Part shown: positions 1-64,000 of the stretch, one piece after another
How the letters are laid out: every line of letters begins with the position of its first letter
Numbering within the stretch: position 1 is the stretch's first letter
DNA from: Streptomyces sp. NBC_01116
GTDB taxonomy: Bacteria > Actinomycetota > Actinomycetes > Streptomycetales > Streptomycetaceae
NCBI RefSeq assembly: GCF_041435495.1
Contig: NZ_CP108644.1
Coordinates: forward strand, 2,852,001-2,916,000
DNA: 64,000 bases
Direction of reading: 5' to 3'
Position numbers and translations under genes: made by a program
Notes under the pieces: model-generated
Seen by the model: the letters and a program-made list of their open reading frames with translations, nothing else
Databases searched by the model: none
Told to the model about the DNA's origin: nothing

Positions 1-1
1 G

Positions 2-307
2 ATCCAGTTCAAGATCGCCGACATGGAGATGCGCGCGCACATGGCCCGGGTGGGCTGGCGCGACGCGGCGTCGCGGCTGGTGGCGGGCGAACCGTTCAAG
101 AAGGAGGCGGCGATCGCGAAGCTGTACTCCTCGACGGTCGCGGTGGACAACGCCCGCGAGGCGACGCAGATCCACGGCGGCTACGGCTTCATGAACGAGT
201 ACCCGGTGGCGCGGATGTGGCGCGACTCGAAGATCCTGGAGATCGGCGAGGGGACGAGCGAGGTGCAGCGGATGCTGATCGCCCGGGAGTTGGGGCTTCC
301 GGGCTGA
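2..307 (+). CDS. Acyl-CoA dehydrogenase, C-terminal part (5'-truncated by window edge)
   Basis: The open frame enters from the left edge, so only the last 101 residues are visible. They match the C-terminal all-alpha domain of acyl-CoA dehydrogenases: the stretch around IHGGYGFMNEYPVARMWRD, followed by ILEIGEGTSEVQRMLIAREL, is the family's FAD- and substrate-contacting signature. The enzyme would oxidise acyl-CoA to trans-2-enoyl-CoA in the cytoplasm, passing electrons to an electron-transfer flavoprotein. Substrate chain length cannot be told from this part. A strong hairpin terminator follows the stop by 14 bp. Confidence 0.95.
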   Translation: MQFKIADMEMRAHMARVGWRDAASRLVAGEPFKKEAAIAKLYSSTVAVDNAREATQIHGGYGFMNEYPVARMWRDSKILEIGEGTSEVQRMLIARELGLPG

Positions 308-321
308 CGCTCCGATCGCCG

Positions 322-363
322 CCGCCCCGGCCGCCGTGGATGTGCCCACGGCGGCCGGGGCGG
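322..363 (+). terminator. Rho-independent-type hairpin after acyl-CoA dehydrogenase
   Basis: A perfect 18-bp inverted repeat (322-339 and 346-363) with a 6-nt loop lies just after the stop codon of the dehydrogenase and before the convergent hydrolase gene. There is no U-tract, which is usual in Streptomyces. It probably serves both strands. Confidence 0.8.
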
Positions 364-423
364 TCGTCCAGCCTGTCCCGGACAAGGGCGTCGGGGCCGG
401 CGAACGGCGGCCGGGGCCGGGGT

Positions 424-1119
424 TCACGAGCCGGCGGCTCCCGCCGCCTCCTCGATGAGGTCGGTGACCGGGCCGGGCTGCGAGGCGAGGGAGGCGTGAC
501 CAGCGTCCAGCTCGATCGTCCTGCGCGGCTGCATCCGTGCCGCCATGCGGCGCTCGTTGTCGGGGTGGATCATGCGGTCGGCGGCGGAGACCTGGTACCA
601 CGTGGGCTTGGACCGCCAGGCCGGGGCGGTGACGTTGTCGCCGAACGTCGAGGCCAGCGGCGCCTTCTGTGTCACCGCCATCACCAGGGCCTCCTCCTCG
701 GACAGGTCCTGGGCGAAGCTCTCGTGGAACTTGTCCTGCTTGATCCACAGGTAGCCGTCGGAGTCCGGGGCGAGGTTCTCGAAGGCGGCGGGCGGCTTCT
801 CCTGGCTGATCTGTCCGGGGCTCTCACCGGCGTCCGGGGCGAACGCGGCGATGTAGACGAGGCCGGTGACGTTCGGCAGGTCGCCGGCCTCCGTGATGAC
901 CGCACCGCCGTAGGAGTGGCCGACCAGGACCACCGGGCCGTCGATCTGCCGGACCATCTTGCGGGTGCGCTCGGCGTCCTCGGCCAGGGAGGTCAGCGGG
1001 TTCTCCACCGCGTGCAGGGAGCCGAAACCGCGGCGGTGCAGTTCGGTGATGACTCCGGCCCAGTGGGCGGCGCCGCCCCAGAAGCCGTGGACCAGGACGA
1101 TCGCGGGTTCGTCAGCCAT
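424..1119 (-). CDS. Alpha/beta hydrolase (esterase-like)
   Basis: A 231-residue alpha/beta hydrolase. The oxyanion-hole region LVHGFWGG lies near residue 10, the nucleophile elbow is GHSYGG (Ser) near residue 70, and the C-terminal ELDAGHAS supplies the catalytic His. There is no signal peptide, so it is probably cytoplasmic. The frame is open back to 1209, but the ATG at 1119 begins directly before the first beta strand as is usual for the family. The substrate is unknown; proteins of this type are often annotated as esterases or salicylate esterase-like hydrolases. It is monocistronic and convergent with the acyl-CoA dehydrogenase. Confidence 0.85.
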   Translation of the reverse strand: MADEPAIVLVHGFWGGAAHWAGVITELHRRGFGSLHAVENPLTSLAEDAERTRKMVRQIDGPVVLVGHSYGGAVITEAGDLPNVTGLVYIAAFAPDAGESPGQISQEKPPAAFENLAPDSDGYLWIKQDKFHESFAQDLSEEEALVMAVTQKAPLASTFGDNVTAPAWRSKPTWYQVSAADRMIHPDNERRMAARMQPRRTIELDAGHASLASQPGPVTDLIEEAAGAAGS

Positions 1120-1281
1120 CGGGCGGTGCCTTTCGAGGGGGGCGCGGCGGAAGCCGTTCCTCCCCAGCAGACGCCCGTCCGCCCGTCCTTGCATGCCGGG
1201 AGCCGTCATTCAGGTGGCCGCCCGGGGCCCGGTCAGGGTGGCGGCCCGGTCACGGTGGAGGACAGGGCCCGTCGGGCCGCC

Positions 1282-1824
1282 TCAGCGCCAGGCGTGCCGG
1301 ATCTTCAGCCGTCCGTAGCCCACCGCTCCCGAGAAGCGGATGCGCGGCGCTCCGGCGCGGGCCGGCTGCTGGGGCTTGTAGCGCAGGTCCTTCCAGCCGG
1401 TCGTCACTCCCTCGACCTCGACGGTCGCGTCGCGCGGCACGGTGATGCTCGCGTTGCCGGTGCCCAGGCTCAGCTCGATGTCGACGACCGGGCCCTCGAT
1501 GATCGCCCGGGACAGGTCCAGCCGCACCCGCCCGAAGGCGGACTCGACCTTGAGGACGCGGGGTACCCGCCATACGCCGCGCCGCTTGATCCGTCCGCCG
1601 GCGGCGGCGATCGTCGAGGTGGTGCCCGGGTCCTCCGCCGGGAGCTGGTCCAGGGCCGCCGCGAGTTCGCCGTGCGTCGTGGCGGCCAGCACCCGGCCGA
1701 GGCGCTCGTCCATCTCCTCGTGCGGGATGTGCTCGTCGGCGTACGCCTCGCGCACGCGCCGTACCGCGCTCTCGCGGTCGTCCTCGCTCACGCGCGAAGT
1801 GGCGTGCGGCTTGGGCGAGTTCAC
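1282..1824 (-). CDS. DUF1707 (SHOCT-like) domain protein
   Basis: 180 residues from a GTG start. Residues about 12-62 are a DUF1707 domain (actinobacterial SHOCT-like module, with EAYADEHIPHEEMDERL). The C-terminal half (about 85-180) resembles the LiaF-type beta-rich cell-wall-stress domain, with alternating short strands such as VRLDLSRAIIEG. No membrane segment is visible. The family is widespread in Streptomyces, and its role is unknown beyond presumed membrane or cell-envelope association. It stands alone on the minus strand. Confidence 0.8.
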   Translation of the reverse strand: MNSPKPHATSRVSEDDRESAVRRVREAYADEHIPHEEMDERLGRVLAATTHGELAAALDQLPAEDPGTTSTIAAAGGRIKRRGVWRVPRVLKVESAFGRVRLDLSRAIIEGPVVDIELSLGTGNASITVPRDATVEVEGVTTGWKDLRYKPQQPARAGAPRIRFSGAVGYGRLKIRHAWR

Positions 1825-1963
1825 CGCTTCACTCTAAGGGCTGACCCGCAATTCCCGGCCTCACGGACATGGCCGGGAAACCACCGCCCGGAGCCCGGGG
1901 CCGGGATCCTTGGCGAGGGGCGACGTCCTCGCCCTCCGCAGCGCCTACCGAGGGAGCAGACAC

Positions 1964-2356
1964 ATGAGTCGGTCCGGAAGATCCGCGGGCGCGTTACTGG
2001 CGGCGGTCATGGTGATGACGGCGGCCGGGTGCGGCGCCGACGGCGACCGTGGCGAGGGTGAGGCGTCCTGCGCATTCGAGGTCACCTACCAGGGGCGGAC
2101 CTATCGGGACGTCGCGAACGTGGAGTTCACGGTCACCGACAAGCTGGGCACCGCCACCCAGCCGCCCTGCGACGACACCGGCGGCGATGAGGAGACCGCG
2201 GAGAGGGCGACCCGGGAAAGCGCCTACGGAGTGAAGGGCCTGCCCCCTGGGACCGCCATCGCCGTGGGCAGTTCACCCGAGGACGCCGTGTTCGTCGTCT
2301 CCTACTCCGGCTCGACGCTCCCGCCCGCGATACGGGAACTGATCGACAGCCCGTGA
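1964..2356 (+). CDS. Small secreted lipoprotein of unknown function
   Basis: 130 residues. The ATG at 1964 is preceded by AGGGAGCAG, a good ribosome-binding site. The N-terminus is a lipoprotein signal peptide: RSGR, a hydrophobic stretch, then a lipobox MTAAGC with the lipidated Cys near residue 24. The mature part has two further cysteines that could form a disulphide, and no domain I recognise. It is predicted to be anchored to the outer face of the membrane. It ends eight bases before a bidirectional hairpin shared with the convergent hxlR-type gene. Confidence 0.75.
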   Translation: MSRSGRSAGALLAAVMVMTAAGCGADGDRGEGEASCAFEVTYQGRTYRDVANVEFTVTDKLGTATQPPCDDTGGDEETAERATRESAYGVKGLPPGTAIAVGSSPEDAVFVVSYSGSTLPPAIRELIDSP

Positions 2357-2364
2357 CGCGCCGT

Positions 2365-2388
2365 GGGGCCCGGACGCGTCCGGGCCCC
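2365..2388. terminator. Bidirectional palindromic terminator
   Basis: A perfect 24-bp palindrome (GGGGCCCGGACG and its complement) sits between the convergent lipoprotein and HxlR genes, within 10 bp of both stop codons. It is probably shared by the two transcripts. Confidence 0.75.
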
Positions 2389-2394
2389 GCGTGC

Positions 2395-2838
2395 TCAGGA
2401 GACCGGCACCTCGGCGTCCTTGCGGGAGTCGTAGTCGGAACGGGCCTTCGCGATCTCCTGCTGATGGGTCTCGGTCCAGTCGACCAGGGAACTGATCGTC
2501 GCGTGCAGCGTCGCCCCCAGTTCGGTGAGTTCGTACTCCACGCGGGGCGGTACGACGGGATAGACCGTGCGCCGCACCAGGCCGTCGCGCTCCAGCTGGC
2601 GCAGGGTCACCGTCAGCATGCGCTGACTGATGCCTTCGATCAGCCGGCGCAGCTCGGAGAAGCGCAGCGTGCGGCGTTCCAGGTGGGCGATGGCCAGGAG
2701 CGACCACTTGTCCGCGACGCGGTCGAGGATCTGCCGCACCTCGCATCCCTCGCGGACGTCCCACTGGCTGATGTCGTAGTCCTGACCGACTCCGGTATCC
2801 GCGCAGTTACTCGGTGACTTCGAAGTGCCTTCTTCCAT
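2395..2838 (-). CDS. HxlR-family winged-helix transcriptional regulator
   Basis: 147 residues, the usual length for the family. The HxlR pattern is clear: CEVRQILDRVADKWSLLAI near residues 32-50, RFSELRRLIEGISQRMLT (recognition region) near 60-80, then VPPRVEYELTELG for the wing and start of the last helix. HxlR proteins are dimeric MarR-like regulators, often sensing quinones, aldehydes or oxidants. It is divergent from the MFS exporter at 3013, with 174 bp between, so it most likely represses that transporter. A cysteine near residue 32 could be a redox sensor as in YodB/HypR, but that is inference. Confidence 0.9.
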   Translation of the reverse strand: MEEGTSKSPSNCADTGVGQDYDISQWDVREGCEVRQILDRVADKWSLLAIAHLERRTLRFSELRRLIEGISQRMLTVTLRQLERDGLVRRTVYPVVPPRVEYELTELGATLHATISSLVDWTETHQQEIAKARSDYDSRKDAEVPVS

Positions 2839-3012
2839 ACCTCCCCACGGTGCCGCAAGCTTCGAGTGGTTACAAGAGGGAACCGACCAGCACTTCGGTA
2901 ACTCGGTGCCGGTCCAGGCTGCTTGCGGCCTCCATCTGCCAACCCGGCTTTGACAGACCGCTGTTGCGGCACCTCGTCATGCCCGTTTCGTCCGCGCTCA
3001 AGGAGAAGCCCC

Positions 3013-4461
3013 ATGTCCCCATCACCGTCCCTTCCGAGATCGAGCAGTGACCGCATGACCGGCCGCGCCTGGGGCGTGCTGCTCGTCCTGTGCGGCGCGA
3101 TCTTCCTGGAGGGCATCGATGTGGCCATGCTCAACGTGGCCCTGCCCGCGATCCGCGAGGACCTGGACCTGTCCACCGGCACGCTCCAGTGGGTGATGAG
3201 CGCGTACGTCCTCGGCTACGGCGGCTTCATGCTGCTGGGCGGACGCGCGGCCGACCTGTTCGGCCGGCGGCGGATGTTCGTCCTCTGGCTCGTGGTGTTC
3301 CTGCTCTTCTCCGGTCTGGGCGGGCTGGCCACCGAGGGCTGGATGCTGATCGTCGCCCGCTTCGTCACCGGAGTCGCCGCGGCCTTCATGACACCGGCCG
3401 GCCTGTCGATCATCACCACCGGCTTCCCGGAGGGTCCGCAGCGCGACAGGGCCCTGCTCTTCTACGCGGGCACCGCCGCCGGGGGCTTCTCGATCGGCCT
3501 GGTCGTCGGCGGGCTGCTCTCCGCCATCGACTGGCGCTGGGTGTTCTTCGTCCCGGTCGTCCTCTCGTTCGGCATCCTTCTCGCCGCGCTCGCCCTCATC
3601 CCCGCCTCGCCCCGCCCGGAGCGCGCCGGGCAGGGCGTCGACCTGGCCGGAGCGGTCACCGTCACCGCCGGGATCCTGCTGCTCGTCTTCGGCGTCGAAC
3701 GGGCCACGCACGTCCCGGCCGGCTGGACCGTCGGCACGATCGGCGCGGCCCTGCTCCTCTTCCTCGCGTTCGTCCTGATCGAGCGCGCCTCGTCGTCACC
3801 GCTGGTGCGCCTGGGCATCTTCCGCAGCGGTGCGCTGGTCCGCGCCAATGTGTCGGGGCTGCTGTTCGCCGCGGGGTTCTTCGGCTTCCAGTTCATCGCC
3901 GTCCTCTACCTCCAGGAACTGCGCGGCTGGTCGTCCCTGCAGACCAGCTTCGCGCTGATCGTGATCGGGGTGGACGCGGTCCTCTCGCCGCTCCTCACCC
4001 CGAAGCTGGTGGCCCGGTTCGGCAACGCCCGGGTCATCTTCGGCGGGCTGCTCCTGGCGTCCCTGTCGTACGCCCTGTTCCTGCCGGTCGCGGCGGACTG
4101 GACGTACGCGGCGATGTTCCCGGGCCTGCTCCTGCTGGGCGTGGCCTTCTCCCTGGTCTACGGGCCGCTCACCATCGTGGCCACCGACGGCATCGCCGAG
4201 GAGGAGCAGGGCGTGGCGGGCGGGCTGCTCTACACGTCCTTCCAGTTCGGGGCCGCGCTGGGGCTGTCGGCGGTGGCCGCCGTCAACATCGCCGCCACGG
4301 ACGGCACTTCCTCCGCCGCCCTGCTCGACGGGTACCGGGCGGCCCTGGTCGTCCCGCTGGCCGCCGCCCTGACCGCCGCCGCCGTCAGCGCGCCCGGTCT
4401 CCGCGCCCGGCGTGCGGCGGCGACGGGCGGCGTCGAGCGGCCCGCCACGATCGGAGTCTGA
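3013..4461 (+). CDS. MFS drug-efflux transporter, DHA2 (14-TM) type
   Basis: 482 residues. The ATG at 3013 has AGGAGAAG upstream. About 14 hydrophobic segments fit the DHA2 proton-antiporter group. Motif A (GGRAADLFGRRRMF, loop 2-3) and the N-terminal LEGIDVAMLNVALPAI segment typical of EmrB/QacA-like exporters are present. It would export a toxic compound or antibiotic using the proton gradient; the substrate cannot be told. The divergent HxlR-type gene is the likely regulator. A long hairpin at 4485-4520 ends the transcript. Confidence 0.9.
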   Translation: MSPSPSLPRSSSDRMTGRAWGVLLVLCGAIFLEGIDVAMLNVALPAIREDLDLSTGTLQWVMSAYVLGYGGFMLLGGRAADLFGRRRMFVLWLVVFLLFSGLGGLATEGWMLIVARFVTGVAAAFMTPAGLSIITTGFPEGPQRDRALLFYAGTAAGGFSIGLVVGGLLSAIDWRWVFFVPVVLSFGILLAALALIPASPRPERAGQGVDLAGAVTVTAGILLLVFGVERATHVPAGWTVGTIGAALLLFLAFVLIERASSSPLVRLGIFRSGALVRANVSGLLFAAGFFGFQFIAVLYLQELRGWSSLQTSFALIVIGVDAVLSPLLTPKLVARFGNARVIFGGLLLASLSYALFLPVAADWTYAAMFPGLLLLGVAFSLVYGPLTIVATDGIAEEEQGVAGGLLYTSFQFGAALGLSAVAAVNIAATDGTSSAALLDGYRAALVVPLAAALTAAAVSAPGLRARRAAATGGVERPATIGV

Positions 4462-4484
4462 GGACGCCGGCGGGAGATACGGCC

Positions 4485-4520
4485 GCGGGGTGCGGGCGGG
4501 ACCACCCGCCCGCACCCCGC
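4485..4520 (+). terminator. Hairpin terminator after MFS gene
   Basis: A perfect 16-bp inverted repeat with an ACCA loop lies 24 bp after the MFS stop codon. Confidence 0.85.
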
Positions 4521-4595
4521 AGCCGTACGCCGGCATCTCCGCACCGCCCCGTACCGGGTTCGACACCCCGCGCGCGGGTCCGGCAGAGTCTCCTC

Positions 4596-5246
4596 ATGGA
4601 TCTCACGCACCACCAGCACTGGCCCCTCTACGGGCTCCGCCTGCGCACTCCGCGCCTCGAACTGCGGCTGCCCGGCCTCGGACTCCTGGACGAACTGTCC
4701 TCGGCGGCGGCGCACGGGGTGCACGACCCGGACCGTATGCCGTTCAGCGTGCCGTGGACCGACGGGACCCCGGACGAGGTGGGGCGGGCGGCCTTCCAGC
4801 ACCTGCTGGGGACCGTGGCCGGCTGGTCCGCGCAGGACTGGACGCTCGGTCTGGCCGTCCTCCACGAGGGGAAGGCCATCGGGCGGCAGGACCTGATGGG
4901 CCGGCGGTTCGGGGTGCGGCGGGAGGCGGAGACCGGATCGTGGCTCGGGCTCCCGTACCAGGGGCAGGGGTTCGGTACGGAGATGCGCGCCGCCGTCCTC
5001 CACCTCGCGTTCGCCGGGCTCGGCGCGCGGTACGCGGTCTCCGCCGCCATGACCGACAACCCCGGTTCGCTCGGGGTCTCGCGTCGGCTCGGGTACACGG
5101 ACGACGGCCTGCAGACGGAGGTCGTACGCGGGGTTCCCGTCGACCTGCGGCGGCTGCGGCTGGACCGGGCACGGTGGGAGGCGCACCGGCGCGTGGACGT
5201 GTCGGTGGAGGGGCTCGACGCCTGCCGGGCGCAGTTCGGGATCTGA
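4596..5246 (+). CDS. GNAT-family N-acetyltransferase (RimJ/RimL-like)
   Basis: 216 residues. It carries the acetyl-CoA pyrophosphate-loop motif YQGQGFGTEMRAAVL near residues 122-136 and the later NPGSLGVSRRLGYTDDG segment typical of the RimJ/RimL/Acetyltransf_3 group that acetylates protein N-termini or small amines. The start at 4596 is the first ATG after the terminator and gives the usual N-terminus (LRTPRLELRLP). No operon partner is seen, and the acceptor is unknown. Confidence 0.85.
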   Translation: MDLTHHQHWPLYGLRLRTPRLELRLPGLGLLDELSSAAAHGVHDPDRMPFSVPWTDGTPDEVGRAAFQHLLGTVAGWSAQDWTLGLAVLHEGKAIGRQDLMGRRFGVRREAETGSWLGLPYQGQGFGTEMRAAVLHLAFAGLGARYAVSAAMTDNPGSLGVSRRLGYTDDGLQTEVVRGVPVDLRRLRLDRARWEAHRRVDVSVEGLDACRAQFGI

Positions 5247-5369
5247 ACCGGCGATTTCCGCTTCCCGGCACACAACCCTTCGACCCCGGTAAGGGTCTTC
5301 GGTGTGTCGTCGGCAGCCGGCCGTGCCCGTGGCGGACACGGCCCTCGAACGCAGGAGCAGCAGCCCTTC

Positions 5370-6791
5370 ATGACCGAGACCTCTCCCCTTCCCCGCGCCT
5401 CCCGCATGCGCCTTCCCCGCCTCCGTGCGGCGTCGGTCGCCGCGGGCGTCGTGCTGGCCGCCTGCCCGGCCCCGCTTCTGCTGGCCGGTCCGGCGTCGGC
5501 CGCCGCCGCCAAGCACTACGACGACTTCAACGGGGACGGCTACCCCGACCTGGCCGTGCCGTACATGTACAACGGCGTCGACGACGGCACGCTCTCCTTC
5601 TCGGGCGGCGCGGTGCTCGTCACCTTCGGCGGGCCGAAGGGGCTGACCACGAAGAAGCAGCTCGTCCACCAGGACTCGCCGGGGGTTCCCGGGGCCGGGG
5701 AGGAGAACGACCAGTTCGGCGCGGCGCTGGCCGGTGCGGACCTGGACCGGGACGGATACGCGGACCTCGTCGTGGGCAACCCCAGCGAGGAGTCCGGCAC
5801 GACCCCCGTGGGCTCGGTCACCGTCGTCTGGGGCTCGGCCAAGGGGCTCAAGGGCGGAACGGCCCTGCCCCGCAAGGGCGGTGGGGCGTACGGCGCGTTC
5901 GGCAGGGACATCGCGACCGGCGACTTCAACGGGGACGGACGGCCCGACGTCGCGACCGTCAACGCCGGTGACGTCCTGCTGTACCGGGGCGGGTTCACCA
6001 AGTCCGGCGGCCTCGGGAAGGTCACCGCGTACGACCGGTCGGGGCAGGGCTGGTACGCCGACAGCCTGGCGGCCGGGAAGGTCACGGGTGACGGGAAGAC
6101 CGACCTGGTCGCCGTCGGGGTGCGGGGCACCGGCAGCACGTTCCGGACCGAGGCGTGGTTCCTGAAGGGCGCCGCCGCCGGTCTCTCCTCCGGCCCGGCC
6201 AAGGTCATCGACGGCAAGAACCAGCTCGACGCGGTCATCGGCGACTTCGACCGGAACGGTTACGGCGACATCGCCGTCGGCAATCCGTACACGAGCGGCG
6301 GCCGGGGCTCGGTCACCCTCTGGTACGGGGCCTCGGCCGGGCCGGGTTCGCGGAGCGTCACGTTCAGCCAGTCGACGGCCGGGATCGCGGGGGCCTCGGA
6401 GGCGGACGACGAGTTCGGCGCTTCACTGGCCGCGGGGGACGCCGACGGGGACGGATACGCGGACCTGGCGGTCGGCGTACCGGGCGAGACGGCGGGGAAG
6501 AAGCGCGCGGCCGGCGCGGCGTACGTGTTCCGCGGCGGATCGGGCGGGCTGAAGGGGTCGCGTTCGGCCGTGTTCGACAAGACTCTGCCCGGCGTGGCCG
6601 GAGGCACGGTGGCCCACGACTACTTCGGTTACGACCTGCGGCTGCGGGACCTCGACCGGAACGGGCGCGCCGATCTGGCGGTCGCGGTGCCGGGCGAGAA
6701 CACGGTGCGGATCCTGCCCGGGGCCAAGGGCGGCGTGACGGGGGCCGGTTCGGCCGTCCTGCGGGAGACCGGGGCGGATCTGCCGGAGTAG
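5370..6791 (+). CDS. Secreted FG-GAP (integrin-alpha-like) beta-propeller protein
   Basis: 473 residues. A signal peptide covers about residues 1-48 (basic start, long hydrophobic core, AGPASAAA cleavage region). The rest holds seven repeats ending in calcium-binding loops of the DxDxDGxxD type: DFNGDGYPD, DLDRDGYAD, DFNGDGRPD, a degenerate VTGDGKTD, DFDRNGYGD, DADGDGYAD and DLDRNGRAD. Seven units fit a complete seven-bladed propeller like the integrin alpha head. It is probably extracellular and calcium-stabilised. There is no catalytic domain, so it may bind a surface or polymer. The ATG at 5370 follows GCAGGAGCAG. Confidence 0.88.
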   Translation: MTETSPLPRASRMRLPRLRAASVAAGVVLAACPAPLLLAGPASAAAAKHYDDFNGDGYPDLAVPYMYNGVDDGTLSFSGGAVLVTFGGPKGLTTKKQLVHQDSPGVPGAGEENDQFGAALAGADLDRDGYADLVVGNPSEESGTTPVGSVTVVWGSAKGLKGGTALPRKGGGAYGAFGRDIATGDFNGDGRPDVATVNAGDVLLYRGGFTKSGGLGKVTAYDRSGQGWYADSLAAGKVTGDGKTDLVAVGVRGTGSTFRTEAWFLKGAAAGLSSGPAKVIDGKNQLDAVIGDFDRNGYGDIAVGNPYTSGGRGSVTLWYGASAGPGSRSVTFSQSTAGIAGASEADDEFGASLAAGDADGDGYADLAVGVPGETAGKKRAAGAAYVFRGGSGGLKGSRSAVFDKTLPGVAGGTVAHDYFGYDLRLRDLDRNGRADLAVAVPGENTVRILPGAKGGVTGAGSAVLRETGADLPE

Positions 6792-6820
6792 TCGCGGGCG
6801 TCACACACCCCCCAATCAAG

Positions 6821-6839
6821 CAAGGGTAGGCTAACCTTC
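6821..6839. promoter_or_regulatory. Iron box (DmdR/IdeR operator) upstream of desF-like gene
   Basis: The core AGGCTAACCT matches the centre of the actinobacterial iron box. 14 of 19 positions agree with the palindromic consensus TTAGGTTAGGCTAACCTAA. It lies about 70 bp before the siderophore reductase start, so that gene should be repressed by iron-loaded DmdR-type regulator. Confidence 0.8.
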
Positions 6840-6910
6840 CTTCGGATCACCCCAGCCGGAGCGCCGGGCCCGTCCGCCCGGCGCTCCGGCCCGTCCCGGA
6901 GGAGCCCCCG

Positions 6911-7813
6911 TTGACGCCGACGACCGCCACCGCCCCCGAAGTCGCCCCGTTCCGGTTCTTCGAGATGACCGTTCTGCGGACCAGGCGGCTGGGCCCCTCC
7001 ATCCTGCGGATCACGCTCGGCGGACCGGGAGCCGAGGGGTTCAGCGGCGGGGGCCGCGACCAGAGCCTGTCGGTCCTGCTGCCCCGCCCGGGACAGAGCG
7101 AGGCGGTGGTCCCGGCGGGCGGGATCGGGGCGCGGCGGGAGAGAGGGCGGGCGCTGCCCGAGGACGAACGGGCGGTGACGCGTTCGTACGCCGTACGGGC
7201 CCAGCGGCTGCGGGCGGACGGCTCCACCGAGGTCGACGTCGACGTCGTGCTGCACGCCGTCGGCGGCCCCGGCTGCCGCTGGGCGCTGACGGCCTCCCCC
7301 GGCGACCGGCTCACCGTGCTGGGCCCCGCCGCCGCGGACAACGCCGCCGTACGCTTCAGGCCGCCCGCCGACACCGACTGGGTGCTGATCCGGGCCGACG
7401 AGACCGCCCTGCCCGCCGCGGCCGCCGCCCTGGCGTGGCTGCCCGCGGGGCTGCCGGCCCGGGTCTGGCTGGAGGTCCCGTGCACCGAGGACCGGCAGGC
7501 GCTGAACACCGCGGCGAAGGCCCGGATCAGCTGGCTCGTCCGGAACGAGGGGGCCGCCTGCGGCGTGGAGACCGTACGCGCCGCCGCGCTGCCCGGGGGC
7601 ACGCCGTACGCGTGGATCGCGGGCGAGGCGTCCGGGGTGCGGGCGCTGCGCCACCACCTCGTCCACGAGCGGGGCTTCGACCGCGCGCGGGTGACCTCCT
7701 CCGCGTACTGGCGGCGCGGACTCCCCGAGGAGCAGTTGCGGAGGGCGGAAGCGGAAGCCGCCGCCGGCGCCGGAAGCGGCGGTCCCGAAGAACCCACGGG
7801 AAAGAAGTCGTGA
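6911..7813 (+). CDS. desF: Siderophore-interacting protein, probable ferrioxamine reductase
   Basis: 300 residues. The start is TTG, placed 6 nt after GGAGGAG. It belongs to the siderophore-interacting/ViuB family of FAD-dependent ferric-siderophore reductases: an N-terminal FAD-binding barrel with the VTRSYAVRAQRL motif (RxYxxR-like, near residues 88-100), then an NAD(P)H-binding half ending in the conserved AWIAGEASGVRALRHHL and SSAYWRRG. It would release iron from ferrioxamine in the cytoplasm. Its own iron box at 6821 and its position before desA match desF of other Streptomyces. The symbol is given by synteny; an unrelated ViuB-like role cannot be excluded. Confidence 0.85.
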   Translation: MTPTTATAPEVAPFRFFEMTVLRTRRLGPSILRITLGGPGAEGFSGGGRDQSLSVLLPRPGQSEAVVPAGGIGARRERGRALPEDERAVTRSYAVRAQRLRADGSTEVDVDVVLHAVGGPGCRWALTASPGDRLTVLGPAAADNAAVRFRPPADTDWVLIRADETALPAAAAALAWLPAGLPARVWLEVPCTEDRQALNTAAKARISWLVRNEGAACGVETVRAAALPGGTPYAWIAGEASGVRALRHHLVHERGFDRARVTSSAYWRRGLPEEQLRRAEAEAAAGAGSGGPEEPTGKKS

Positions 7814-7975
7814 GCTACTGACATCCTCGGCGCGGTCCGACGTCGGAGCCCGTCCGAGGTTCACCCTTTCCGGTGGGCGTCCGGGAACGCCGCCGACGGG
7901 GGAAGGGGCAGAGGAAGGGGAGGAGAGGGGGACAAGTGGTGCACCCCGGGGGCGGGGGAAACGATCGACTCGGAG

Positions 7976-7994
7976 TTAGGTTAGGCTCACCTTA
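7976..7994. promoter_or_regulatory. Iron box (DmdR operator) upstream of desABCD
   Basis: TTAGGTTAGGCTCACCTTA differs in one position from the DmdR1 iron-box consensus known for Streptomyces des genes (TTAGGTTAGGCTCACCTAA). It lies about 78 bp before desA and should silence the operon when iron is plentiful. Confidence 0.95.
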
Positions 7995-8071
7995 CTTCGG
8001 CATCGCGCCCTCGTCCCCCCTTCCTGCCCGGAGGGCCGCGATGAAGTTCCCCTCACCCGGGAGGACCCTCC

Positions 8072-9520
8072 ATGCGTTCGCACCTGCTCAACAACACGAC
8101 CGCGGAGCACTATCGGCACACCGTATCCGCAGGAGTGGAACGGGTCGCGGCCACACTCGCCGCCACCGAGCGCCCCTTCAGCGGGGTCGGTGTCGACGAG
8201 CTCTCCCCCGTCGTCGACGCGATCGACCTCGACCGGCCGCTGGGCGACGCCGCCGCGGCCCTCGACGAGCTCGGCGAGGTCTACCTCCGTGACGCCGTCT
8301 ACTTCCACCACCCCCGCTATCTGGGCCACCTCAACTGCCCGGTCGTCATACCCGCCGTGCTCGGCGAGGCCGTGCTCTCCGCGATCAACTCCTCCCTGGA
8401 CACCTGGGACCAGAGCGCGGGCGGCACCCTCATCGAGCGCCGGCTGATCGACTGGACCACCGAGCGGATCGGGCTCGGCCCGGCCGCCGACGGCATCTTC
8501 ACCAGCGGCGGCACACAGTCCAACCTCCAGGCCCTGCTGCTGGCGCGGGAGGAGGCGAAGATCCGGCCGGAGCACTTCACCCGGCTGCGGATCCTCACCT
8601 CCGAGTGCAGCCACTTCAGCGTGCAGAAGTCCGCCAAACTGCTCGGCCTCGGACCCGACGCCGTCATCTCCGTCCCCGTGGACCGCGACAAGCGCATGCG
8701 GACCGTGGCCCTCGCCCGCGCCCTGGAGCGCTGTGTCGCCGAGGGCACCGTCCCGATGGCCGTCGTCGCCACCGCCGGCACCACGGACTTCGGGTCCATC
8801 GACCCGCTGCCCGAGATCGCCGCGCTCTGCGAGCAGTTCGCCGTCTGGATGCACGTGGACGCCGCGTACGGCTGCGGACTGCTCGCCTCCCGCGAGCGCG
8901 GCGGACTCCTGGAAGGCATCGCGCACGCCGACTCGGTCACCGTGGACTACCACAAGTCCTTCTTCCAGCCCGTCAGTTCATCGGCCCTGCTGGTCCGCGA
9001 CCGGGCCACCCTGCGGCACGCGACGTACCACGCCGAATATCTGAACCCGCGCCGGATGGCCGAGGAGCGGATACCCAACCAGGTCGACAAGTCCCTCCAG
9101 ACGACCCGCCGGTTCGACGCGCTCAAGCTGTGGATGACGCTGCGCGTCATGGGCGCGGACGGCATCGGCGAACTGTTCGACGAGGTCTGCGACCTGGCCG
9201 CCGAGGGCTGGCAGCTGCTCGCCGCCGACCCGCGGTTCGACGTGGTCGTCGAACCGCAGCTCTCCACGCTCGTCTTCCGCTACATCCCGTCCGGTGTCAC
9301 CTCCCCCGACGAGATCGACCGCGCCAACCTCCACGCCCGCAAGGCGCTGTTCGCCTCCGGCGAGGCCATCGTCGCGGGCACCAAGGTGGGCGACCGCCAG
9401 TATCTGAAGTTCACCCTGCTCAACCCCGAAACGACCGTGCACGACATCGCCGCGGTCCTCGACCTGATCTCCGGCCACGCCGAGAAGTACCTGGGAGACT
9501 CCCTTGACCGCGCTTCCTGA
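8072..9520 (+). CDS. desA: Pyridoxal-phosphate lysine decarboxylase of desferrioxamine synthesis
   Basis: 482 residues, group II PLP decarboxylase (DDC/AADC fold). It makes cadaverine from lysine, the first step to desferrioxamines. Visible features are [12 protein letters not shown] for cofactor phosphate binding, HVDAAYGCG with the Asp that contacts the PLP ring nitrogen, and DYHKSFFQP with the Schiff-base lysine at about residue 295. The ATG follows GGGAGGA by 8 nt. It is the first gene of the desABCD operon, under the iron box at 7976, and it overlaps desB by 17 bp. Confidence 0.96.
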
Positions 9521-10781
9521 ACCCCACGACTTCATCGGGATCGGGCTCGGCCCGTTCAACCTCGGCCTGGCCTGCCTGACCGAGCCGATCGACGAGCTGA
9601 ACGGCGTCTTCCTGGAGTCGAAGCCGGACTTCGAGTGGCACGCCGGGATGTTCCTCGAAGGGGCCCATCTCCAGACGCCGTTCATGTCGGACCTGGTCAC
9701 GATGGCCGACCCGACCTCGCCGTACTCGTTCCTGAACTACCTCAAGGAGCGCGGCCGGCTCTACTCCTTCTACATCCGGGAGAACTTCTACCCGCTGCGG
9801 ACCGAGTACAACGACTACTGCCGCTGGGCCGCCGCGAAACTGAGCAGCATCCGGTTCGAGCAGACCGTCGAGGCGGTGACCTACGACGAGGGCTCCGCGC
9901 TCTACACCGTGCGCACCGCCTCCGGTGGGCTGTTCCGGTCCCGGCACCTGGTCCTCGGCACCGGCACCCCGCCGCACATCCCGGACGCCTGCCAGGGGCT
10001 CGGCGGGGACTTCCTGCACAACTCCCGCTATCTGGAGGGGAAAGCCGACCTCCAGAAGAAGAAGTCGATCACCCTGGTCGGCAGCGGGCAGAGCGCCGCG
10101 GAGATCTACTACGACCTGCTCTCCGAGATCGACACGTACGGCTACCGGCTCACCTGGGTCACCCGCTCCCCGCGGTTCTTCCCGCTGGAGTACACCAAGC
10201 TGACGCTGGAGATGACCTCCCCGGAGTACATCGACTACTTCCACGCGCTGCCCGAGGAGACCCGCTACCGGCTGGAGACCGGTCAGAAGGGGCTGTTCAA
10301 GGGCATCGACGGGGAGCTGATCGACGCGATCTTCGATCTGCTCTACCAGAAGAACGTCGCCGGACCCGCGCCGACCAGACTGCTGACCAACTCGGCGCTC
10401 GTCAGCGCGCGTCACGACGCCGAGGGCGGCGCGTACAGCCTGGGGCTGCGCCAGGAGGAGCAGGGCAAGGACTACTCCCTGACCACCGAGGGCCTGATCC
10501 TCGCCACCGGCTACCGGTACGAGGCCCCCGCCTTCCTCGCCCCGGTCAGCGGCCGGCTGCGCCACGACAGCCGGGGCCGCTTCGACGTGGCCCGCAATTA
10601 CAGCATCGACACCACCGGGCGCGGGGTCTTCCTCCAGAACGCCTCGGTGCACACCCACTCGATCACCTCGCCCGACCTCGGCATGGGCGCCTACCGCAAC
10701 GCGTACATCATCGGCGAGCTGCTCGGCCGTGAGGTCTACCCGGTCGAGAAATCCATCGCCTTCCAGGAGTTCGCCGTATGA
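9504..10781 (+). CDS. desB: Cadaverine N-monooxygenase (lysine/ornithine N-hydroxylase family)
   Basis: 425 residues with a TTG start after GGGAGA. It is a flavin-dependent N-hydroxylating monooxygenase (IucD/PvdA family). The FAD motif [14 protein letters not shown] lies near residues 12-25, the NADPH motif [11 protein letters not shown] near 192-202, and the C-terminal ATGYRYEAP motif is typical of the family. It hydroxylates cadaverine to N-hydroxycadaverine. It overlaps desA (17 bp) and desC (4 bp), so translation is coupled. Confidence 0.96.
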
Positions 10782-11347
10782 GCCGCCCCGACCAACGCCA
10801 CGCCGCCCGACCCGGCGCCTTCGCCGTCCGCCCGCTGGACCCCGCCGCCGACGCCGCACTGGTGCACCGCTGGGTGACCCATCCCAAGGCCGCGTTCTGG
10901 CTGATGGGCGACGCCGGACTCGCGGACGTGGAGCGGGAGTACCGGTCCATCGCCGCCCACCCGCACCACGACGCGTTCATCGGGCTGCACGACGGCGAAC
11001 CCGCCTTCCTGATCGAGCGCTACGACCCCACCGAGGTCGAGCTGAAGGGGCTGTACGAGGCGGAGCCCGGCGACATCGGGATGCACTTCCTGGTCGCCCC
11101 CACCGACACCCCGGTGCACGGCTTCACCCGGGCCGTGATCACCACCGTGATGGATTTCCTGTTCGCCGACCCGTCGGTGCGCCGGGTCGTCGTCGAGCCC
11201 GACGTGACCAACAGCGCCGTGCAGGCCCTCAACAAGGCCGTCGGCTTCGAGGTGCTCCGCGAGATCGCCAAGCCGGAGAAGGACGCCCTGCTCAGCGCCT
11301 GCACCCGTGCGCAGTTCGAAGCAGCAACCGGAGGTAACGACCGATGA
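10778..11347 (+). CDS. desC: N-hydroxycadaverine acyltransferase (IucB/RhbD-like GNAT)
   Basis: 189 residues. GNAT fold of the siderophore-biosynthesis acetyltransferase group, with the [13 protein letters not shown]-terminal pattern and [16 protein letters not shown]-terminal helix typical of IucB/RhbD. In the desferrioxamine pathway it transfers a succinyl or acetyl group from CoA to N-hydroxycadaverine, giving the hydroxamate monomers. It overlaps both neighbours by 4 bp (ATGA). Confidence 0.94.
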
Positions 11348-13122
11348 CGACCGCCCTCACCGACAGCGTCGCCCACCTCTCCCCGGGACGCTGGGCCACC
11401 GCAAACCGACTGCTGGTACGCAAAGCGCTGGCGGAATTCAGCCACGAACGACTCCTGTCCCCCACGCCGCTCGGCGACGACCGCTACACCGTCCGTAGTG
11501 ACGACGCCTCCACCGAGTACCGCTTCACCGCGCGCCTCTTCGCCCTGGACCACTGGCAGATCGACGCCGAGACCATCACCCGGCACCGTCACGGCTCCGA
11601 ACTTCCGCTGGACACGCTGGAGTTCTTCATCGAGCTGCGGCACGCGCTCGGGATCTCCGCGGAGGTCCTGCCGGTCTACCTGGAGGAGGTCTCCTCCACC
11701 CTGGCCGGAACCGCCTACAAACTCACCAAGGAACCGGCGACCTCCGGCCAGCTCGTCGCGGCGGGCTTCCAGGCCATCGAGACCGGAATGACCGAGGGCC
11801 ACCCGTGCTTCGTCGCCAACAACGGGCGGCTCGGCTTCGGCGTGGACGAGTACCGCGCGTACGCCCCCGAGGCGGCCTCGGAGATCCGGCTCGTCTGGCT
11901 GGCCGCCCACCGGGACCGGGCCACCTTCACCGCCGGCGCCGGTCTCGACTACGACGCGCTGATCGAGGGCGAGCTGAGCGAGGCGGCCCGGGAGCGGTTC
12001 GACGGCACGCTGCGCGGGCTCGGCCTCGACCCGGACGACTACTTCCTGCTGCCCGTCCACCCCTGGCAGTGGTGGAACAAGCTCGCGGTCACCTTCGCCG
12101 GAGAGCTGGCGGCACGGCATCTGGTGGTGCTCGGCGAGGGCGAGGACGGCTATCTCGCCCAGCAGTCGATCCGCACGTTCTTCAACACCGACCACCCGGA
12201 GAAGCACTACGTCAAAACGGCGCTGTCGGTCCTGAACATGGGCTTCATGCGCGGCCTGTCCGCCGCGTACATGGAGGCCACGCCCGCGATCAACGACTGG
12301 CTGGCCGGCCTGATCGAGCGCGACGCACTGCTGCGCGGGGCCGGGTTCTCGATCATCCGGGAGCGGGCCGCGATCGGCTACCACCACCGGTCCTACGAGG
12401 CGGCCACCGCCAAGGGCTCCCCGTACCGGAAGATGCTGGCCGCCCTGTGGCGCGAGAGCCCCGTGCCGGGCCTCGGGTCCGGCGAGCGGGTCGCGACGAT
12501 GGCCTCGCTGCTCCACACCGACCACGAGGGCGGCTCGGTGGCCGGGGCGCTGATCGCCGAGTCGGGTCTGGACCCGCAGGTGTGGCTGCGGCGCTACCTG
12601 GACGCCTACCTGGTGCCGGTGCTGCACAGCTTCTACGCCTACGACCTCGTCTACATGCCGCACGGCGAGAACGTGATCCTGGTCGTGGAGGACGGTGTCG
12701 TCACCCGCACGATCTTCAAGGACATCGCCGAGGAGATCGCGGTGATGGACCCGGACGCGGTGCTGCCGCCGCAGGTCGAGCGGATCCGGGCCGACGTCCC
12801 CGAGGACATGAAACTGCTGTCGGTCCTTACCGACGTCTTCGACTGCTTCTTCCGCTTCCTGGGCGCGGGCCTGGACACCGAGGGCGTCCTGGACGAGGAC
12901 ACCTTCTGGCGGACGGTCGCCGCCTGTGTGCGCGACTACCAGGGATCGGTGCCGTATCTCGCGGACAAGTTCAAGCAGTACGACCTGTTCGAGCCGGAGT
13001 TCGCGCTCTCCTGCCTCAACCGCCTCCAACTGCGGAACAACCAGCAGATGGTCGACCTCAACGACCCTGCCGGAGCGCTTCAGTTGGTGGGCCGCCTGAA
13101 GAACCCGATCGCCGGGTTCTGA
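11344..13122 (+). CDS. desD: Desferrioxamine synthetase (NRPS-independent siderophore synthetase)
   Basis: 592 residues, IucA/IucC family. It joins and cyclises three N-hydroxy-N-succinyl-cadaverine units with ATP to form desferrioxamine E or related products. Conserved patches include GHPCFVANNGRLGF near residue 152, the adenylation motif HPWQWW near 240, KTALSVLNMG near 291, and the FYAYDLVYMPHGEN segment near 430 that binds ATP. GGAGG lies 9 nt before the ATG. It is the last gene of the operon, with a strong terminator at 13163. Confidence 0.97.
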   Translation: MTTALTDSVAHLSPGRWATANRLLVRKALAEFSHERLLSPTPLGDDRYTVRSDDASTEYRFTARLFALDHWQIDAETITRHRHGSELPLDTLEFFIELRHALGISAEVLPVYLEEVSSTLAGTAYKLTKEPATSGQLVAAGFQAIETGMTEGHPCFVANNGRLGFGVDEYRAYAPEAASEIRLVWLAAHRDRATFTAGAGLDYDALIEGELSEAARERFDGTLRGLGLDPDDYFLLPVHPWQWWNKLAVTFAGELAARHLVVLGEGEDGYLAQQSIRTFFNTDHPEKHYVKTALSVLNMGFMRGLSAAYMEATPAINDWLAGLIERDALLRGAGFSIIRERAAIGYHHRSYEAATAKGSPYRKMLAALWRESPVPGLGSGERVATMASLLHTDHEGGSVAGALIAESGLDPQVWLRRYLDAYLVPVLHSFYAYDLVYMPHGENVILVVEDGVVTRTIFKDIAEEIAVMDPDAVLPPQVERIRADVPEDMKLLSVLTDVFDCFFRFLGAGLDTEGVLDEDTFWRTVAACVRDYQGSVPYLADKFKQYDLFEPEFALSCLNRLQLRNNQQMVDLNDPAGALQLVGRLKNPIAGF

Positions 13123-13162
13123 GCCGGTCCCCGCCGCCGGACCGCGGCGGCCCTCCTGACCG

Positions 13163-13196
13163 GTGAGCGCCCGGGGACGGTCCCCCGGGCGCTCAC
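13163..13196 (+). terminator. Terminator of the desABCD operon
   Basis: A perfect 14-bp inverted repeat (GTGAGCGCCCGGGG and its complement) with a 6-nt loop lies 40 bp after the desD stop codon. Confidence 0.88.
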
Positions 13197-13239
13197 CTTC
13201 CTCGGTGCGGCCCGCGACCGGGCTGGCAGAATCACGGGC

Positions 13240-14127
13240 ATGGCAGAAATCATCCAGCGGGACGGCACATGGACCTTCGACGGGGACACCGTGCGCATCG
13301 TGCCCGGCGGAAAGGCGCACCCGGTCCGGCAGGAGCTGGGTGAGATAGCCGTACCCGTGCAGGCGGTGGCGGGCGTCTCGTTCGAACCGGACCGCAGGGG
13401 CGGGCGGCTGCGGCTGCGCCTGCGCGGCGGCGCCTGCCCGGTGCTGCGGGCCGCCGACGGCCGCCTCAAGGACGGCGCCGACCCCTACGCGCTGACCGTG
13501 GAGAAGGACCGCACGGGGGTCGCGGAGTACTTCGTCGACGAGGTCCGCAACGCGCTGCTGATCGAGCAGGTGCCGGACGGCCCCGTGGACCGCTTCCTGC
13601 TGCCGGGTCCCGCGCTGCCGGTCTCCGGCGGGGGCGGCGACGGCACGGCGTCCTTCGACGGCGAGAGCGTCCGGCTGACCTGGAACTGGAAGGCCGAGGA
13701 GTCCAAGACCGCCGGGGGCCCGACCACCTTCCCGCTGTCGCGGATCGCCGGCGTGCGGTGGATGCCGTCGATCGGCCTGGAGAACGGCTATCTGCGCTTC
13801 GAGCCGGTCGAGGGGCCCGTCTCGGCCCCGCCGAAGTACGACACGTACGCCCTGGACCTGTGGGGGATGTCCAAGAAGGAGCACACGGCGGTCCTGGTCG
13901 CGGCGGCGGTGCTGATGCGGCTGCCCGGGGCCCGTGCGGTGCCGGCCGCCCCGGAGGCCGCCCCGGCCCTGGCCAAGGCGGCCGAGCAGACCCCCGCCGC
14001 CCCGCCCGCGGGCGACCACGACACGCTGCTGCGGCGGCTGCGGGAGCTGGGCGAGCTGCACCGGGCCGGAGTGCTCACCGACGAGGAGTTCAGCGCCGCG
14101 AAGCAGGCCGTTCTGCGCAGCATGTAA
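13240..14127 (+). CDS. DUF4429 domain protein with C-terminal SHOCT module
   Basis: 295 residues. Two related DUF4429 units (about 1-110 and 130-230) each begin with a pattern like WTFDGDTVRIVPG or SFDGESVRLTWNW. A linker rich in Ala/Pro follows, then a SHOCT helix pair at the C-terminus (LRRLRELGELHRAGVLTDEEF, about 262-290). The family is restricted to actinomycetes and has no assigned role; SHOCT modules often mediate oligomerisation. No membrane segment is visible. Confidence 0.82.
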   Translation: MAEIIQRDGTWTFDGDTVRIVPGGKAHPVRQELGEIAVPVQAVAGVSFEPDRRGGRLRLRLRGGACPVLRAADGRLKDGADPYALTVEKDRTGVAEYFVDEVRNALLIEQVPDGPVDRFLLPGPALPVSGGGGDGTASFDGESVRLTWNWKAEESKTAGGPTTFPLSRIAGVRWMPSIGLENGYLRFEPVEGPVSAPPKYDTYALDLWGMSKKEHTAVLVAAAVLMRLPGARAVPAAPEAAPALAKAAEQTPAAPPAGDHDTLLRRLRELGELHRAGVLTDEEFSAAKQAVLRSM

Positions 14128-14213
14128 CGCGTCCGGCCCCCCTTTCCTGGCGCTCCTGCCCGATATCGGGCAGATTTCTTGCGTAAGGGCGCCTCGGCAA
14201 GCAGTATCGACGG

Positions 14214-14489
14214 GTGCTTGAACGCCGCTCGTCGCATGACGACCTCATCGATCACCTCGTACGCTCCACCGCGCTCCAGCGCGGCGAGGCGGCCCGGGTG
14301 ATCCTCGACGTGCTGGCGTACTTCGACGAGAGCACCGACGACTTCGTCCGGCGCCGCCACCGCGAACTACAGTCCGGCGGCCTGGTCAACACGGAGATCT
14401 TCGAGCGGATCGCGGCCGAGCTGCCGCACCGCGCCGTGGCGCCGCCGGAGCTCTCGCTCCGCCAGCTGCGCCGCATCGTCTACGGCTGA
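14214..14489 (+). CDS. Small conserved actinobacterial protein upstream of glmS
   Basis: 91 residues from a GTG start. Helical and charged, with no cysteines, signal or membrane segment, and no domain I can name. It ends 74 bp before glmS on the same strand and may be co-transcribed with it. Codon usage is typical of the genome (third positions mostly G/C), which supports a real gene. It is not obviously a DNA-binding protein. Confidence 0.65.
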   Translation: MLERRSSHDDLIDHLVRSTALQRGEAARVILDVLAYFDESTDDFVRRRHRELQSGGLVNTEIFERIAAELPHRAVAPPELSLRQLRRIVYG

Positions 14490-14563
14490 CCCCGGGTCGG
14501 CCGGGCGCCCGTGCGGGGCGCCGAACGGGAATGCGTGTACGTCGATGGAGGGGCAGAGAACAC

Positions 14564-16393
14564 ATGTGCGGGATCGTCGGATACATCGGTAGGCGTGACG
14601 TCGCTCCACTGCTGCTGGAAGGCCTGCAGCGGCTGGAGTACCGGGGGTACGACTCCGCGGGCATCGTCATCACCGGCAAGGCCGCGGCGGGCAGGCCGGG
14701 CGCGCTGAAGATGGTCAAGGCCAAGGGCCGGGTCCGCGAGCTGGAGGCCAAGGTCCCCAAGCGCTTCGCCGGCACCACCGGCATCGCCCACACCCGCTGG
14801 GCCACCCACGGCGCCCCGAGCGACGAGAACGCCCACCCGCACCTGGACGCGGAGAACAAGGTCGCCGTCGTCCACAACGGGATCATCGACAACGCCTCCG
14901 AGCTGCGCGCCAAGCTCACCGCCGACGGCATCGTCTTCCTCTCCGAGACCGACACCGAGGTGCTGGTCCACCTGATCGCCCGCGCGCAGGCCGACACCCT
15001 GGAGGAGAAGGTCCGCGAGGCGCTGCGCCACGTCGAGGGCACCTACGGCATCGCCGTCCTGCACGCCGACTTCAACGACCGCATCGTGGTCGCCCGCAAC
15101 GGCTCCCCGGTCGTCCTCGGCATCGGCGAGAAGGAGATGTTCGTCGCCTCCGACGTCGCCGCCCTGGTCGCCCACACCCGCCAGGTCGTCACGCTGGACG
15201 ACGGCGAGATGGCCACCCTGAAGGCCGACGACTTCCGTACGTACACCACGGAGGGCTCGACCACGACGGCCACGCCGACCACCGTGGAGTGGGAGGCCGA
15301 GTCGTACGACATGGGCGGCCACGACACGTACATGCACAAGGAGATCTCCGAGCAGGCCGACGCCGTGGACCGCGTCCTGCGCGGCCGGATCGACGACCGG
15401 TTCTCCACCGTGCACCTGGGCGGCCTCAACCTGGACGCCCGCGAGGCGCGCGGGGTGCGCCGGATCAAGATCCTCGGCTGCGGCACCTCGTACCACGCGG
15501 GCCAGATCGGCGCCCAGCTGATCGAGGAGCTGGCCCGCATCCCCGCCGACGCCGAGCCGGCCTCCGAGTTCCGCTACCGCAACCCGGTCGTGGACCCCGA
15601 CACCCTGTACGTCGCGGTCTCCCAGTCGGGCGAGACGTACGACGTCCTGGCGGCCGTCCAGGAGCTGAAGCGCAAGGGCGCCCGGGTCCTCGGCGTCGTC
15701 AACGTGGTGGGCTCCGCGATCGCCCGGGAGGCCGACGGCGGTACGTACGTCCACGCGGGGCCGGAGGTCTGCGTGGTCTCCACCAAGTGCTTCACCAACA
15801 CCGTGGTCGCCTTCGCGCTGCTCGCCCTGCACCTGGGCCGGATCCGTGACCTGTCGGTCGCGGACGGCAAGCGGATCATCGACGGGCTGCGCCGGCTGCC
15901 GGACCAGATCAGCGAGATCCTGGCGGGCGAGGACGAGATCAAGCGGCTCGCGGCGGAGTACGCGGACGCCAAGTCGATGATGTTCATCGGCCGGGTGCGC
16001 GGCTATCCGGTGGCCCGCGAGGCCTCGCTGAAGCTGAAGGAGGTCTCGTACATCCACGCCGAGGCCTACCCGGCCTCCGAGCTGAAGCACGGCCCGCTCG
16101 CGCTGATCGAGCCCGCGATGCCGACCGTGGCGATCGTGCCGGACGACGACCTGCTGGAGAAGAACCGCGCCGCGATGGAGGAGATCAAGGCCCGCAGCGG
16201 CCGTATCCTCGCCGTCGCCCACCAGGTGCAGGAGAAGGCCGACCACACCATCGTCGTGCCGAAGAACGAGAACGAGCTGGACCCGATCCTCATGGGCATC
16301 CCGCTCCAGCTGTTCGCGTACCACACGGCCCTCGCGATGGGCCGTGACATCGACAAGCCGCGCAACCTGGCGAAGTCCGTGACGGTCGAGTAG
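14564..16393 (+). CDS. glmS: Glutamine-fructose-6-phosphate aminotransferase (isomerizing)
   Basis: 609 residues. It makes glucosamine-6-phosphate from fructose-6-phosphate and glutamine, the entry to cell-wall amino sugars. The N-terminal Ntn glutaminase starts with the obligatory MCGIVGYIG (Cys2 nucleophile after Met removal) and contains HTRWATHGAPSDENAHPH. Two SIS sugar-isomerase domains follow: SQSGETYDVLAAV and CGTSYHAG in the first, GRVRGYPVAREASLKLKE in the second. It ends with KPRNLAKSVTVE. The position near adpA matches the second glmS copy of S. coelicolor, so a paralogue elsewhere in the genome is likely. Confidence 0.97.
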   Translation: MCGIVGYIGRRDVAPLLLEGLQRLEYRGYDSAGIVITGKAAAGRPGALKMVKAKGRVRELEAKVPKRFAGTTGIAHTRWATHGAPSDENAHPHLDAENKVAVVHNGIIDNASELRAKLTADGIVFLSETDTEVLVHLIARAQADTLEEKVREALRHVEGTYGIAVLHADFNDRIVVARNGSPVVLGIGEKEMFVASDVAALVAHTRQVVTLDDGEMATLKADDFRTYTTEGSTTTATPTTVEWEAESYDMGGHDTYMHKEISEQADAVDRVLRGRIDDRFSTVHLGGLNLDAREARGVRRIKILGCGTSYHAGQIGAQLIEELARIPADAEPASEFRYRNPVVDPDTLYVAVSQSGETYDVLAAVQELKRKGARVLGVVNVVGSAIAREADGGTYVHAGPEVCVVSTKCFTNTVVAFALLALHLGRIRDLSVADGKRIIDGLRRLPDQISEILAGEDEIKRLAAEYADAKSMMFIGRVRGYPVAREASLKLKEVSYIHAEAYPASELKHGPLALIEPAMPTVAIVPDDDLLEKNRAAMEEIKARSGRILAVAHQVQEKADHTIVVPKNENELDPILMGIPLQLFAYHTALAMGRDIDKPRNLAKSVTVE

Positions 16394-16410
16394 ACGGCGG
16401 TTCGCAGACC

Positions 16411-16449
16411 TTGGGCCCCGTACCGTCACGAAGACGGTACGGGGCCCAA
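16411..16449. terminator. Terminator between glmS and convergent usp gene
   Basis: A perfect 17-bp inverted repeat (TTGGGCCCCGTACCGTC and its complement) with a 5-nt loop lies 17 bp after the glmS stop. The usp stop codon lies 51 bp further on from the other strand. Confidence 0.88.
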
Positions 16450-16500
16450 CGCGTGCCGTTCCAGGGCTTTCTGGCGGCGCCTCAGGAATGCGGGCGGCCC

Positions 16501-17022
16501 TCAGGGAATGACGATGACGGGGCGCTGCGCGCGGCGGGCGAGGCGGCCGGCCACGGACCCGAAGATGCGGCCGACGATGCCGTGCGTGGAGCCCACGACG
16601 ATCGCGTCGGCGGCGTACTCCCGGCCGACCTCCTCCAGTTCGTGGCAGATGTCGCCACCGCGCTCGACGAGCACCCAGGGCACCTCGGAGAGGTAGTCCG
16701 CGCAGGCCAGTTCCAGGCCGAGGACCTCGGTGCGGTGATCGGGGACGTCGACGAAGACGGGGGGCTCGCAGCCCGCCCAGACCGTGGTCGGCAGCCGGTT
16801 GGCGACGTGGACGATGATCAGACCGGAGCCGGAGCGTCCGGCCATGCCGATGGCGTAGGCGAGAGCCCGCTCGCTGGACGTGGAGCCGTCGAAACCGACC
16901 ACGACTCCGTGCCGGAAGGCGGGATCGCACGCATGGCGTGCTTCTTCGACCGTCCGCGGCTCCGACCCTGGGTCGGCTACCGGCTTGCGGTCTTTGGGTT
17001 CAGGGATTTCGTGACCGGCCAT
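16501..17022 (-). CDS. Universal stress protein (UspA family)
   Basis: 173 residues. A single Usp domain follows a 38-residue polar N-terminal extension. It begins with HGVVVGFDGSTSSERALAYA (the Asp that contacts the nucleotide) and ends with the ATP-binding loop IVVGSTHGIVGRIFGSVAGRLAR then PVIVIP. It is likely an ATP-binding dimer in the cytoplasm, involved in stress or stationary-phase survival. It is transcribed away from the long gene-free region before adpA. Confidence 0.92.
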   Translation of the reverse strand: MAGHEIPEPKDRKPVADPGSEPRTVEEARHACDPAFRHGVVVGFDGSTSSERALAYAIGMAGRSGSGLIIVHVANRLPTTVWAGCEPPVFVDVPDHRTEVLGLELACADYLSEVPWVLVERGGDICHELEEVGREYAADAIVVGSTHGIVGRIFGSVAGRLARRAQRPVIVIP

Positions 17023-18061
17023 CGGTGTCTCGGCGAAGAGAGTCCTCGTGAGGAGGGAAACGGTTTCGAGAGGTGCATCAGCTGGTGGTGAAGCTCTGTC
17101 CGGGAATCATCTTCCCAACCCCATACCCCCAAGGGTACGGCGTCACTCCTCCACCGCCCAGACCCCCGCAAAAGCGTGCGTGACGCTGGAGGGAGCATGC
17201 CCGACCCTGTCTGCGTTGGCAATGCCGGTTGTGTCGTACACGGGCCTCGGAGGGGGCGAACAAGGTCCGCCGTCCTGTTTTTCGCGGCGGCCGGCGACCA
17301 CCCGGCACACCCGGCGGCGAGGCCCGCACCCGGTCCCTGTTGGCCACACCGTCACCGGGCCACCACCCCGGGGCACGGCGCCGCGACGGGCCCGACGCGA
17401 CTTCCGTTCGAGCCGGACCCGGCGATCGCGCCCGGACCGGCGGACGGCACGGTCCACCGGACCGCCCCCGGCCGACGCCCCGCCCGCGCCCGAGGCCCGC
17501 GATTCTGGGGCACCACGGCCCATCGGTCGGTCACCCGGCCCCGCGGAGCCTCGTCCCCGTCCGCGTCGCCACGGCCCGCCGTATCCGCCCGCGGTGGTCC
17601 GAACACGCCATGATTCACGGCGTCGAGGGAGCGCACCGGCGCGGCCGTCAGGCGCCGGTTGTGCGCCCGGCGTGACCGGATACAGCACACACAACCGATG
17701 GTTTTCAGCCAACTTCACCTGGGTGCCCAACCCTTCCGCAGATGGCCGGACAGCCCACCGCCCACCAGGCAGGAACGGACCGCGCGGTACGCTTTCACCC
17801 GACGCGGACGGGCCACGTTGTCGAAGGGCACTTCCCTGTGCGCTTCGCAGGTGAAACGCTTCGTGATCGAACGCTTCACGCCACGTTTCCTTATCGACAT
17901 TGAGCTGGTGGGGGAAGGTGTCACGGCGGGACCACGCGACGCAGTAGATTCGATCTTGGAAATCGGAGACTGGGGACACGTGCGACACCGAGGGGAAACG
18001 TGCAGGAGCGACAGGCCCGTAAGGACCAGGGAGACGCGAACACCGAGGGGGGCTTAGCGTC
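17023..18061. other. 1.04-kb gene-free region upstream of adpA
   Basis: No open frame here has a recognisable product, and the frames that exist have poor ribosome-binding sites and atypical composition. The stretch separates the divergent usp and adpA genes. By analogy with other Streptomyces, where adpA has a long upstream region carrying its promoters and binding sites for several regulators including AdpA itself, this is most likely the adpA control region. I could not place individual sites with confidence. Confidence 0.6.
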
Positions 18062-19279
18062 ATGAGCCAGGACTCCGCCGCCGCGACGGAGGCCGCACGC
18101 AAGCTGACCGGGCGGCGACGCCGGGAAGTCGTTGCCGTGCTGCTGTTCAGCGGCGGCCCTATCTTCGAGAGCTCCATCCCGCTCTCCGTTTTCGGAATCG
18201 ACCGGCAGGACGCGGGAGTTCCCCGCTACCGCCTGCTCGTCTGCGGCGGCGAGGAAGGACCGCTGCGCACCACCGGTGGGCTCGAACTCACCGCGCCGTA
18301 CGGCCTGGAGGCGATCAGCAGAGCCGGCACCGTGGTGGTGCCCGCCTGGCGGTCGATCACCTCGCCGCCGCCCGCCGAGGCACTGGACGCGCTGCGGCGC
18401 GCCCACGAGGAGGGCGCCCGCATCGTCGGTCTGTGCACGGGAGCCTTCGTGCTCGCGGCCGCCGGCCTGCTGGACGGCCGGCCGGCCACCACACACTGGA
18501 TGTACGCACCGACGCTGGCCAAGCGCTATCCGTCGGTGCACGTCGATCCGCGCGAGCTGTTCGTGGACGACGGTGATGTGCTCACCTCCGCCGGCACGGC
18601 CGCCGGGATCGATCTCTGCCTCCATATAGTCCGCACCGATCACGGCACGGAAGCCGCGGGGGCACTCGCCCGCCGGCTCGTCGTGCCGCCGCGGCGCAGT
18701 GGCGGGCAGGAGCGCTACCTGGACAGGTCTTTACCGGAGGAGATCGGCTCCGACCCGCTCGCCGAGGTCGTGGCCTGGGCCCTGGAGCATCTGCACGAGC
18801 AGTTCGACGTGGAGACGCTCGCCGCGCGCGCCTACATGAGCAGGCGGACCTTCGACCGCAGGTTCCGTTCGCTCACCGGCAGCGCACCGCTGCAGTGGCT
18901 GATCACCCAGCGGGTGCTGCAGGCGCAGCGGCTGCTGGAGACCTCCGACTACTCGGTCGACGAGGTCGCCGGCCGCTGCGGCTTCCGCTCCCCGGTCGCG
19001 CTGCGCGGGCACTTCCGCCGCCAGCTCGGCTCCTCCCCCGCCGCGTACCGGGCCGCCTATCGGGCCCGCCGTCCGCAGGGGGTGGCGGAGAGCGCCGCGA
19101 CGGTGGTCGAGACGATGGTGCCCAGCCAGGGGCCACCGTCCGGACGCCGGGGCTCGCCCCTGTCCTCCTCGGCCGTCGCCATGGCGGCGTCGGTGGGGTC
19201 CGGGGAGCTGTCCCTGCCGGGCCCTGACGCGTACGTTCCCGGACGCCCGGCTCTGCCGGGACAGCGGAGTGCCCCGTAG
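18062..19279 (+). CDS. adpA: AdpA, AraC-family master regulator of differentiation (TTA codon)
   Basis: 405 residues, the usual AdpA length. An N-terminal DJ-1/PfpI-like dimerisation domain (about 22-200, with [22 protein letters not shown]) is followed by a two-HTH AraC domain (about 230-330, with [18 protein letters not shown] and [20 protein letters not shown]). The tail is disordered. Codon 224 (18731-18733), in the linker between the domains, is TTA, so translation should depend on the bldA tRNA as known for adpA in other Streptomyces. orn follows after 10 bp. Confidence 0.97.
18731..18733 (+). promoter_or_regulatory. TTA codon in adpA (bldA-dependent translation point)
   Basis: An in-frame TTA leucine codon (RSLPEE context) lies between the PfpI-like and AraC domains. 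TTA is extremely rare in this high-GC genome, and its tRNA is supplied by the developmentally controlled bldA gene. The position matches the conserved adpA TTA site. Confidence 0.92.
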
Positions 19280-19289
19280 GGTGGGGCGC

Positions 19290-19895
19290 ATGAACGACCG
19301 CATGGTGTGGATCGACTGCGAGATGACCGGGCTCTCGTTGACGGACGACGCACTCATCGAGGTGGCCGCCCTGGTCACCGACTCGGAGTTGAACGTGCTC
19401 GGCGAAGGGGTGGACATCGTGATCCGCCCGCCGGACGCGGCCCTGGAGACCATGCCCGAGGTGGTGCGGCAGATGCACACCGCCTCGGGCCTCCTCGACG
19501 AGCTGGCCGGGGGCACCACCCTGGCGGAGGCCGAGGAGCAGGTCCTGGCCTATGTCCGTGAGCATGTGAAGGAGCCCGGCAAGGCCCCGCTCTGCGGAAA
19601 CTCGGTCGGCACCGACCGGGGGTTCCTGGCGCGGGACATGCGGGAGCTGGAGGGCTACCTCCACTACCGGATCGTGGACGTGTCCTCGGTCAAGGAGCTG
19701 GCCCGGCGCTGGTATCCCCGGGCGTACTTCAACAGCCCGGCCAAGAACGGCAACCACCGGGCGCTGGCGGACATCCGTGACTCCATCACGGAGCTCCGCT
19801 ACTACCGGGAGGCGGTCTTCGTGCCGCAGCCCGGCCCGGACTCCGAGCGCGCCAAGGAGATCGCGGCGCGTTTGTCGGCCCCGGCCGCACCGTAG
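19290..19895 (+). CDS. orn: Oligoribonuclease
   Basis: 201 residues. A 3'-5' exoribonuclease of the DEDDh group that degrades di- to pentanucleotides and in Streptomyces also clears pGpG from c-di-GMP breakdown. ExoI (WIDCEMTGL), ExoII ([16 protein letters not shown]) and ExoIII ([12 protein letters not shown], His and Asp) are all present. The ATG at 19290 lies 10 bp after adpA, so the two are probably co-transcribed as in other Streptomyces. Confidence 0.97.
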
Positions 19896-20014
19896 GAACC
19901 CGCTGGTCACGGGCGCGCGAGCGCCCGTGGACCGGCCCCGGGAAACGGGGGCGCGAGCACCCTCCCGGACCCTGTACACTTTTTCTCGGCCGGTCGGAAA
20001 CGACCGGGCGACAT

Positions 20015-20088
20015 GGTGGGTATAGCTCAGCTGGCAGAGCACCTGGTTGTGGTCCAGGATGTCGCGGGTTCAAGTCCCGTTACTCACC
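20015..20088 (+). tRNA. tRNA-His (GTG)
   Basis: A full cloverleaf. The acceptor GTGGGTA pairs with TACTCAC, with an extra 5' G at -1, and the discriminator base is C, both typical of tRNA-His. The D arm is AGCTCAGCTGGCAGAGC, the anticodon loop TTGTGGT has GTG, and the T arm is GCGGGTTCAAGTCCCGT. CCA is not encoded. Confidence 0.96.
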
Positions 20089-20095
20089 CTGAGGG

Positions 20096-20125
20096 AAGGG
20101 CCCCGGTCTTCGGACCGGGGCCCTT
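20096..20125 (+). terminator. Terminator after tRNA-His
   Basis: A 13-bp inverted repeat with a TTCG tetraloop (AAGGGCCCCGGTC and its complement) begins 8 bp after the tRNA. Confidence 0.9.
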
Positions 20126-20170
20126 CTTCATGCCTGCGGGCCTGCTGCGGGGCGGTGTGCCGCCCGTCAC

Positions 20171-20761
20171 TCAGAAGGTGACGTCGGAGCAGGCGTAGAA
20201 GGCGTTGCCGGTGTCCGCGATGGTCCAGACGCCGAGGATCAGGTGCTTGCCCGACTTCTGCGGCAGGTTGCCCGCGTGCGTGACCGTCGCTCCCGGCTGC
20301 CGCCCGCCGAAGGGCACGGTGAGGAACGGCTGCGGGTCCAGGTCGGCCCGGGTCAGGGGCTTCGCCGGGTCGTAGCCGTCCTTGGTGACGTAGTACCGGA
20401 AGTCGGTCGTGGCGTGCCGGGCGGTGATCCGCCAGCGGAAGGTGTGGCTCGCCCCGGCGGTCACCGCGGAGGCGGGCCAGGCTCCGCCGCGCGGGTCGTC
20501 CAGCTCGGCGAACCGCTGGTTGCCCCCGGCGCAGATCAGGCCGTCGCGGGGACCGCGCGCCGGGAAGCCCTTGAGGCCTTCGACGCTCGGCGGCTCCCAC
20601 TGGATCTGCCCGCAGTTGCGGACGGTGCCGTTGCCGCAGAGCTGCTGCCTGCTGACCGGCGAGTCGGTGTACCCGTGGCTCTGCGCGCTGCCGGAGGTGG
20701 CCAGCAGGGAGGCTCCGGCGATGCCGAGGCCGAGGAGTAAGGAGGTGATCTTTCTGCGCAT
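20171..20761 (-). CDS. Secreted AA10 lytic polysaccharide monooxygenase (first copy)
   Basis: 196 residues. A signal peptide of about 28 residues ends in SAQS, so the mature protein starts at His29 (HGYTDSPVSRQQLC), the first ligand of the copper histidine brace. The second His is in ITARHATTDFRYY. Paired cysteines and the C-terminal NAFYACSDVTF are typical of chitin- or cellulose-active AA10 enzymes. It oxidatively cleaves crystalline polysaccharide outside the cell. It is closely similar to the protein at 60018-60608 over its whole length. Two operator-like sites lie upstream. Confidence 0.95.
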   Translation of the reverse strand: MRRKITSLLLGLGIAGASLLATSGSAQSHGYTDSPVSRQQLCGNGTVRNCGQIQWEPPSVEGLKGFPARGPRDGLICAGGNQRFAELDDPRGGAWPASAVTAGASHTFRWRITARHATTDFRYYVTKDGYDPAKPLTRADLDPQPFLTVPFGGRQPGATVTHAGNLPQKSGKHLILGVWTIADTGNAFYACSDVTF

Positions 20762-20829
20762 GTGGTGCTCCTGGGGTGAGGGGTGGAGCTTGCGGACAGA
20801 CGGACCGGGCGCGGCGGCTCACCGCATCC

Positions 20830-20841
20830 TGGTCTAGACCA
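20830..20841. promoter_or_regulatory. DasR-type operator TGGTCTAGACCA
   Basis: A perfect 12-bp palindrome identical to the core of the dre consensus bound by DasR, the GlcNAc-6-phosphate-sensing GntR regulator, lies 68 bp upstream of the LPMO start. It suggests chitin/GlcNAc control. Confidence 0.85.
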
Positions 20842-20869
20842 AGACGGAGGCTAGTCCTGTCTTTTGGTC

Positions 20870-20881
20870 ATGTCCATACCA
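20870..20881. promoter_or_regulatory. Second, degenerate operator-like site (ATGTCCATACCA)
   Basis: Begins exactly 40 bp from the start of the perfect palindrome. It differs by one base from the site in the equivalent place before the second LPMO gene (60748). It resembles the 12-bp chitinase-promoter repeat of Streptomyces. Confidence 0.55.
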
Positions 20882-20985
20882 CTGAAAGACCCCGGCCCGA
20901 GGACCGGGGCCGACCTGTCCGCTCCGGACCCGCCCGTCAGCGCGCCGGCCCCGGAGCGCCCGGGGCCGCTCCGGCCCGACCGCCC

Positions 20986-22023
20986 TCACGACGAGTCGCG
21001 GACCACCAGCTCGGTGGGCAGCACCAGCGAAGGGCGCTCGTCGCCCGGGGCCCGGCCCGCGATCTCGTCCAGGAGGAGCTGCGTCATGCGGCGGCCCATC
21101 TCCTCGATGGGCTGGCGGACGCTGGTGAGGGCCGGGTGCATGTGACGGGCGACCACCGAGTCGTCGAAGCCGATCAGGGCCACGTCCTCGGGGATGCGGC
21201 GGTCCGCCTCGCGCAGGACCTGGCGGGCGCCGGCGGCCATCACGTCGGAGGCGACGAAGACCGCGTCGAGGCCGGGGCGGCGGGCCAGGAGGTCGCGCAT
21301 GGCCCGCGCACCGCCCTCCTCGGTGAAGTCGGCGGGGGCGATGAGGCGCTCGTCGGGGGCCAGGCCCGCGGCGGAGACCGCCGCGCGGTAGCCGTCCAGG
21401 CGGCGCTGGGCGCCGTAGACCTCCAGGCGGCCGGTGATCGTGGCCACCTGGCGGCGGCCCCGGGAGACCAGGTGCTCGACGGCGGCCCGCGCACCCCCGA
21501 AGTTGTCCGAGTCGACCGAGGGCAGCGTCTCGGCCGCGTGCCGGGCACCGCTGATCACACAGGGCATGCCCAGCTGCTCCAGCAGCTCCGGCAGCGGGTC
21601 GTCGGCGTGCACGGCGACCAGGAGGACCCCGTCGACGCGGTGGGCGGTGAGGTACTGGGCGAGCCGGCGGCGCTCACGGTCGTTGCCCACGAGGGTGAGG
21701 AGCAGCTGCATCTCGGTGTCGGCCAGGGCCGCGCCGACGCCGCGCACGATCGCGGAGAAGTACGGCTCGGCGAAGAAGCGGGTCTCCGGCTCGGGCACCA
21801 CCAGCGCGATGGCGTCGGTGCGGTTGCCCGCCAGGGCGCGGGCCGCGCGGTTGGGGACGTACCCCAGCTCCACCACGGCCGCCTCGACGGCCTGCCGGGT
21901 CGCCTCGCTGACCCGGGGCGAGCCGTTGATGACCCGCGAGGCGGTGCCCCGGCCGACCCCGGCCCGTGCCGCCACCTCTTCGAGCGTGGGCCGCCCGCCG
22001 CTCCGTACTCGCGCTGCCGCCAT
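20986..22023 (-). CDS. cebR: LacI-family repressor of cello-oligosaccharide use
   Basis: 345 residues. The N-terminal LacI HTH (PTLEEVAARAGVGRGTASRVINGSPRVSE) and hinge are followed by a periplasmic-binding-type sensor domain ending in VALIGFDDSVVARHMHPALTSVRQP. The ATG at 22023 is chosen because GGGGAGG precedes it; a TTG at 22047 would add 8 residues but has a poor site. It lies downstream of bglC on the same strand. Three copies of the known CebR operator in the region, one before this gene, support the name and autoregulation. The inducer in other Streptomyces is cellobiose or cellotriose. Confidence 0.93.
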   Translation of the reverse strand: MAAARVRSGGRPTLEEVAARAGVGRGTASRVINGSPRVSEATRQAVEAAVVELGYVPNRAARALAGNRTDAIALVVPEPETRFFAEPYFSAIVRGVGAALADTEMQLLLTLVGNDRERRRLAQYLTAHRVDGVLLVAVHADDPLPELLEQLGMPCVISGARHAAETLPSVDSDNFGGARAAVEHLVSRGRRQVATITGRLEVYGAQRRLDGYRAAVSAAGLAPDERLIAPADFTEEGGARAMRDLLARRPGLDAVFVASDVMAAGARQVLREADRRIPEDVALIGFDDSVVARHMHPALTSVRQPIEEMGRRMTQLLLDEIAGRAPGDERPSLVLPTELVVRDSS

Positions 22024-22114
22024 GGCCGCCTCCCCGTTCCCGGTCAATTTCTCACAGCCGTACAGTCAATCCAAGTCCTGGACCGATCACCCCGACGAGC
22101 GTACGGACAGTGTA

Positions 22115-22130
22115 TTGGGAGCGCTCCCAA
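22115..22130. promoter_or_regulatory. CebR operator before cebR
   Basis: The palindrome TTGGGAGCGCTCCCAA contains the exact 14-bp CebR box TGGGAGCGCTCCCA. It lies 92 bp upstream of the cebR ATG, implying autoregulation. Confidence 0.93.
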
Positions 22131-22148
22131 CGACGGGGCGAAAAGCGC

Positions 22149-22182
22149 GGTGGGCCCGGTCGGGGAGACGACCGGGCCCACC
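22149..22182 (-). terminator. Terminator after bglC
   Basis: A perfect 14-bp inverted repeat (GGTGGGCCCGGTCG and its complement) with a 6-nt loop lies 14 bp past the bglC stop, separating it from the cebR promoter. Confidence 0.85.
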
Positions 22183-22196
22183 GCCTCGACACCGGG

Positions 22197-23666
22197 TCAG
22201 GCGTCCGGGCCCGCGGCCGGGGGCAGCGCGTGGCGGGCGATCACGTCGCCGTACCAGAGGGCGCTGGACTTCGGCGTACGGCGCTGGGTCGCGTAGTCGA
22301 CGTACACCGCGCCGAAGCGCTTCGCATAGCCGTAGCCCCACTCGAAGTTGTCCATCAGGGACCAGAGGAAGTAGCCCCGTACGTCCGCCCCGTCCGCCGC
22401 CGCCCGGCGTACCGCCTCCAGGTGGCCCCGCAGATAGGCGATCCGCTCCGGGTCGTGGACCCGCCCGTCCGCGTCCGGGGCGTCGTCGAAGGCCGCGCCG
22501 TTCTCGGTGACCATCAGCGGCAGGTCCGGGTGCTCGCGCGAGACGTCCATGAGGAGGTCGTAGAGACCCTCCGGCTTGACCGACCAGTTCATCGCGGTGA
22601 CCGGCCGGCCCTCGGCGAGGTGGAAGGCCACGTGCTCCGAGCCGGGCCACGGGGAGTGCTCGCTGCTGCCGTGGCCGTCGTTGCGGGTGTCCCCGGCGCC
22701 GGAGACGGGCGTGCTGACGATGGTGGGCGTGTAGTAGTTGACGCCGAGCACGTCGATCGGGGCGGCGATGGCGGCGAGGTCGCCCGGACGGATCAACTCG
22801 GCCCAGTTCACCATGCGTTCGGTGTCGGTGAGCAAGTCCTCCGGGTACGCGCCCTTCAGCATCGGCCCGGTGAAGACCCGGTTGCCCACCGCGTCGATCC
22901 GGCGGGCCGCGTCCGCGTCCGCCTCGCTGCCGGTCAGCGGGCGCACCTGGTGGAGGTTGAGGGTGACCGAGATCTGCGCGGCAGCGGGGAGGTTGGCGCG
23001 CAGCGCCTCGGCCGCCCGGCCGTGGGCGAGGTTGAGGTGGTGGGCGGCCCGCAGCGCGGCGGCCGGTTCGGTGCGGCCGGGGGCGTGGACCCCGGAGCCG
23101 TAGCCGAGGAAGGCCGAGCACCAGGGCTCGTTCAGCGTCGTCCACATGCCCACGCGGTCACCCAGGGCGCGGGCCATGATGGCCGCGTAGTCCGCGAACC
23201 GTTCGGCCGTCGCACGCTCGGGCCAGCCGCCCGCGTCCTCCAACTCCTGCGGCAGGTCCCAGTGGTAGAGCGTGGCGACGGGCTTGATGCCGGCGGCGAG
23301 CAGCTCGTCGACGAGCGACCGGTAGAAGTCGAGACCGCGCTCCACCGCGGGCCCCCGGCCGGTGGGCTGGACGCGGGACCAGGAGACCGAGAAGCGGTAC
23401 GCCTGGAGCCCGAGGCGCTTCATCAGGGCGACGTCGTCGCGGTAGCGGTGGAAGTGGTCGGCCGCCACGTCCCCGGTGTCCCCGCCGAGGGTCCGGCCGG
23501 GCGTGTGGCTGAAGGTGTCCCAGATGGAAGGGGTGCGGCCCATCTCGGCGGCCGCGCCCTCCACCTGGTACGCGGCGGTGGCCGCGCCCCAGAGGAAACC
23601 GGTCGGGAAGGGGGCCGTGGCGGCGGGGGCCTGCTGCGGGACCGTGTCAGGTCGGACGGCTGTCAT
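22197..23666 (-). CDS. bglC: Beta-glucosidase, glycoside hydrolase family 1
   Basis: 489 residues. GH1 barrel with the N-terminal [14 protein letters not shown] signature, the acid/base Glu in [12 protein letters not shown] and the nucleophile Glu in [10 protein letters not shown]. There is no signal peptide, so it hydrolyses imported cellobiose and cello-oligosaccharides in the cytoplasm. The ATG at 23666 is directly preceded by a CebR operator that overlaps its ribosome-binding region. A longer frame to 23777 exists but adds a low-complexity leader. It belongs with the cebEFG transporter genes just upstream. Confidence 0.95.
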
Positions 23667-23667
23667 G

Positions 23668-23681
23668 TGGGAGCGCTCCCT
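23668..23681. promoter_or_regulatory. CebR operator overlapping the bglC ribosome-binding site
   Basis: TGGGAGCGCTCCCT matches the 14-bp CebR box in 13 positions. It ends two bases before the bglC start codon, so bound repressor would block both transcription from upstream and access to the leader. Confidence 0.88.
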
Positions 23682-23768
23682 TGAGAAAGTGAGGGGTGAG
23701 GGGTGTGAGGAACGAGGACGGGGTGAGGCGGGAGGGACGGGACGCCGTCGGGTAGTGAAGGGTGGCTG

Positions 23769-23835
23769 GCCCTTCACCGCGCGGCGGTAGGTCGGCCCTC
23801 CACCGCGCGGCGGTCGGTCAGCCCTTCACCGCGCC
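23769..23835. repeat. 26-bp tandem repeat at the cebG 3' end
   Basis: Units at 23769-23794 and 23795-23820 (23 of 26 identical), plus a partial third unit from 23821. The third is the end of the cebG coding sequence, so the spacer looks like a slipped duplication of the cebG terminus. Confidence 0.8.
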
Positions 23836-24738
23836 GGACATGATCCCGCCGACGATCTTCTTGCCGAAGACCACGAACACCACCAGCAGCGGCAGCGTGC
23901 TGATCAGCGCGCCCGCCATCACGATGGACTGGTCGGGGGTGTAGGAGGCGCTGAGCTGGCCGAGGGCCACCTGAAGGGTCGGGTTCTGCTGGTTGAGGGC
24001 GAGGTAGGGCCAGAAGAAGTCGTTCCACGCCTGGACGAAGGTGAGCATCCCGAGCACCATCATCGCGGGGCGGGCCACCGGCAGCACCACGCTCACCACG
24101 ATGCGGAGGTTGTTCGCGCCGTCGATCCTGGCCGCCTCGATCAGCTCGTACGGCAGCGCCTCGATCAGGTACTGGCGCATGAAGAACACGCCGAACGCGC
24201 TCACCAGCGTCGGGAAGATCACCGATTCGAGCTGCCCGCCCCAGCCGAGGCCGGACATCATCATGAACAGCGGGACGACGCTGAGCTGCGGCGGGATGGT
24301 GAGGGTGGCGATGACCGCGGTCATCAGCCAGCCCCGGCCCCGGAAGCGCATCTTGGCGAACGCGTAGCCGGCGAGGGTGCAGAAGAAGAGCGTCGCGAGG
24401 GTGATCGAGGACGAGACGATGACGCTGTTGAGGATCGCCTTGCCGAGGTTGGCCTGTTCCCAGGCGGTCTCTACGTTCTCCAGCAGCTTTCCGCCCGGCA
24501 GGAACGGCGGGGTGGAGGCGAGGACCTCGTCCTGGGTGCGGGAGGCCGCCACCAGGGTCCAGTAGAGCGGCAGCAGCGAGCCGAAACCGACGACGGCGAG
24601 CGCGACGTACGCGAACGGGCCGCCCCTCATCTGCTGTCCGGCGCCCATCCGGAAGCGGCTCGGGCGCCGCGGGGCGCTGCCCTTCGGGGCGGGTGCGAGC
24701 TTCACGGGGGCGGTGTGCGTAGGGCTGGTCATGGTCAT
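23818..24738 (-). CDS. cebG: ABC sugar permease, MalG type (cellobiose/cellotriose)
   Basis: 306 residues. Six transmembrane segments follow a 45-residue cytoplasmic N-terminus. The EAA loop that docks the ATPase reads [28 protein letters not shown], near residues 200-227. It is the second of two permeases in a carbohydrate ABC importer. No ATPase gene is present, as usual for Streptomyces Ceb systems that share MsiK encoded elsewhere. The start at 24738 (MTMTSP) lies 14 bp from the cebF stop. Confidence 0.93.
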
Positions 24739-24752
24739 GGAGGCGCTCCCGG

Positions 24753-25751
24753 TCAGACCGCGGACTTGCGGACGAATCGGCCGATGAACCAGTTGGCCGC
24801 GGCGATGATGAGCAGGAGGGCGAGCATCGCCCAGGCGACGGCGGCGGCCGGACCGAGGTGTCCGAGGTTCCAGCCGTAGTTGTAGAGGTAGATGCTGAGC
24901 GTCTCGTACTGGTTCTCGTTGCCGCCGGTGGCGCCCAGCGCGCCGCCCTCCAGCAGCAGCGGCTCGCCGAAGAGCTGCATGGAGCCGATGGTGGAGATGA
25001 CGATGGTGAACAGGATCGTCGGCCGCAGCGAGGGGATGGTGACCTTGCGGAACTGCTGCCAGCGCGAGGCGCCGTCCAACGAGGCGGCCTCGTACAGGTC
25101 GTTGGGGACTGCCTGCATCGCCGCGAGGTAGATCAGCGCGTTGTAGCCGGTCCAGCGCCAGATGACGATGACGGAGATGGCGATCTTCGATGTCCAGTGC
25201 CCGTTGGACCAGTTGACGTCGTCGAAGCCGACGAGGCCGATGGCCCAGTTCAGCAGTCCGCCGTCGGCCCGGAACACCAGGGCGAAGACGAGGGCGGCCG
25301 AGGCGACCGAGGTCGCGTACGGGGTGAGGATGATCGTGCGCCAGAACGTGCTGGCCCGCAGGCGGTAGTTGAGGAGGTGGGCAAGGCCGAGGGCCACCAG
25401 GAGCTGCGGGACGGTGGAGATGACGCCGATCAGGAAGGTGTTGCTGACCGAGGTCCAGAACTCGGGGTCGTGCAGGATCTTGTCGAAGTTCTCCCAGCCC
25501 ACCCACTCCATCGAGTCCAGGCCGGTCATCTCCACCCGGTGCAGGGCGATCCAGCCGGTGTAGAGGAGCGGGTAGAGCCCGAAGGCCCCGAAGACGAGGA
25601 AGAACGGGGCGATGTACGCGTACGGGGACGCCTTGTCGTCGAACCGCCACAGCCTGCTGCGCCACAACTGCCGCCGTTCGCTGGGCGGTTCCTTCTGCGG
25701 CTGGCGGGGCGGGGGTACGTACGCATCCCGGGTGGGGGTCGAGGTTGCCAC
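24753..25751 (-). CDS. cebF: ABC sugar permease, MalF type (cellobiose/cellotriose)
   Basis: 332 residues with a GTG start at 25751 preceded by AAGGA. Six transmembrane segments follow a polar N-terminus. The EAA loop reads DLYEAASLDGASRWQQFRKVTIPSLRP. It forms the membrane channel with CebG. It lies between cebE and cebG in one transcription unit under the operator at 27322. Confidence 0.93.
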   Translation of the reverse strand: MATSTPTRDAYVPPPRQPQKEPPSERRQLWRSRLWRFDDKASPYAYIAPFFLVFGAFGLYPLLYTGWIALHRVEMTGLDSMEWVGWENFDKILHDPEFWTSVSNTFLIGVISTVPQLLVALGLAHLLNYRLRASTFWRTIILTPYATSVASAALVFALVFRADGGLLNWAIGLVGFDDVNWSNGHWTSKIAISVIVIWRWTGYNALIYLAAMQAVPNDLYEAASLDGASRWQQFRKVTIPSLRPTILFTIVISTIGSMQLFGEPLLLEGGALGATGGNENQYETLSIYLYNYGWNLGHLGPAAAVAWAMLALLLIIAAANWFIGRFVRKSAV

Positions 25752-25891
25752 GGGCGGGGAGTCCTTCCCTGGGTGCGCCGACGGACGGCCGGGGCGGCTG
25801 GAGGGGTGGGCGGGCGGCGGGGCGGGCGGGTGTCGCCCGCCCACCCCGGCTCGGGACCGGCTCGGGCCGGTCCGGTGTCAGGTGCCGGAGG

Positions 25892-27214
25892 TCAGCCGAT
25901 GGCCTTGTCGATCGTCCGCACGGCCGCGTCCCAGGCGTCGTCGGGGCTGGTGCCGCGCTGCTCCATGTTGTTGATCTGGGTCGAGATGGAGTCCTTGATC
26001 ACGCCGTCCTTCGGGCCGAGGACCGCCTCGGGGATGGACTTCGCGCCGTCGGCGTAGATCTGGCCGATGGGGGCGTCGTTGAAGTACGGCAGGGTCGCGT
26101 TCTTCACGTCCGGCAGGTCGTAGGCGCCCTGGTTGGACGGGAAGACGCCGATCGCCTTGAAGACGGCGGCCTGCTGCTCGGGGGCGGTCAGCCACTTGAC
26201 GAGCTTGGTGGCCTCGGCGACGTTCTTCCCGGACTTCGGGACGGCGAGGAAGGAGCCGCCCCAGTTGGCGGAGGTGTCGCCGGGGGCGCTGGTGATGTCC
26301 CACTTGCCCTTGTTGGCGTCACCGGCGTAGGTGGAGATCTGGCCGGCCATCCAGGCGGGACAGACGACGGTGGCGACGGTGCTCTTGCGCAGGGCCGCCT
26401 GCCACTGGTCCTCGAACTGCGCCAGGCCCTGCGTCAGCTTCTTGGACGCGGCCTCGGCGGCGAGCTTCCAGCCCTTCTCGACGCCGGCGCTCTCCTGGTA
26501 GACCGGCTTGCCGCTCGCGTCGTAGTACTGCTCGGGGCTGGAGCTGACCACGGCGTTGAACATGGCGCTCGCGGAGTCCATGAAGTACGTGCCCTCGGGG
26601 GCCTTCTTCTTGTACCGCTCACCCAGCGCGAGGAAGTCCTCCCAGCCGCCCTCGGTCAGCTTCGCGACCTCGGCGCGGTCGGTGGGCAGTCCGGCCTTCT
26701 CGAACAGCTCACGGTTGTAGCAGAGGGACATGGGGCCGATGTCGGTGCCCGCGCCGATGACCGCGCCGCTGGGGGCGGTGGCCTGCTTCGCCTTCCACGA
26801 CACCCACTCGTCCACGCCGATCGTCTTGGAGAGGTCGGCGAAGGAGTCCGCCTTGGTGTCGACGATCTCCTTGATCCGGCCGACCTCGATGCCCTGGACG
26901 TCGGCGAGGCCGCTGCCGGAGTTCAGCTGCTGGAGGAGCTTGGGGTAGTAGTTCTTCTCCTCGGCGGTGGTGTCCTCCTTGACCGTGATCTTCGGGTTCA
27001 GCTCGTGGTACTTCTCGAAGAGCCCGGCCTCCTTGTACCCGAACTGCCCGAAGTCGGCGAGGGTCAGGGTGATGTTCCCGTCCGCGTCGGCTCCCTTGTC
27101 CGAGTCGGACGAGCCGCCGCATCCGGTGAGGAGGAGGGCGGTGACCGTGATGCCCGTGGTGGCCACGAAGGCGGTTCTCCTGCGTCGACCGGCAACGCTG
27201 CGGGTGATGCGCAT
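25892..27214 (-). CDS. cebE: Cello-oligosaccharide-binding lipoprotein
   Basis: 440 residues. Extracytoplasmic solute-binding protein family 1. A lipoprotein signal (RRRR, hydrophobic core, LLTGC with Cys32 as the lipidation site) precedes the binding fold, which has the family's CYNRELFEKAGLPT near residue 170. It would capture cellobiose or cellotriose and hand it to CebF/CebG. It is the first gene of cebEFG-bglC, with a perfect CebR operator 107 bp upstream. Confidence 0.94.
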   Translation of the reverse strand: MRITRSVAGRRRRTAFVATTGITVTALLLTGCGGSSDSDKGADADGNITLTLADFGQFGYKEAGLFEKYHELNPKITVKEDTTAEEKNYYPKLLQQLNSGSGLADVQGIEVGRIKEIVDTKADSFADLSKTIGVDEWVSWKAKQATAPSGAVIGAGTDIGPMSLCYNRELFEKAGLPTDRAEVAKLTEGGWEDFLALGERYKKKAPEGTYFMDSASAMFNAVVSSSPEQYYDASGKPVYQESAGVEKGWKLAAEAASKKLTQGLAQFEDQWQAALRKSTVATVVCPAWMAGQISTYAGDANKGKWDITSAPGDTSANWGGSFLAVPKSGKNVAEATKLVKWLTAPEQQAAVFKAIGVFPSNQGAYDLPDVKNATLPYFNDAPIGQIYADGAKSIPEAVLGPKDGVIKDSISTQINNMEQRGTSPDDAWDAAVRTIDKAIG

Positions 27215-27576
27215 TCCACTGCTCCTTGTTCCGGGGTGGTACCGGCGCTGTTCCGCGAGGCAGGGCGGAGGGCGTCGGATCTGGTGCGGGAAGAGGAAGC
27301 GCGCGAGACCTTCCCCCAGAGTGGGAGCGCTCCCATGCGCCGTTGCCGGAAGGTTGCTGCCTGAAGGGGGTGGGTGTCAAGAGTTGAAGACGATTCCGTT
27401 GCCGAGGGATGTCCGGCGCGTCACCGAGGGGGCGTTGGGCCGCCCTCCCATCGGAAGGTGAACGGGGGCAGGCCGGGCCGGGCGAGCTGCCGGGGCACTC
27501 GACCCCTGTTAATTTCTCCTTTATGTACCTTTTGATCATCCAGGTCGCCGACCCCAGCCCCGGTGAGTGAGGCGGG
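27215..27576. other. Intergenic promoter region between cebE and the aspT pair
   Basis: 362 bp between divergent genes. It contains the perfect CebR operator at 27322 and, close to the AspT-type gene, an unusually A/T-rich stretch at about 27509-27541 that is a plausible promoter for the antiporter operon. No gene was seen. Confidence 0.6.
27322..27335. promoter_or_regulatory. CebR operator before cebE
   Basis: A perfect 14-bp match to TGGGAGCGCTCCCA, 107 bp upstream of the cebE start. It should control the cebEFG-bglC unit. Confidence 0.95.
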
Positions 27577-29253
27577 ATGGGCGTCCTGCGCGACCATCCC
27601 GAACTGGCCCTCTTCTTCTGCCTCGCGGCCGGCTACCTCGTCGGCAAGCTCCGCGTCGGCCCGATCACGCTCGGCGGTATCTGCGGCACCCTCATCGTGT
27701 CGCTGCTGCTGGGCACCCGGCACGTCAGCGTCGACGACGACGTCAAGACCGTCTTCTTCGCGCTGTTCATCTTCTCGCTCGGCTACATGGCCGGGCCGCA
27801 GTTCTTCGCCAACCTCAACCGCAAGAGCCTGCGCTTCTTCACGCTCTGCCTGATCGAGCTGGTCTGCGTCCTGGGCATCGCCTACGGGCTCGCCAAGGCC
27901 TTCGACCTGGACGTGGGCACGGCGTCCGGAATCCTCGCCGGAGCGGCCACCGAGTCCGCCGTGGTGGGCACGGCGACCGAGGCCATCGGCAAGCTGGAGG
28001 ACCTGACCTCCGAGCAGATCAGCCAGTACCAGGGGCACGTCGCCACCGCGTACACGGTCTGCTACCTGTTCGGCCTGATCACCATCGTGCTCTACACCAG
28101 CCAGATCATGCCGATGCTGATGCGCATCAACCTGGCGGACGCCTCGCGCGAGCTGTGGGAGAAGATGCGCGGCGGCCAGGGCGGGCTGGAGTCCGACGAG
28201 CGCGAGGCGCTGCCCGGCATGGTCGGCCGCACCTATCTGGTGACGCTGGCCGACGGGCGGACCGTCGGTGCTCTGGAGAGCGCGTTGGGCGGCCGGATCA
28301 CCGTCGAGGGCGTCAAGCGCGGCAGCAAGCTGCTGACGCCCGCCCCCGGTCTGGAGCTGACGCTCAGCGACCTGATCCAGGTGGTCGGGGAGCGGGCGGC
28401 CATCATCGAGGCGGGCCGGGAGATCGGCCCGGAGACCCCGGCCGTGCCGGGGCTCGACGCCCCGCTGGCCACCAGTCAGGTCGCCGTCACCGAGAAGGAG
28501 ACGATCGGCGCCACGATCGACCGCCTGGAGAAGCGCCATCCGGAGTTCCGCAAGGACGGCGTCTACGTCACCGACGTGCTGCGCAACGACCAGCACCTGC
28601 CCGCCAGCGGGGAGACGGTCCTCGCCCGGGGCGACGTGCTCACCCTGGTCGGCGCCCGGGGCGGGCTGAACCGGCTCGTCGCGAAGCTCGGCGCGGTGGT
28701 GAAGAACGACGCCACCGACTTCATCTACCTCGGCTTCGGCATCGTGGCGGGCTCCCTGCTCGGCCAGATCGTCGTGAAGATCGGGGACATCCCGATGTCG
28801 CTCGGCACCGGCGGCGGCTGTCTGATCTCCGGCCTGGTCTTCGGCTGGTTCCGCTCCCGCAGCCAGACGTTCGGCGCGTTCCCGCCGCAGGCAGCGAGCA
28901 CGCTCAAGGACATGGGCCTGGCCGTCTTCATCGCCTGCACGGGGCTGGCGGCGGGGCCCCAGGCCTGGCCACTGCTGAAGGAGTACGGGGCGCTGCTGCC
29001 GTTCGCGGGCATCGCCATGGTGCTGGTCCCGGCGACGATCTCCCTGATCGTCGGGCGCAAGCTGCTGAAGATCGAGAAGCCGCTGCTGATCGGCGCGATC
29101 GCCGGACAGCAGTGCTCGACCCCGGCGATCACCTCCATCACCCAGGTGGCCCAGAGCTCCGTACCGCTTCTCGGCTACACGATCACGTACACGCTCTCCA
29201 ACTTCCTGCTGCCGCTGACCGGGCCCATCCTCGTCGGCGTCCTGGGGGCATGA
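27577..29253 (+). CDS. Aspartate:alanine exchanger family transporter (AspT-type), first copy
   Basis: 558 residues. The layout is typical of the AAEx family: a membrane block (about 8-185), a large cytoplasmic region with two TrkA_C/RCK_C-like units (about 205-375, including LEKRHPEFRKDGVYVTDVL), then a second membrane block (380-558). The duplicated membrane motif GxxxGxxxG-rich GAATESAVVGTATEA and AIAGQQCSTPAITSI are the family's signature. AspT proteins exchange aspartate for alanine; relatives export succinate. It is followed after 1 bp by a second copy and then by aspartate 4-decarboxylase. Confidence 0.9.
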   Translation: MGVLRDHPELALFFCLAAGYLVGKLRVGPITLGGICGTLIVSLLLGTRHVSVDDDVKTVFFALFIFSLGYMAGPQFFANLNRKSLRFFTLCLIELVCVLGIAYGLAKAFDLDVGTASGILAGAATESAVVGTATEAIGKLEDLTSEQISQYQGHVATAYTVCYLFGLITIVLYTSQIMPMLMRINLADASRELWEKMRGGQGGLESDEREALPGMVGRTYLVTLADGRTVGALESALGGRITVEGVKRGSKLLTPAPGLELTLSDLIQVVGERAAIIEAGREIGPETPAVPGLDAPLATSQVAVTEKETIGATIDRLEKRHPEFRKDGVYVTDVLRNDQHLPASGETVLARGDVLTLVGARGGLNRLVAKLGAVVKNDATDFIYLGFGIVAGSLLGQIVVKIGDIPMSLGTGGGCLISGLVFGWFRSRSQTFGAFPPQAASTLKDMGLAVFIACTGLAAGPQAWPLLKEYGALLPFAGIAMVLVPATISLIVGRKLLKIEKPLLIGAIAGQQCSTPAITSITQVAQSSVPLLGYTITYTLSNFLLPLTGPILVGVLGA

Positions 29254-29254
29254 C

Positions 29255-30958
29255 GTGATCGACTTCCTGAACCGGAACATCTTCCAGCCCCACCCCGAGC
29301 TGCTCGTCTTCCTCGTGGTCGCGTTCGGCTTCCTGCTCGGGAAGGTCCGCTACCGGGCGATCGCGCTGGGCGCGGTGACGGGCTGTCTGGTGGCCGGGCT
29401 GCTGCTCGGGGCCCAGTTCGAGGTCCAGATCGACGACACGGTGAAGAACCTGTTCTTCATCATGTTCCTGTTCGCCCTGGGCTACCGGGTCGGCCCGCAG
29501 TTCTTCCGGGGGCTGCGGAAGGACGGGCTGCCGCAGGTCGTCAACGCGGTGGTCGTCTGTGTGACCGGGCTGCTGGTGTCGTGGCTCTTCGCGCACCTGC
29601 TCGGTTACGGTCCCGGGCTCGGCGCCGGCCTGATGAGCGGGGCGCTGACCCAGTCGGCCGCGATCGGGGTCGCCCAGGACGCGATCGGCACCCTGCCGGG
29701 CCTCTCCCCCGCCGAGGTGAAGACCCAGGAGAACCTGGTCGCCGTCGGGTACGCGGTGACGTATCCGCTCGGCACCATCCTGTGCGCGATGCTCCTGGCC
29801 AACGTGCTGCCGAGGCTCTACCGCCGTGACCTGGCGAAGGAGAGCGCGGAGCTGGCGGCGGAGCTGGACGCGCCGGACGAGAGCCCGGACGAGGGCGAGG
29901 GCTACTACGAGGTGGTGCTGCGCGCGTACAGCGTTCAGCGGCCCGATCTGGTGGGCCGTTCGGTGGCGGACTTCGAGGAGCAGCAGAAGGCGCTGGGCCG
30001 CCGGGTCTACCTCACCGGGATCCGCCGCGACGGCACGGTCCTGGAGCACGACCAGTCCCGCGTCCTGCGCCTCGGCGACACCGTCGCGGTCAGCGCGATC
30101 CGGGGCGACCTGGTGGCGTTCGACGCGGTGACGCACATCGGGGCCGAGGCCGACGACGTGACGCTGCTGGGCTACCGCACGGAGACGCTGCACGTCGTCG
30201 TCTCGGAGAAGGCTCAGCTGGGCCGGACCGTGGAGGAGGTGCGGCGGCAGCCGTTCATGGTCGGCGTGTACATCGACAAGCTGTACCGGGCGGGGGCGGT
30301 CTTCCCCTACCGGCTGTCCACGAAGCTGGAGCGCGGCGACACGCTCGTCCTCACCGGCCCGGAACGCCTGGTCGGTCCGGCGGGGAAGGCGCTGGGCAAG
30401 CCCGTCCCGACGAGCTTCGCGACGGACATGGTCTGGGTCGGCCTCGGCATCTTCCTCGGCGGCTGCATCGGCATTCCGGCGCTGACGGCGGGCGGGGTGC
30501 CGATCTCCCTGTCGACCTCGGGCGGCGGCCTGATCATGGGGCTCGTCTTCGGCTGGATCCGCGGCAAGTACCCGACGTACGGGAACGTGCCGCCGGGCGC
30601 GCAGTGGTTCATGGACACGCTCGGGCTCTGCCTGTTCGTGGCCGTCGTCGGCATCAACGCCGGGCCCGGTTTCACCAGCGGTCTCTCCACGGCCGGCTGG
30701 GGGCTGCTGCTGCTGGGCGCGGTCGCCACCGTCGTCCCGCTGATCGTCGGGTTCCTGGTCGGGCACTACGCGCAGAAGATCCGCTTCCCGATCCTGATGG
30801 GCGTCCTGGCGGGCGGCCAGACCACCACGGCGGCGATCGGCGCCGTCAACGAGACCTCGAAGTCCCAGATCCCCACCCTCGGCTACACCATCCCGTACGC
30901 CGTCGGCAACGTCCTGCTGACGGTGTGGGGCGCCGTGATCGTCCTGCTGAACCACTGA
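29255..30958 (+). CDS. Aspartate:alanine exchanger family transporter (AspT-type), second copy
   Basis: 567 residues from a GTG start 1 bp after the first copy. It has the same two-block topology, with a central TrkA_C pair (about 200-375), MSGALTQSAAIGVAQDAIG in the first membrane block and LAGGQTTTAAIGAV in the second. It is clearly a paralogue of its neighbour but diverged. With aspartate 4-decarboxylase 23 bp downstream it probably imports aspartate and exports alanine, generating a proton gradient. Whether the two copies form one heteromeric exchanger or two separate ones cannot be seen. Confidence 0.9.
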   Translation: MIDFLNRNIFQPHPELLVFLVVAFGFLLGKVRYRAIALGAVTGCLVAGLLLGAQFEVQIDDTVKNLFFIMFLFALGYRVGPQFFRGLRKDGLPQVVNAVVVCVTGLLVSWLFAHLLGYGPGLGAGLMSGALTQSAAIGVAQDAIGTLPGLSPAEVKTQENLVAVGYAVTYPLGTILCAMLLANVLPRLYRRDLAKESAELAAELDAPDESPDEGEGYYEVVLRAYSVQRPDLVGRSVADFEEQQKALGRRVYLTGIRRDGTVLEHDQSRVLRLGDTVAVSAIRGDLVAFDAVTHIGAEADDVTLLGYRTETLHVVVSEKAQLGRTVEEVRRQPFMVGVYIDKLYRAGAVFPYRLSTKLERGDTLVLTGPERLVGPAGKALGKPVPTSFATDMVWVGLGIFLGGCIGIPALTAGGVPISLSTSGGGLIMGLVFGWIRGKYPTYGNVPPGAQWFMDTLGLCLFVAVVGINAGPGFTSGLSTAGWGLLLLGAVATVVPLIVGFLVGHYAQKIRFPILMGVLAGGQTTTAAIGAVNETSKSQIPTLGYTIPYAVGNVLLTVWGAVIVLLNH

Positions 30959-30981
30959 CCCGCTACGGAGTGGACACCACC

Positions 30982-32634
30982 ATGCCCAAGACCAGCCTCA
31001 GCCGTGAAGAGATCCGCTCGTTCGCCCAGCTCTCCCCGTTCGAGCTGAAGGATAAGTTCATCCAGATCGCGACGGCCGCGCAGAGCGATCAGCCGGGCCA
31101 GAAGGGGAAGTCGACCCGGACGATGCTCAACGCGGGCCGCGGCAACCCGAACTGGGTGGCCACGGGACCCCGCGAGGCGTACCACGCGCTCGGCTACTTC
31201 GCGATCGCGGAGTCCCGGCGGGTGTGGACGGCCGACAACCTGGGCGGCATGCCGGAGCAGTCGGGGTGCGCGGACCGCTTCGAGCACTTCGTCCGTACGC
31301 ACCCGGAGCTGCCGGGCATCGAGCTGCTGAAGGCGAGCGTGGACCTGGCGCTGAAGCGGTTCGGTTTCGACCGGGACGCGTTCGTGCACGAGCTGGCGGA
31401 CTCCTCGATCGGCGACAACTATCCCGTCCCGGACCGGATCCTGCACCACACCGAGCAGATCGTGCGCGGCTACATCGCGGACGAGATGTTCGACCACCGG
31501 CCGCCGGAGGGGCAGACGTTGAGCCTGTTCGCGACCGAGGGCGGCACGGCGGCGATGTGCTACGTCTTCGACTCGCTGATGCAGAACGGCATCCTGAAGA
31601 AGGGCGACCGGATCGCCCTGATGGTGCCGGTGTTCACCCCGTACCTGGAGATCCCGGAGCTGGACACGTACGACTTCGACGTGGTGCGGGTGGAGGCGAG
31701 TCTGTTCACGGAGACCGGGGTGCGGCAGTGGCGCTATCCGGAGGAGGAGGTCGCCAAGCTGGCGGACCCGTCGGTGAAGCTGGTCTGCTGTGTGAACCCG
31801 AGCAACCCGCCCTCCCTCGCGCTCTCCACCCGGGTCGCCGAGCAGATCGTCTCCATCGTCGGGGAGCGGAACCCGAACCTGATCATCGTGACCGACGACG
31901 TGTACGGGACCTTCGTGGAGGGCTTCCGCTCGCTCGCGGCCGACCTGCCGCGCAACACGCTCCTCGTCTACTCCTACTCCAAGCACTACGGGGCGACCGG
32001 CTGGCGGCTCGGGGTGATCGCGCTGCACGACGACAACGTGATCGACGCGATGCTGGCGGAGCAGGACCGGGCGCAGAAGGACCGGCTCGACAGGCGGTAC
32101 GGGACACTGTCGTTGGAGCCGGAGAAGATCCGGTTCATCGACCGGCTGGTGGCGGACTCCCGGCAGGTGGCGCTGAACCACACGGCGGGCCTGTCGCTGC
32201 CGCAGCAGACGATGATGGTGCTGTTCTCGCTGTTCGACATGCTGGACGAGGGCCAGGCGTACAAGCACCGGATCCGGGCGATCGTCCAGCAGCGGCTCGA
32301 ACTCCTGCTGGAGGGCGTGCACATGAAGGTCTCGGAGGACCCGAAGCGGGCGGCGTACTACATCGAGCTGGATCTGCTGGCCGAGGCGGAGCGGGTGCAC
32401 GGAAAGCCGTTCGCCGACTTCCTGGAGAAGAACTACGAGCCGGTCGACCCGCTGTTCCGACTGGCCGAGCAGACGTCGGTGGTGCTGCTCAACGGCGGCG
32501 GCTTCGACGGCCCGGAGTGGTCGGTGCGGGTGTCGCTGGCCAACCTGGACGACCTGGACTACCTGAAGATCGGCCACCATCTGCGGGCGATCTTCGACGC
32601 GTACGCGCAGGAGTGGCGGGCGCAGGCCGGGTGA
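30982..32634 (+). CDS. asd: Aspartate 4-decarboxylase (bifunctional aspartate aminotransferase)
   Basis: 550 residues, the usual length for this PLP enzyme, which is longer than ordinary aminotransferases because of an N-terminal extension and an insert. It decarboxylates aspartate to alanine and CO2, consuming a proton. The Schiff-base lysine is in SYSKHYGATGWRLG, near residue 336, and CCVNPSNPPSLALS and IIVTDDVYGTFV are the matching fold-type I motifs. The location directly behind two AspT-type exchangers gives the classic decarboxylation/antiport cycle. The ATG at 30982 is 23 bp after the transporter stop. Confidence 0.95.
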   Translation: MPKTSLSREEIRSFAQLSPFELKDKFIQIATAAQSDQPGQKGKSTRTMLNAGRGNPNWVATGPREAYHALGYFAIAESRRVWTADNLGGMPEQSGCADRFEHFVRTHPELPGIELLKASVDLALKRFGFDRDAFVHELADSSIGDNYPVPDRILHHTEQIVRGYIADEMFDHRPPEGQTLSLFATEGGTAAMCYVFDSLMQNGILKKGDRIALMVPVFTPYLEIPELDTYDFDVVRVEASLFTETGVRQWRYPEEEVAKLADPSVKLVCCVNPSNPPSLALSTRVAEQIVSIVGERNPNLIIVTDDVYGTFVEGFRSLAADLPRNTLLVYSYSKHYGATGWRLGVIALHDDNVIDAMLAEQDRAQKDRLDRRYGTLSLEPEKIRFIDRLVADSRQVALNHTAGLSLPQQTMMVLFSLFDMLDEGQAYKHRIRAIVQQRLELLLEGVHMKVSEDPKRAAYYIELDLLAEAERVHGKPFADFLEKNYEPVDPLFRLAEQTSVVLLNGGGFDGPEWSVRVSLANLDDLDYLKIGHHLRAIFDAYAQEWRAQAG

Positions 32635-32907
32635 GGTGCACGCTCCGGCCGGAGGTGGGGTGGGGTCCGGCCGGAGCGCGCGGTGGGGGGCCGTGCGGTT
32701 CTGGGCCCGAGGGGGCGTTCGGGCTGCTGGCCGCCGGTTTCCCCGCCGCCACCGGGGCGACCGGTGGCGGTGGGGGCCGGCGTGGGGGTCCGTACCGCCG
32801 ACGAGGAGGTACGACGATCACGCTAGCGGCAACGGAACGGGCGAAGAGGGCATTGCGGGCCGCGGCCGGTGTTCTTAGGGCGGGCTTAAGGAACCCATGG
32901 GCGGGGG

Positions 32908-34341
32908 TTAATGCTGGGGGCCGGGGGCGGCCGGGGACCGGGGCTCCTTGCGCCGCTGCCAGCCGGTCCGGCGGCCGACCCGCCGGCCGTGTCCGCGCCG
33001 GCCGCGCTCGGGACGGCTGCCGTGCAGGCCGATCCAGATCCGGACCTCCGTGCCGCCGAGGACGGAGCGGCCGATGCGCAGGTCGCCGCCGGTGGACTCG
33101 GCGACCCGGCGCACGATGTCGAGACCGAGGCCGGTGGAGCCGACGGACCCGCTCGCCGCGTCGCGCCCGCTGGCGCCCCGGGCGAGGGCGGCCTTCGGGT
33201 CGGAGATTCCCGGGCCGGCGTCGGAGACGAGCACGATGACCGCGTCGCCGCTGTGGTGGACGTCGACGGAGAAGGCGGTGCCCTCGGGGGTGTGGCGGAA
33301 GACGTTGCCGAGCAACGCGTCCAGGGCTGCGGCCAGTTCGGGCCGGGCCACGGGGATGCGCACCGTACGGTCGACTCCCGCGAGGCGCACCTCGCGGCCC
33401 TCGTCCTCCGCGAGCGCCGACCAGAAGCCCATCCGTTCGCGGATCACCTCGGAGGCGTCGCAGCCCGCCCCCGCCTGCCCGTTCTGGGGCTGCGGTCGCT
33501 GCTCGCGGGCGGTGCGGATGATCGTGTCGACCTCGTGCTCCAACTGCTGGACCGCCGCCCGGGTCTGCTCGGCCGCCGGGCCCTCGCCGAGGGACGCGGC
33601 GTTCAGCCGGAGCACGGTGAGCGGGGTGCGGAGCCGGTGCGAGAGGTCGGCGGCCAGCTCGCGCTCGTTGGCCAGGAGCTGGACGACCTGGTCGGCCATG
33701 GAGTTGAACGCGACGGCGGCGGAACGCAGTTCGGTGGGGCCCTCTTCGGGGACGCGGGTGCCCAGGCGCCCCTCCCCCAGGTCCTGGGCGGCGCCCGCGA
33801 GGCGCTGGGCGGGCTGCACCATCCGTATGCCGAGCCGGTCGGCGACCGCGACCGAGCCGACGATCAGCGCGACGCCCACGCCCGCCAGCGTCAGCCAGGC
33901 GGTCGCGACCCCGTGGGAGACCTCGCGCTCGGGGACGAACACCTCGACGACGGCGATGTCCCCGGTGCCCAGCGCGGTCGGCTGGAGGAGTGCGAAGCCG
34001 TCGGTGACCTCGGTGATGGAGGCGCGGCCGGCCTTGCGCACGGTCGCCACGTCCTTGGCGGTGGCGCGGCGGGTGCCGATGTCCAAGGGCGCGCCCTCGG
34101 CGGGGACATGGACGGCGAGGCGTCCCCGGTCGCCCGGTTCGGTGGACAGGACGGCCCGGGTCAGCTTCTCGCGGTCGGTGGTGATGGAGAGCGTCGGGGC
34201 GATCATCGCGGCCTGGCGTTCCGCGTCGGAGAACGCCCGGTCGCTGGCCATCTCCCGGATGACGAGTCCGAGCGGCACGGCGAAGGCGATGACGACCATG
34301 GCGGTGACCGCCAGGCAGACCTTGACCAGGGCCCATCTCAT
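32908..34341 (-). CDS. Two-component sensor histidine kinase
   Basis: 477 residues. TM1 (about 7-28), an extracytoplasmic sensor region (30-150), TM2 (about 153-172), HAMP (173-225, RLGIRMVQPAQRLAGAA), HisKA with LSHRLRTPLTVLRLN (phospho-His near 240) and an HATPase domain (N box LLGNVFRHTPEG, G1 SDAGPGIS, G2 STGLGLDIVRR). The C-terminal tail is basic. The response regulator gene overlaps it by 4 bp upstream. The signal is unknown. Confidence 0.95.
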   Translation of the reverse strand: MRWALVKVCLAVTAMVVIAFAVPLGLVIREMASDRAFSDAERQAAMIAPTLSITTDREKLTRAVLSTEPGDRGRLAVHVPAEGAPLDIGTRRATAKDVATVRKAGRASITEVTDGFALLQPTALGTGDIAVVEVFVPEREVSHGVATAWLTLAGVGVALIVGSVAVADRLGIRMVQPAQRLAGAAQDLGEGRLGTRVPEEGPTELRSAAVAFNSMADQVVQLLANERELAADLSHRLRTPLTVLRLNAASLGEGPAAEQTRAAVQQLEHEVDTIIRTAREQRPQPQNGQAGAGCDASEVIRERMGFWSALAEDEGREVRLAGVDRTVRIPVARPELAAALDALLGNVFRHTPEGTAFSVDVHHSGDAVIVLVSDAGPGISDPKAALARGASGRDAASGSVGSTGLGLDIVRRVAESTGGDLRIGRSVLGGTEVRIWIGLHGSRPERGRRGHGRRVGRRTGWQRRKEPRSPAAPGPQH

Positions 34342-35078
34342 CCGGGCGGCTCCGTGACCGGTGTATCGGCCGGGGTGCCGACCTGGGCGTCGGCCGGGGG
34401 CTGGAGCTTCACGCCGACGCCGCGCAGCGTGTGCAGATAGCGCGGCCGGGCGGCGGTCTCGCCGAGCTTGCGGCGCAGCCAGGACAGATGGACGTCGATG
34501 GTCTGGTCGTCGCCGTAGGACTGCTGCCAGACCTCGGCCAGCAGCTCCTTGCGGGCGACGACCACGCCGGGCCGCCCGGCCAGGAAGGTGAGCAGGTCGA
34601 ACTCGCGTCGGGTCAGGTCGAGTTCGGCTCCGTCCAGCTCGGCGGTGCGGCGCAGCGGGTCGATCGAGAGTCCGCCGACGCGGATGACCCGGGGCGGCGG
34701 CGCCCCGCCCCCGGCGGCGCGCGAGCGGCGCAGCACGGCGGCCATCCGGGCGGAGAGGTGCTCGACGGAGAACGGCTTCGTCAGGTAGTCGTCGGCGCCG
34801 TCGTTGAGCAGCCGGACGATCTCGCCCTCGTCGTCCCGGGCGGTGGCGATGATCACGGGCACATCGGTGATGGACCGCAGCATCTTCAGCGCCTCGGCAC
34901 CGTCCAGGTCGGGCAGCCCGAGGTCGAGGATGACCACGTCGAAGCGGAAGTGCGCGACCTCGCGCAGCGCTTCGAGCGCGGTGCCCACGCTCCGTACCGT
35001 GTGGGAGGCCTCACTGAGGTGCCGGATGAGGGCGGAACGTACGAACTGGTCGTCCTCGACCACGAGCACACTTGCCAT
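34338..35078 (-). CDS. OmpR-family response regulator
   Basis: 246 residues. The receiver domain (1-118) begins VLVVEDDQF, has the phospho-acceptor in ILDLGLPDLDG (Asp near 51) and the conserved YLTKPF lysine. A winged-helix DNA-binding domain (about 135-232) follows, with LTRREFDLLTFLAGRPGVVV and TIDVHLSWLRRKLGE. The frame is open further upstream, but the ATG at 35078 gives the proper receiver start. It is the first gene of the two-component operon and overlaps the kinase by ATGA. Confidence 0.95.
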   Translation of the reverse strand: MASVLVVEDDQFVRSALIRHLSEASHTVRSVGTALEALREVAHFRFDVVILDLGLPDLDGAEALKMLRSITDVPVIIATARDDEGEIVRLLNDGADDYLTKPFSVEHLSARMAAVLRRSRAAGGGAPPPRVIRVGGLSIDPLRRTAELDGAELDLTRREFDLLTFLAGRPGVVVARKELLAEVWQQSYGDDQTIDVHLSWLRRKLGETAARPRYLHTLRGVGVKLQPPADAQVGTPADTPVTEPPG

Positions 35079-35232
35079 GGGCCGCACCGTACGCCATGCC
35101 GGCAGGCCCGGTCCCGGCCCCGCCGGAAACCTCCGCAAAGGACCGGAGAAGAGCGGTTGTCCGGGGCCCGGGAGGAAGAGCGGGCGCGGACCGGGGCGGG
35201 CCAGGACGGGCCGGGTGGTGCAGGATGTGCCG

Positions 35233-35805
35233 ATGAAACGAGGACTCGTACACGCGCTGGCGTGGACGCTCGCCACCGGCTCGGCGGTCACGCTCTCGTG
35301 GTGGGGCGTGCACACGGTCATGACGGGGACGGCCTACGACCCGCCCCGGGCCGTGCCGGTCTCGCTGGGTTCGGGGCCTCCTCAGCGCATCGGGCAGAGC
35401 ACCGGGGCGCCGCTCGTCTCCTCGACGCACCGGACCTCGCCCGCCCCGTCCGCCTCCGCCCCGTCGCGCACCCGCGGGTCGAGCCCCTCGCCGTCGGCCC
35501 CGCGCCCTTCGCGTACGCCTTCGGCCACGCCGAAGAAGCCGCCCGCGCCGTCGGCCCCGGACAAGGCGCAGAGCGAGGTGAAGAGCTATCGCACCGACGG
35601 CGGCCGGGTGGTGTTCGAGTTCGCCGCGCGCTCGGCGAAGCTCGTCTCGGCGACGCCCGAGCCGGGCTGGTCGATGCAGGTGTGGACCAACGACGCCTGG
35701 ATCCGGGTGGACTTCAGCGACGGGGGCGGGAAGGACGGGACGACGTACTCGGTGTTCTGCACCTGGAACGGGACGCGGCCGACGGTGCAGGTCGTCGAAC
35801 CCTGA
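35233..35805 (+). CDS. Secreted or membrane-anchored protein of unknown function
   Basis: 190 residues. A single N-terminal hydrophobic segment (about 6-30) works as a signal anchor or signal peptide. A Ser/Pro/Arg-rich linker (about 55-112) follows, then a compact C-terminal domain (about 118-190) rich in aromatic residues (GWSMQVWTNDAWIRVDF, YSVFCTWNG). I do not recognise the domain. It is divergent from the two-component operon and may be one of its targets. Confidence 0.7.
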   Translation: MKRGLVHALAWTLATGSAVTLSWWGVHTVMTGTAYDPPRAVPVSLGSGPPQRIGQSTGAPLVSSTHRTSPAPSASAPSRTRGSSPSPSAPRPSRTPSATPKKPPAPSAPDKAQSEVKSYRTDGGRVVFEFAARSAKLVSATPEPGWSMQVWTNDAWIRVDFSDGGGKDGTTYSVFCTWNGTRPTVQVVEP

Positions 35806-35826
35806 TCCGGGCCGGGCCGGCAGTGG

Positions 35827-36792
35827 TCACGGGTTCTCGAAGACGGATGGCGGCGGCGCGGGCGACGGTCTGGCCGCCGCGTCGGTGACGACGGCCGCGC
35901 CGCCGGTGAAGTCGGTGAGCGCGCGGCCGTGTTCGACGCGGCCGGGGTGCGGATCGCTCGCCACCCGCCGGGTGAACTCCGCGACCGGGAGCGCCACGGC
36001 CGAAGCGAGCAGGACCGCGTTGCCGAAGCGGCGGCCCCGCCAGACCACCGGGTCGGCGGCCAGCGCCAGTTCGGGGAAGACGGCGGCGGCGGTGGCGACC
36101 TGGCCGCGCAGATGGGCGAGCGGTGGGCCGTCGGCGAGGTTGGCGGCGTACCGCCCTTCGGGTTTCAGGACCCGGCGCACCTCCGCGAGGAATTCGGCGG
36201 AGGTCAGGTGGGCGGGGGTGCGGGCCCCGCTGAACACGTCGGCGATGATCAGGTCGGCCCAGCCGTCCGGGAACCTGCCGAGCCCTTCGCGGGCGTCGGC
36301 GGCCCGGACCCGGACCCGGGCCTGGGGGTCCAGCGGGAGGCGGTCGCGCACGAGCTGCACGAGGGGCGCGTCGAGCTCGACGATCTGCTGGGTGGAGCGG
36401 GGGCGGGTCGCGGCGGTGTAGCGGGCGAGGGTGAAGGCGCCGCCGCCCAGGTGCAGGACGTGCAGCGGCTGGAGCGGGGGTGCGGCGAGGTCGATGACGT
36501 GCCCGAGGCGGCGCTGATAGGCGAAGGCGAGGTGCGTGGGGTCGTCGAGGTCCACGTGGGACTGCGGGGCGCCGTCGATCAGGAGCGTCCAGGCGCCCGG
36601 GCGCTCCCGGTCGGGTATGAGCTCCGCGAACCCGCCGCCGACCTGCTGCGAGACCGGCTCCCGCTCGGCCCGGCCGGCTCCCCGGCCGCCGCCCTGCCGC
36701 CCCTTCGCGCCTTCGGCCCTGCCCTTGCCCGTGGCCTTGTTCTTGCCCGCGGCTTTGTCCTTGCCCTGGGCGGACGCTCCTCGACGTGCCAC
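35827..36792 (-). CDS. Spermidine synthase-like methyltransferase-fold protein
   Basis: 321 residues from a GTG at 36792 (AAGGA upstream). A 45-residue Lys/Gly/Ala-rich basic N-terminus precedes a Rossmann domain of the spermidine synthase type: VLHLGGGAFTLARYTAAT (nucleotide-binding loop, near residue 105), IVELDAPLVQLVRDRL, then DLIIADVFSGARTPAHLTSAEF. In true spermidine synthases the last motif is DxxxDSTDP-like; here DVFSGA replaces it, so polyamine synthesis is doubtful and another small-molecule transfer is possible. The protein is cytoplasmic. Confidence 0.8.
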   Translation of the reverse strand: MARRGASAQGKDKAAGKNKATGKGRAEGAKGRQGGGRGAGRAEREPVSQQVGGGFAELIPDRERPGAWTLLIDGAPQSHVDLDDPTHLAFAYQRRLGHVIDLAAPPLQPLHVLHLGGGAFTLARYTAATRPRSTQQIVELDAPLVQLVRDRLPLDPQARVRVRAADAREGLGRFPDGWADLIIADVFSGARTPAHLTSAEFLAEVRRVLKPEGRYAANLADGPPLAHLRGQVATAAAVFPELALAADPVVWRGRRFGNAVLLASAVALPVAEFTRRVASDPHPGRVEHGRALTDFTGGAAVVTDAAARPSPAPPPSVFENP

Positions 36793-36868
36793 GTTCGCTG
36801 GTCCTTGCTGGTGGGGGCCCGGTTCGCCGGCCGCGCGGAGGTGTTCCGCCCGTCCGGCCATTATGGGC

Positions 36869-37306
36869 TCAGCGGCAGTTGTCGACCGCCTCGATGAGCC
36901 GGGCGGCCTGGTCGAGGGCGGCGCGGAGCACGGCCGGATCGGTGACCGGGGCGTCCTCGGCGGGCGGAAGCAGCCAGCCGGAGCCGGAGCCGGGCGGCTC
37001 GGCGGGGATGCGCAGCCCGCGGCCGTCGGTCCGCGTACAGGCGCTGCCCGGTACGTCCCAGGCGTCGGCGGTGCCCGGCGGGACGAGGAAGCCGAGGGTG
37101 TCGCAGGCGCCGTCGTGCAGGACCGGGCCGACGGCCTCCTGGTCCCGTCCGCGGCGGAGGATGTCGACGGCTTCCAGCCCCTGCCGGGCCGGGACCGTGA
37201 CGAGGTCGCAGGACTGGTCCCCCTGCGCCGGGGCCGTCGGTTTCGTCGCGGTCGTCCGTGAGCCGGTCTCCCTGCCGAGATGCAACAAGGGAACCCCTCC
37301 TCTCAT
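36869..37306 (-). CDS. Small protein related to degenerate Prim-Pol-like family
   Basis: 145 residues. The core CDLVTVPARQGLEAVDIL, GPVLHDGACDTLGFLVPPGTA and a later GWLLPPAED segment line up with FDVVNVPALFGRRMLEQLW and GPVATHRGRMLLFAAPGTA of the protein at 46013, so the two look like members of one family that is often annotated as primase/polymerase in Streptomyces. The acidic metal-binding residues of an active Prim-Pol are not evident. It is divergent from the HTH/TPR regulator at 37532. Confidence 0.65.
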   Translation of the reverse strand: MRGGVPLLHLGRETGSRTTATKPTAPAQGDQSCDLVTVPARQGLEAVDILRRGRDQEAVGPVLHDGACDTLGFLVPPGTADAWDVPGSACTRTDGRGLRIPAEPPGSGSGWLLPPAEDAPVTDPAVLRAALDQAARLIEAVDNCR

Positions 37307-37531
37307 CGCCGAACGGAGCCACGCTCCGTCTCCGCATGGACCAACGCCCCGAGTGCGTCAAGGGCTACGGGCCCACACCGCCGCAAAGGGTGGCAGTTCA
37401 TGGCAGATCACGGGTGGTATGCCCCTTTCGCAACGAAACGCTGCGTGTGCGACCCGTCACAACAGGTACGTTCTTGCTCCGCCGGGACACCGGGAACCAC
37501 GGGCTCCGGCCGCACCAGAGAGGGGCCGGCC

Positions 37532-39013
37532 ATGGTGTCGACAGCGGCAGTTCCCAACCTCGCCTTCCGCCGGCTGCGCGGACAACGCTCCGCCGGGGAG
37601 TTCGCGGCGGCCGTCCGCAGAGCGGCGCGGGAGATCGGGGAGCAGGTCGCGTGCGACGCCCGCTACATCGGGCGGGTGGAGTCGGGGGAGATCCGCTGCC
37701 CCAACTACGCCTACGAACGCGTGTTCCTGCACATGTTTCCCGGGGCGTCCCTGGCCGACCTGGGGTTCTCGGCACGCGAGAGCGTACGGGGGCGGGGCGC
37801 CCGGATCGTGTCCGAACCTCCGCCCACGACGGGCCCGGGCCCGACCGTATCCGCCGCTCCCCCCTCCGCCTCCCGTCCCTCTTCCCTGTCCCCTTCCCGT
37901 CCCGCCCCTTTCCACCGCGACACCGAAACCGACGACTTCCCCGAGGAGAGCGACGTGCTGCGTCGCGTGTTCATGACGAGCGGGACCACCACGGTGGCCG
38001 CCGCTTCCCTGGGTCTCGGCGGGGCGCCCGCCTCCGCCCGGGTCTCTCTGCCCACGCAGCGCCGGGTCGGCGAGGCGGAGGTGAACGCCGTCGAGAAGGC
38101 GGTGCGGCAGATCCGGCTGCTGGACGACCGGCACGGCGCGGACGGGCTGTACCGGCGGGCCGCCCAGCCGCTGCGCACGGCGTACGAGCTGCTGGACGCC
38201 GGGACCACCGCACGGCGCGCCACCTCGGACCGGCTGCACGCGGGCGCGGGCGAGCTGGCCATCTCGGTGGGCTGGCTGGCCCACGACTCGGGCCGCTTCG
38301 ACGACGCCCGCTCGCACTACGCGGAGGCGCTGGCCACGGCGCGGCTGGCCGGGGACGCGGGTCTTGAGGCGCACGCCTTCTGCAACACCTCGTTCCTGGC
38401 CCGGGACGCGGGGCGGCCCCGGGAGGCGGTACGGGCGGCGGAGGCCGGCCAGCGGGCCGCCCGCACGCTGGGGTCGCCCCGGCTGCTGGCGCTGCTCGCG
38501 CTGCGGGAGGCGGGGGGCCGGGCGGGGCTCGGGGACCGGACGGGGTGCGACCGGGCGATCGGGCGGGCCCGTGCGGCGTTCGACCGGGGCACGGCGGCGG
38601 GTGATCCGGAGTGGATGAGCTTCTTCCGGGAGGCGGAGCTGGAGCTGCTGGAGGCGCAGTGCTGGTCGGCGCTGGGCGACTGGTCCCGGGCGGCGCGGCA
38701 CGGGCGGCGGGCGACGGCGCTCCAGGACCCGCACTTCACCCGGAACCTGGCGCTGTACCGGGCCCAGCTCACGGGTGACCTGGCCCGGGCGGGCCGGGCG
38801 GACGAGGCTGCGGCGACGGGGCAGCAGGTGCTGGACCTGCTGACCCGGGTCCAGTCCTCGCGGATCCGGGGGATGCTGGCGGGGGCGGCGCGGGTGCTGG
38901 AGCCGCGGGCCGGGGCGGGCCCGGTGGCGGCCTTCCTGACCCGCCACCAGGAGTCGGCCGTGCCCGGCATCCCTGCCGGCCCGGGCAACGCCGGCGGCCA
39001 CCCCGGCCGGTAG
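37532..39013 (+). CDS. HTH-like regulator with TPR-type helical repeats
   Basis: 493 residues. The N-terminal 75 residues look like an XRE-type helix-turn-helix variant (LRGQRSAGEFAAAVRR, ACDARYIGRVESGEIRCPN). A Pro/Ser linker (about 90-145) follows, a short hydrophobic stretch (MTSGTTTVAAASLGLGG) and then a long run of TPR-like helices (about 175-480, e.g. GRFDDARSHYAEALATARLAGDAGLEAHAF). The layout resembles the SARP/NsdA-like TPR regulators that repress development and antibiotic production in Streptomyces, but that link is an inference. The ATG at 37532 is the first sensible start after the divergent promoter. Confidence 0.75.
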   Translation: MVSTAAVPNLAFRRLRGQRSAGEFAAAVRRAAREIGEQVACDARYIGRVESGEIRCPNYAYERVFLHMFPGASLADLGFSARESVRGRGARIVSEPPPTTGPGPTVSAAPPSASRPSSLSPSRPAPFHRDTETDDFPEESDVLRRVFMTSGTTTVAAASLGLGGAPASARVSLPTQRRVGEAEVNAVEKAVRQIRLLDDRHGADGLYRRAAQPLRTAYELLDAGTTARRATSDRLHAGAGELAISVGWLAHDSGRFDDARSHYAEALATARLAGDAGLEAHAFCNTSFLARDAGRPREAVRAAEAGQRAARTLGSPRLLALLALREAGGRAGLGDRTGCDRAIGRARAAFDRGTAAGDPEWMSFFREAELELLEAQCWSALGDWSRAARHGRRATALQDPHFTRNLALYRAQLTGDLARAGRADEAAATGQQVLDLLTRVQSSRIRGMLAGAARVLEPRAGAGPVAAFLTRHQESAVPGIPAGPGNAGGHPGR

Positions 39014-39052
39014 GTCGACACCTGGCCGCTCCGGCGGCCGCCCCAGCCCGTC

Positions 39053-39200
39053 GGGGGCCGCCCACGCCCGTCCGGCGGTTGCCGCAGCCGTCCGGCGGCC
39101 GTCCCAGCCCGTCCGGCGGCCATACCGACCTGTGGGGGGCCGCCCACGCCCGTCCGGCGGTTGCCGCAGCCGTCCGGCGGCCATCCCAGCCCGTCCGGCG
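39053..39200. repeat. Direct repeat, two 66-bp copies 82 bp apart
   Basis: Copies at 39053-39118 and 39135-39200 differ at one base (39101 against 39183). Each contains several CCGTCCGGCGG blocks. Confidence 0.9.
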
Positions 39201-39320
39201 TTTGAGGACGGAACCGGCAAGCACGTTCCAGGGTGCTGATCAGGGCCTCCCGCGCCACGGACCCGCGGAGAGCACGCCCACCGGACGAAGGGTTCCGTCC
39301 TCAAGCGCCGGACGGGCTTG
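39187..39320. repeat. Inverted pair of dispersed element (CCCGTCCGGCGYTTGAGGAC)
   Basis: A plus-orientation copy at about 39187-39214 and a minus-orientation copy at 39292-39320 read as CAAGCCCGTCCGGCGCTTGAGG in reverse with one difference in the core. The pair can form a long hairpin between convergent genes. The same element recurs at 62256-62284. It is familiar from many Streptomyces intergenic regions. Confidence 0.85.
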
Positions 39321-39350
39321 GGTGGGCCGGGTCCCGGCGGACCGATGCCG

Positions 39351-39947
39351 CTACCGGTCCAGGTGGCCCGTGTCGTTCCAGCGTTCCACGGCCGGCAGGC
39401 CGTACGCCCAGCCCAGGACCGACAGCGACGTCGGCTCCAGGCGGATGCGGGCGCCGAAGGACAGGTCCTCGCCCAGCCACCGCGCGCCCAGCGCCCGCAG
39501 GATGTGGCCGTGGGCGAAGACCAGGACGTCCCGGTCCGCCGACCGGGCCCAGTCGACGATCTCGTCCGCGCGGGCGGTGACGTCGGCGACGGACTCCCCG
39601 TCCGGGACCCCGTCGCGCCAGATCAGCCAGTCGGGGCGGTCCGCCTTGATCTGGGCCGGGGTCAGGCCCTCGTACGCCCCGTAGTCCCATTCCATCAGCG
39701 CGTCCCACGGCTCGGCCCGCTCCCCGAACCCGGCGAGTTCGCAGGTCTCGGCGGCCCGGACGAGCGGGCTGGTGCGGACCTCGACGCCGGGCAGCCCCGC
39801 CCACGGCGCCCGGTGCAGCCGCTCGCCGAGGAGCTTCGCGCCCTCGCGCCCGTCGTCCAGGAGCGGGATGTCCGTCCTGCCGGTGTGGTTGCCCCGGACC
39901 GACCACTGGGTCTGGCCGTGCCGGGCGAGCAGGATGCGCGGTGCCAT
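39351..39947 (-). CDS. Histidine phosphatase family protein (phosphoglycerate mutase-like)
   Basis: 198 residues. The phosphoacceptor motif [17 protein letters not shown] lies at residues 6-22, the catalytic arginine in [11 protein letters not shown] near 60, the acid Glu in [11 protein letters not shown] near 87, and the second catalytic His in [15 protein letters not shown] near 150. It is the dPGM/broad acid phosphatase branch of the family; the substrate is not deducible. AGGGAGAG precedes the ATG at 39947. Confidence 0.93.
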
Positions 39948-40193
39948 GAAGGCTCTCCCTGGAACGTTGGTGCTGTTGGGATCTTCCATCATCCCGTACC
40001 ACCCGGACAGGCAACCTCCCGGGACGTGCGGGCGTCCCACCCTGAGCAGCGCCCCGGCCGACAGCTCGGACCAGGGCGGGGACCGCTGCGTACGGGACGT
40101 CCGGAAGGGGACCCCCGGGGGGATCGGCGGCACGGCGCCGCCGTACGGTTGAACGTTCGTCGTCGGCCGCATGAACATGGGGAGAGCTACCGG

Positions 40194-41219
40194 ATGCCGC
40201 ACGCCACCGCGCCGCCCGCAACCGGTCATCGCCCCCGCTGGTGGACGGAGCTGCCGCTGATCGCGGTGGTGTACGCGCTGTATTCGGTGGGCCGGCTCCT
40301 GGTGCGCGGCGACGTGTCGACGGCGGTCGACCACGGTCTGGCGATCCTGCGGCTGGAGCAGGCGCTGTACCTCAACGCCGAGCACCCGCTGAACCGTCTC
40401 TTCACCAGCACCCCGTCCCTCGGGATACCCGCCGACTTCGCGTACGCGTCCCTGCACTACGTAGTCACCCCGGCCGTCCTCATATGGATGTTCCGGCGCA
40501 GGTCGGCCGCGTACCGCGCGGCCCGGGTCTGGCTGATGAACTCCACACTGCTGGGCCTGGTCGGCTTCACGCTGATGCCGACCTGTCCGCCCCGGCTGCT
40601 GGACGCGAGCCACGGCTTCGTCGACACGATGGCGCAGTACAGCGCGTACGGCTGGTGGGGCGAGGGGGCGAGCGCCCCGCGCGGGCTGAGCGGGATGACC
40701 AACCAGTACGCGGCGATGCCCAGCCTGCACGTCGGATGGTCGCTCTGGTGCGGGATCCTGCTGTGGCGGCACGGCCGCCACCCCCTGATACGGGCGGCGG
40801 GAATCGCCTATCCGCTGATTACCACGGTCATCGTGATGGGCACCGCCAACCACTACTTCCTGGACGCCGTCGCGGGCGCCGCGGTGATGGGCGTCGGGGC
40901 CCTGCTGGTCAGGCCCGTCATGCGGATCGCCGACCGGTTCAAGGCGTGGGGCGCGGCGCGGTTCACCGGGCCCGCCGCCGTCCTGTTCGCGGGCCGCGGC
41001 GAGGGCGGCCGGAGCACCGTCGCCGGGTCCGTGTCCGCGACCGTATCCGCGACCGTGCCCCCGAATGTCAGTACCGGATGCAAGACTTCCCCGGGTGAGC
41101 GAATCCCCGGCCAGCGGACCACCTCCGCAGATCCCCCCGGCCCGGCAGTCAGCGGCACGACAGCCGGCGACGACGCCGACGCGTCCGCGAGCGACGACGC
41201 TCCGGCAGCGGCTCGCTGA
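40194..41219 (+). CDS. PAP2-family membrane phosphatase (inositol-phosphorylceramide synthase-like)
   Basis: 341 residues. About six transmembrane segments (first near 20-40). The catalytic motifs of the PAP2_3/Aur1 group are present: [13 protein letters not shown] (PSLH) near residue 180 and [14 protein letters not shown] (His/Asp) near 224. A disordered C-terminal tail of about 80 residues follows. It would act on a lipid phosphate at the outer membrane face. The last 125 bp overlap the start of the nuclease gene in another frame, so the tail may be partly a by-product of that overlap. Confidence 0.88.
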
Positions 41220-42333
41220 GCTGCGCGGCCCGTCCGTCCAGCCGCACCCGCTCGACGCGAGAGCCCTGGCCGCCCTCGCCGCCAACCCCGGCTGCAAGCG
41301 GCGGGCCCTGCTCGACGGCGCCGGGGTGGACAAGAGCGTGCTGGCCACCGCGCTCGGCTCCCCCGCCCCCTTCGGGCAGTCCCAGTTCGCCTTCATGCGG
41401 GGCAACGCGTTCGAGGCGAGGGTCAAGGCCGACGGCGGCGCCGAGCTGCTGCGCCTGCTGTACGAACGGCTCGGCGGCGGGGCCGAGGCCCCGGCCGGGG
41501 ACGCCGCCGCACCCGATCTGAGTGCCGCCGGTCCCGAGGGCCGTGCCGCGCGCACCGCGCTCGCGCTCCGCGAGGCCACGGCGGCTGGCGGCTGGGCGCT
41601 GCTGGACCACCCGATGCTGGCCCTGGAGGTGGCGGGTTCCCCCGCCTATCTGGAGCCCGACGCGGTCGTGGTGCACCCCGACGGCCGGTGGACGGTGGTC
41701 GAGATCAAGTCGTTTCCGATGATCGACGCGTCGGCCGACCCGTCGAAGGTCGGCGCGGCCGCCCGGCAGGCCGCGGTGTACGTGCTGGCGCTGGAGCGGG
41801 TCGCGGCGGTGACCGAGGGCGCGGAGGTCGGGCACCGGGTGCTGCTGGTCTGCCCCAAGGACTTCTCGAACCTGCCGACCGCCTCCGTCGTGGACGTGCG
41901 CAAGCAGCGTGCCGTGACCCGTCGGCAGCTGACCCGGCTGACGCGCGTCGAGGACATCGCGGCGGCGCTGCCGGAGGGGACGACGTTCGATCCGGCGTGC
42001 CCGCCCGAGGAGCTCGACGCCGCCGTGGCAGCCGTGCCCCCGGCGTACGCCCCGGAGTGTCTGGCCGCCTGCGAGCTGGCCTTTCACTGCCGGTCGAGGT
42101 CCCGGGCCGAGGGGGCCGTGGAGGCGCTGGGCCGGAGCGTGCGCGGCGAGCTGGGCGGACTGACCACGGTGGCCGGGGTGCTGGCCGCCGCCGCGGGCAA
42201 GGAGGGCGATCCCGCCGATCCGACGGTCGCGGCGCTGCGCCGGGCCGCCGCCCTGCGCGCCGAGGCGCTGGAGAGCGCGTCCGCCGCACGTGCCGGGACC
42301 GCGGCGCCGGAGGGTGCGGGCGCATGTCGCTGA
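41095..42333 (+). CDS. RecB-type PD-(D/E)XK nuclease with probable Fe-S cluster
   Basis: 412 residues from the GTG at 41095 (an ATG at 41065 is possible). After a Pro/Ala-rich leader, the RecB-family nuclease core reads LEPDAVVV (Asp189), VVEIKSF (Glu203, Lys205) and the [10 protein letters not shown] QxxxY motif (Gln225, Tyr229). One cysteine before the core (Cys67, GCKRRALL) and three after it (Cys322, Cys326, Cys332 in [13 protein letters not shown]) match the four-cysteine 4Fe-4S staple of AddB, Dna2 and Cas4, with C-x3-C-x5-C in place of C-x2-C-x5-C. It is cytoplasmic. It overlaps the next gene by 10 bp, forming a three-gene unit with an SF1B helicase. Function in repair or defence is an inference. 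Confidence 0.82.
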
Positions 42334-43943
42334 TCACCACCCTGGCCCGGCTGGAGGCCGTCGACACCGGCCGCGCCCAGCCGCTGGCGACCGTACGGCA
42401 CCGCCATCTCACCGACCGGCCGCTCGTGCTGGTGCCGTTGACCACCGCCGGCGAGGCCGGGGCCCCGCTCGGCGCGCTGGTCGGCACGGACCGGGAGGCG
42501 CCCCGGCTGCTGGCCGTCGCCCAGCCGCGCGACCGGGACCTGCGGTTCGCGTTCCTGGCCGAGCTGGCGGAGGCGGTCCTGCCGCACATCGAGGCGTACG
42601 CGGACGTCGTCGAGCCCGCCGAGCGCAACGAGACCGACCCGGCGACCGGTAAGAAGACCAAGGTCGAGGTCGAGCTGTGCACGGACGCCGCCCAGCTGAT
42701 CGTGCCGAGCCGGGCGGGCGTCGAGTTCGTCCGGCTGCTGGGGCGGTCCATGCGGTTCCGGCGCACCGCCGAGGACGATCCGGACACGCCGTATCCGGCC
42801 CCGGCGCGGGTGCCGCTGCTCGGCCGCTGGCTGACGCACTACGGGGAGCGGGCCCGGGTGCCCGGCTCCTCGCTGCTGCCCGCCGTCACGGATCTGCTGA
42901 ACCGGCACTGGGCGACCGGGCAGAGCAGCCTGGAGGACCAGCACCTGGGCGCGCTGCTGGCCTGGATCGACCCGCCGGCCGGCTCGTCGGGGGCCGAGGC
43001 CGCGCTCCGGGCCGAGCTGGCCCGGGACTGGGAGGGCCAGCTGCTGTGCCCGCCGGCGGGACCGGCCACCGACCCGGACTTCGACAACCGCCTCCTCGCC
43101 CCGGCGATCGAGCGGTACGACCGGGCGCGCACCGCGCTCGCGTCCGCCGAGGACGGCCTCGCCGCCGATGCCCGCCTCGGTGAGCTGAGCGCCGCCGAGC
43201 GGGAGATCCGCTCGCTGCTGGCGCGGGTCATGCTGCCGACCTGGGACGCGGTCTGGCGGGGTCTCGACCTGCTGCGGGAGCTGCCCGAGGGGTCGCGGGC
43301 CGAGGACCGCTGGACCCGGGACCGGTGGTCGTTCACCGGGCACCGGGACCGGGTGCGCTCGGGCGAGCCGCCGCAGCCGCGCCGTGACGACGCGGTGACG
43401 GCGGCCCAGAAGCTGGCCTCCCGGGAGACCGCCCAGGCCCAGTTGGAGGCGCAGGAGGCACTGGACGATCCGCTGGTGCTGGCGGGGCGGCGGCTGGCGG
43501 GCGAGGCGTTCCTCGCCACGGTGTCCGAGGTGGAGATGGCGTACACCGAGTCCAAGCGGCCCTCCCCGCGCCCGCTGGTCACCGTCCGCACGGACGAGCG
43601 TCCGCACCTGGCCGAGCGGACGAAGGTCTACCGCTCGCTGGAGGGCAAGCCGCAGACGGCGGAGTTCGTGCGGTACGCGGACGGACCTCCGGCCGACGAC
43701 GGGGAGATCCCGCTGGTGCTGCGGATCCTGGACCGGATGGGCCGGGGCAAGGAGCCCGCGCCCGGTTCGGTGCCGGAGCCCGGCGAGCGGATCGCCTGGA
43801 CCCTGTTCGAGCACGACCAGCGCGGCGGCCCGAAGCTGCCGGACCCGGAGGAGACGCCGTGGACCCACGGCGGCCCGCCGGGCGCGGACGCCGCGACGCG
43901 CGCGGAGCGACCCGACCCCGTGACCCCGGAGGACCTGCTGTGA
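42324..43943 (+). CDS. Unrecognised middle protein of the nuclease-helicase unit
   Basis: 539 residues, cytoplasmic, without signal or membrane segment. I do not recognise a domain. The N-terminus has a small beta-rich region (PLVLVPLTTAGEAGAPLGALVG); the middle has a conserved-looking patch LLGRWLTHYGERARVPGSSLLP and a charged helix-rich stretch (about 255-410, with AAQKLASRETAQAQLEAQEAL); the tail is disordered. It overlaps the nuclease gene by 10 bp and is linked to the helicase gene through a 10-codon reading frame, so equal production of the three is likely. A scaffold or DNA-recognition partner is plausible but unproven. Confidence 0.7.
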   Translation: MSLITTLARLEAVDTGRAQPLATVRHRHLTDRPLVLVPLTTAGEAGAPLGALVGTDREAPRLLAVAQPRDRDLRFAFLAELAEAVLPHIEAYADVVEPAERNETDPATGKKTKVEVELCTDAAQLIVPSRAGVEFVRLLGRSMRFRRTAEDDPDTPYPAPARVPLLGRWLTHYGERARVPGSSLLPAVTDLLNRHWATGQSSLEDQHLGALLAWIDPPAGSSGAEAALRAELARDWEGQLLCPPAGPATDPDFDNRLLAPAIERYDRARTALASAEDGLAADARLGELSAAEREIRSLLARVMLPTWDAVWRGLDLLRELPEGSRAEDRWTRDRWSFTGHRDRVRSGEPPQPRRDDAVTAAQKLASRETAQAQLEAQEALDDPLVLAGRRLAGEAFLATVSEVEMAYTESKRPSPRPLVTVRTDERPHLAERTKVYRSLEGKPQTAEFVRYADGPPADDGEIPLVLRILDRMGRGKEPAPGSVPEPGERIAWTLFEHDQRGGPKLPDPEETPWTHGGPPGADAATRAERPDPVTPEDLL

Positions 43944-43984
43944 CCACCGCCGTCTGTGAGGGCCTGCTGTGATGACGACCGTCT
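43931..43984 (+). repeat. 25-bp imperfect duplication at the middle-gene/helicase junction
   Basis: Copies at 43931-43955 and 43960-43984 match at 20 of 25 positions. Each carries a CTGCTGTGA stop/start context. Between them lies a 10-codon GTG frame (43940-43972) overlapping the stop of the middle gene and the start of the helicase gene. Confidence 0.7.
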
Positions 43985-45306
43985 TCGACCCGGGCGCGGC
44001 GGCGGCGCGGGCGACCGGGGCGATCCTCGACGACACGCTGCGCGGCACCGCCCGGGGCATCGTCGTGGACTCCCCGCCCGGCGCCGGGAAGTCGACGCTG
44101 GTGGTCCGGGCGGCCCTGGAGCTGGCCGCCGCCGGGCATCCGCTGATGGTGATCGCGCAGACCAACGCCCAGGTCGACGACCTGGTGGTACGGCTCGCGG
44201 AGAAGGACCCGGAGCTGCCGGTCGGCCGGCTGCACAGCAGCGACTCCGACCCGTACGACAAGGTCCTGGACGGGCTGGGCAACGTGACGAAGTCGGCGAA
44301 GGCGGCGGATCTGGCCGGGCTCGACGTGGTGATCTCGACGGCCGCCAAGTGGGCGCACGTGAAGAACGTGGAGCCGTGGGGGCACGCGATCGTCGACGAG
44401 GCGTACCAGATGCGCTCGGACGCGCTGCTGGCCGTGGCCGGGCTGTTCGAGCGGGCGCTGTTCGTCGGGGACCCGGGCCAGCTGGACCCGTTCTCGATCG
44501 TCGGCGCGGACCAGTGGGCGGGGCTGAGCTACGACCCGTCGGCGAGTGCGGTGTCCACGCTGCTCGCGCACAATCCGGAGCTGCCGCAGCACCGGCTGCC
44601 GGTGTCCTGGCGGCTCCCGGCGTCGGCGGCCCCGCTGGTGTCGGACGCGTTCTACCCGTACACGCCGTTCCGCAGCGGCACGGACCACGGGGACCGGAAG
44701 CTCTCCTTCGGGGTGGCGTCGGACGGTTCGGGGCCCGACCGGGTGCTGGACGAGGCGGCGGAGTCCGGGTGGGGGCTGCTGGAGCTGCCCGCCCGGCACA
44801 CCCCGCGCACCGATCCCGAGGCGGTACGGGCGGTGGCGCTGGTGGTCCGGCGGATGCTGGACCGGGGCGGGGTCGCGACGAGCGAGCGGGCCGAGGAGCC
44901 GGTGCCGGTGACGGCGGACCGGGTGGCGGTCGGGACGGCCCACCGGGACCAGGCCGCGGCGGTGCGCGCGGCCCTCACGGAGCTGGGCGTCACCGGGGTC
45001 GCGGTGGACACGGCCAACCGCCTCCAGGGCCGCGAGTTCGACGTCACGGTGGTGCTGCACCCGCTGTCGGGGCGGCCCGACGCGACCGCGTTCCACCTGG
45101 AGACGGGCCGCCTGTGCGTACTGGCCTCGCGGCACCGGCACGCCTGCGTCGTGGTGTGCCGGGAGGGGGTGGCGGACCTGCTGGACGAGCACCCGTCCAC
45201 GGAGCCGGTCCAGCTGGGCGTCACGGTGAAGTTCCCCGACGGCTGGGAGGCGAACCACGCGGTGCTGGCACACCTCTCGGAACGGCGGGTGCGGTGGCGG
45301 CCCTGA
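43972..45306 (+). CDS. SF1B (Upf1/Dna2-like) DNA helicase
   Basis: 444 residues; GTG at 43969 directly precedes the ATG at 43972. All core SF1 motifs can be read: Walker A SPPGAGKST (Lys40), a Q/Ia-like VIAQTNAQVDDL, Walker B AIVDEAYQ (Asp142, Glu143), motif III VGDPGQLDPF, a motif IV-like PVSWRLPASAAPLVSDAFY similar to the Upf1-type QYRMHP stretch, motif V DTANRLQGREFDVTVV and motif VI CVLASRHRHACVVV. It is smaller than Dna2 and lacks a fused nuclease; the separate nuclease gene upstream supplies that. It should move 5'-3' on single-stranded DNA if it behaves like its family. Confidence 0.85.
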   Translation: MTTVFDPGAAAARATGAILDDTLRGTARGIVVDSPPGAGKSTLVVRAALELAAAGHPLMVIAQTNAQVDDLVVRLAEKDPELPVGRLHSSDSDPYDKVLDGLGNVTKSAKAADLAGLDVVISTAAKWAHVKNVEPWGHAIVDEAYQMRSDALLAVAGLFERALFVGDPGQLDPFSIVGADQWAGLSYDPSASAVSTLLAHNPELPQHRLPVSWRLPASAAPLVSDAFYPYTPFRSGTDHGDRKLSFGVASDGSGPDRVLDEAAESGWGLLELPARHTPRTDPEAVRAVALVVRRMLDRGGVATSERAEEPVPVTADRVAVGTAHRDQAAAVRAALTELGVTGVAVDTANRLQGREFDVTVVLHPLSGRPDATAFHLETGRLCVLASRHRHACVVVCREGVADLLDEHPSTEPVQLGVTVKFPDGWEANHAVLAHLSERRVRWRP

Positions 45307-45442
45307 GCCGGGGGCGCGTCCACGCCCTCGGCCCGGGGGCGCGCCCCCGCCGCACGCCCCGGCCCCCTTGCGCGGGGTTGGACAATGGAGGGTGGCCGTC
45401 CGGATCCTCCGGTCATCAGGTCGTCCGAGGGAGGAACCCCAC

Positions 45443-45784
45443 ATGACACAGTCCGAGCGGAACGAACGGCAGCGGCTGCGCCCCGCGCCGCTGCTCTTCG
45501 AGCCGTCTCAGGCCACCGCGGATCCGGAGCACTTCTTCGACCTGGAGTCGGTGGAGGACCCCCGTGAGCTGCTGGCCCGTGCGACCGAGCTGACGCATGC
45601 CTTCCGGGCGGCGACGGACCGGTCGGTGGAGTTCCAGGCGATGGCGGCGGCGCAGCTCGCCGACCCGCGCCGGTTCGACCGGCTGACCGCGGCGGACGTC
45701 GCGGAGCGCGCGGAGTGGACCGAGGACTACGCGAAGAAGATGATCGAGTTCGGCCGCTCGCTGCTCGACGCGCCCGGAGCCTGA
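45443..45784 (+). CDS. Small conserved protein downstream of the helicase
   Basis: 113 residues, acidic to neutral, mostly helical (RELLARATELTHAFRAATDRS, DVAERAEWTEDYAKKMIEF). No domain is recognised. GAGGGAGGAA precedes the ATG. It lies 136 bp after the helicase on the same strand and might be part of the same transcript, although the gap is G/C-rich and could hold a terminator. It may be a small partner protein; nothing in it suggests an enzyme. Confidence 0.65.
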   Translation: MTQSERNERQRLRPAPLLFEPSQATADPEHFFDLESVEDPRELLARATELTHAFRAATDRSVEFQAMAAAQLADPRRFDRLTAADVAERAEWTEDYAKKMIEFGRSLLDAPGA

Positions 45785-46012
45785 CCTACGGGGCCCGCGA
45801 GGCCGCTGCGGCCGGTGGGGTCGGTGATGCCGATGTGACCTGTGAGGGTGGACAGGGCCTGTGGGGCGGCCGGGGCGGATGATGTTGCGCCAGACCGGGG
45901 GTCAGGTCCCGTGGCATATTCCGGCGGGCAAGATACCCCTTCCCCTCCCGGCCTGTCCCGGTTTCCCGCAACTCTCGGAATCCTCTCCATTACTCCCGGT
46001 AGACCTTGCTCC

Positions 46013-46708
46013 ATGAGCGCATGGCCGAAAGACGAAACGACCCTGCAGACCGGTGCCGCCCCGCACCACGGCGTCGACATCTTCGCCCTGCTGCGGGACC
46101 AGTCCGGACCCCAGGCCGCACAGGTCACGGCGGCCGGCGCCGCCTGGCTGGCAGGGGCCGCCCCCTACCCGCGCAGCACGCTCGCCCACTGGGAGGAGCG
46201 TCCCAAGGCCCCCGGTGTGCTGCCCTGCGGTTCCGCCTTCGACGTCGTGAACGTGCCGGCGCTGTTCGGGCGGCGGATGCTGGAGCAGCTCTGGGCGGAG
46301 GGGCCCGGCTCCGGCCCGGTCGCCACGCACCGGGGCCGGATGCTGCTGTTCGCCGCCCCGGGAACGGCCCAGCGGCTGCCCTCGCTGCTCGCCTGGGAGG
46401 AGTGGGGAACCAGCGGTTCCGGGGGCGCCGGAGACTCCGGGAAGCGGCGCGGCACGGTGCCGCCGCTGCTCTGCCACGGCACCGGCGACGCCGTGACCGT
46501 ACCGCCGCTGACCTGCGCGTCGTCCGAGAGCGGGCCACGCTGGGTGGTCGCCCCCGACACCCGTAATCCGTGGCTCCCGGGCCCCGATGTGCTGCTCTGG
46601 GCGTGTGTGCGGGTGAGCCGGTCCGCGTCCTGTCCGGGTGCCGCGCAGGCGATTTTTCCTCGGGCGGATCAGGGTGCTAATGTCTACGACGTCACCAGGC
46701 GCCGTTAG
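46013..46708 (+). CDS. Degenerate Prim-Pol-like protein overlapping tRNA-Lys
   Basis: 231 residues. The N-terminal part (LLRDQSGPQAAQVTAAGAAW, STLAHWEERPKAPGVLP) and the core FDVVNVPALFGRRMLEQLW and GPVATHRGRMLLFAAPGTA fit a Streptomyces family commonly annotated as bifunctional primase/polymerase, but the acidic catalytic pair of an active Prim-Pol is not visible. It shares this core with the 145-residue protein at 36869. The stop codon (46706-46708) lies inside the tRNA-Lys gene, so the two overlap by 10 bp. No helicase or plasmid gene is nearby. Confidence 0.65.
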   Translation: MSAWPKDETTLQTGAAPHHGVDIFALLRDQSGPQAAQVTAAGAAWLAGAAPYPRSTLAHWEERPKAPGVLPCGSAFDVVNVPALFGRRMLEQLWAEGPGSGPVATHRGRMLLFAAPGTAQRLPSLLAWEEWGTSGSGGAGDSGKRRGTVPPLLCHGTGDAVTVPPLTCASSESGPRWVVAPDTRNPWLPGPDVLLWACVRVSRSASCPGAAQAIFPRADQGANVYDVTRRR

Positions 46709-46772
46709 CTCAGTTGGTTAGAGCAGCTGACTCTTAATCAGCGGGTCCGGGGTTCGAGTCCCTGACGGCGCA
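46699..46772 (+). tRNA. tRNA-Lys (CTT), copy 1
   Basis: The acceptor GCGCCGT pairs with ACGGCGC and the discriminator is A. D arm AGCTCAGTTGGTTAGAGC, anticodon loop ACTCTTAAT with CTT, T arm GGGGTTCGAGTCCC. CCA is not encoded. It is identical to the gene at 58210, and its first bases overlap the end of the preceding coding region. Confidence 0.96.
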
Positions 46773-46778
46773 CAGACG

Positions 46779-46812
46779 GAAGAAGCCCCCCGCGGAAGCG
46801 GGGGGCTTCTTC
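46779..46812. terminator. Terminator after tRNA-Lys copy 1
   Basis: A perfect 15-bp inverted repeat (GAAGAAGCCCCCCGC and its complement) with a GGAA loop. It lies between the tRNA and the convergent protease gene and probably serves both. Confidence 0.9.
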
Positions 46813-46841
46813 GCGTACGGAGGCCCGCGCCCCGGGCCGGT

Positions 46842-48083
46842 TCAGACGCCGGTGGTGACCCGGACGGTCCAGGAGCCGGACGGGGTGCGGTCGGCGACCT
46901 CGATGCGGGTGTCGTCGCCCGGCACGGTGAAGGTCTCCCCGATCCCGAGCGGGGCGTCGGCCAGCGGCGGGTAGACCGAGCGGTCCCAGCAGGCCCCGGT
47001 GTCCGGGTGGGTGTCGACCACCTCGACGGGCCCGCCACCGGAGGCCGTCCCGCTGCGGACGCGGTAGATCAGGATACCCTCGGCGCAGGTGCCCCGGTCG
47101 TTCCCGGTGGCGCTGCGGGCCTCGATGGCCAGGGCGCTGTCGGCGCCGGTACGGACGACGGCGAGCCGGGTCCCGATCGACCCGCCGGGCACCGGGGCGG
47201 CGGCGACCGGTTCCAGCGTGAGGTCGGCCGAGCCCTGGACGCAGACGACCTGGCGTCCGCCGAGCCAGCCGAGCTTCCACTTGTGCCAGCCGAACAGGTC
47301 CGGGGCGAGGCCGAACTGGCTGCCCATGACGTCCCAGTCGCCGACGTGGGTGTCCCAGTCGCCCTTGCCGTCGGTGGGCCGGTGGTAGAGGTCGGCGAGG
47401 TCGAAGACGTGCCCGGTCTCGTGGGCGAGGACGTTGCGGTCGGGCGGGTGCTGCTCGAAGACCGTGACAACGCGCCGGATGTCGCTGTCGTCGGCGCGGA
47501 GCGGCCGGTCGAAGTTGACGACCTTGGTGGCGTCGGAGTCGACGCCGGGGGCGTCCGGGTCGGCCACCAGGTAGACGACGTCGTACCGGGAGAAGTCCAC
47601 CTCCGGGTCGGCGGCGTCGATGGCGTCACGCAGATAGGCGGTGCGGCGCTCCGCGTTCCAGTCACGCTCTATGCCGTACCAGGTGGAGTCGCGCGGCATC
47701 CGCGTCCAGGTCCGCTGCGGATGGGGGCGCAGGGTGAACCGGCCATAACTGGCGCGTTCGAAGAAGCGCGTCGTGGCGGGGAAGTGGTCGGCGGTGAGCG
47801 CCTCGGGGGTGAGCACGGGCTCGGAGTCCGGGAAGGACAGGAAGATCATGACCGCGTCGAGACCCTGGTCGGGGCGCGGGTACGCCGCGTTCCAGGTGTT
47901 CAGCCCGAGCGAGTGGTGCGCCGCCGACCGGGGCAGGGCGCAGGGTGCCGCGTCCCTCGCGGCGGCCGCGGCGGGGCCCGCGACGAGGGACGTGGCGGCG
48001 AGCGCCAGGAGGGAGGTGGCGGCGGCGGCCAGACTGCGCAGTGGCGGCCGTTCCGCTCCCCCGGGTCCGCGACGGCACGGCAC
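46842..48083 (-). CDS. Secreted M6-like zinc metalloprotease
   Basis: 413 residues. The GTG at 48083 is chosen because GGAGG lies 5 nt upstream. A signal peptide ends near GPAAAAARDA (about residue 42). The zinc site reads LAHETGHVFDLADLY, the HExxH plus downstream Asp pattern of the immune-inhibitor-A/M6 family, and a later GDWDVMGSQFG supplies the Met-turn. A beta-rich C-terminal domain follows. It is probably an extracellular peptidase. Several cysteines in the mature part suggest disulphides. Confidence 0.88.
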   Translation of the reverse strand: MPCRRGPGGAERPPLRSLAAAATSLLALAATSLVAGPAAAAARDAAPCALPRSAAHHSLGLNTWNAAYPRPDQGLDAVMIFLSFPDSEPVLTPEALTADHFPATTRFFERASYGRFTLRPHPQRTWTRMPRDSTWYGIERDWNAERRTAYLRDAIDAADPEVDFSRYDVVYLVADPDAPGVDSDATKVVNFDRPLRADDSDIRRVVTVFEQHPPDRNVLAHETGHVFDLADLYHRPTDGKGDWDTHVGDWDVMGSQFGLAPDLFGWHKWKLGWLGGRQVVCVQGSADLTLEPVAAAPVPGGSIGTRLAVVRTGADSALAIEARSATGNDRGTCAEGILIYRVRSGTASGGGPVEVVDTHPDTGACWDRSVYPPLADAPLGIGETFTVPGDDTRIEVADRTPSGSWTVRVTTGV

Positions 48084-48469
48084 ATCGACCTCCGGGTGGG
48101 GAAACACGGTCCATCCCGTCCACCCTGTGCCGCTTCACCACGCCACGCCCTGTTGTGCTGCCCCACACGGGTAAGCGGTCAGAATCGTCGCCCACACCTT
48201 CACGGAACGTCACTGCCAGCCATTTCAGCCATCCAACGAAACAGATCCGCACAGAAACAACCAGGATCGGGCAAAGCGGAACGCCTGCTCCCGTCCCCTC
48301 GCGAACGCGCGCGATGGCCCGGACCTGACGGTGAGCTGGAACGGCCGACGCGGCACCCTCTATGCTTCACCACGCTTTCCCGCGTGGAACGGGCCCGTTC
48401 ACGGGACCGCCACCCGGTGACCAGTCCGACCCCACCAGTTCACGACGACCTTCACAGCGGGAGCGAGCG

Positions 48470-50434
48470 GTGAGCGGAACCTCCGAAGGGCCGAGCGCAC
48501 GGGCGGGCACGGCCTCCGGCGTGCCCCCCGCGCCGGTCACGGAGCGTCATATGACGGCGATGGAACCGCTGGTCACGGACGCACCGGCCACGGCCCCACC
48601 ACCCGGGGCCCCGGCCGCCGAGGCCCCGCCCCCCGCCGGCGACGGCGACGGCGACCGCGCCGGTCACGGCCCCACCGCCTCCGAGCTGCGCGACTGCCGG
48701 GCCGCCTTCAACGCCGCCGCACTCCCCATGGGCGTCGTCGACGGCCGGGGCCACGTCGTGCGGGCCAACGATGCGCTCGGCGGGCTCCTGGGCACCGCGG
48801 TGGCGGTCCTCACCGGCCGGCGGGCGAGCGAACTGCTCGACCTCGCGTCCGACGACCGCACCTGGCACGCCTATCGCGAGGTCCTCCTGGGCCGCCGCTC
48901 CCGGTTCCGCTGCACCCGACGCCTCAAGCATCCCGACGGGCGCTCCCTGTGGGCCGAGGTCACCATCGTGCCGATGACCGGAACGTCGGCGGCGGAGCCC
49001 GCCCGGGTCCTGCTGACGGTCGCGGACGTCAGCGACCGCCGCGAGCTCCAGGAGCGGCTGCGCCACCTCCAGATGCACGACCCGGTGACCCGGCTGCCCA
49101 ACCGGACGCTGTTCTTCGAGCGCCTCGCCTCGGCCCTGGAGACCCCGCCGTACCAGGACGACGCGATGCCGCCGCGGCGGCACGCCCGGATCGGGCTCTG
49201 CTATCTGGACCTGGACGGCTTCAAGGCGATCAACGACACGCTGGGGCACCGGACCGGGGACCGGCTGCTGGCCGCCGTCGCCGCACGGCTCACCGACTGC
49301 GCCGAGAACGACGCCTCCCGCCACGCCGGGGGCAGCCGGCTGGTGGCGCGCCTGGGCGGCGACGAGTTCGCGATCCTGGTCGAGGACTCGACGGGCACCG
49401 AGGAGCTGACCGAGCTGGCCCGCTCGGTCCTCGCCGCGCTCCAGCAGCCGTTCGACCTCGCCGGACAGCGGCTCTCGGTCTCCGCGTCGATCGGGGTGGT
49501 CGAACGGACCGCGGCGGGCACCTCGCCCACCGGTCTGATGCAGGCCGCCGACACCACGCTGTACTGGGCGAAGGCGGACGGCAAGGCCCGCTGGACCCTG
49601 TTCGACCCCGAGCGCAACGCCCACCGCATGACCCGGCAGTCGCTCTCCTCCACGCTCCGGCCCGCCGTGGAGCGCGGCGAGTTCACCCTGGAGTACCAGC
49701 CGCTGGTCGGGATGGCGGACGGGGTGCTGCGCGGCGTCGAGGCGCTGGTGCGCTGGAACCATCCGCAGTTCGGCGTGCTGCCGCCGAATCGGTTCGTCCA
49801 GATCGCCGAGGAGGACGGCTCGATCGTCCAGCTCGGCCGGTGGGTGCTGCGCACCGCGTGCCGGCAGGCGCGGCGCTGGCAGCTGGACCACCCGGACGAG
49901 CCGCCGCTGTTCATCAGCGTCAACGTCGCCGTACGGCAGGTCTGGGACTCCGACCTGGTCGCCGACGTGGCCGAGATCCTGGCCGAGACCGGGCTGGCCC
50001 CCGGGCTGCTCCAGCTGGAGCTGACCGAGTCGGCGGTGATGGGGTCGGGCGGCCGTCCGCTGCGGGCGCTCCAGGCCCTGAGCGACATGGGCGTACGGAT
50101 CGCCATCGACGACTTCGGGACCGGCTACTCGAACCTCGCCTACCTCAGCAGGCTGCCCGTCTCCGTGCTGAAGCTGGACGGGGCGTTCGTGAAGGGCTTC
50201 CGGTACGAGGACGGTACGCACCCGAGCCCGGCCGACGAGACGATCGTGGAGGCCATGGTGCAGCTGGCGCACCGCCTGGGCCTGACCGTCACCGCGGAGT
50301 GCGTGGAGACGGCCGGGCAGGCGGAGCGGCTGCGGCGGATCGGCTGCGACACAGGGCAGGGCTGGCTGTACTCGCGGGCCGTGGCGCCGGAGCAGATCGC
50401 CGGGCTGATCGGCTCCCGCCCGCTGGAGGGCTGA
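48470..50434 (+). CDS. cdgA: Cyclic di-GMP turnover protein with PAS, GGDEF and EAL domains
   Basis: 654 residues from a GTG with GGGAG upstream. A disordered N-terminus precedes a PAS domain (about 70-190), GGDEF (about 195-360, intact GGDEF at 296-300) and EAL (about 390-640, EALVRW at 424-429, plus DDFGTGYSNLAYLSRL). Both active-site signatures are intact, so either synthesis or breakdown of c-di-GMP is possible. The RxxD inhibitory site five residues before GGDEF is absent. No membrane segment is visible. It is equivalent by position and domains to CdgA of S. coelicolor, which affects development and antibiotic production under BldD control. Confidence 0.93.
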   Translation: MSGTSEGPSARAGTASGVPPAPVTERHMTAMEPLVTDAPATAPPPGAPAAEAPPPAGDGDGDRAGHGPTASELRDCRAAFNAAALPMGVVDGRGHVVRANDALGGLLGTAVAVLTGRRASELLDLASDDRTWHAYREVLLGRRSRFRCTRRLKHPDGRSLWAEVTIVPMTGTSAAEPARVLLTVADVSDRRELQERLRHLQMHDPVTRLPNRTLFFERLASALETPPYQDDAMPPRRHARIGLCYLDLDGFKAINDTLGHRTGDRLLAAVAARLTDCAENDASRHAGGSRLVARLGGDEFAILVEDSTGTEELTELARSVLAALQQPFDLAGQRLSVSASIGVVERTAAGTSPTGLMQAADTTLYWAKADGKARWTLFDPERNAHRMTRQSLSSTLRPAVERGEFTLEYQPLVGMADGVLRGVEALVRWNHPQFGVLPPNRFVQIAEEDGSIVQLGRWVLRTACRQARRWQLDHPDEPPLFISVNVAVRQVWDSDLVADVAEILAETGLAPGLLQLELTESAVMGSGGRPLRALQALSDMGVRIAIDDFGTGYSNLAYLSRLPVSVLKLDGAFVKGFRYEDGTHPSPADETIVEAMVQLAHRLGLTVTAECVETAGQAERLRRIGCDTGQGWLYSRAVAPEQIAGLIGSRPLEG

Positions 50435-50451
50435 CCCCCCCCCGGCCGGGA

Positions 50452-50508
50452 CCCCGCACGGCGCCACGGGCCCCGCACGGCGCCACGGGCCCCGCACGGC
50501 GCTACGGG
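50452..50508. repeat. Three tandem copies of a 19-bp unit
   Basis: Units of CCCCGCACGGCGCCACGGG at 50452-50470, 50471-50489 and 50490-50508; only the last has one change. The tract fills the gap between convergent cdgA and the flavoprotein gene and includes the stop codon of the latter. Confidence 0.92.
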
Positions 50509-51671
50509 GCCGCGGGCAGGCCGTACGCGTCCGCGATCAGGTCGTAGCTGCGCAGCCGCGCCTCGCCGCCGTGCGCGTTGGCGGTGATCATCAGCTCGTC
50601 GGCGCCGGTCCGCTTGGCCAGGTCGTCGAGGCCGCCGCGGACCTCGTCGGCGGTGCCGTGGACGACGTTGGCGAGCCAGCCGTCGACGAACTCCCGCTCC
50701 ATCGGGGAGAAGTCGTACGCCGCGGCCTCCTCGGGGCTCGGGATCAGCCCCGGGCGGCCGGTGCGCAGCCGGACCATGGACAGGGCTCCGGTCAGCACCT
50801 GGCGGCGGGCCTCGCGCTCGTCGTCGGCGGCCAGCGCCGAGACCCCGATCAGGGCGTACGGGGCGTCCAGCACGGCGGAGGGCCGGAAGGACTCGCGGTA
50901 CAGGTCCAGCGCGGGGATGGTGTTCTGCGCCGAGAAGTGGTGCGCGAAGGCGAACGGCAGCCCCAGCGTCCCGGCCAGCCGCGCGCTGAAGCCGGAGGAG
51001 CCCAGCAGCCAGACCGGCGGGCGGTGCGCGGACTGCACGCCGCCGGGGGCGGTCGCCTGGACCGGGCCCGGCACGGCGTGGATCCGGGCGTACGGATGCC
51101 CGTCGGGGAAGTCGTCGTCCAGGAACCGGATCAGCTCCATGAGCTGCTGCGGGAAGTCGTCCGCGCCCTCGTTGAGCCGGTCGCTGCGGCGCAGGGCCGC
51201 CGCCGTCGCCCCGTCGGTGCCGGGGGCGCGGCCGAGGCCGAGGTCGACGCGGCCCGGGGCCATCGCCTCCAGGGTGCCGAACTGCTCGGCGATCACCAGC
51301 GGCGCGTGGTTGGGCAGCATCACCCCGCCGGAACCGAGCCGGATACGCTCGGTGTGGGCGGCGATGTGCGCCAGGATCACGGCCGGGGAGGACGAGGCGA
51401 CCCCGGGCATGGAGTGGTGCTCGGCGACCCAGAAGCGGTGGAAGCCGCGGCTCTCGGTGAGCTTCGCGATGTCCACGCTGGTGCGCAGGGCCCGCGTCGC
51501 GGTGCTGCCCTGCCCCACGGTGACGAGATCGAGGACGGACAGCGGAACGGCGGCCGTTCCGGCTGCGGCGCCCCGGATCCCGTCGGCGTCGGCCGGGCCG
51601 CCGCTCGCGCCCCCGGTGGTCGCGTCACCTCGCGTGTCGCTGCGGGTCTCGTCGCCTCGGATCTCGTCCAC
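50502..51671 (-). CDS. LLM-class flavin-dependent oxidoreductase (luciferase-like)
   Basis: 389 residues from a GTG at 51671 with GAGAGG upstream. After a 45-residue Gly/Ala/Asp-rich leader, a TIM-barrel luciferase-like monooxygenase follows: SVLDLVTVGQGSTATRALR, RFWVAEHHSMPGVASSSPAV (near 85-105), GGVMLPNHAPLVIAEQFGTLEAMAPGRVDLGLGRAPG and LLGSSGFSARLAGTLGLPFAFAHHF. This subgroup uses reduced FMN supplied by a separate reductase; the substrate is unknown. The last codon lies within a 19-bp tandem repeat. Confidence 0.92.
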   Translation of the reverse strand: MDEIRGDETRSDTRGDATTGGASGGPADADGIRGAAAGTAAVPLSVLDLVTVGQGSTATRALRTSVDIAKLTESRGFHRFWVAEHHSMPGVASSSPAVILAHIAAHTERIRLGSGGVMLPNHAPLVIAEQFGTLEAMAPGRVDLGLGRAPGTDGATAAALRRSDRLNEGADDFPQQLMELIRFLDDDFPDGHPYARIHAVPGPVQATAPGGVQSAHRPPVWLLGSSGFSARLAGTLGLPFAFAHHFSAQNTIPALDLYRESFRPSAVLDAPYALIGVSALAADDEREARRQVLTGALSMVRLRTGRPGLIPSPEEAAAYDFSPMEREFVDGWLANVVHGTADEVRGGLDDLAKRTGADELMITANAHGGEARLRSYDLIADAYGLPAAP

Positions 51672-51790
51672 GTGTCGGCCTCTCCCGGTGCTGCTGTCGT
51701 ACGGGTGCGTATCGGAGGGGTGCAACAGGAGGATGACTCCGTTTATTCCCGCACCTGTCCGGGGCGCCACGTCCCGACGCCCCGGACGAC

Positions 51791-51838
51791 CTGACGACCG
51801 TACGGCCCGACGACCGTACGACCCGACGACCGGACGCC
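51791..51838. repeat. Three tandem copies of a 16-bp unit
   Basis: Units at 51791, 51807 and 51823 of the form CYGACGACCGTACGRC. They sit just past the stop of the racemase-like gene, in the spacer before the flavoprotein gene. Confidence 0.75.
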
Positions 51839-51844
51839 GCCGGG

Positions 51845-52609
51845 CTACTCCCGTACCTCGATGCCCTTCGGCTCCAGCGACCTCAGCACCGGCTCGCGGG
51901 TGGCGAACAGGGTGCCCAGGGTGGGGGCCCAGGTCCGGCGGTCGGTGAGACGCAGCCCCTCCCACACCGTCACCTGGTTCGCCGTGAGGACGGGCTTGCC
52001 GAGGAGTTCCTCCAGCTCGGGGACGTACGCGGTGGTGTGCAGGGAGGTGTCCGGGACGAGCACCACCTCGGCGTCCGGGTGGTCGGCCTCACGCGCCAGC
52101 CGCTTCACCCGTTCCGGGGCCCAGCCACCGGCCTCGGCCGACGACGCGGCCCCGCCGGACACGGCGGCCACCACCTCCACGCCCGCCGTCGCCAGGAACT
52201 CCGCGAAGAGCCCGGTGACGTCCTCGGGGTAGGGGGCGGCGACCGCGACCCGGCCCGCGCCCAGCTCCCGTACCGCGTGGACGAAGCCGATCGAGGTGCT
52301 GGAGGCGGGCAGGCCCGCGCTCCGGGCGAGCGTGGCGACCTGCTCGTGCGCGCCCTCCCAGCCCTGCCCGAAGCTGCCGCCACTGGAGGCCCACAGCAGC
52401 GCCTCGGCCCCGGCGAGACGCAGTTCCTCGACGCCCTCGGCGATCCGGGCGGGTGCGCCCTGCTCGCGCAGCGCGTCGGCGCGGTAGGCGTCCTCGCCGG
52501 TCTCGGTGGAGAACAGGGGCAGTCGGATGTCGGTGTCGAGCAGGATCTCGGTCCGTGGGAAGTCGTCCTCGGCGGCGTGGCCCGGGTAGAGAAGTCCTAC
52601 GGTCGTCAT
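51845..52609 (-). CDS. Asp/Glu racemase or maleate isomerase-like protein without cysteine
   Basis: 254 residues; the ATG at 52609 is 6 nt after AGGAAGG. The fold signatures of the Asp/Glu racemase, arylmalonate decarboxylase and maleate cis-trans isomerase group are present: VGLLYPGHAAEDDFPR at the start, GAEALLWASSGGSF near 75, VAVAAPYPEDVTGLFAEFL near 120 and KPVLTANQVTVWEGL near 210. Active members use one or two cysteines; this protein contains none, with Ala-Ser-Ser in the first position and Asn in the second. So it is either inactive or uses another chemistry. It is divergent from the dehydrogenase gene. Confidence 0.8.
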   Translation of the reverse strand: MTTVGLLYPGHAAEDDFPRTEILLDTDIRLPLFSTETGEDAYRADALREQGAPARIAEGVEELRLAGAEALLWASSGGSFGQGWEGAHEQVATLARSAGLPASSTSIGFVHAVRELGAGRVAVAAPYPEDVTGLFAEFLATAGVEVVAAVSGGAASSAEAGGWAPERVKRLAREADHPDAEVVLVPDTSLHTTAYVPELEELLGKPVLTANQVTVWEGLRLTDRRTWAPTLGTLFATREPVLRSLEPKGIEVRE

Positions 52610-52855
52610 GTCCACCCTTCCTGTGCGTCGACGGCTGGCCGCACGGCGGGCGACCCCGCTACGGGGTCGCTGCGGGCCGTCCGGACGCTCCGGCGGCCGT
52701 GACCGCGCGACCGGTCACTCTTGCCCCGCCTTGTTCCCAGTATTCCCCCGGGCGGGCTCCGGGGCGCGCGGCCGGGCCTCGTTGACGGCGGGGGAGCCTG
52801 CTGCGAGCGTGGGCGGATCCCGTACGTCCGTTCCGTCCCGGAGGGCCGACCAGCG

Positions 52856-53830
52856 ATGCCGGATCCCGTCCTGCTCGTCCTCGACGCGGCGCCCTCCCCG
52901 CGGCTCGGCCGGCTGACCGGCCGGGTGGACGTGCGGTACGCGGACGCCTCCTCGCTCGCCGGGCTGCTCCCGGACGCCGATGTGCTGCTCGTATGGGACC
53001 TGGCGTCCGACGCGGTGCGGCGGGCCTGGCCCGGGCCGGGCGCGCGGCCGCGGTGGGTGCACACGGCGAGCGCGGGCGTGGACCGGCTGCTCTGCCCGGA
53101 GCTGGTCGCGTCCGACACGGTCCTCACCAACGCGCGGGGCGTCTTCGAGCGGCCGGTCGCGGAGAGCGTGGCGGGTCTGGTGCTGGCCTTCGCCACGGAT
53201 CTGCCCGGCGTCCTGGAGTGCCGGCGGGAGCGGCGCCCGCACGACCGGGAGGGGCAGCGGGTCGCCGGTTCGCGGGCGCTGGTGGTGGGCGCGGGGCCGA
53301 TCGGCCGGGAGATCACCCGGCTGCTGCACGGCCTGGGGCTCACGGTGGCGCTGGTGGGGCGGACGGCCCGGCGCACGATCCACGGGGTGGCGGATCTGGA
53401 CCGGCTGGCGGCGCGCGCGGACTGGGTGATCGCGGCGGTCCCGCTCACGGAGTCGACGCGCGGGATGTTCGACAGCCGGTTCTTCGGGCTGCTCCAGCCG
53501 TCGGCACGGTTCATCGACGCCGGGCGCGCGGCGACGGTGGTCGAGGCCGACCTGGTGGACGCGCTGAACCGCCGCTGGCTCGCGGGGGCGGCGCTCAGCA
53601 CCTTCCAGGAGGAGGCGCCCGCCCCCGGGAGCCCGCTGTGGGATGCCCCGGGTCTCGTCCTGACCCCGGCCCTGGGCGGGAACACCGCGGGCTGGCGGGA
53701 CCGGCTGGGCGAGCGTTTCGTGGCGATGTACGAACAGTGGTCGCGCGGGGCGCCGTTGCCGAACACGGTGGACAAGAAGCTCGGTTACGTCCCGTCGACC
53801 GACCTCTCCGAGGACGGCCCCGCGCACTGA
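52856..53830 (+). CDS. D-isomer-specific 2-hydroxyacid dehydrogenase family protein
   Basis: 324 residues. The Rossmann motif ALVVGAGPIGREI lies near residue 140, the conserved arginine region in DAGRAATVVEADL near 220, and the domain-closing EEAPAPGSPLWDAPGLVLTP near 255. The usual catalytic His of the TPH motif is replaced: it reads LTPALGGNTAG. NAD binding should be intact, but hydride-transfer chemistry may be changed. It is divergent from the cysteine-free racemase-like gene, and the two may act on related hydroxy- or keto-acids. Confidence 0.85.
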   Translation: MPDPVLLVLDAAPSPRLGRLTGRVDVRYADASSLAGLLPDADVLLVWDLASDAVRRAWPGPGARPRWVHTASAGVDRLLCPELVASDTVLTNARGVFERPVAESVAGLVLAFATDLPGVLECRRERRPHDREGQRVAGSRALVVGAGPIGREITRLLHGLGLTVALVGRTARRTIHGVADLDRLAARADWVIAAVPLTESTRGMFDSRFFGLLQPSARFIDAGRAATVVEADLVDALNRRWLAGAALSTFQEEAPAPGSPLWDAPGLVLTPALGGNTAGWRDRLGERFVAMYEQWSRGAPLPNTVDKKLGYVPSTDLSEDGPAH

Positions 53831-54057
53831 CGCGCCGCACGGAGTGACCGGCCTCTCACTGACGCGCTGTCATGAATCCTTCCCCACCGGGGAACACGCC
53901 CCGCACTCCCCCGGTCGCACTCTGCCCCGTTCGGGCACGGGAAGGTCACCTTCCGGCCACTGTTGGGTTACATGACTCCGGCCTCCTGCATAGACGTACG
54001 GGATCGGGCAGGCGCTCACCCTGTCCGGACTGTTCGACCTCCAGGAGATTGCGAACC

Positions 54058-54960
54058 ATGGCTGAATTCCCGAACCTGTCCCGCCGGGGCTTCCTCAACG
54101 GATCGGCTGCCGTGGGCGGCCTCCTCGTCGTTCCCGGCCTCCTCACCGCGTGCAGCAAGACCGACGCCGGCTCCGCGACCGGCGAGGGCGCCCTGGACAA
54201 GCTCCGCAAGCAGGGCTTCGTACGGGTGGCGTACGCGAACGAGGCCCCGTACGGCTACCTGGAGGGCAAGGAGCTCAAGGGCGAGGCCCCGACGCTGCAC
54301 CGGGAGATCTTCAAGGCGCTCGGGGTGGACGAGCTGAAGCCGACGCTCTCCGAGTGGGACGGGCTGATCCCCGGGCTCCAGGCCGGGAAGTACGACGTGG
54401 TCAGCGCGGGCATGGCCATCACCCCGGAGCGCTGCGGCAACGCGATCTTCTCCGAGCCGGAGTTCATCTCGCCGACCGCGCTGATGGTGCGGAAGGGCAA
54501 CCCGAAGAAGATCACCGACCTGGCCTCCGCGAAGGAAGCGGGAATCACCGTCGGCGTGATGTCCGGTGCGGTCGAGGGCAGTTACGCCAAGGGCGCCGGC
54601 ATAGCCGAGGACAGGATCAAGACGCTGCAGAAGCCGCAGGACGGGGCCGACGCCGTCAAGGGCGGCCGGGTCGACGCCTTCCTGCTCACCGGCATCTCGC
54701 TGCGCTGGCTGGCGAAGACCAACCCGGACACCGAGGTCACCGAGGCGTTCGTGCCGGAGCTGGACGGCAAGGAGCAGTTCTCCCCCGGCGGCGCGGTGTT
54801 CCGCAAGGGCAACGAGGACCTGCGGGACTCCTTCAACCGCGAGCTGAAGAAGATCGTGTCGGACCGCTCCCGCTATGTGCAGCTGCTGGAGCCGTACGGC
54901 TTCGGGGAGACGGAGATCCCGCCCGCCGACCTGAAGACGGCGGACCTGTGCGAGGGCTGA
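54058..54960 (+). CDS. ehuB: Ectoine/hydroxyectoine ABC transporter, substrate-binding lipoprotein
   Basis: 300 residues. The N-terminus combines a twin-arginine pattern (LSRRGFLNG) with a lipobox (LLTAC, Cys near 33), so it may be exported by Tat and lipidated. The fold is the amino-acid-binding SBP type, with GFVRVAYANEAPYGYLEG near 60, LIPGLQAGKYDVVSAGMAIT near 103 and a basic C-terminal part. The four-gene order SBP, permease, permease, ATPase and sequence pattern match EhuBCDA of actinomycetes, which takes up compatible solutes. The substrate is inferred. Confidence 0.88.
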   Translation: MAEFPNLSRRGFLNGSAAVGGLLVVPGLLTACSKTDAGSATGEGALDKLRKQGFVRVAYANEAPYGYLEGKELKGEAPTLHREIFKALGVDELKPTLSEWDGLIPGLQAGKYDVVSAGMAITPERCGNAIFSEPEFISPTALMVRKGNPKKITDLASAKEAGITVGVMSGAVEGSYAKGAGIAEDRIKTLQKPQDGADAVKGGRVDAFLLTGISLRWLAKTNPDTEVTEAFVPELDGKEQFSPGGAVFRKGNEDLRDSFNRELKKIVSDRSRYVQLLEPYGFGETEIPPADLKTADLCEG

Positions 54961-54982
54961 CGGGGCGGGCGGGCGCGCGCGC

Positions 54983-55714
54983 ATGAGCGACTTCCTCTCC
55001 CTCCTCGTCGAGGAGTTCCCCAGAGTCCGGTCGGGTCTGTGGGTGACGCTCCAGGCCACGGTCCTGGGCGCACTGCTGGCCGGGGTGCTGGCCTTCGCCC
55101 TCGGGCTGATGGCGGGCAGCCGGCTGTTCCTGGCCCGGGGGGTCTCCCGGGTGGTCGTGGAGTTCTTCCGGGGCACCTCCCTCTACATCCAGCTGTTCTG
55201 GCTCTACTACGCGATGCCGCTGCTGACCGGCTACGAACTGACCCCGGTCGTCTGCGGGGTGGTCGCGTTCGGCCTCAACTTCGGTGCGTACGGCGCGGAA
55301 GTGGTGCGCGGCGCGATCAACTCCGTGCCGCGCGGGCAGTACGAGGCGGCGATCGCGCTCAACCTGAGCCCGAACAGGCGGCTGTGGAAGGTGATCCTAC
55401 CGCAGGCCTGGGTGCAGATGATCCCGAGCTTCACCAACCTGCTGATCCAGCTGCTGAAGGCGACCCCGCTGCTGTGGCTGATCTCCGCCGCCGATCTGAT
55501 GACGGTGATCCAGCAGCTGCGCGACCGTACCGGTGAGACCCTCACCGCCTATCTGACCCTGCTGGCCGCCTACTTCGTCCTGGCCTACGCGCTCACGATG
55601 CTGATGAACCTGCTGGAGCGGAGCGCCAAGCGACGGCTCGGCCTGGACACCGGCGCGAAGAGCCTGTTCAAGAGCCGCAGCGCGTCCACGACCGCCGTGG
55701 GAGGTACCCGGTGA
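54983..55714 (+). CDS. ehuC: Ectoine/hydroxyectoine ABC transporter, permease
   Basis: 243 residues, polar amino-acid permease of the HisM type. Five or so membrane segments; the ATPase-docking loop reads GQYEAAIALNLSPNRRLWKVILPQA near residue 122. FFRGTSLYIQLFWLYYAMP is the usual conserved entrance motif. It ends 4 bp into ehuD, so translation is coupled. Confidence 0.9.
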   Translation: MSDFLSLLVEEFPRVRSGLWVTLQATVLGALLAGVLAFALGLMAGSRLFLARGVSRVVVEFFRGTSLYIQLFWLYYAMPLLTGYELTPVVCGVVAFGLNFGAYGAEVVRGAINSVPRGQYEAAIALNLSPNRRLWKVILPQAWVQMIPSFTNLLIQLLKATPLLWLISAADLMTVIQQLRDRTGETLTAYLTLLAAYFVLAYALTMLMNLLERSAKRRLGLDTGAKSLFKSRSASTTAVGGTR

Positions 55715-56352
55715 ACGGCTTCGACTGGAACGCCGTCGGCGAGTCCCTGCCCCTTCTCCTGGAGGGGTTCAAGGTCACCCTGCTCGCCACGGTGCTCGGC
55801 ACCCTGGTGGCGGCCGTGCTGGGCCTGGCCGTCGCGATGGCCGGACGCGCGCCCAGCAGGTTCGTGACGGTCCCGGTGCGCCTCGTCACGGAGTTCGTCC
55901 GCTCCACCCCGCTGCTGGTCCAACTGGTCGGGGCTGCCGCCCTGTTCAACACGGTGGAGCCGCTGTACATCGGCATCGCCGTGCTGGGCGTCCACTACGC
56001 CGCGTACACCTCCGAGGTCTACCGGGCCGGGATCGACGGCGTGCCGAAGGGCCAGTGGGAGGCGTGCCGCGCGCTGTCGCTGTCGCCCCGGCGCACCTGG
56101 CAGGCCGTGATCCTGCCGCAGGCGGTGCGCAACGTGCTGCCCGCGCTCGGGAACTACGCGATCTCGATGTTCAAGGAGACGCCGTTCCTCGCCGTGATCA
56201 CGGTGCAGGAGATGGTCTTCGAGGCCCGGAAGTACGGGGCCGAGCAGTTCGCGTACACCGAGGTGTTCACCCTCGCCGGCCTGATCTTCCTGGTCGCGAG
56301 CTACCCCACGTCGCTGTTGATGAGAAAGCTGGAGAAGCGCCTTGGCCACTGA
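55711..56352 (+). CDS. ehuD: Ectoine/hydroxyectoine ABC transporter, permease
   Basis: 213 residues from a GTG. A second HisM-type permease, with EFVRSTPLLVQLVGAAALFN near 68 and the docking loop GQWEACRALSLSPRRTWQAVILPQA near 117. It forms a heterodimeric channel with EhuC. It overlaps ehuC by 4 bp and ehuA by 11 bp. Confidence 0.9.
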   Translation: MNGFDWNAVGESLPLLLEGFKVTLLATVLGTLVAAVLGLAVAMAGRAPSRFVTVPVRLVTEFVRSTPLLVQLVGAAALFNTVEPLYIGIAVLGVHYAAYTSEVYRAGIDGVPKGQWEACRALSLSPRRTWQAVILPQAVRNVLPALGNYAISMFKETPFLAVITVQEMVFEARKYGAEQFAYTEVFTLAGLIFLVASYPTSLLMRKLEKRLGH

Positions 56353-57199
56353 ACCCCTCCCCCTGCAGAAGACGGAGTCGCCGGGGCCGGCCGCAGCTCC
56401 CGAGGACGCGGTGCCGGCCACCGCCCGCACGGGTGAGCCGCTGGTGCGGTTCGACAAGGTGGTGAAGCGCTACGGCGACCATGTGGTGCTGGACGAGCTG
56501 GACTTCACCGTGGACCGCGGCGAGCACGTCACGCTGATCGGGCCCAGCGGCTCGGGCAAGACCACGATCCTGCGGCTGCTGATGACGCTGGAGAAGGTCA
56601 GCGGCGGGGTGATCTGGGTCAACGGCGAGCCGTTGACCCACGTACGGGCCCCCGACGGTTCGCTGAAGCCCGCGGGCGAGAAGCAGCTGCGCGCGTCCCG
56701 GAAGAAGATCGGGATGGTCTTCCAGCAGTTCAACCTCTTCCCCAACATGAAGGTGATCGAGAACATCACCGAGGCCCCGGTCAGCGTGCTCGGCAAGAGC
56801 CGCGAGGAGGCCGAGGTGCGGGCCCGGGAGCTGCTGGACCTGGTCGGGCTCTCCGCGAAGGTCGACGCCCACCCCTCGCAGCTCTCCGGCGGCCAGCAGC
56901 AGCGGGTCGCCATCGCCCGCGCCCTGGCGATGGAGCCGGAGATCCTGCTCCTGGACGAGGTGACGTCGGCGCTCGACCCGGAGCTGGTGGCGGGCGTGCT
57001 GGAGCTGCTGGGGGACATCGCCCGGAACACCGACATCACCATGCTCTGCGTGACCCACGAGATGAACTTCGCCCGGGACGTCTCGCAGAAGGTGCTGATG
57101 TTCGACGCGGGACGGGTCGTGGAGTCCGGATCCCCGGAGAAAATCTTCTCCGATCCGTCACACGAACGTACGCGCGAGTTCCTCAACGCGGTGCTGTGA
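56342..57199 (+). CDS. ehuA: Ectoine/hydroxyectoine ABC transporter, ATPase
   Basis: 285 residues from a TTG that overlaps ehuD by 11 bp. Walker A GPSGSGKTT near 68, Q-loop MVFQQFNLFPNMKV, signature LSGGQQQR near 182, Walker B ILLLDEVTSALDPE and switch His in CVTHEMNFARD. It is a polar amino-acid ABC ATPase of the GlnQ/HisP type with a 30-residue N-terminal extension. It energises the importer, and the IclR-type regulator gene follows. Confidence 0.92.
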   Translation: MATEPLPLQKTESPGPAAAPEDAVPATARTGEPLVRFDKVVKRYGDHVVLDELDFTVDRGEHVTLIGPSGSGKTTILRLLMTLEKVSGGVIWVNGEPLTHVRAPDGSLKPAGEKQLRASRKKIGMVFQQFNLFPNMKVIENITEAPVSVLGKSREEAEVRARELLDLVGLSAKVDAHPSQLSGGQQQRVAIARALAMEPEILLLDEVTSALDPELVAGVLELLGDIARNTDITMLCVTHEMNFARDVSQKVLMFDAGRVVESGSPEKIFSDPSHERTREFLNAVL

Positions 57200-57366
57200 C
57201 CTCGCAGTTGCGCTTGCGCCCATGACGCTGGCATATGCCGGACGGGTGCGCCCCAGATGACAGCTCCGGGGCGCGCCCACCGACCCGTCAACTGCCGCCC
57301 CGCGACGGCGTTCCGGCGGCTATCGTGGGGCGAAAGCTTGCGGTCACAACCTGGTAGGGGGACACC

Positions 57367-58125
57367 GTGGCGTTGAAGCCCGAGCCGACCGCGCCGTTCC
57401 ATTCGGTGCAGTACGCCCTGCGCGTGCTCGAAACGGTTTCCAAGCACGGCAACGGCGTGACCGATGCCCAGATCTCCCGCGAGACGGGGCTGCCGACCGG
57501 CCACCTCGCCTCCCTGCTCCTCACGCTGCGCCGCGAGGGATACGTGGAGCAGGTCAGCGACGGCGCGTACGTCATCGGCGCCTCGCTGCTGCTGCTCGGT
57601 TCCGGGGCGGCCCGCCGCCAGGCCCTGGAGGACCGCCTCCAGCACACCCTGAGCGAGCTGCGCGACTCCGTCGGCGCGGCGGTCTACCTCAGCCGCTACG
57701 TCGACGGCGAGGTCAGCGTGCAGCAGGTCGCGGACGGGCCGCTGACCCCGGCGGTCAACGAGTGGGTGGACTTCCGCTCCTCCGCGCACGCCAGCGCGGT
57801 CGGCAAGTGCCTGCTGGCCCAGCTCGACCACGACGGGCGGCGCGACCACATCTCCCGGCACCGGACGGCCCGGCTCACCTCCCGGACGATCACCGACGAG
57901 AAGATCCTCTTCTCCCAGCTGGACGCGCAGTCCGTCACGGTCCCGGTGCTGGATATCCAGGAGTACGCGGTGGGCACCGTCTGCGCGGCCGTGCCGCTGA
58001 CGGCCGGCTCCGCCGCGGGCTGCCTCGCCCTGTCGCTGCCGATCGAGGACGCGCACCGGCTGCGGGCGGCGGCCGACACCCTCAGCCGCCGGGCGGCTCC
58101 GGTCCTGCTGTCGCTGGCTCTGTAG
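57367..58125 (+). CDS. IclR-family transcriptional regulator
   Basis: 252 residues from a GTG. An N-terminal winged helix (about 10-70, SVQYALRVLETVSKHGNGVTDAQISRETGLPTGHLASLLLTL) is followed by the IclR effector domain (about 80-250, SAHASAVGKCLLAQL, TCAAVPL-like TVCAAVPLTAGSAAGCLALSLP). IclR proteins sense small acids or aromatic compounds. It lies 167 bp after ehuA on the same strand, and control of the ehu genes is possible but not shown. Confidence 0.9.
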   Translation: MALKPEPTAPFHSVQYALRVLETVSKHGNGVTDAQISRETGLPTGHLASLLLTLRREGYVEQVSDGAYVIGASLLLLGSGAARRQALEDRLQHTLSELRDSVGAAVYLSRYVDGEVSVQQVADGPLTPAVNEWVDFRSSAHASAVGKCLLAQLDHDGRRDHISRHRTARLTSRTITDEKILFSQLDAQSVTVPVLDIQEYAVGTVCAAVPLTAGSAAGCLALSLPIEDAHRLRAAADTLSRRAAPVLLSLAL

Positions 58126-58209
58126 CGGCCGGGGGCGCCCCCGGAGGGCGGGGCCACGATGGGTGTCATCAGCACCCTTGCGGACCAGGTATTATTTTCG
58201 AGTCAGCAG

Positions 58210-58283
58210 GCGCCGTTAGCTCAGTTGGTTAGAGCAGCTGACTCTTAATCAGCGGGTCCGGGGTTCGAGTCCCTGACGGCGCA
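58210..58283 (+). tRNA. tRNA-Lys (CTT), copy 2
   Basis: Identical base for base to the gene at 46699-46772, including the acceptor, CTT anticodon and T arm. A TATTAT sequence at 58190-58195, 15 bp before the tRNA, is a likely -10 box. CCA is not encoded. Confidence 0.96.
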
Positions 58284-58290
58284 CGACACG

Positions 58291-58325
58291 CAGTGGGCGG
58301 TCTCCTTCACGGAGGCCGCCCACTG
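58291..58325. terminator. Terminator after tRNA-Lys copy 2
   Basis: A 15-bp stem (CAGTGGGCGGTCTCC region and its near-perfect complement, one G-T pair) with a 5-nt loop, 8 bp after the tRNA and before the convergent acyl-CoA synthetase gene. Confidence 0.88.
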
Positions 58326-58338
58326 TGCTTTGCCCAGG

Positions 58339-59991
58339 TCAGAGCGGTCTGCCGTGGTCGGCGTACCGGGCGAGCAGGCCCTCCAGACCCTCGGCGTCCA
58401 GCAGGGCGTACGAGCGGTCGCCGTCCCGGTCCCACCACACCGGGTCCGGGCAGCGGAAGCCCGCCCGGCGCAGCTCCACCCGGTGGATCTTGTTCGTCGC
58501 GGTGACCGGCATCCGGCCGAGGATCCGGACGAACCGGGGAGCCATCTTCGTCCCCAGGTCCGGCTGGGCCCGCAGGAACGCGGCGAAGGCCGCCGGGTCG
58601 AAGACCGCGCCCGCCCGGAGCGCCAAAGCGGCCATCACCTGGTCGCCGGTGACCGGGTCCGGGACGGCGTAGACGGCGGTGGCGGCCGCCTCCTCCCAGC
58701 GGGCCAGAATGTGCTCGATCGTCGCGGCGGCCAGGTTCTCGCTGTCGACGCGGAGCCGGTCGTCCGTGCGGCCGGCGAAGTAGAGGAAGCCGTCGGCGTC
58801 GCGGTAGAAGAGGTCCCCGGTCCAGTACCAGCCGCAGCGGGCCCGCTCCGCGTCCGCCTCCGGGTTGCGCCAGTAGCCCTCGAAGGGCGTCGGGCCCCGG
58901 TTGACCAGCTCGCCGATGGCCTCGTCACCGTTGAGCAGGCGCCCGCCCGGGCCGAAGCGGGCCGGGGCCCGTTCCTCTCCGGTCTCCGGGTCGACGACGG
59001 CGAGGTCGTCGGCGGGGGCGGCCCGGCCGATCGCGCCCGGCGGGGTGCCGGAGGTGCGCTGGATGGCGGCGCCGCCCTCGGAGGAGCCGTATCCCTCCAC
59101 GAGCCGCACCCCGAACCGTTCCCGGAACCGGGCCGCGTCCACCGCGCCGGCCTCGGTCCCGAAGCCGAGGCGCAGCGGGTGGTTCCGGTCGTCCGGGCGC
59201 TCGGGGGTGGCCAGCAGATACTGCACGGCCCGCCCGACGTAGGTGAAGTACGTCGCCCCGTAGGCGCGTACGTCGTCGAGGAAGGCGGAGGCGGAGAAGC
59301 GGGGGCGCAGCGCTATCGCGGCTCCGGCGGCGAGGGCGGGGGCCCAGTCGGCGAGGACCGCGTTGCCGTGGAACATCGGCATGCAGATGTAGTGGACGTC
59401 GTCCGGCCGTACACCGAAGTGTCCGGCGAGCGACGCACCGGCCCCGGCGAGCCGGCCCTGGGTGCAGATCGCGGCCTTGGGCGCGCCGGTGGAGCCGGAG
59501 GTGAAGTAGAGGAGCATACGGCTGTCGCGGCCGACCGGGGCGACGACGGCGTCGCCGGGCCGGGCGCCCGCGTAGGGGGCGAGCAGGGCGGCGTACGCCT
59601 CGGTGTCGGTGACCAGGACCCGTACCCCCGGGAGGTCCAGGCCGTCGAGGAGCGGCAGATGGGCGCGCTCGGTGATCAGGACCGGGGCTTCGGTGTGCAG
59701 GATGTCGCGGGCCAGCTCGGGGCCGCGCCGGGTCGGGTTGATCCCCGCGACGGCGGCCCCGGCCAGGGCCGCCGCGCTGAGCCACAGTGGGAACTCCGGG
59801 GTGTTGTCGAGCAGTACGCCGAGATGCGGCTCACCGCCTCGCGGAAGGAGGTCCGCGAGGAGCGCCGCCCGTGCGGCGGCGCCCTCGACCACCTGGTGAT
59901 GACTGAGCACGGTGGGGCCGTGCTTCAGGGCGGGCCGGTGGTCACCCCATTGACGTCCTACGAGTTCCGCGACGGTGCCGGTGCCTCTCAT
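58339..59991 (-). CDS. AMP-forming acyl-CoA synthetase (FadD/FATP-like)
   Basis: 550 residues. ANL-superfamily enzyme that activates a carboxylic acid with ATP and CoA. The P-loop reads LLYFTSGSTGAPKAA near residue 160, the A5 region EGYGSSEGGAAIQRT near 285, the A7/A8 region WYWTGDLFYRDADGFLYFAGRTDDRLRV near 395-420, and the catalytic lysine near the end in VTATNKIHRVEL. The FLYFAGR/VDSENL pattern is closer to very-long-chain/FATP-type synthetases than to ordinary FadD. No partner genes. It is convergent with the second tRNA-Lys. Confidence 0.92.
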   Translation of the reverse strand: MRGTGTVAELVGRQWGDHRPALKHGPTVLSHHQVVEGAAARAALLADLLPRGGEPHLGVLLDNTPEFPLWLSAAALAGAAVAGINPTRRGPELARDILHTEAPVLITERAHLPLLDGLDLPGVRVLVTDTEAYAALLAPYAGARPGDAVVAPVGRDSRMLLYFTSGSTGAPKAAICTQGRLAGAGASLAGHFGVRPDDVHYICMPMFHGNAVLADWAPALAAGAAIALRPRFSASAFLDDVRAYGATYFTYVGRAVQYLLATPERPDDRNHPLRLGFGTEAGAVDAARFRERFGVRLVEGYGSSEGGAAIQRTSGTPPGAIGRAAPADDLAVVDPETGEERAPARFGPGGRLLNGDEAIGELVNRGPTPFEGYWRNPEADAERARCGWYWTGDLFYRDADGFLYFAGRTDDRLRVDSENLAAATIEHILARWEEAAATAVYAVPDPVTGDQVMAALALRAGAVFDPAAFAAFLRAQPDLGTKMAPRFVRILGRMPVTATNKIHRVELRRAGFRCPDPVWWDRDGDRSYALLDAEGLEGLLARYADHGRPL

Positions 59992-60017
59992 GGCGCCGCA
60001 CGATAACTGAAGGAGCG

Positions 60018-60608
60018 TCAGAACTTAACGTCGGAGCAGGCGTAGAACGCGTTGGGGGTGTCCGCGACGTTCCAGACGGCGAGAATGATGTGCTTGCCGT
60101 TCTTCTGCGTGGGAATCGTGCCCTGGTGGGTCAGGGTCGACGGCGGCTGCTTGTTGCCGTACGGCACCGTCATGAAGGGCTGCGATTCGAGCGCGGCCCG
60201 GGTGAGCGGCTTGGTGGAGTCCCAGCCGTCCTTGGTGATGTAGTAGCGGAAGTCGCTGGTGGAGTGGCGGGCGGTGAACTGCCAGCGGAAGCTGTAGCCC
60301 TGTCCGCCGGTGACCTGGGTGGCGGGCCAGTTGCCGCCACGCGGGTCGTCGAGCTGGGCGAACTGCCCGTTGCCGCCGGCGCAGATCTTGCCGTCCGCCG
60401 GTCCCGCCGCCGGGAAGCCCTTGAGCCCCTCGACGCTCTGCGGCTCCCACTGGATGTTGCCGCAGCCGGTCACCGTGCCGTTGGCACAAAGTTTCTGACG
60501 GCTGATCGGGGAGTCCGTGTAGCCGTGGCTGCTGGCGCTCGTGGTCGCGAGCACCGAGACGCCCGCTATCGCCAGACCGATCACGGCCGCGCTTGCCTTT
60601 TTCCGCAT
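60018..60608 (-). CDS. Secreted AA10 lytic polysaccharide monooxygenase (second copy)
   Basis: 196 residues. A signal peptide of about 27 residues ends in SASS, giving a mature N-terminal His28 (HGYTDSPISRQKLC), the copper ligand. The second brace His is in FTARHSTSDFRYY. It is the same length as the protein at 20171 and similar throughout. The synteny with S. coelicolor suggests a chitin-binding LPMO. Two operator-like sites lie upstream at 60708 and 60748, spaced as in the first copy. Confidence 0.95.
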   Translation of the reverse strand: MRKKASAAVIGLAIAGVSVLATTSASSHGYTDSPISRQKLCANGTVTGCGNIQWEPQSVEGLKGFPAAGPADGKICAGGNGQFAQLDDPRGGNWPATQVTGGQGYSFRWQFTARHSTSDFRYYITKDGWDSTKPLTRAALESQPFMTVPYGNKQPPSTLTHQGTIPTQKNGKHIILAVWNVADTPNAFYACSDVKF

Positions 60609-60707
60609 GGGCTGTCGCTCCTCTAGAACGTGGGGGAGGTTCCATGAGCATTGCTCGACTACTGCGCGCTTGGTACGTGTGCGTGGTGCTGTGCATGCGA
60701 GGTACTG

Positions 60708-60719
60708 CGGTCTAGACCA
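60708..60719. promoter_or_regulatory. DasR-type operator (CGGTCTAGACCA)
   Basis: 11 of 12 bases match the dre core TGGTCTAGACCA. It lies 99 bp upstream of the LPMO start and suggests GlcNAc/chitin-responsive control. Confidence 0.8.
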
Positions 60720-60747
60720 AGTCTTAGATTATTGACGCGGCGTGAAC

Positions 60748-60759
60748 ATGTCCAGACCA
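60748..60759. promoter_or_regulatory. Second operator-like site (ATGTCCAGACCA)
   Basis: Begins exactly 40 bp from the start of the first site, as in the other LPMO promoter. It resembles the 12-bp direct repeat known from Streptomyces chitinase promoters. Confidence 0.6.
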
Positions 60760-60846
60760 ATGAGGGTCATATTCCGGCGGGTCGGCGAACTGCCCCGGAC
60801 CGCCCCCACACCCCTCTCCGACCTCGCACGGCCCTCCCCCGCATCC

Positions 60847-63363
60847 TCAGGCCCCGTCTCCTCCTCCGCTGCGACCGGTGTAGAAGGCGACCGTCAAGTC
60901 CTTGACGAGCGCTTTGCGTTCGTAGTCGTCGAGCTCGACGATGCCGCGCGTGGTGAGCCGGTTGACCGTGTCGTCCACCGCGTCCACGACGGAGGTGAGC
61001 ACGCTGTCCCGGTGCCTGGAGTCGATCGCGGCGATCCGCCGCCGCTGCATCGCCGCCGCGACCTCGGGGGCGTATTCGATGCCGGTCGGCTGGGCCGAGT
61101 ACACCTCCACGCCCACGGGTTCGCAGTCCGCCTTCAGCATGCGGGTCAGCGCGTCGCCGACCGCCTCGGCGTCGCGCAGGCTCGGGGCGTCCTCGTGGAA
61201 CGCGTCGGCGGGCAGTTGGGAGAGGACCCGGGCCATCGCGGCCTCGACCTGTGCGCTCAGGTACGCCTCGTGGTCCTCGATGCCGAGGACCGCCCGGACC
61301 GTGTCCTTGATCCGCCACACCACGAGGACGACCACGCGCAGCGCGGTGCCGTTCGCGTCGACGGCGGGCAGCGGCTCGCTGCGCCAGTGCCGCAGCCGTA
61401 CGTCGACGCGGCGGCGCAGCAGCAGGGGCGAGACCCAGACGAGACCGGTGCGCCGGACGCTGCCCCGGTAGTCGCCGAAGAGCGTCAGCACCCACGCGTA
61501 CCCGACCTTCCCCCGGCCGAGGCCGCCGAGTGCGAGCAGCACCACGGTGGTGAGGAGGGCGAGCAGGGCCCAGGCGCCGAAGCCGATGCCGAGGTCGGCC
61601 CGGGGGGCGAGGCCGACGGCCGTCTGCCAGGCGGCGGGCAGCACGCCGCGCCACCACAGGACGGCCAGCGCGCCGGCGATTCCGGCCGCGCCGACGAGGA
61701 GGGCCGCGGAGCCGGGCAGGGCGGGTCCGGGGCGTTCGGCGAGGCGCGGGTCGGCGGGAGGGGCGGGCCGGGTCGACGGCTCGACCCGGGTCCGCGGCGA
61801 ACGCGGCACGGGGGGCCGCCGGGTGGCGGGCGAGCGGTCCCCGGTGGCGGGCCGGCGGACGAGGGCCGCGGGCAGGCCGGCCGCCGTGCCCGGTTCGGCC
61901 GGCTCCTGGTCGTCGCGGAAGAGGAGGTGTACGGGGATGGAGGCGGTGGTCTCGTTGGCGATGACGGAGTGGCGGCGACCGGGGTACGGGGGCTTCTCCG
62001 TGGCCGGAGCGGGTGTCGTGGCGGCGGTCGGGGCCGCGGGTACGGGTGCGGGTACGGAGAACGTGGCGGAGGCGGTCCGACCGCCGGGGGCCAGGTCCAG
62101 GACGAGGTCCAGCTCGGTGTCGGGCCCGGGGTCGTCCACGGGTCCCCTGGCGGGGGCACCCTGGGTCCCGCGTCCGACCGGGCCCGTCCGGGCGGGCCTC
62201 TTCCCGCCCTCGGGCTCAGCCCCGTAGGAAGGGTGCGGGGTCCACTCCGCCGAGGGTTCCGTCCTCAAACGCCGGACGGGCTTGAGGTAAAGGTTCCCGT
62301 CGAGGGGCACAGGGTGCGCGGGCGCGGGGCGGCCGGGGGCGGCGGCGGGGGTAGGAGCCGAGGCCGGGGTCGGGGTCGGACGGTCGGGGTGCCGGTCCGG
62401 GGTGGGCCGGTCCGAAGCCGGGCGGTCCGGGGTGGGCCGGTCCAGGGTGGGCCGGTCCGAGGTGGGCCGGTCCGAAGCCGGGCGGTCCGAAGCCGGGCGG
62501 TCCGGGGTGGGCCGGTCCGTGGCCGGGCAGTCCGGGGTGGGCCGGTCCGACGTCGGCCTGTCCGGAGCAGGCCGGTCCGTGGCCGAGCAGTCCGAAGCCG
62601 AGCGGTCCGTGGCCAGCCGGTCCGAAGCGGCCCCGTCCGTGTGCCGGTCCGATGTCGGACGGTCCGGGGTGGGCCGATCCGGAGCAGCCCCATTCCGGTG
62701 CCGGTCCGGAGCCGAGCGGTCCGGAGCGGCTCCATCCGTGTGCCGGTCCGACGTCGGACGGTCCGGGGTGGGCCGGTCCGGAGCAGCTCCATCCCGGTGC
62801 CGGTCCGGGGGCGGGCCGAGGTGCAGGCTCGCGCTCGGGGGTTCCGCGGACGTCCGGGGCGGCGTGGGCGGGGTCCTGTCCGTATCCGGCGGCGGGGGCT
62901 TGTCCCCGACGGGACGGAAGAGCGGCGGCGGAAGCCTGTCGCCCGACGGCAGAACACCGCCACCCTCCGACGGCGGCGGAAGCTCGCCGTCCGGTGGCAG
63001 GACGCTGTCGCCCTCCGACAGCGGGGTGCTGCCACCGGCCGTCGGGGCCGCGCCCCCGCCCACCCGGCCGAACAGCGGCGGCGGAAGCTCGCCCGCCGGT
63101 GACCGGGAGTCCCCAGCCGCGCGGTCGGACGGCGGAGGCGGCAGCCCGGCGTCCAGGCGCTGCGGAGGGCCGGCCTCCGGCGTCGGGGCCCTGCCGTCGG
63201 CGGAACCGAAGAGCGGAGGCGGGCTCCCTTCGCCCGGCGGGGCGAAGAGGGACGGCGGGAGCTGGTCGTCCAGAGGGTGAGGGGTTGAGGTGGGGGTGGT
63301 CCGGGGGGTCTGGTCGTCGTTGGGGGTCACCGGTTGCCGATTCCTTTCCGTCACGTCCGTCAC
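60847..63363 (-). CDS. SPFH/Band 7 membrane protein with long Pro-rich N-terminal region
   Basis: 838 residues from a GTG at 63363, overlapping the upstream gene by 4 bp (GTGA). Residues 1-180 are Pro-rich (repeated LPPPLF-like blocks). About 188-328 is a low-complexity tract built from a five-residue D-R-P-T/S-x repeat. Two membrane segments lie near 545-570 and 590-615. The SPFH domain follows (about 620-830, RRRVDVRLRHWRSEPLPAVDANGTALRV, VLSQLPADAFHEDAP). SPFH proteins organise membrane microdomains. A dispersed DNA element is embedded in the frame near residues 360-370 (LKPVRRLRTEP). Confidence 0.85.
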   Translation of the reverse strand: MTDVTERNRQPVTPNDDQTPRTTPTSTPHPLDDQLPPSLFAPPGEGSPPPLFGSADGRAPTPEAGPPQRLDAGLPPPPSDRAAGDSRSPAGELPPPLFGRVGGGAAPTAGGSTPLSEGDSVLPPDGELPPPSEGGGVLPSGDRLPPPLFRPVGDKPPPPDTDRTPPTPPRTSAEPPSASLHLGPPPDRHRDGAAPDRPTPDRPTSDRHTDGAAPDRSAPDRHRNGAAPDRPTPDRPTSDRHTDGAASDRLATDRSASDCSATDRPAPDRPTSDRPTPDCPATDRPTPDRPASDRPASDRPTSDRPTLDRPTPDRPASDRPTPDRHPDRPTPTPASAPTPAAAPGRPAPAHPVPLDGNLYLKPVRRLRTEPSAEWTPHPSYGAEPEGGKRPARTGPVGRGTQGAPARGPVDDPGPDTELDLVLDLAPGGRTASATFSVPAPVPAAPTAATTPAPATEKPPYPGRRHSVIANETTASIPVHLLFRDDQEPAEPGTAAGLPAALVRRPATGDRSPATRRPPVPRSPRTRVEPSTRPAPPADPRLAERPGPALPGSAALLVGAAGIAGALAVLWWRGVLPAAWQTAVGLAPRADLGIGFGAWALLALLTTVVLLALGGLGRGKVGYAWVLTLFGDYRGSVRRTGLVWVSPLLLRRRVDVRLRHWRSEPLPAVDANGTALRVVVLVVWRIKDTVRAVLGIEDHEAYLSAQVEAAMARVLSQLPADAFHEDAPSLRDAEAVGDALTRMLKADCEPVGVEVYSAQPTGIEYAPEVAAAMQRRRIAAIDSRHRDSVLTSVVDAVDDTVNRLTTRGIVELDDYERKALVKDLTVAFYTGRSGGGDGA
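62256..62284 (-). repeat. Dispersed element copy inside the SPFH gene
   Basis: The same sequence as the element at 39292-39320 with one difference in the core (CTCAAACGCCGG against CTCAAGCGCCGG). It is translated in frame as the peptide KPVRRLRTEP. Confidence 0.88.
62380..62800. repeat. 15-bp-period repeat tract inside the SPFH gene
   Basis: About 28 imperfect units related to GGTGGGCCGGTCCGA encode the five-residue repeat of the N-terminal region. Units vary by a few bases, and higher-order pairs of units recur. Confidence 0.85.
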
Positions 63364-64000
63364 GCGAAGAGCCGGCGCCAGGTCTCCGGCCCCGGATAAC
63401 CGTCGGCCGCACCGCCGCGCCAGCCCTGGGCCCGCTGGAACGCCTCGACGTTGCGGCGGTCGGCCTCGGTCCAGCGCGGGTCGGGGCCCGACACGTAGTG
63501 CCTGCCGTATCCCTTCTTCACCAACTGTTCGCCGAGCCGGTCGACATGGCTGTTGGACTGACCCGGCTGGAAATGGCCGCGTCCGGGGAACGCGGCGGCT
63601 GTATCAGGGCTGCCGCCCGCGCCGGCGGCCGGAATGTTCCGTCCGCCGCCGGTCGCCAGCAGGCGCCAGGTGTCCGGGCCCGGAATGCCGTCGGCCTCCT
63701 TGCCCTGCCAGCCCTGCGCCTGCTGGAACGCCTGGGTCGCACGCCGGTCGGCCGCGCTCCACTCGGGCCCGGGGCCGACCGCGTAGAAGCGCTTGCCGCC
63801 CCGCTGGACCAGCATCCGGCCGAGCTGGGTGACGTGCTTGTTGTCGCTGCCGGGGCCGAACTGCCCGGCCCCGGGGAAGGCGATGGAGGATCCGGAGCCG
63901 GGCGAACCTTCTGTGACCCCTTTGTACCGGTAGGCCACATAGAGGTCGGAGTTGTTCCAGTACGCCAGGGGCGTCGACTGCTTCCGCGTCTGCGGGCGCG
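63360..64000 (-). CDS. Peptidoglycan-binding protein, C-terminal part (truncated by window edge)
   Basis: The reading frame continues past the right edge (residues before GTG 63938 read in frame as AYWNNSDLYVAYRYKG), so only the last 213 residues are visible. They contain two similar peptidoglycan-binding-like units of about 80 residues, each with FPGxGxFxPGxxNxHVxxLG, GPxPxWxxADRR, AFQxAQGWxG and ADGxPGPxTWRxL. Proteins of this type usually carry an N-terminal hydrolase or amidase domain, which cannot be seen here. The stop overlaps the SPFH start by 4 bp, so the two are co-translated. Confidence 0.85.
   Translation of the reverse strand, partial: RPQTRKQSTPLAYWNNSDLYVAYRYKGVTEGSPGSGSSIAFPGAGQFGPGSDNKHVTQLGRMLVQRGGKRFYAVGPGPEWSAADRRATQAFQQAQGWQGKEADGIPGPDTWRLLATGGGRNIPAAGAGGSPDTAAAFPGRGHFQPGQSNSHVDRLGEQLVKKGYGRHYVSGPDPRWTEADRRNVEAFQRAQGWRGGAADGYPGPETWRRLFA

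Follow-up and report, generated by a model that had tools for sequence, protein, structure and literature searches.

A dispersed hairpin repeat of Streptomyces and its relatives, probably REP-like, and its likely in-frame insertion into the linker of an SPFH protein gene

Palindromic repeats that code for protein are best known from Rickettsia. The Rickettsia palindromic elements (RPE), as presented in PMC10969869, are about 150 bp long and often lie in genes. Repeats of the REP, BIME and REPIN kind are described in the main text of PMC3733652, which does not contain the word Streptomyces, as palindromes of 20-40 nt that occur many times per genome, often as inverted dimers, with a copy number that varies among species, and that favour convergent and unidirectional gene gaps and sometimes lie inside ORFs. 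For S. clavuligerus, PMC8269248 describes many structured transcript 3' ends without a U-rich tract. The element reported here resembles the REP/BIME/REPIN repeats in its size, palindromic form, many copies per genome, frequent inverted dimers and variable copy number; the RPE in that a palindromic repeat appears in frame in unrelated genes (here SPFH, polyketide synthase (PKS), LivHM-LivF-like and CobB-like ORFs); and the S. clavuligerus structures in its apparent position as a hairpin at transcript 3' ends. It differs from the RPE in its length of 30 nt (approximately 80-90 nt in the PKS composite), its location mostly outside genes and its unrelated host group, and from the 3'-end hairpins as described in PMC8269248 in its constant loop sequence and its dispersed, near-identical copies. 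A literature text search for the literal core in six spellings, covering mostly work outside subscription journals, returned no match, and no published description of the element was found by title or abstract, although an earlier one may exist in subscription journals. The kind of event is already known from REP and Rickettsia palindromes in ORFs; the element, the host group, the tree-placed insertion and the PKS copies appear to be new. The explanation as a whole, in which Streptomyces and its relatives share a REP-like hairpin repeat and one copy of it inserted in frame into an SPFH linker, is considered probable.

The stretch of DNA analysed (the window) comprises 64,000 nt of Streptomyces sp. 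NBC_01116 (contig NZ_CP108644.1, positions 2,852,001 to 2,916,000). The 21-mer CCCGTCCGGCGNTTGAGGACG occurs in it without mismatch at 39190-39210 on the plus strand and at 39296-39316 and 62260-62280 on the minus strand, against a mean of 0.04 and a largest count of 1 in 100 shuffles of the window. Two of these copies are intergenic and form the left (39181-39215, plus strand) and right (39291-39325, minus strand) arms of an inverted pair, which are 35 nt long, 91% complementary and 75 nt apart, and which differ at the variable loop base (T/C). An earlier reading of the window made from its sequence only had described this pair near 39 kb and a third copy, and all three lie far beyond the 0.04 matches expected by chance. 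It had also proposed a genome-wide count and map, which reveals a dispersed element: the exact 17-nt core GTCCGGCGNTTGAGGAC is present 29 times in the own genome, with none for a reversed-pattern control, and 64 sites lie within three mismatches of the 21-mer, with 2 for the control. A degenerate tandem array with a step of approximately 41 bp, built of the half-element GCCCGTCCGGCG without TTGAGGAC, occupies 39025-39188 on the plus strand, and the own genome has further tandem arrays, built of whole or half elements, at C1:2209391-2209535 and C1:3121062-3121142, the steps of the three being approximately 41, 31 and 30 nt. Elsewhere in the window, two tRNA-Lys(CTT) genes (46699-46773 and 58210-58284) lie 11.5 kb apart, the second being identical with its flank over 84 nt (100%) in G138, G370 and G005.

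The core of the element is a stem of 4 bp or longer that encloses a constant loop of 9 nt, GGCGNTTGA, and is usually flanked on one side by AGCCC. The element is present as single copies, as tandem copies and as inverted pairs. The stem arms around the loop are GTCC/GGAC or CTCC/GGAG and rarely CGCC/GGCG, GCCC/GGGC or GGCC/GGCC. In 167 copies from G002, G051, G084, G092 and G095, collected with the outer pair left unspecified in the search, this pair switches between G-C and C-G and is Watson-Crick in 162, compared with a mean of 106 and a maximum of 123 in 10,000 shuffles of the partners, a comparison that overstates the covariation because GTCC and CTCC copies are sub-families whose kinship inflates it. 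Both sub-families were present in G092, in G095 and in one further set of loci. Broken or weakened stems comprised four GTCC/GGGC in one set and two each of GTCC/GGGC, GTCC/GGAG and GTCC/GGGG in a second, and single off-pair stems included one CTCC/GGAC and one ATCC/GGAC. In folding predictions the advantage over shuffles was moderate for a single element (z -1.7) and absent for a 76-nt one-sided composite based on L106 (z -0.6), with values of z -12.1 for the 46-nt consensus of a close inverted pair and z -9.3 for the pair in the window (39181-39325). Many copies in G051 are inverted pairs with spacers of 14-37 nt and further hairpins flanking both sides; loci L383-L402 of this genome hold multi-hairpin composites of approximate two-fold symmetry, centred on inverted pairs at gene ends, in which the sequences of the side hairpins vary and the pairing, judged by eye, is kept. 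Searches against Rfam returned no match up to E 0.1 for 12 own-genome loci, and for 12 other loci, at the gathering score, three matches that did not overlap the core copies listed.

Across the genus, 69 of 101 genomes surveyed contain the element, with 0-298 copies each (median 4) and a total of 2122, compared with 1 for the reversed pattern. In named genomes it was found in at least 119 stretches, and the 80 loci among the matches listed belong to Streptomyces (73), Embleya (3), Actinacidiphila (2), Streptantibioticus (1) and a Planctomycetota bin (1), the copy in the last (L146) being without the AGCCC flank. The four named genera belong to one family. Nine plasmid records matched a 30-nt query (five Streptomyces, two Embleya and two Rhizobium), and the best places in the seven Streptomyces and Embleya records have no annotated gene. 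Carriage by phages was considered and rejected: the 17-mer occurs in 22 viral contigs, but the AGCCC flank accompanies it in only one (L090), and these look like chance matches. Density within G051 is uneven, with 26 copies in 120 kb at 2.015-2.135 Mb (L383-L388) and no copies in 200 kb at 4.0-4.1 and 4.5-4.6 Mb (L403-L412). An apparent strand polarity in the same genome, with more than 30 plus-strand copies in a row at 2.0-3.0 Mb, was discarded when a rescan of the DNA found minus-strand copies between them. The intergenic locus L281-L284 had no match among the own-genome loci compared.

Relative to genes predicted by a codon model, rather than taken from annotation, 315 copies in six sets comprised 131 in convergent gaps, 136 in tandem gaps and 11 in divergent gaps; a further 15 fell inside called genes and 22 at the edges of loci. 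Copies with an identical neighbourhood were merged in this count, such that 12 PKS copies enter as 10; the own SPFH copy is scored as tandem, the gene caller having shortened that gene; and L294, a transporter gene match without the AGCCC flank that was taken as chance, remains among the 11 in-gene counts of G095. Divergent gaps account for 13-29% of the intergenic sequence at these loci and hold 11 of the 278 classified intergenic copies; they hold none of those in the own genome (0/29), G092 (0/39), G095 (0/37) or the G051 stretches (0/62), where their share of the intergenic sequence is 13-28%. The tandem gaps of the 80 listed loci from named genomes show no strand preference (26 copies on the same strand, 25 opposite), which speaks against a one-way terminator, and no long T-run was found in the 20 nt after the 29 own copies, the longest being 4 T, with at most 2 in 27 of the 29. 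Position and covariation slightly favour a role of the element in RNA, as a hairpin at the 3' ends of transcripts; outside genes, such a hairpin would serve as a pause, a terminator or a block to exonucleases.

The third copy in the window lies inside the gene of an SPFH/Band-7 protein (60847-63363, minus strand), an ORF of 838 aa with a long low-complexity N-terminal linker and a Pfam Band_7 match at residues 620-780 (E 5.6e-23). It is a single element on the minus strand, in frame with the ORF (63363 down to 60847), and its ten codons, from 62283 down to 62254, read KPVRRLRTEP, the hairpin core GTCC-GGCGTTTGA-GGAC occupying 62261-62277 on the same strand. The earlier claim that the element occurs once inside this gene and codes for this peptide agrees with the in-frame codons and the Band_7 domain; its place and peptide stand, while its length of 29 bp does not, the translated unit being 30 nt (62254-62283). 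Compared with the consensus of the own genome, the sole departure among the 30 nt is the first base (A for C), and all 30 consensus nucleotides are present in the copy of G056 (CAGCCCGTCCGGCGTTTGAGGACGGAACCC). The stretch 62238-62286 (minus strand) has a 90-93% match to an intergenic copy elsewhere in G138, G226, G370 and G005, the matches spanning the query from position 25, 26 or 29 to 73. A likeness of the SAEWTP codons to the intergenic copy was discarded as evidence, since G099 has the SAEWTP part without the element. Next to the element, 62284-62814 encodes approximately 177 residues, mostly DRPTPDRPTSDR-type repeats, between SLHLG (residue 179) and the element (residue 361), in place of which the G005 protein has 10 residues.

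SPFH homologues were fetched by a DNA query, and the 57 genomes with SPFH DNA were compared for the presence of a 21-residue stretch, KPVRRLRTEPSAEWTPHPSYG, in any frame and with up to eight changes. The peptide is carried by nine (G000, G138, G370, G149, G310, G226, G150, G005 and G056, the SPFH gene of the last being split over contigs) and absent in 48, an absence that is less certain in distant homologues, some of whose loci end within the linker, than in G099, which has a complete linker. In a Band-7 protein tree of 18 rows the nine carriers form one clade (94/90, just under the star mark) with G099 as its sister, and with seven carriers in a tree of 16 rows the carrier clade has support of 95/88. 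The G099 linker reads GGAP-SAADWTPLPAYG, that is, the flanking peptide without the element, and at this GGAP site the carriers read [KQ]PVRRxRTEP-S[AG][ED]WTPxPxYG. The simplest account would be that ten codons were gained once, immediately ahead of a motif already present; a gain before the G099 split with a loss in G099 costs one step more. An in-frame insertion of an element copy in the ancestor of the nine sampled genomes is thus supported by the phylogeny and very probable; the copy would have entered the linker with the reading frame running through it, its 30 nt amounting to ten codons and its frame being open. A visual comparison of the junction with G099 revealed no target-site duplication. 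The sequence-only reading had anticipated an insertion into this linker without loss of frame, with which the single carrier clade and its element-free sister are in accordance; homologues without the element, which it had proposed to look for, are found in 48 of the 57 genomes, G099 included, and the opposite outcome that it had named, the peptide in distant homologues encoded by unrelated DNA, was not seen, the peptide being absent outside the clade.

Following its insertion, the peptide has changed little among the nine carriers. Eight of the ten residues are invariant, the first being K in seven carriers and Q in G005 and G056, and the sixth L in four, S in four and A in one. In five of the nine carriers the loop has lost its TTGA through changes at the sixth codon, which indicates that conservation does not concern the hairpin element itself. 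In G150, the most diverged carrier, which is nested among the others (weak fork, 83/88), 4 of 30 nt differ from the window copy, two of them synonymously, and KPVRRARTEP is retained. Replacements in seven carriers are equally rare in the ten codons (21/210 pair-codons) and in the Band-7 part (711/7340), and the linker around the ten codons is full of indels. The synonymous rate in seven of the nine carriers is low in the ten codons (18/189, compared with 1258/6629 in the domain) but not unusual, 41 of 324 domain windows being as low, and the idea of constraint on the copy at the DNA level was accordingly set aside. There is mild evidence, from these comparisons of sequence, that the peptide may be useful or at least constrained.

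Copies in frame also lie within other genes, G095 having 12 copies in seven stretches in long type I PKS ORFs (L307-L313, G095:C6, 3.09-3.20 Mb), in those checked beside the KR structural domain. Pfam matches in three of the seven stretches comprise DH, KR, the SpnB-type Rossmann (KR structural) domain and a carrier protein. Aligned with a solved PKS (8g7w_A), L309 has its insert splitting the alignment, which jumps from query 495/chain 363 to query 564/chain 373 and so implies approximately 60 extra residues. The PKS inserts match intergenic copies of G095 (among the matches listed, L309/L303 with 91.6% over 83 nt and L310/L303 with 88.1% over 84 nt), and their frame, ARPAFED, differs from the SPFH frame, PVRRLRTE. 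The neighbours of the copies are alike in several modules, and the copies apparently multiplied with module duplication. An LivHM-LivF-like fusion (L122) has the element in the linker at residue 753, between permease (8-292) and ATPase (804-942) parts, and a CobB-like protein (L326), for which no solved structure was found, has a copy read antisense in the linker at residue 252, between CbiA (5-190) and GATase_3 (273-455); L162 and L364 have in-frame copies in C-terminal tails. The element has a stop in only one of its six reading frames, the sense frame PSGN*; with the other five open, copies within genes would be tolerated in, and become, loops and linkers. In the gene at L161 878-1592, which looks like DUF2752, an N-terminal extension contains one copy in sense orientation and a stretch resembling an inverted copy; this extension is probably a wrong start. 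As a tentative generalization, which is possible but not favoured, hairpin repeats would be a recurring source of protein segments in Streptomyces, kept in linkers and loops, multiplying with PKS modules and lengthening the KR structural subdomain by approximately 60 residues.

Two alternatives concern the SPFH copy itself. Codon statistics are poor across the N-terminal 400 codons, because of which a codon-usage gene caller starts the SPFH gene at 62139, and it could be supposed that the true start lies downstream, that the stretch is untranslated and that the copy is an ordinary intergenic one. This is very improbable given that the frame is open for 838 codons, that the start overlaps by four bases the stop of the upstream gene (63360-63938, minus strand, with a peptidoglycan-binding domain), that the N-terminus, VTERNRQPVTPND in the window, has relatives in G005 (MTERKREPVTPDQN), G099 (LTERNREPVNPDQN) and G056 (MTERNREPVTPDQN), and that the neighbours of the element, LDGN (in seven of the eight carriers compared) and PSYG, are kept with synonymous changes; overlap, related N-termini and conserved flanks together support the start of the long, 838-codon ORF. 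The peptide could instead be an old protein motif that came to resemble the intergenic element by convergence or chance, as might be argued from the peptide and SAEWTPxPxYG being conserved together as a block while the linker varies; G099 has the second half of this block without the first. Such a coincidence is scarcely credible against an agreement of 29 of 30 nt with the element consensus (30 of 30 in G056), where 0.04 core matches are expected by chance, against the occurrence of the element in 69 of 101 genomes, with the linker query matching only 53 of 392, and against the absence of the peptide from 48 of the 57 genomes with SPFH DNA. In-frame insertion of an element copy into the linker is the preferred reading.

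Two further alternatives concern the nature of the element. It may be mainly a terminator or insulator that arose and was kept by selection at gene ends and is not mobile, in accordance with its strong 3'-end placement and the symmetric multi-hairpin composites at gene ends in G051; this is rather unlikely, as the in-frame copies amid PKS modules and in the CobB-like and SPFH genes would have had to be inserted or copied there, and as copy number ranges from 0 to 298 within one genus. In a wide sense the element is REP-like, being a short palindrome with many copies, extragenic and downstream of genes, and its inverted pairs, with spacers of 14-37 nt in G051 and 75 nt at 39 kb, may correspond to a REPIN-type arrangement, the SPFH copy being single. 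Membership of the REP/REPIN class in the strict sense, with mobilization by a RAYT (Y1 tyrosine transposase), would fit its size, short-spacer inverted pairs, convergent and tandem placement and in-gene copies, all as reported for REPs in the main text of PMC3733652, and the somewhat higher copy number of Y1 carriers (median 18 with the transposase, 3 without; p 0.014, a value that ignores kinship and genome size). This is nevertheless improbable. The unpaired GTAG tag of the GTAG superfamily is absent, the flanks being AGCCC and GGAACC or variable, and the GTC of the CGTC tag is paired with GAC in the stem instead of being unpaired; the predicted stem is 4-6 bp and the loop 9 nt, compared with 8-9 bp and 4-5 nt in CGTC families according to the same text, and the loop is constant while the stem changes, unlike in REPs. 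Further, no RAYT was seen beside the element: among 20 Y1 loci of approximately 3.3 kb each, drawn from 29 genomes with a PF01797 match, none had an element-like site (up to two mismatches) within approximately 1.5 kb of the transposase, and the two richest genomes, G002 (298 copies) and G051 (246), had no PF01797 match. A dedicated Y1/RAYT is thus unlikely, and no partner transposon with MITE-type terminal repeats was found. The weak association with Y1 makes help in trans possible, and for the REP-like repeat preferred here the likelihood of spread in trans is evenly poised; non-autonomous spread would depend on an enzyme supplied in trans or on copying linked to replication, and not on a dedicated neighbouring Y1/RAYT.

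These observations suggest that repeat DNA may become protein sequence in large GC-rich genomes, the same outcome as in Rickettsia, and would make the element a system for testing how noncoding repeats turn into protein. As an apparently common 3'-end element of Streptomyces, it is also relevant to genome annotation and to PKS engineering.
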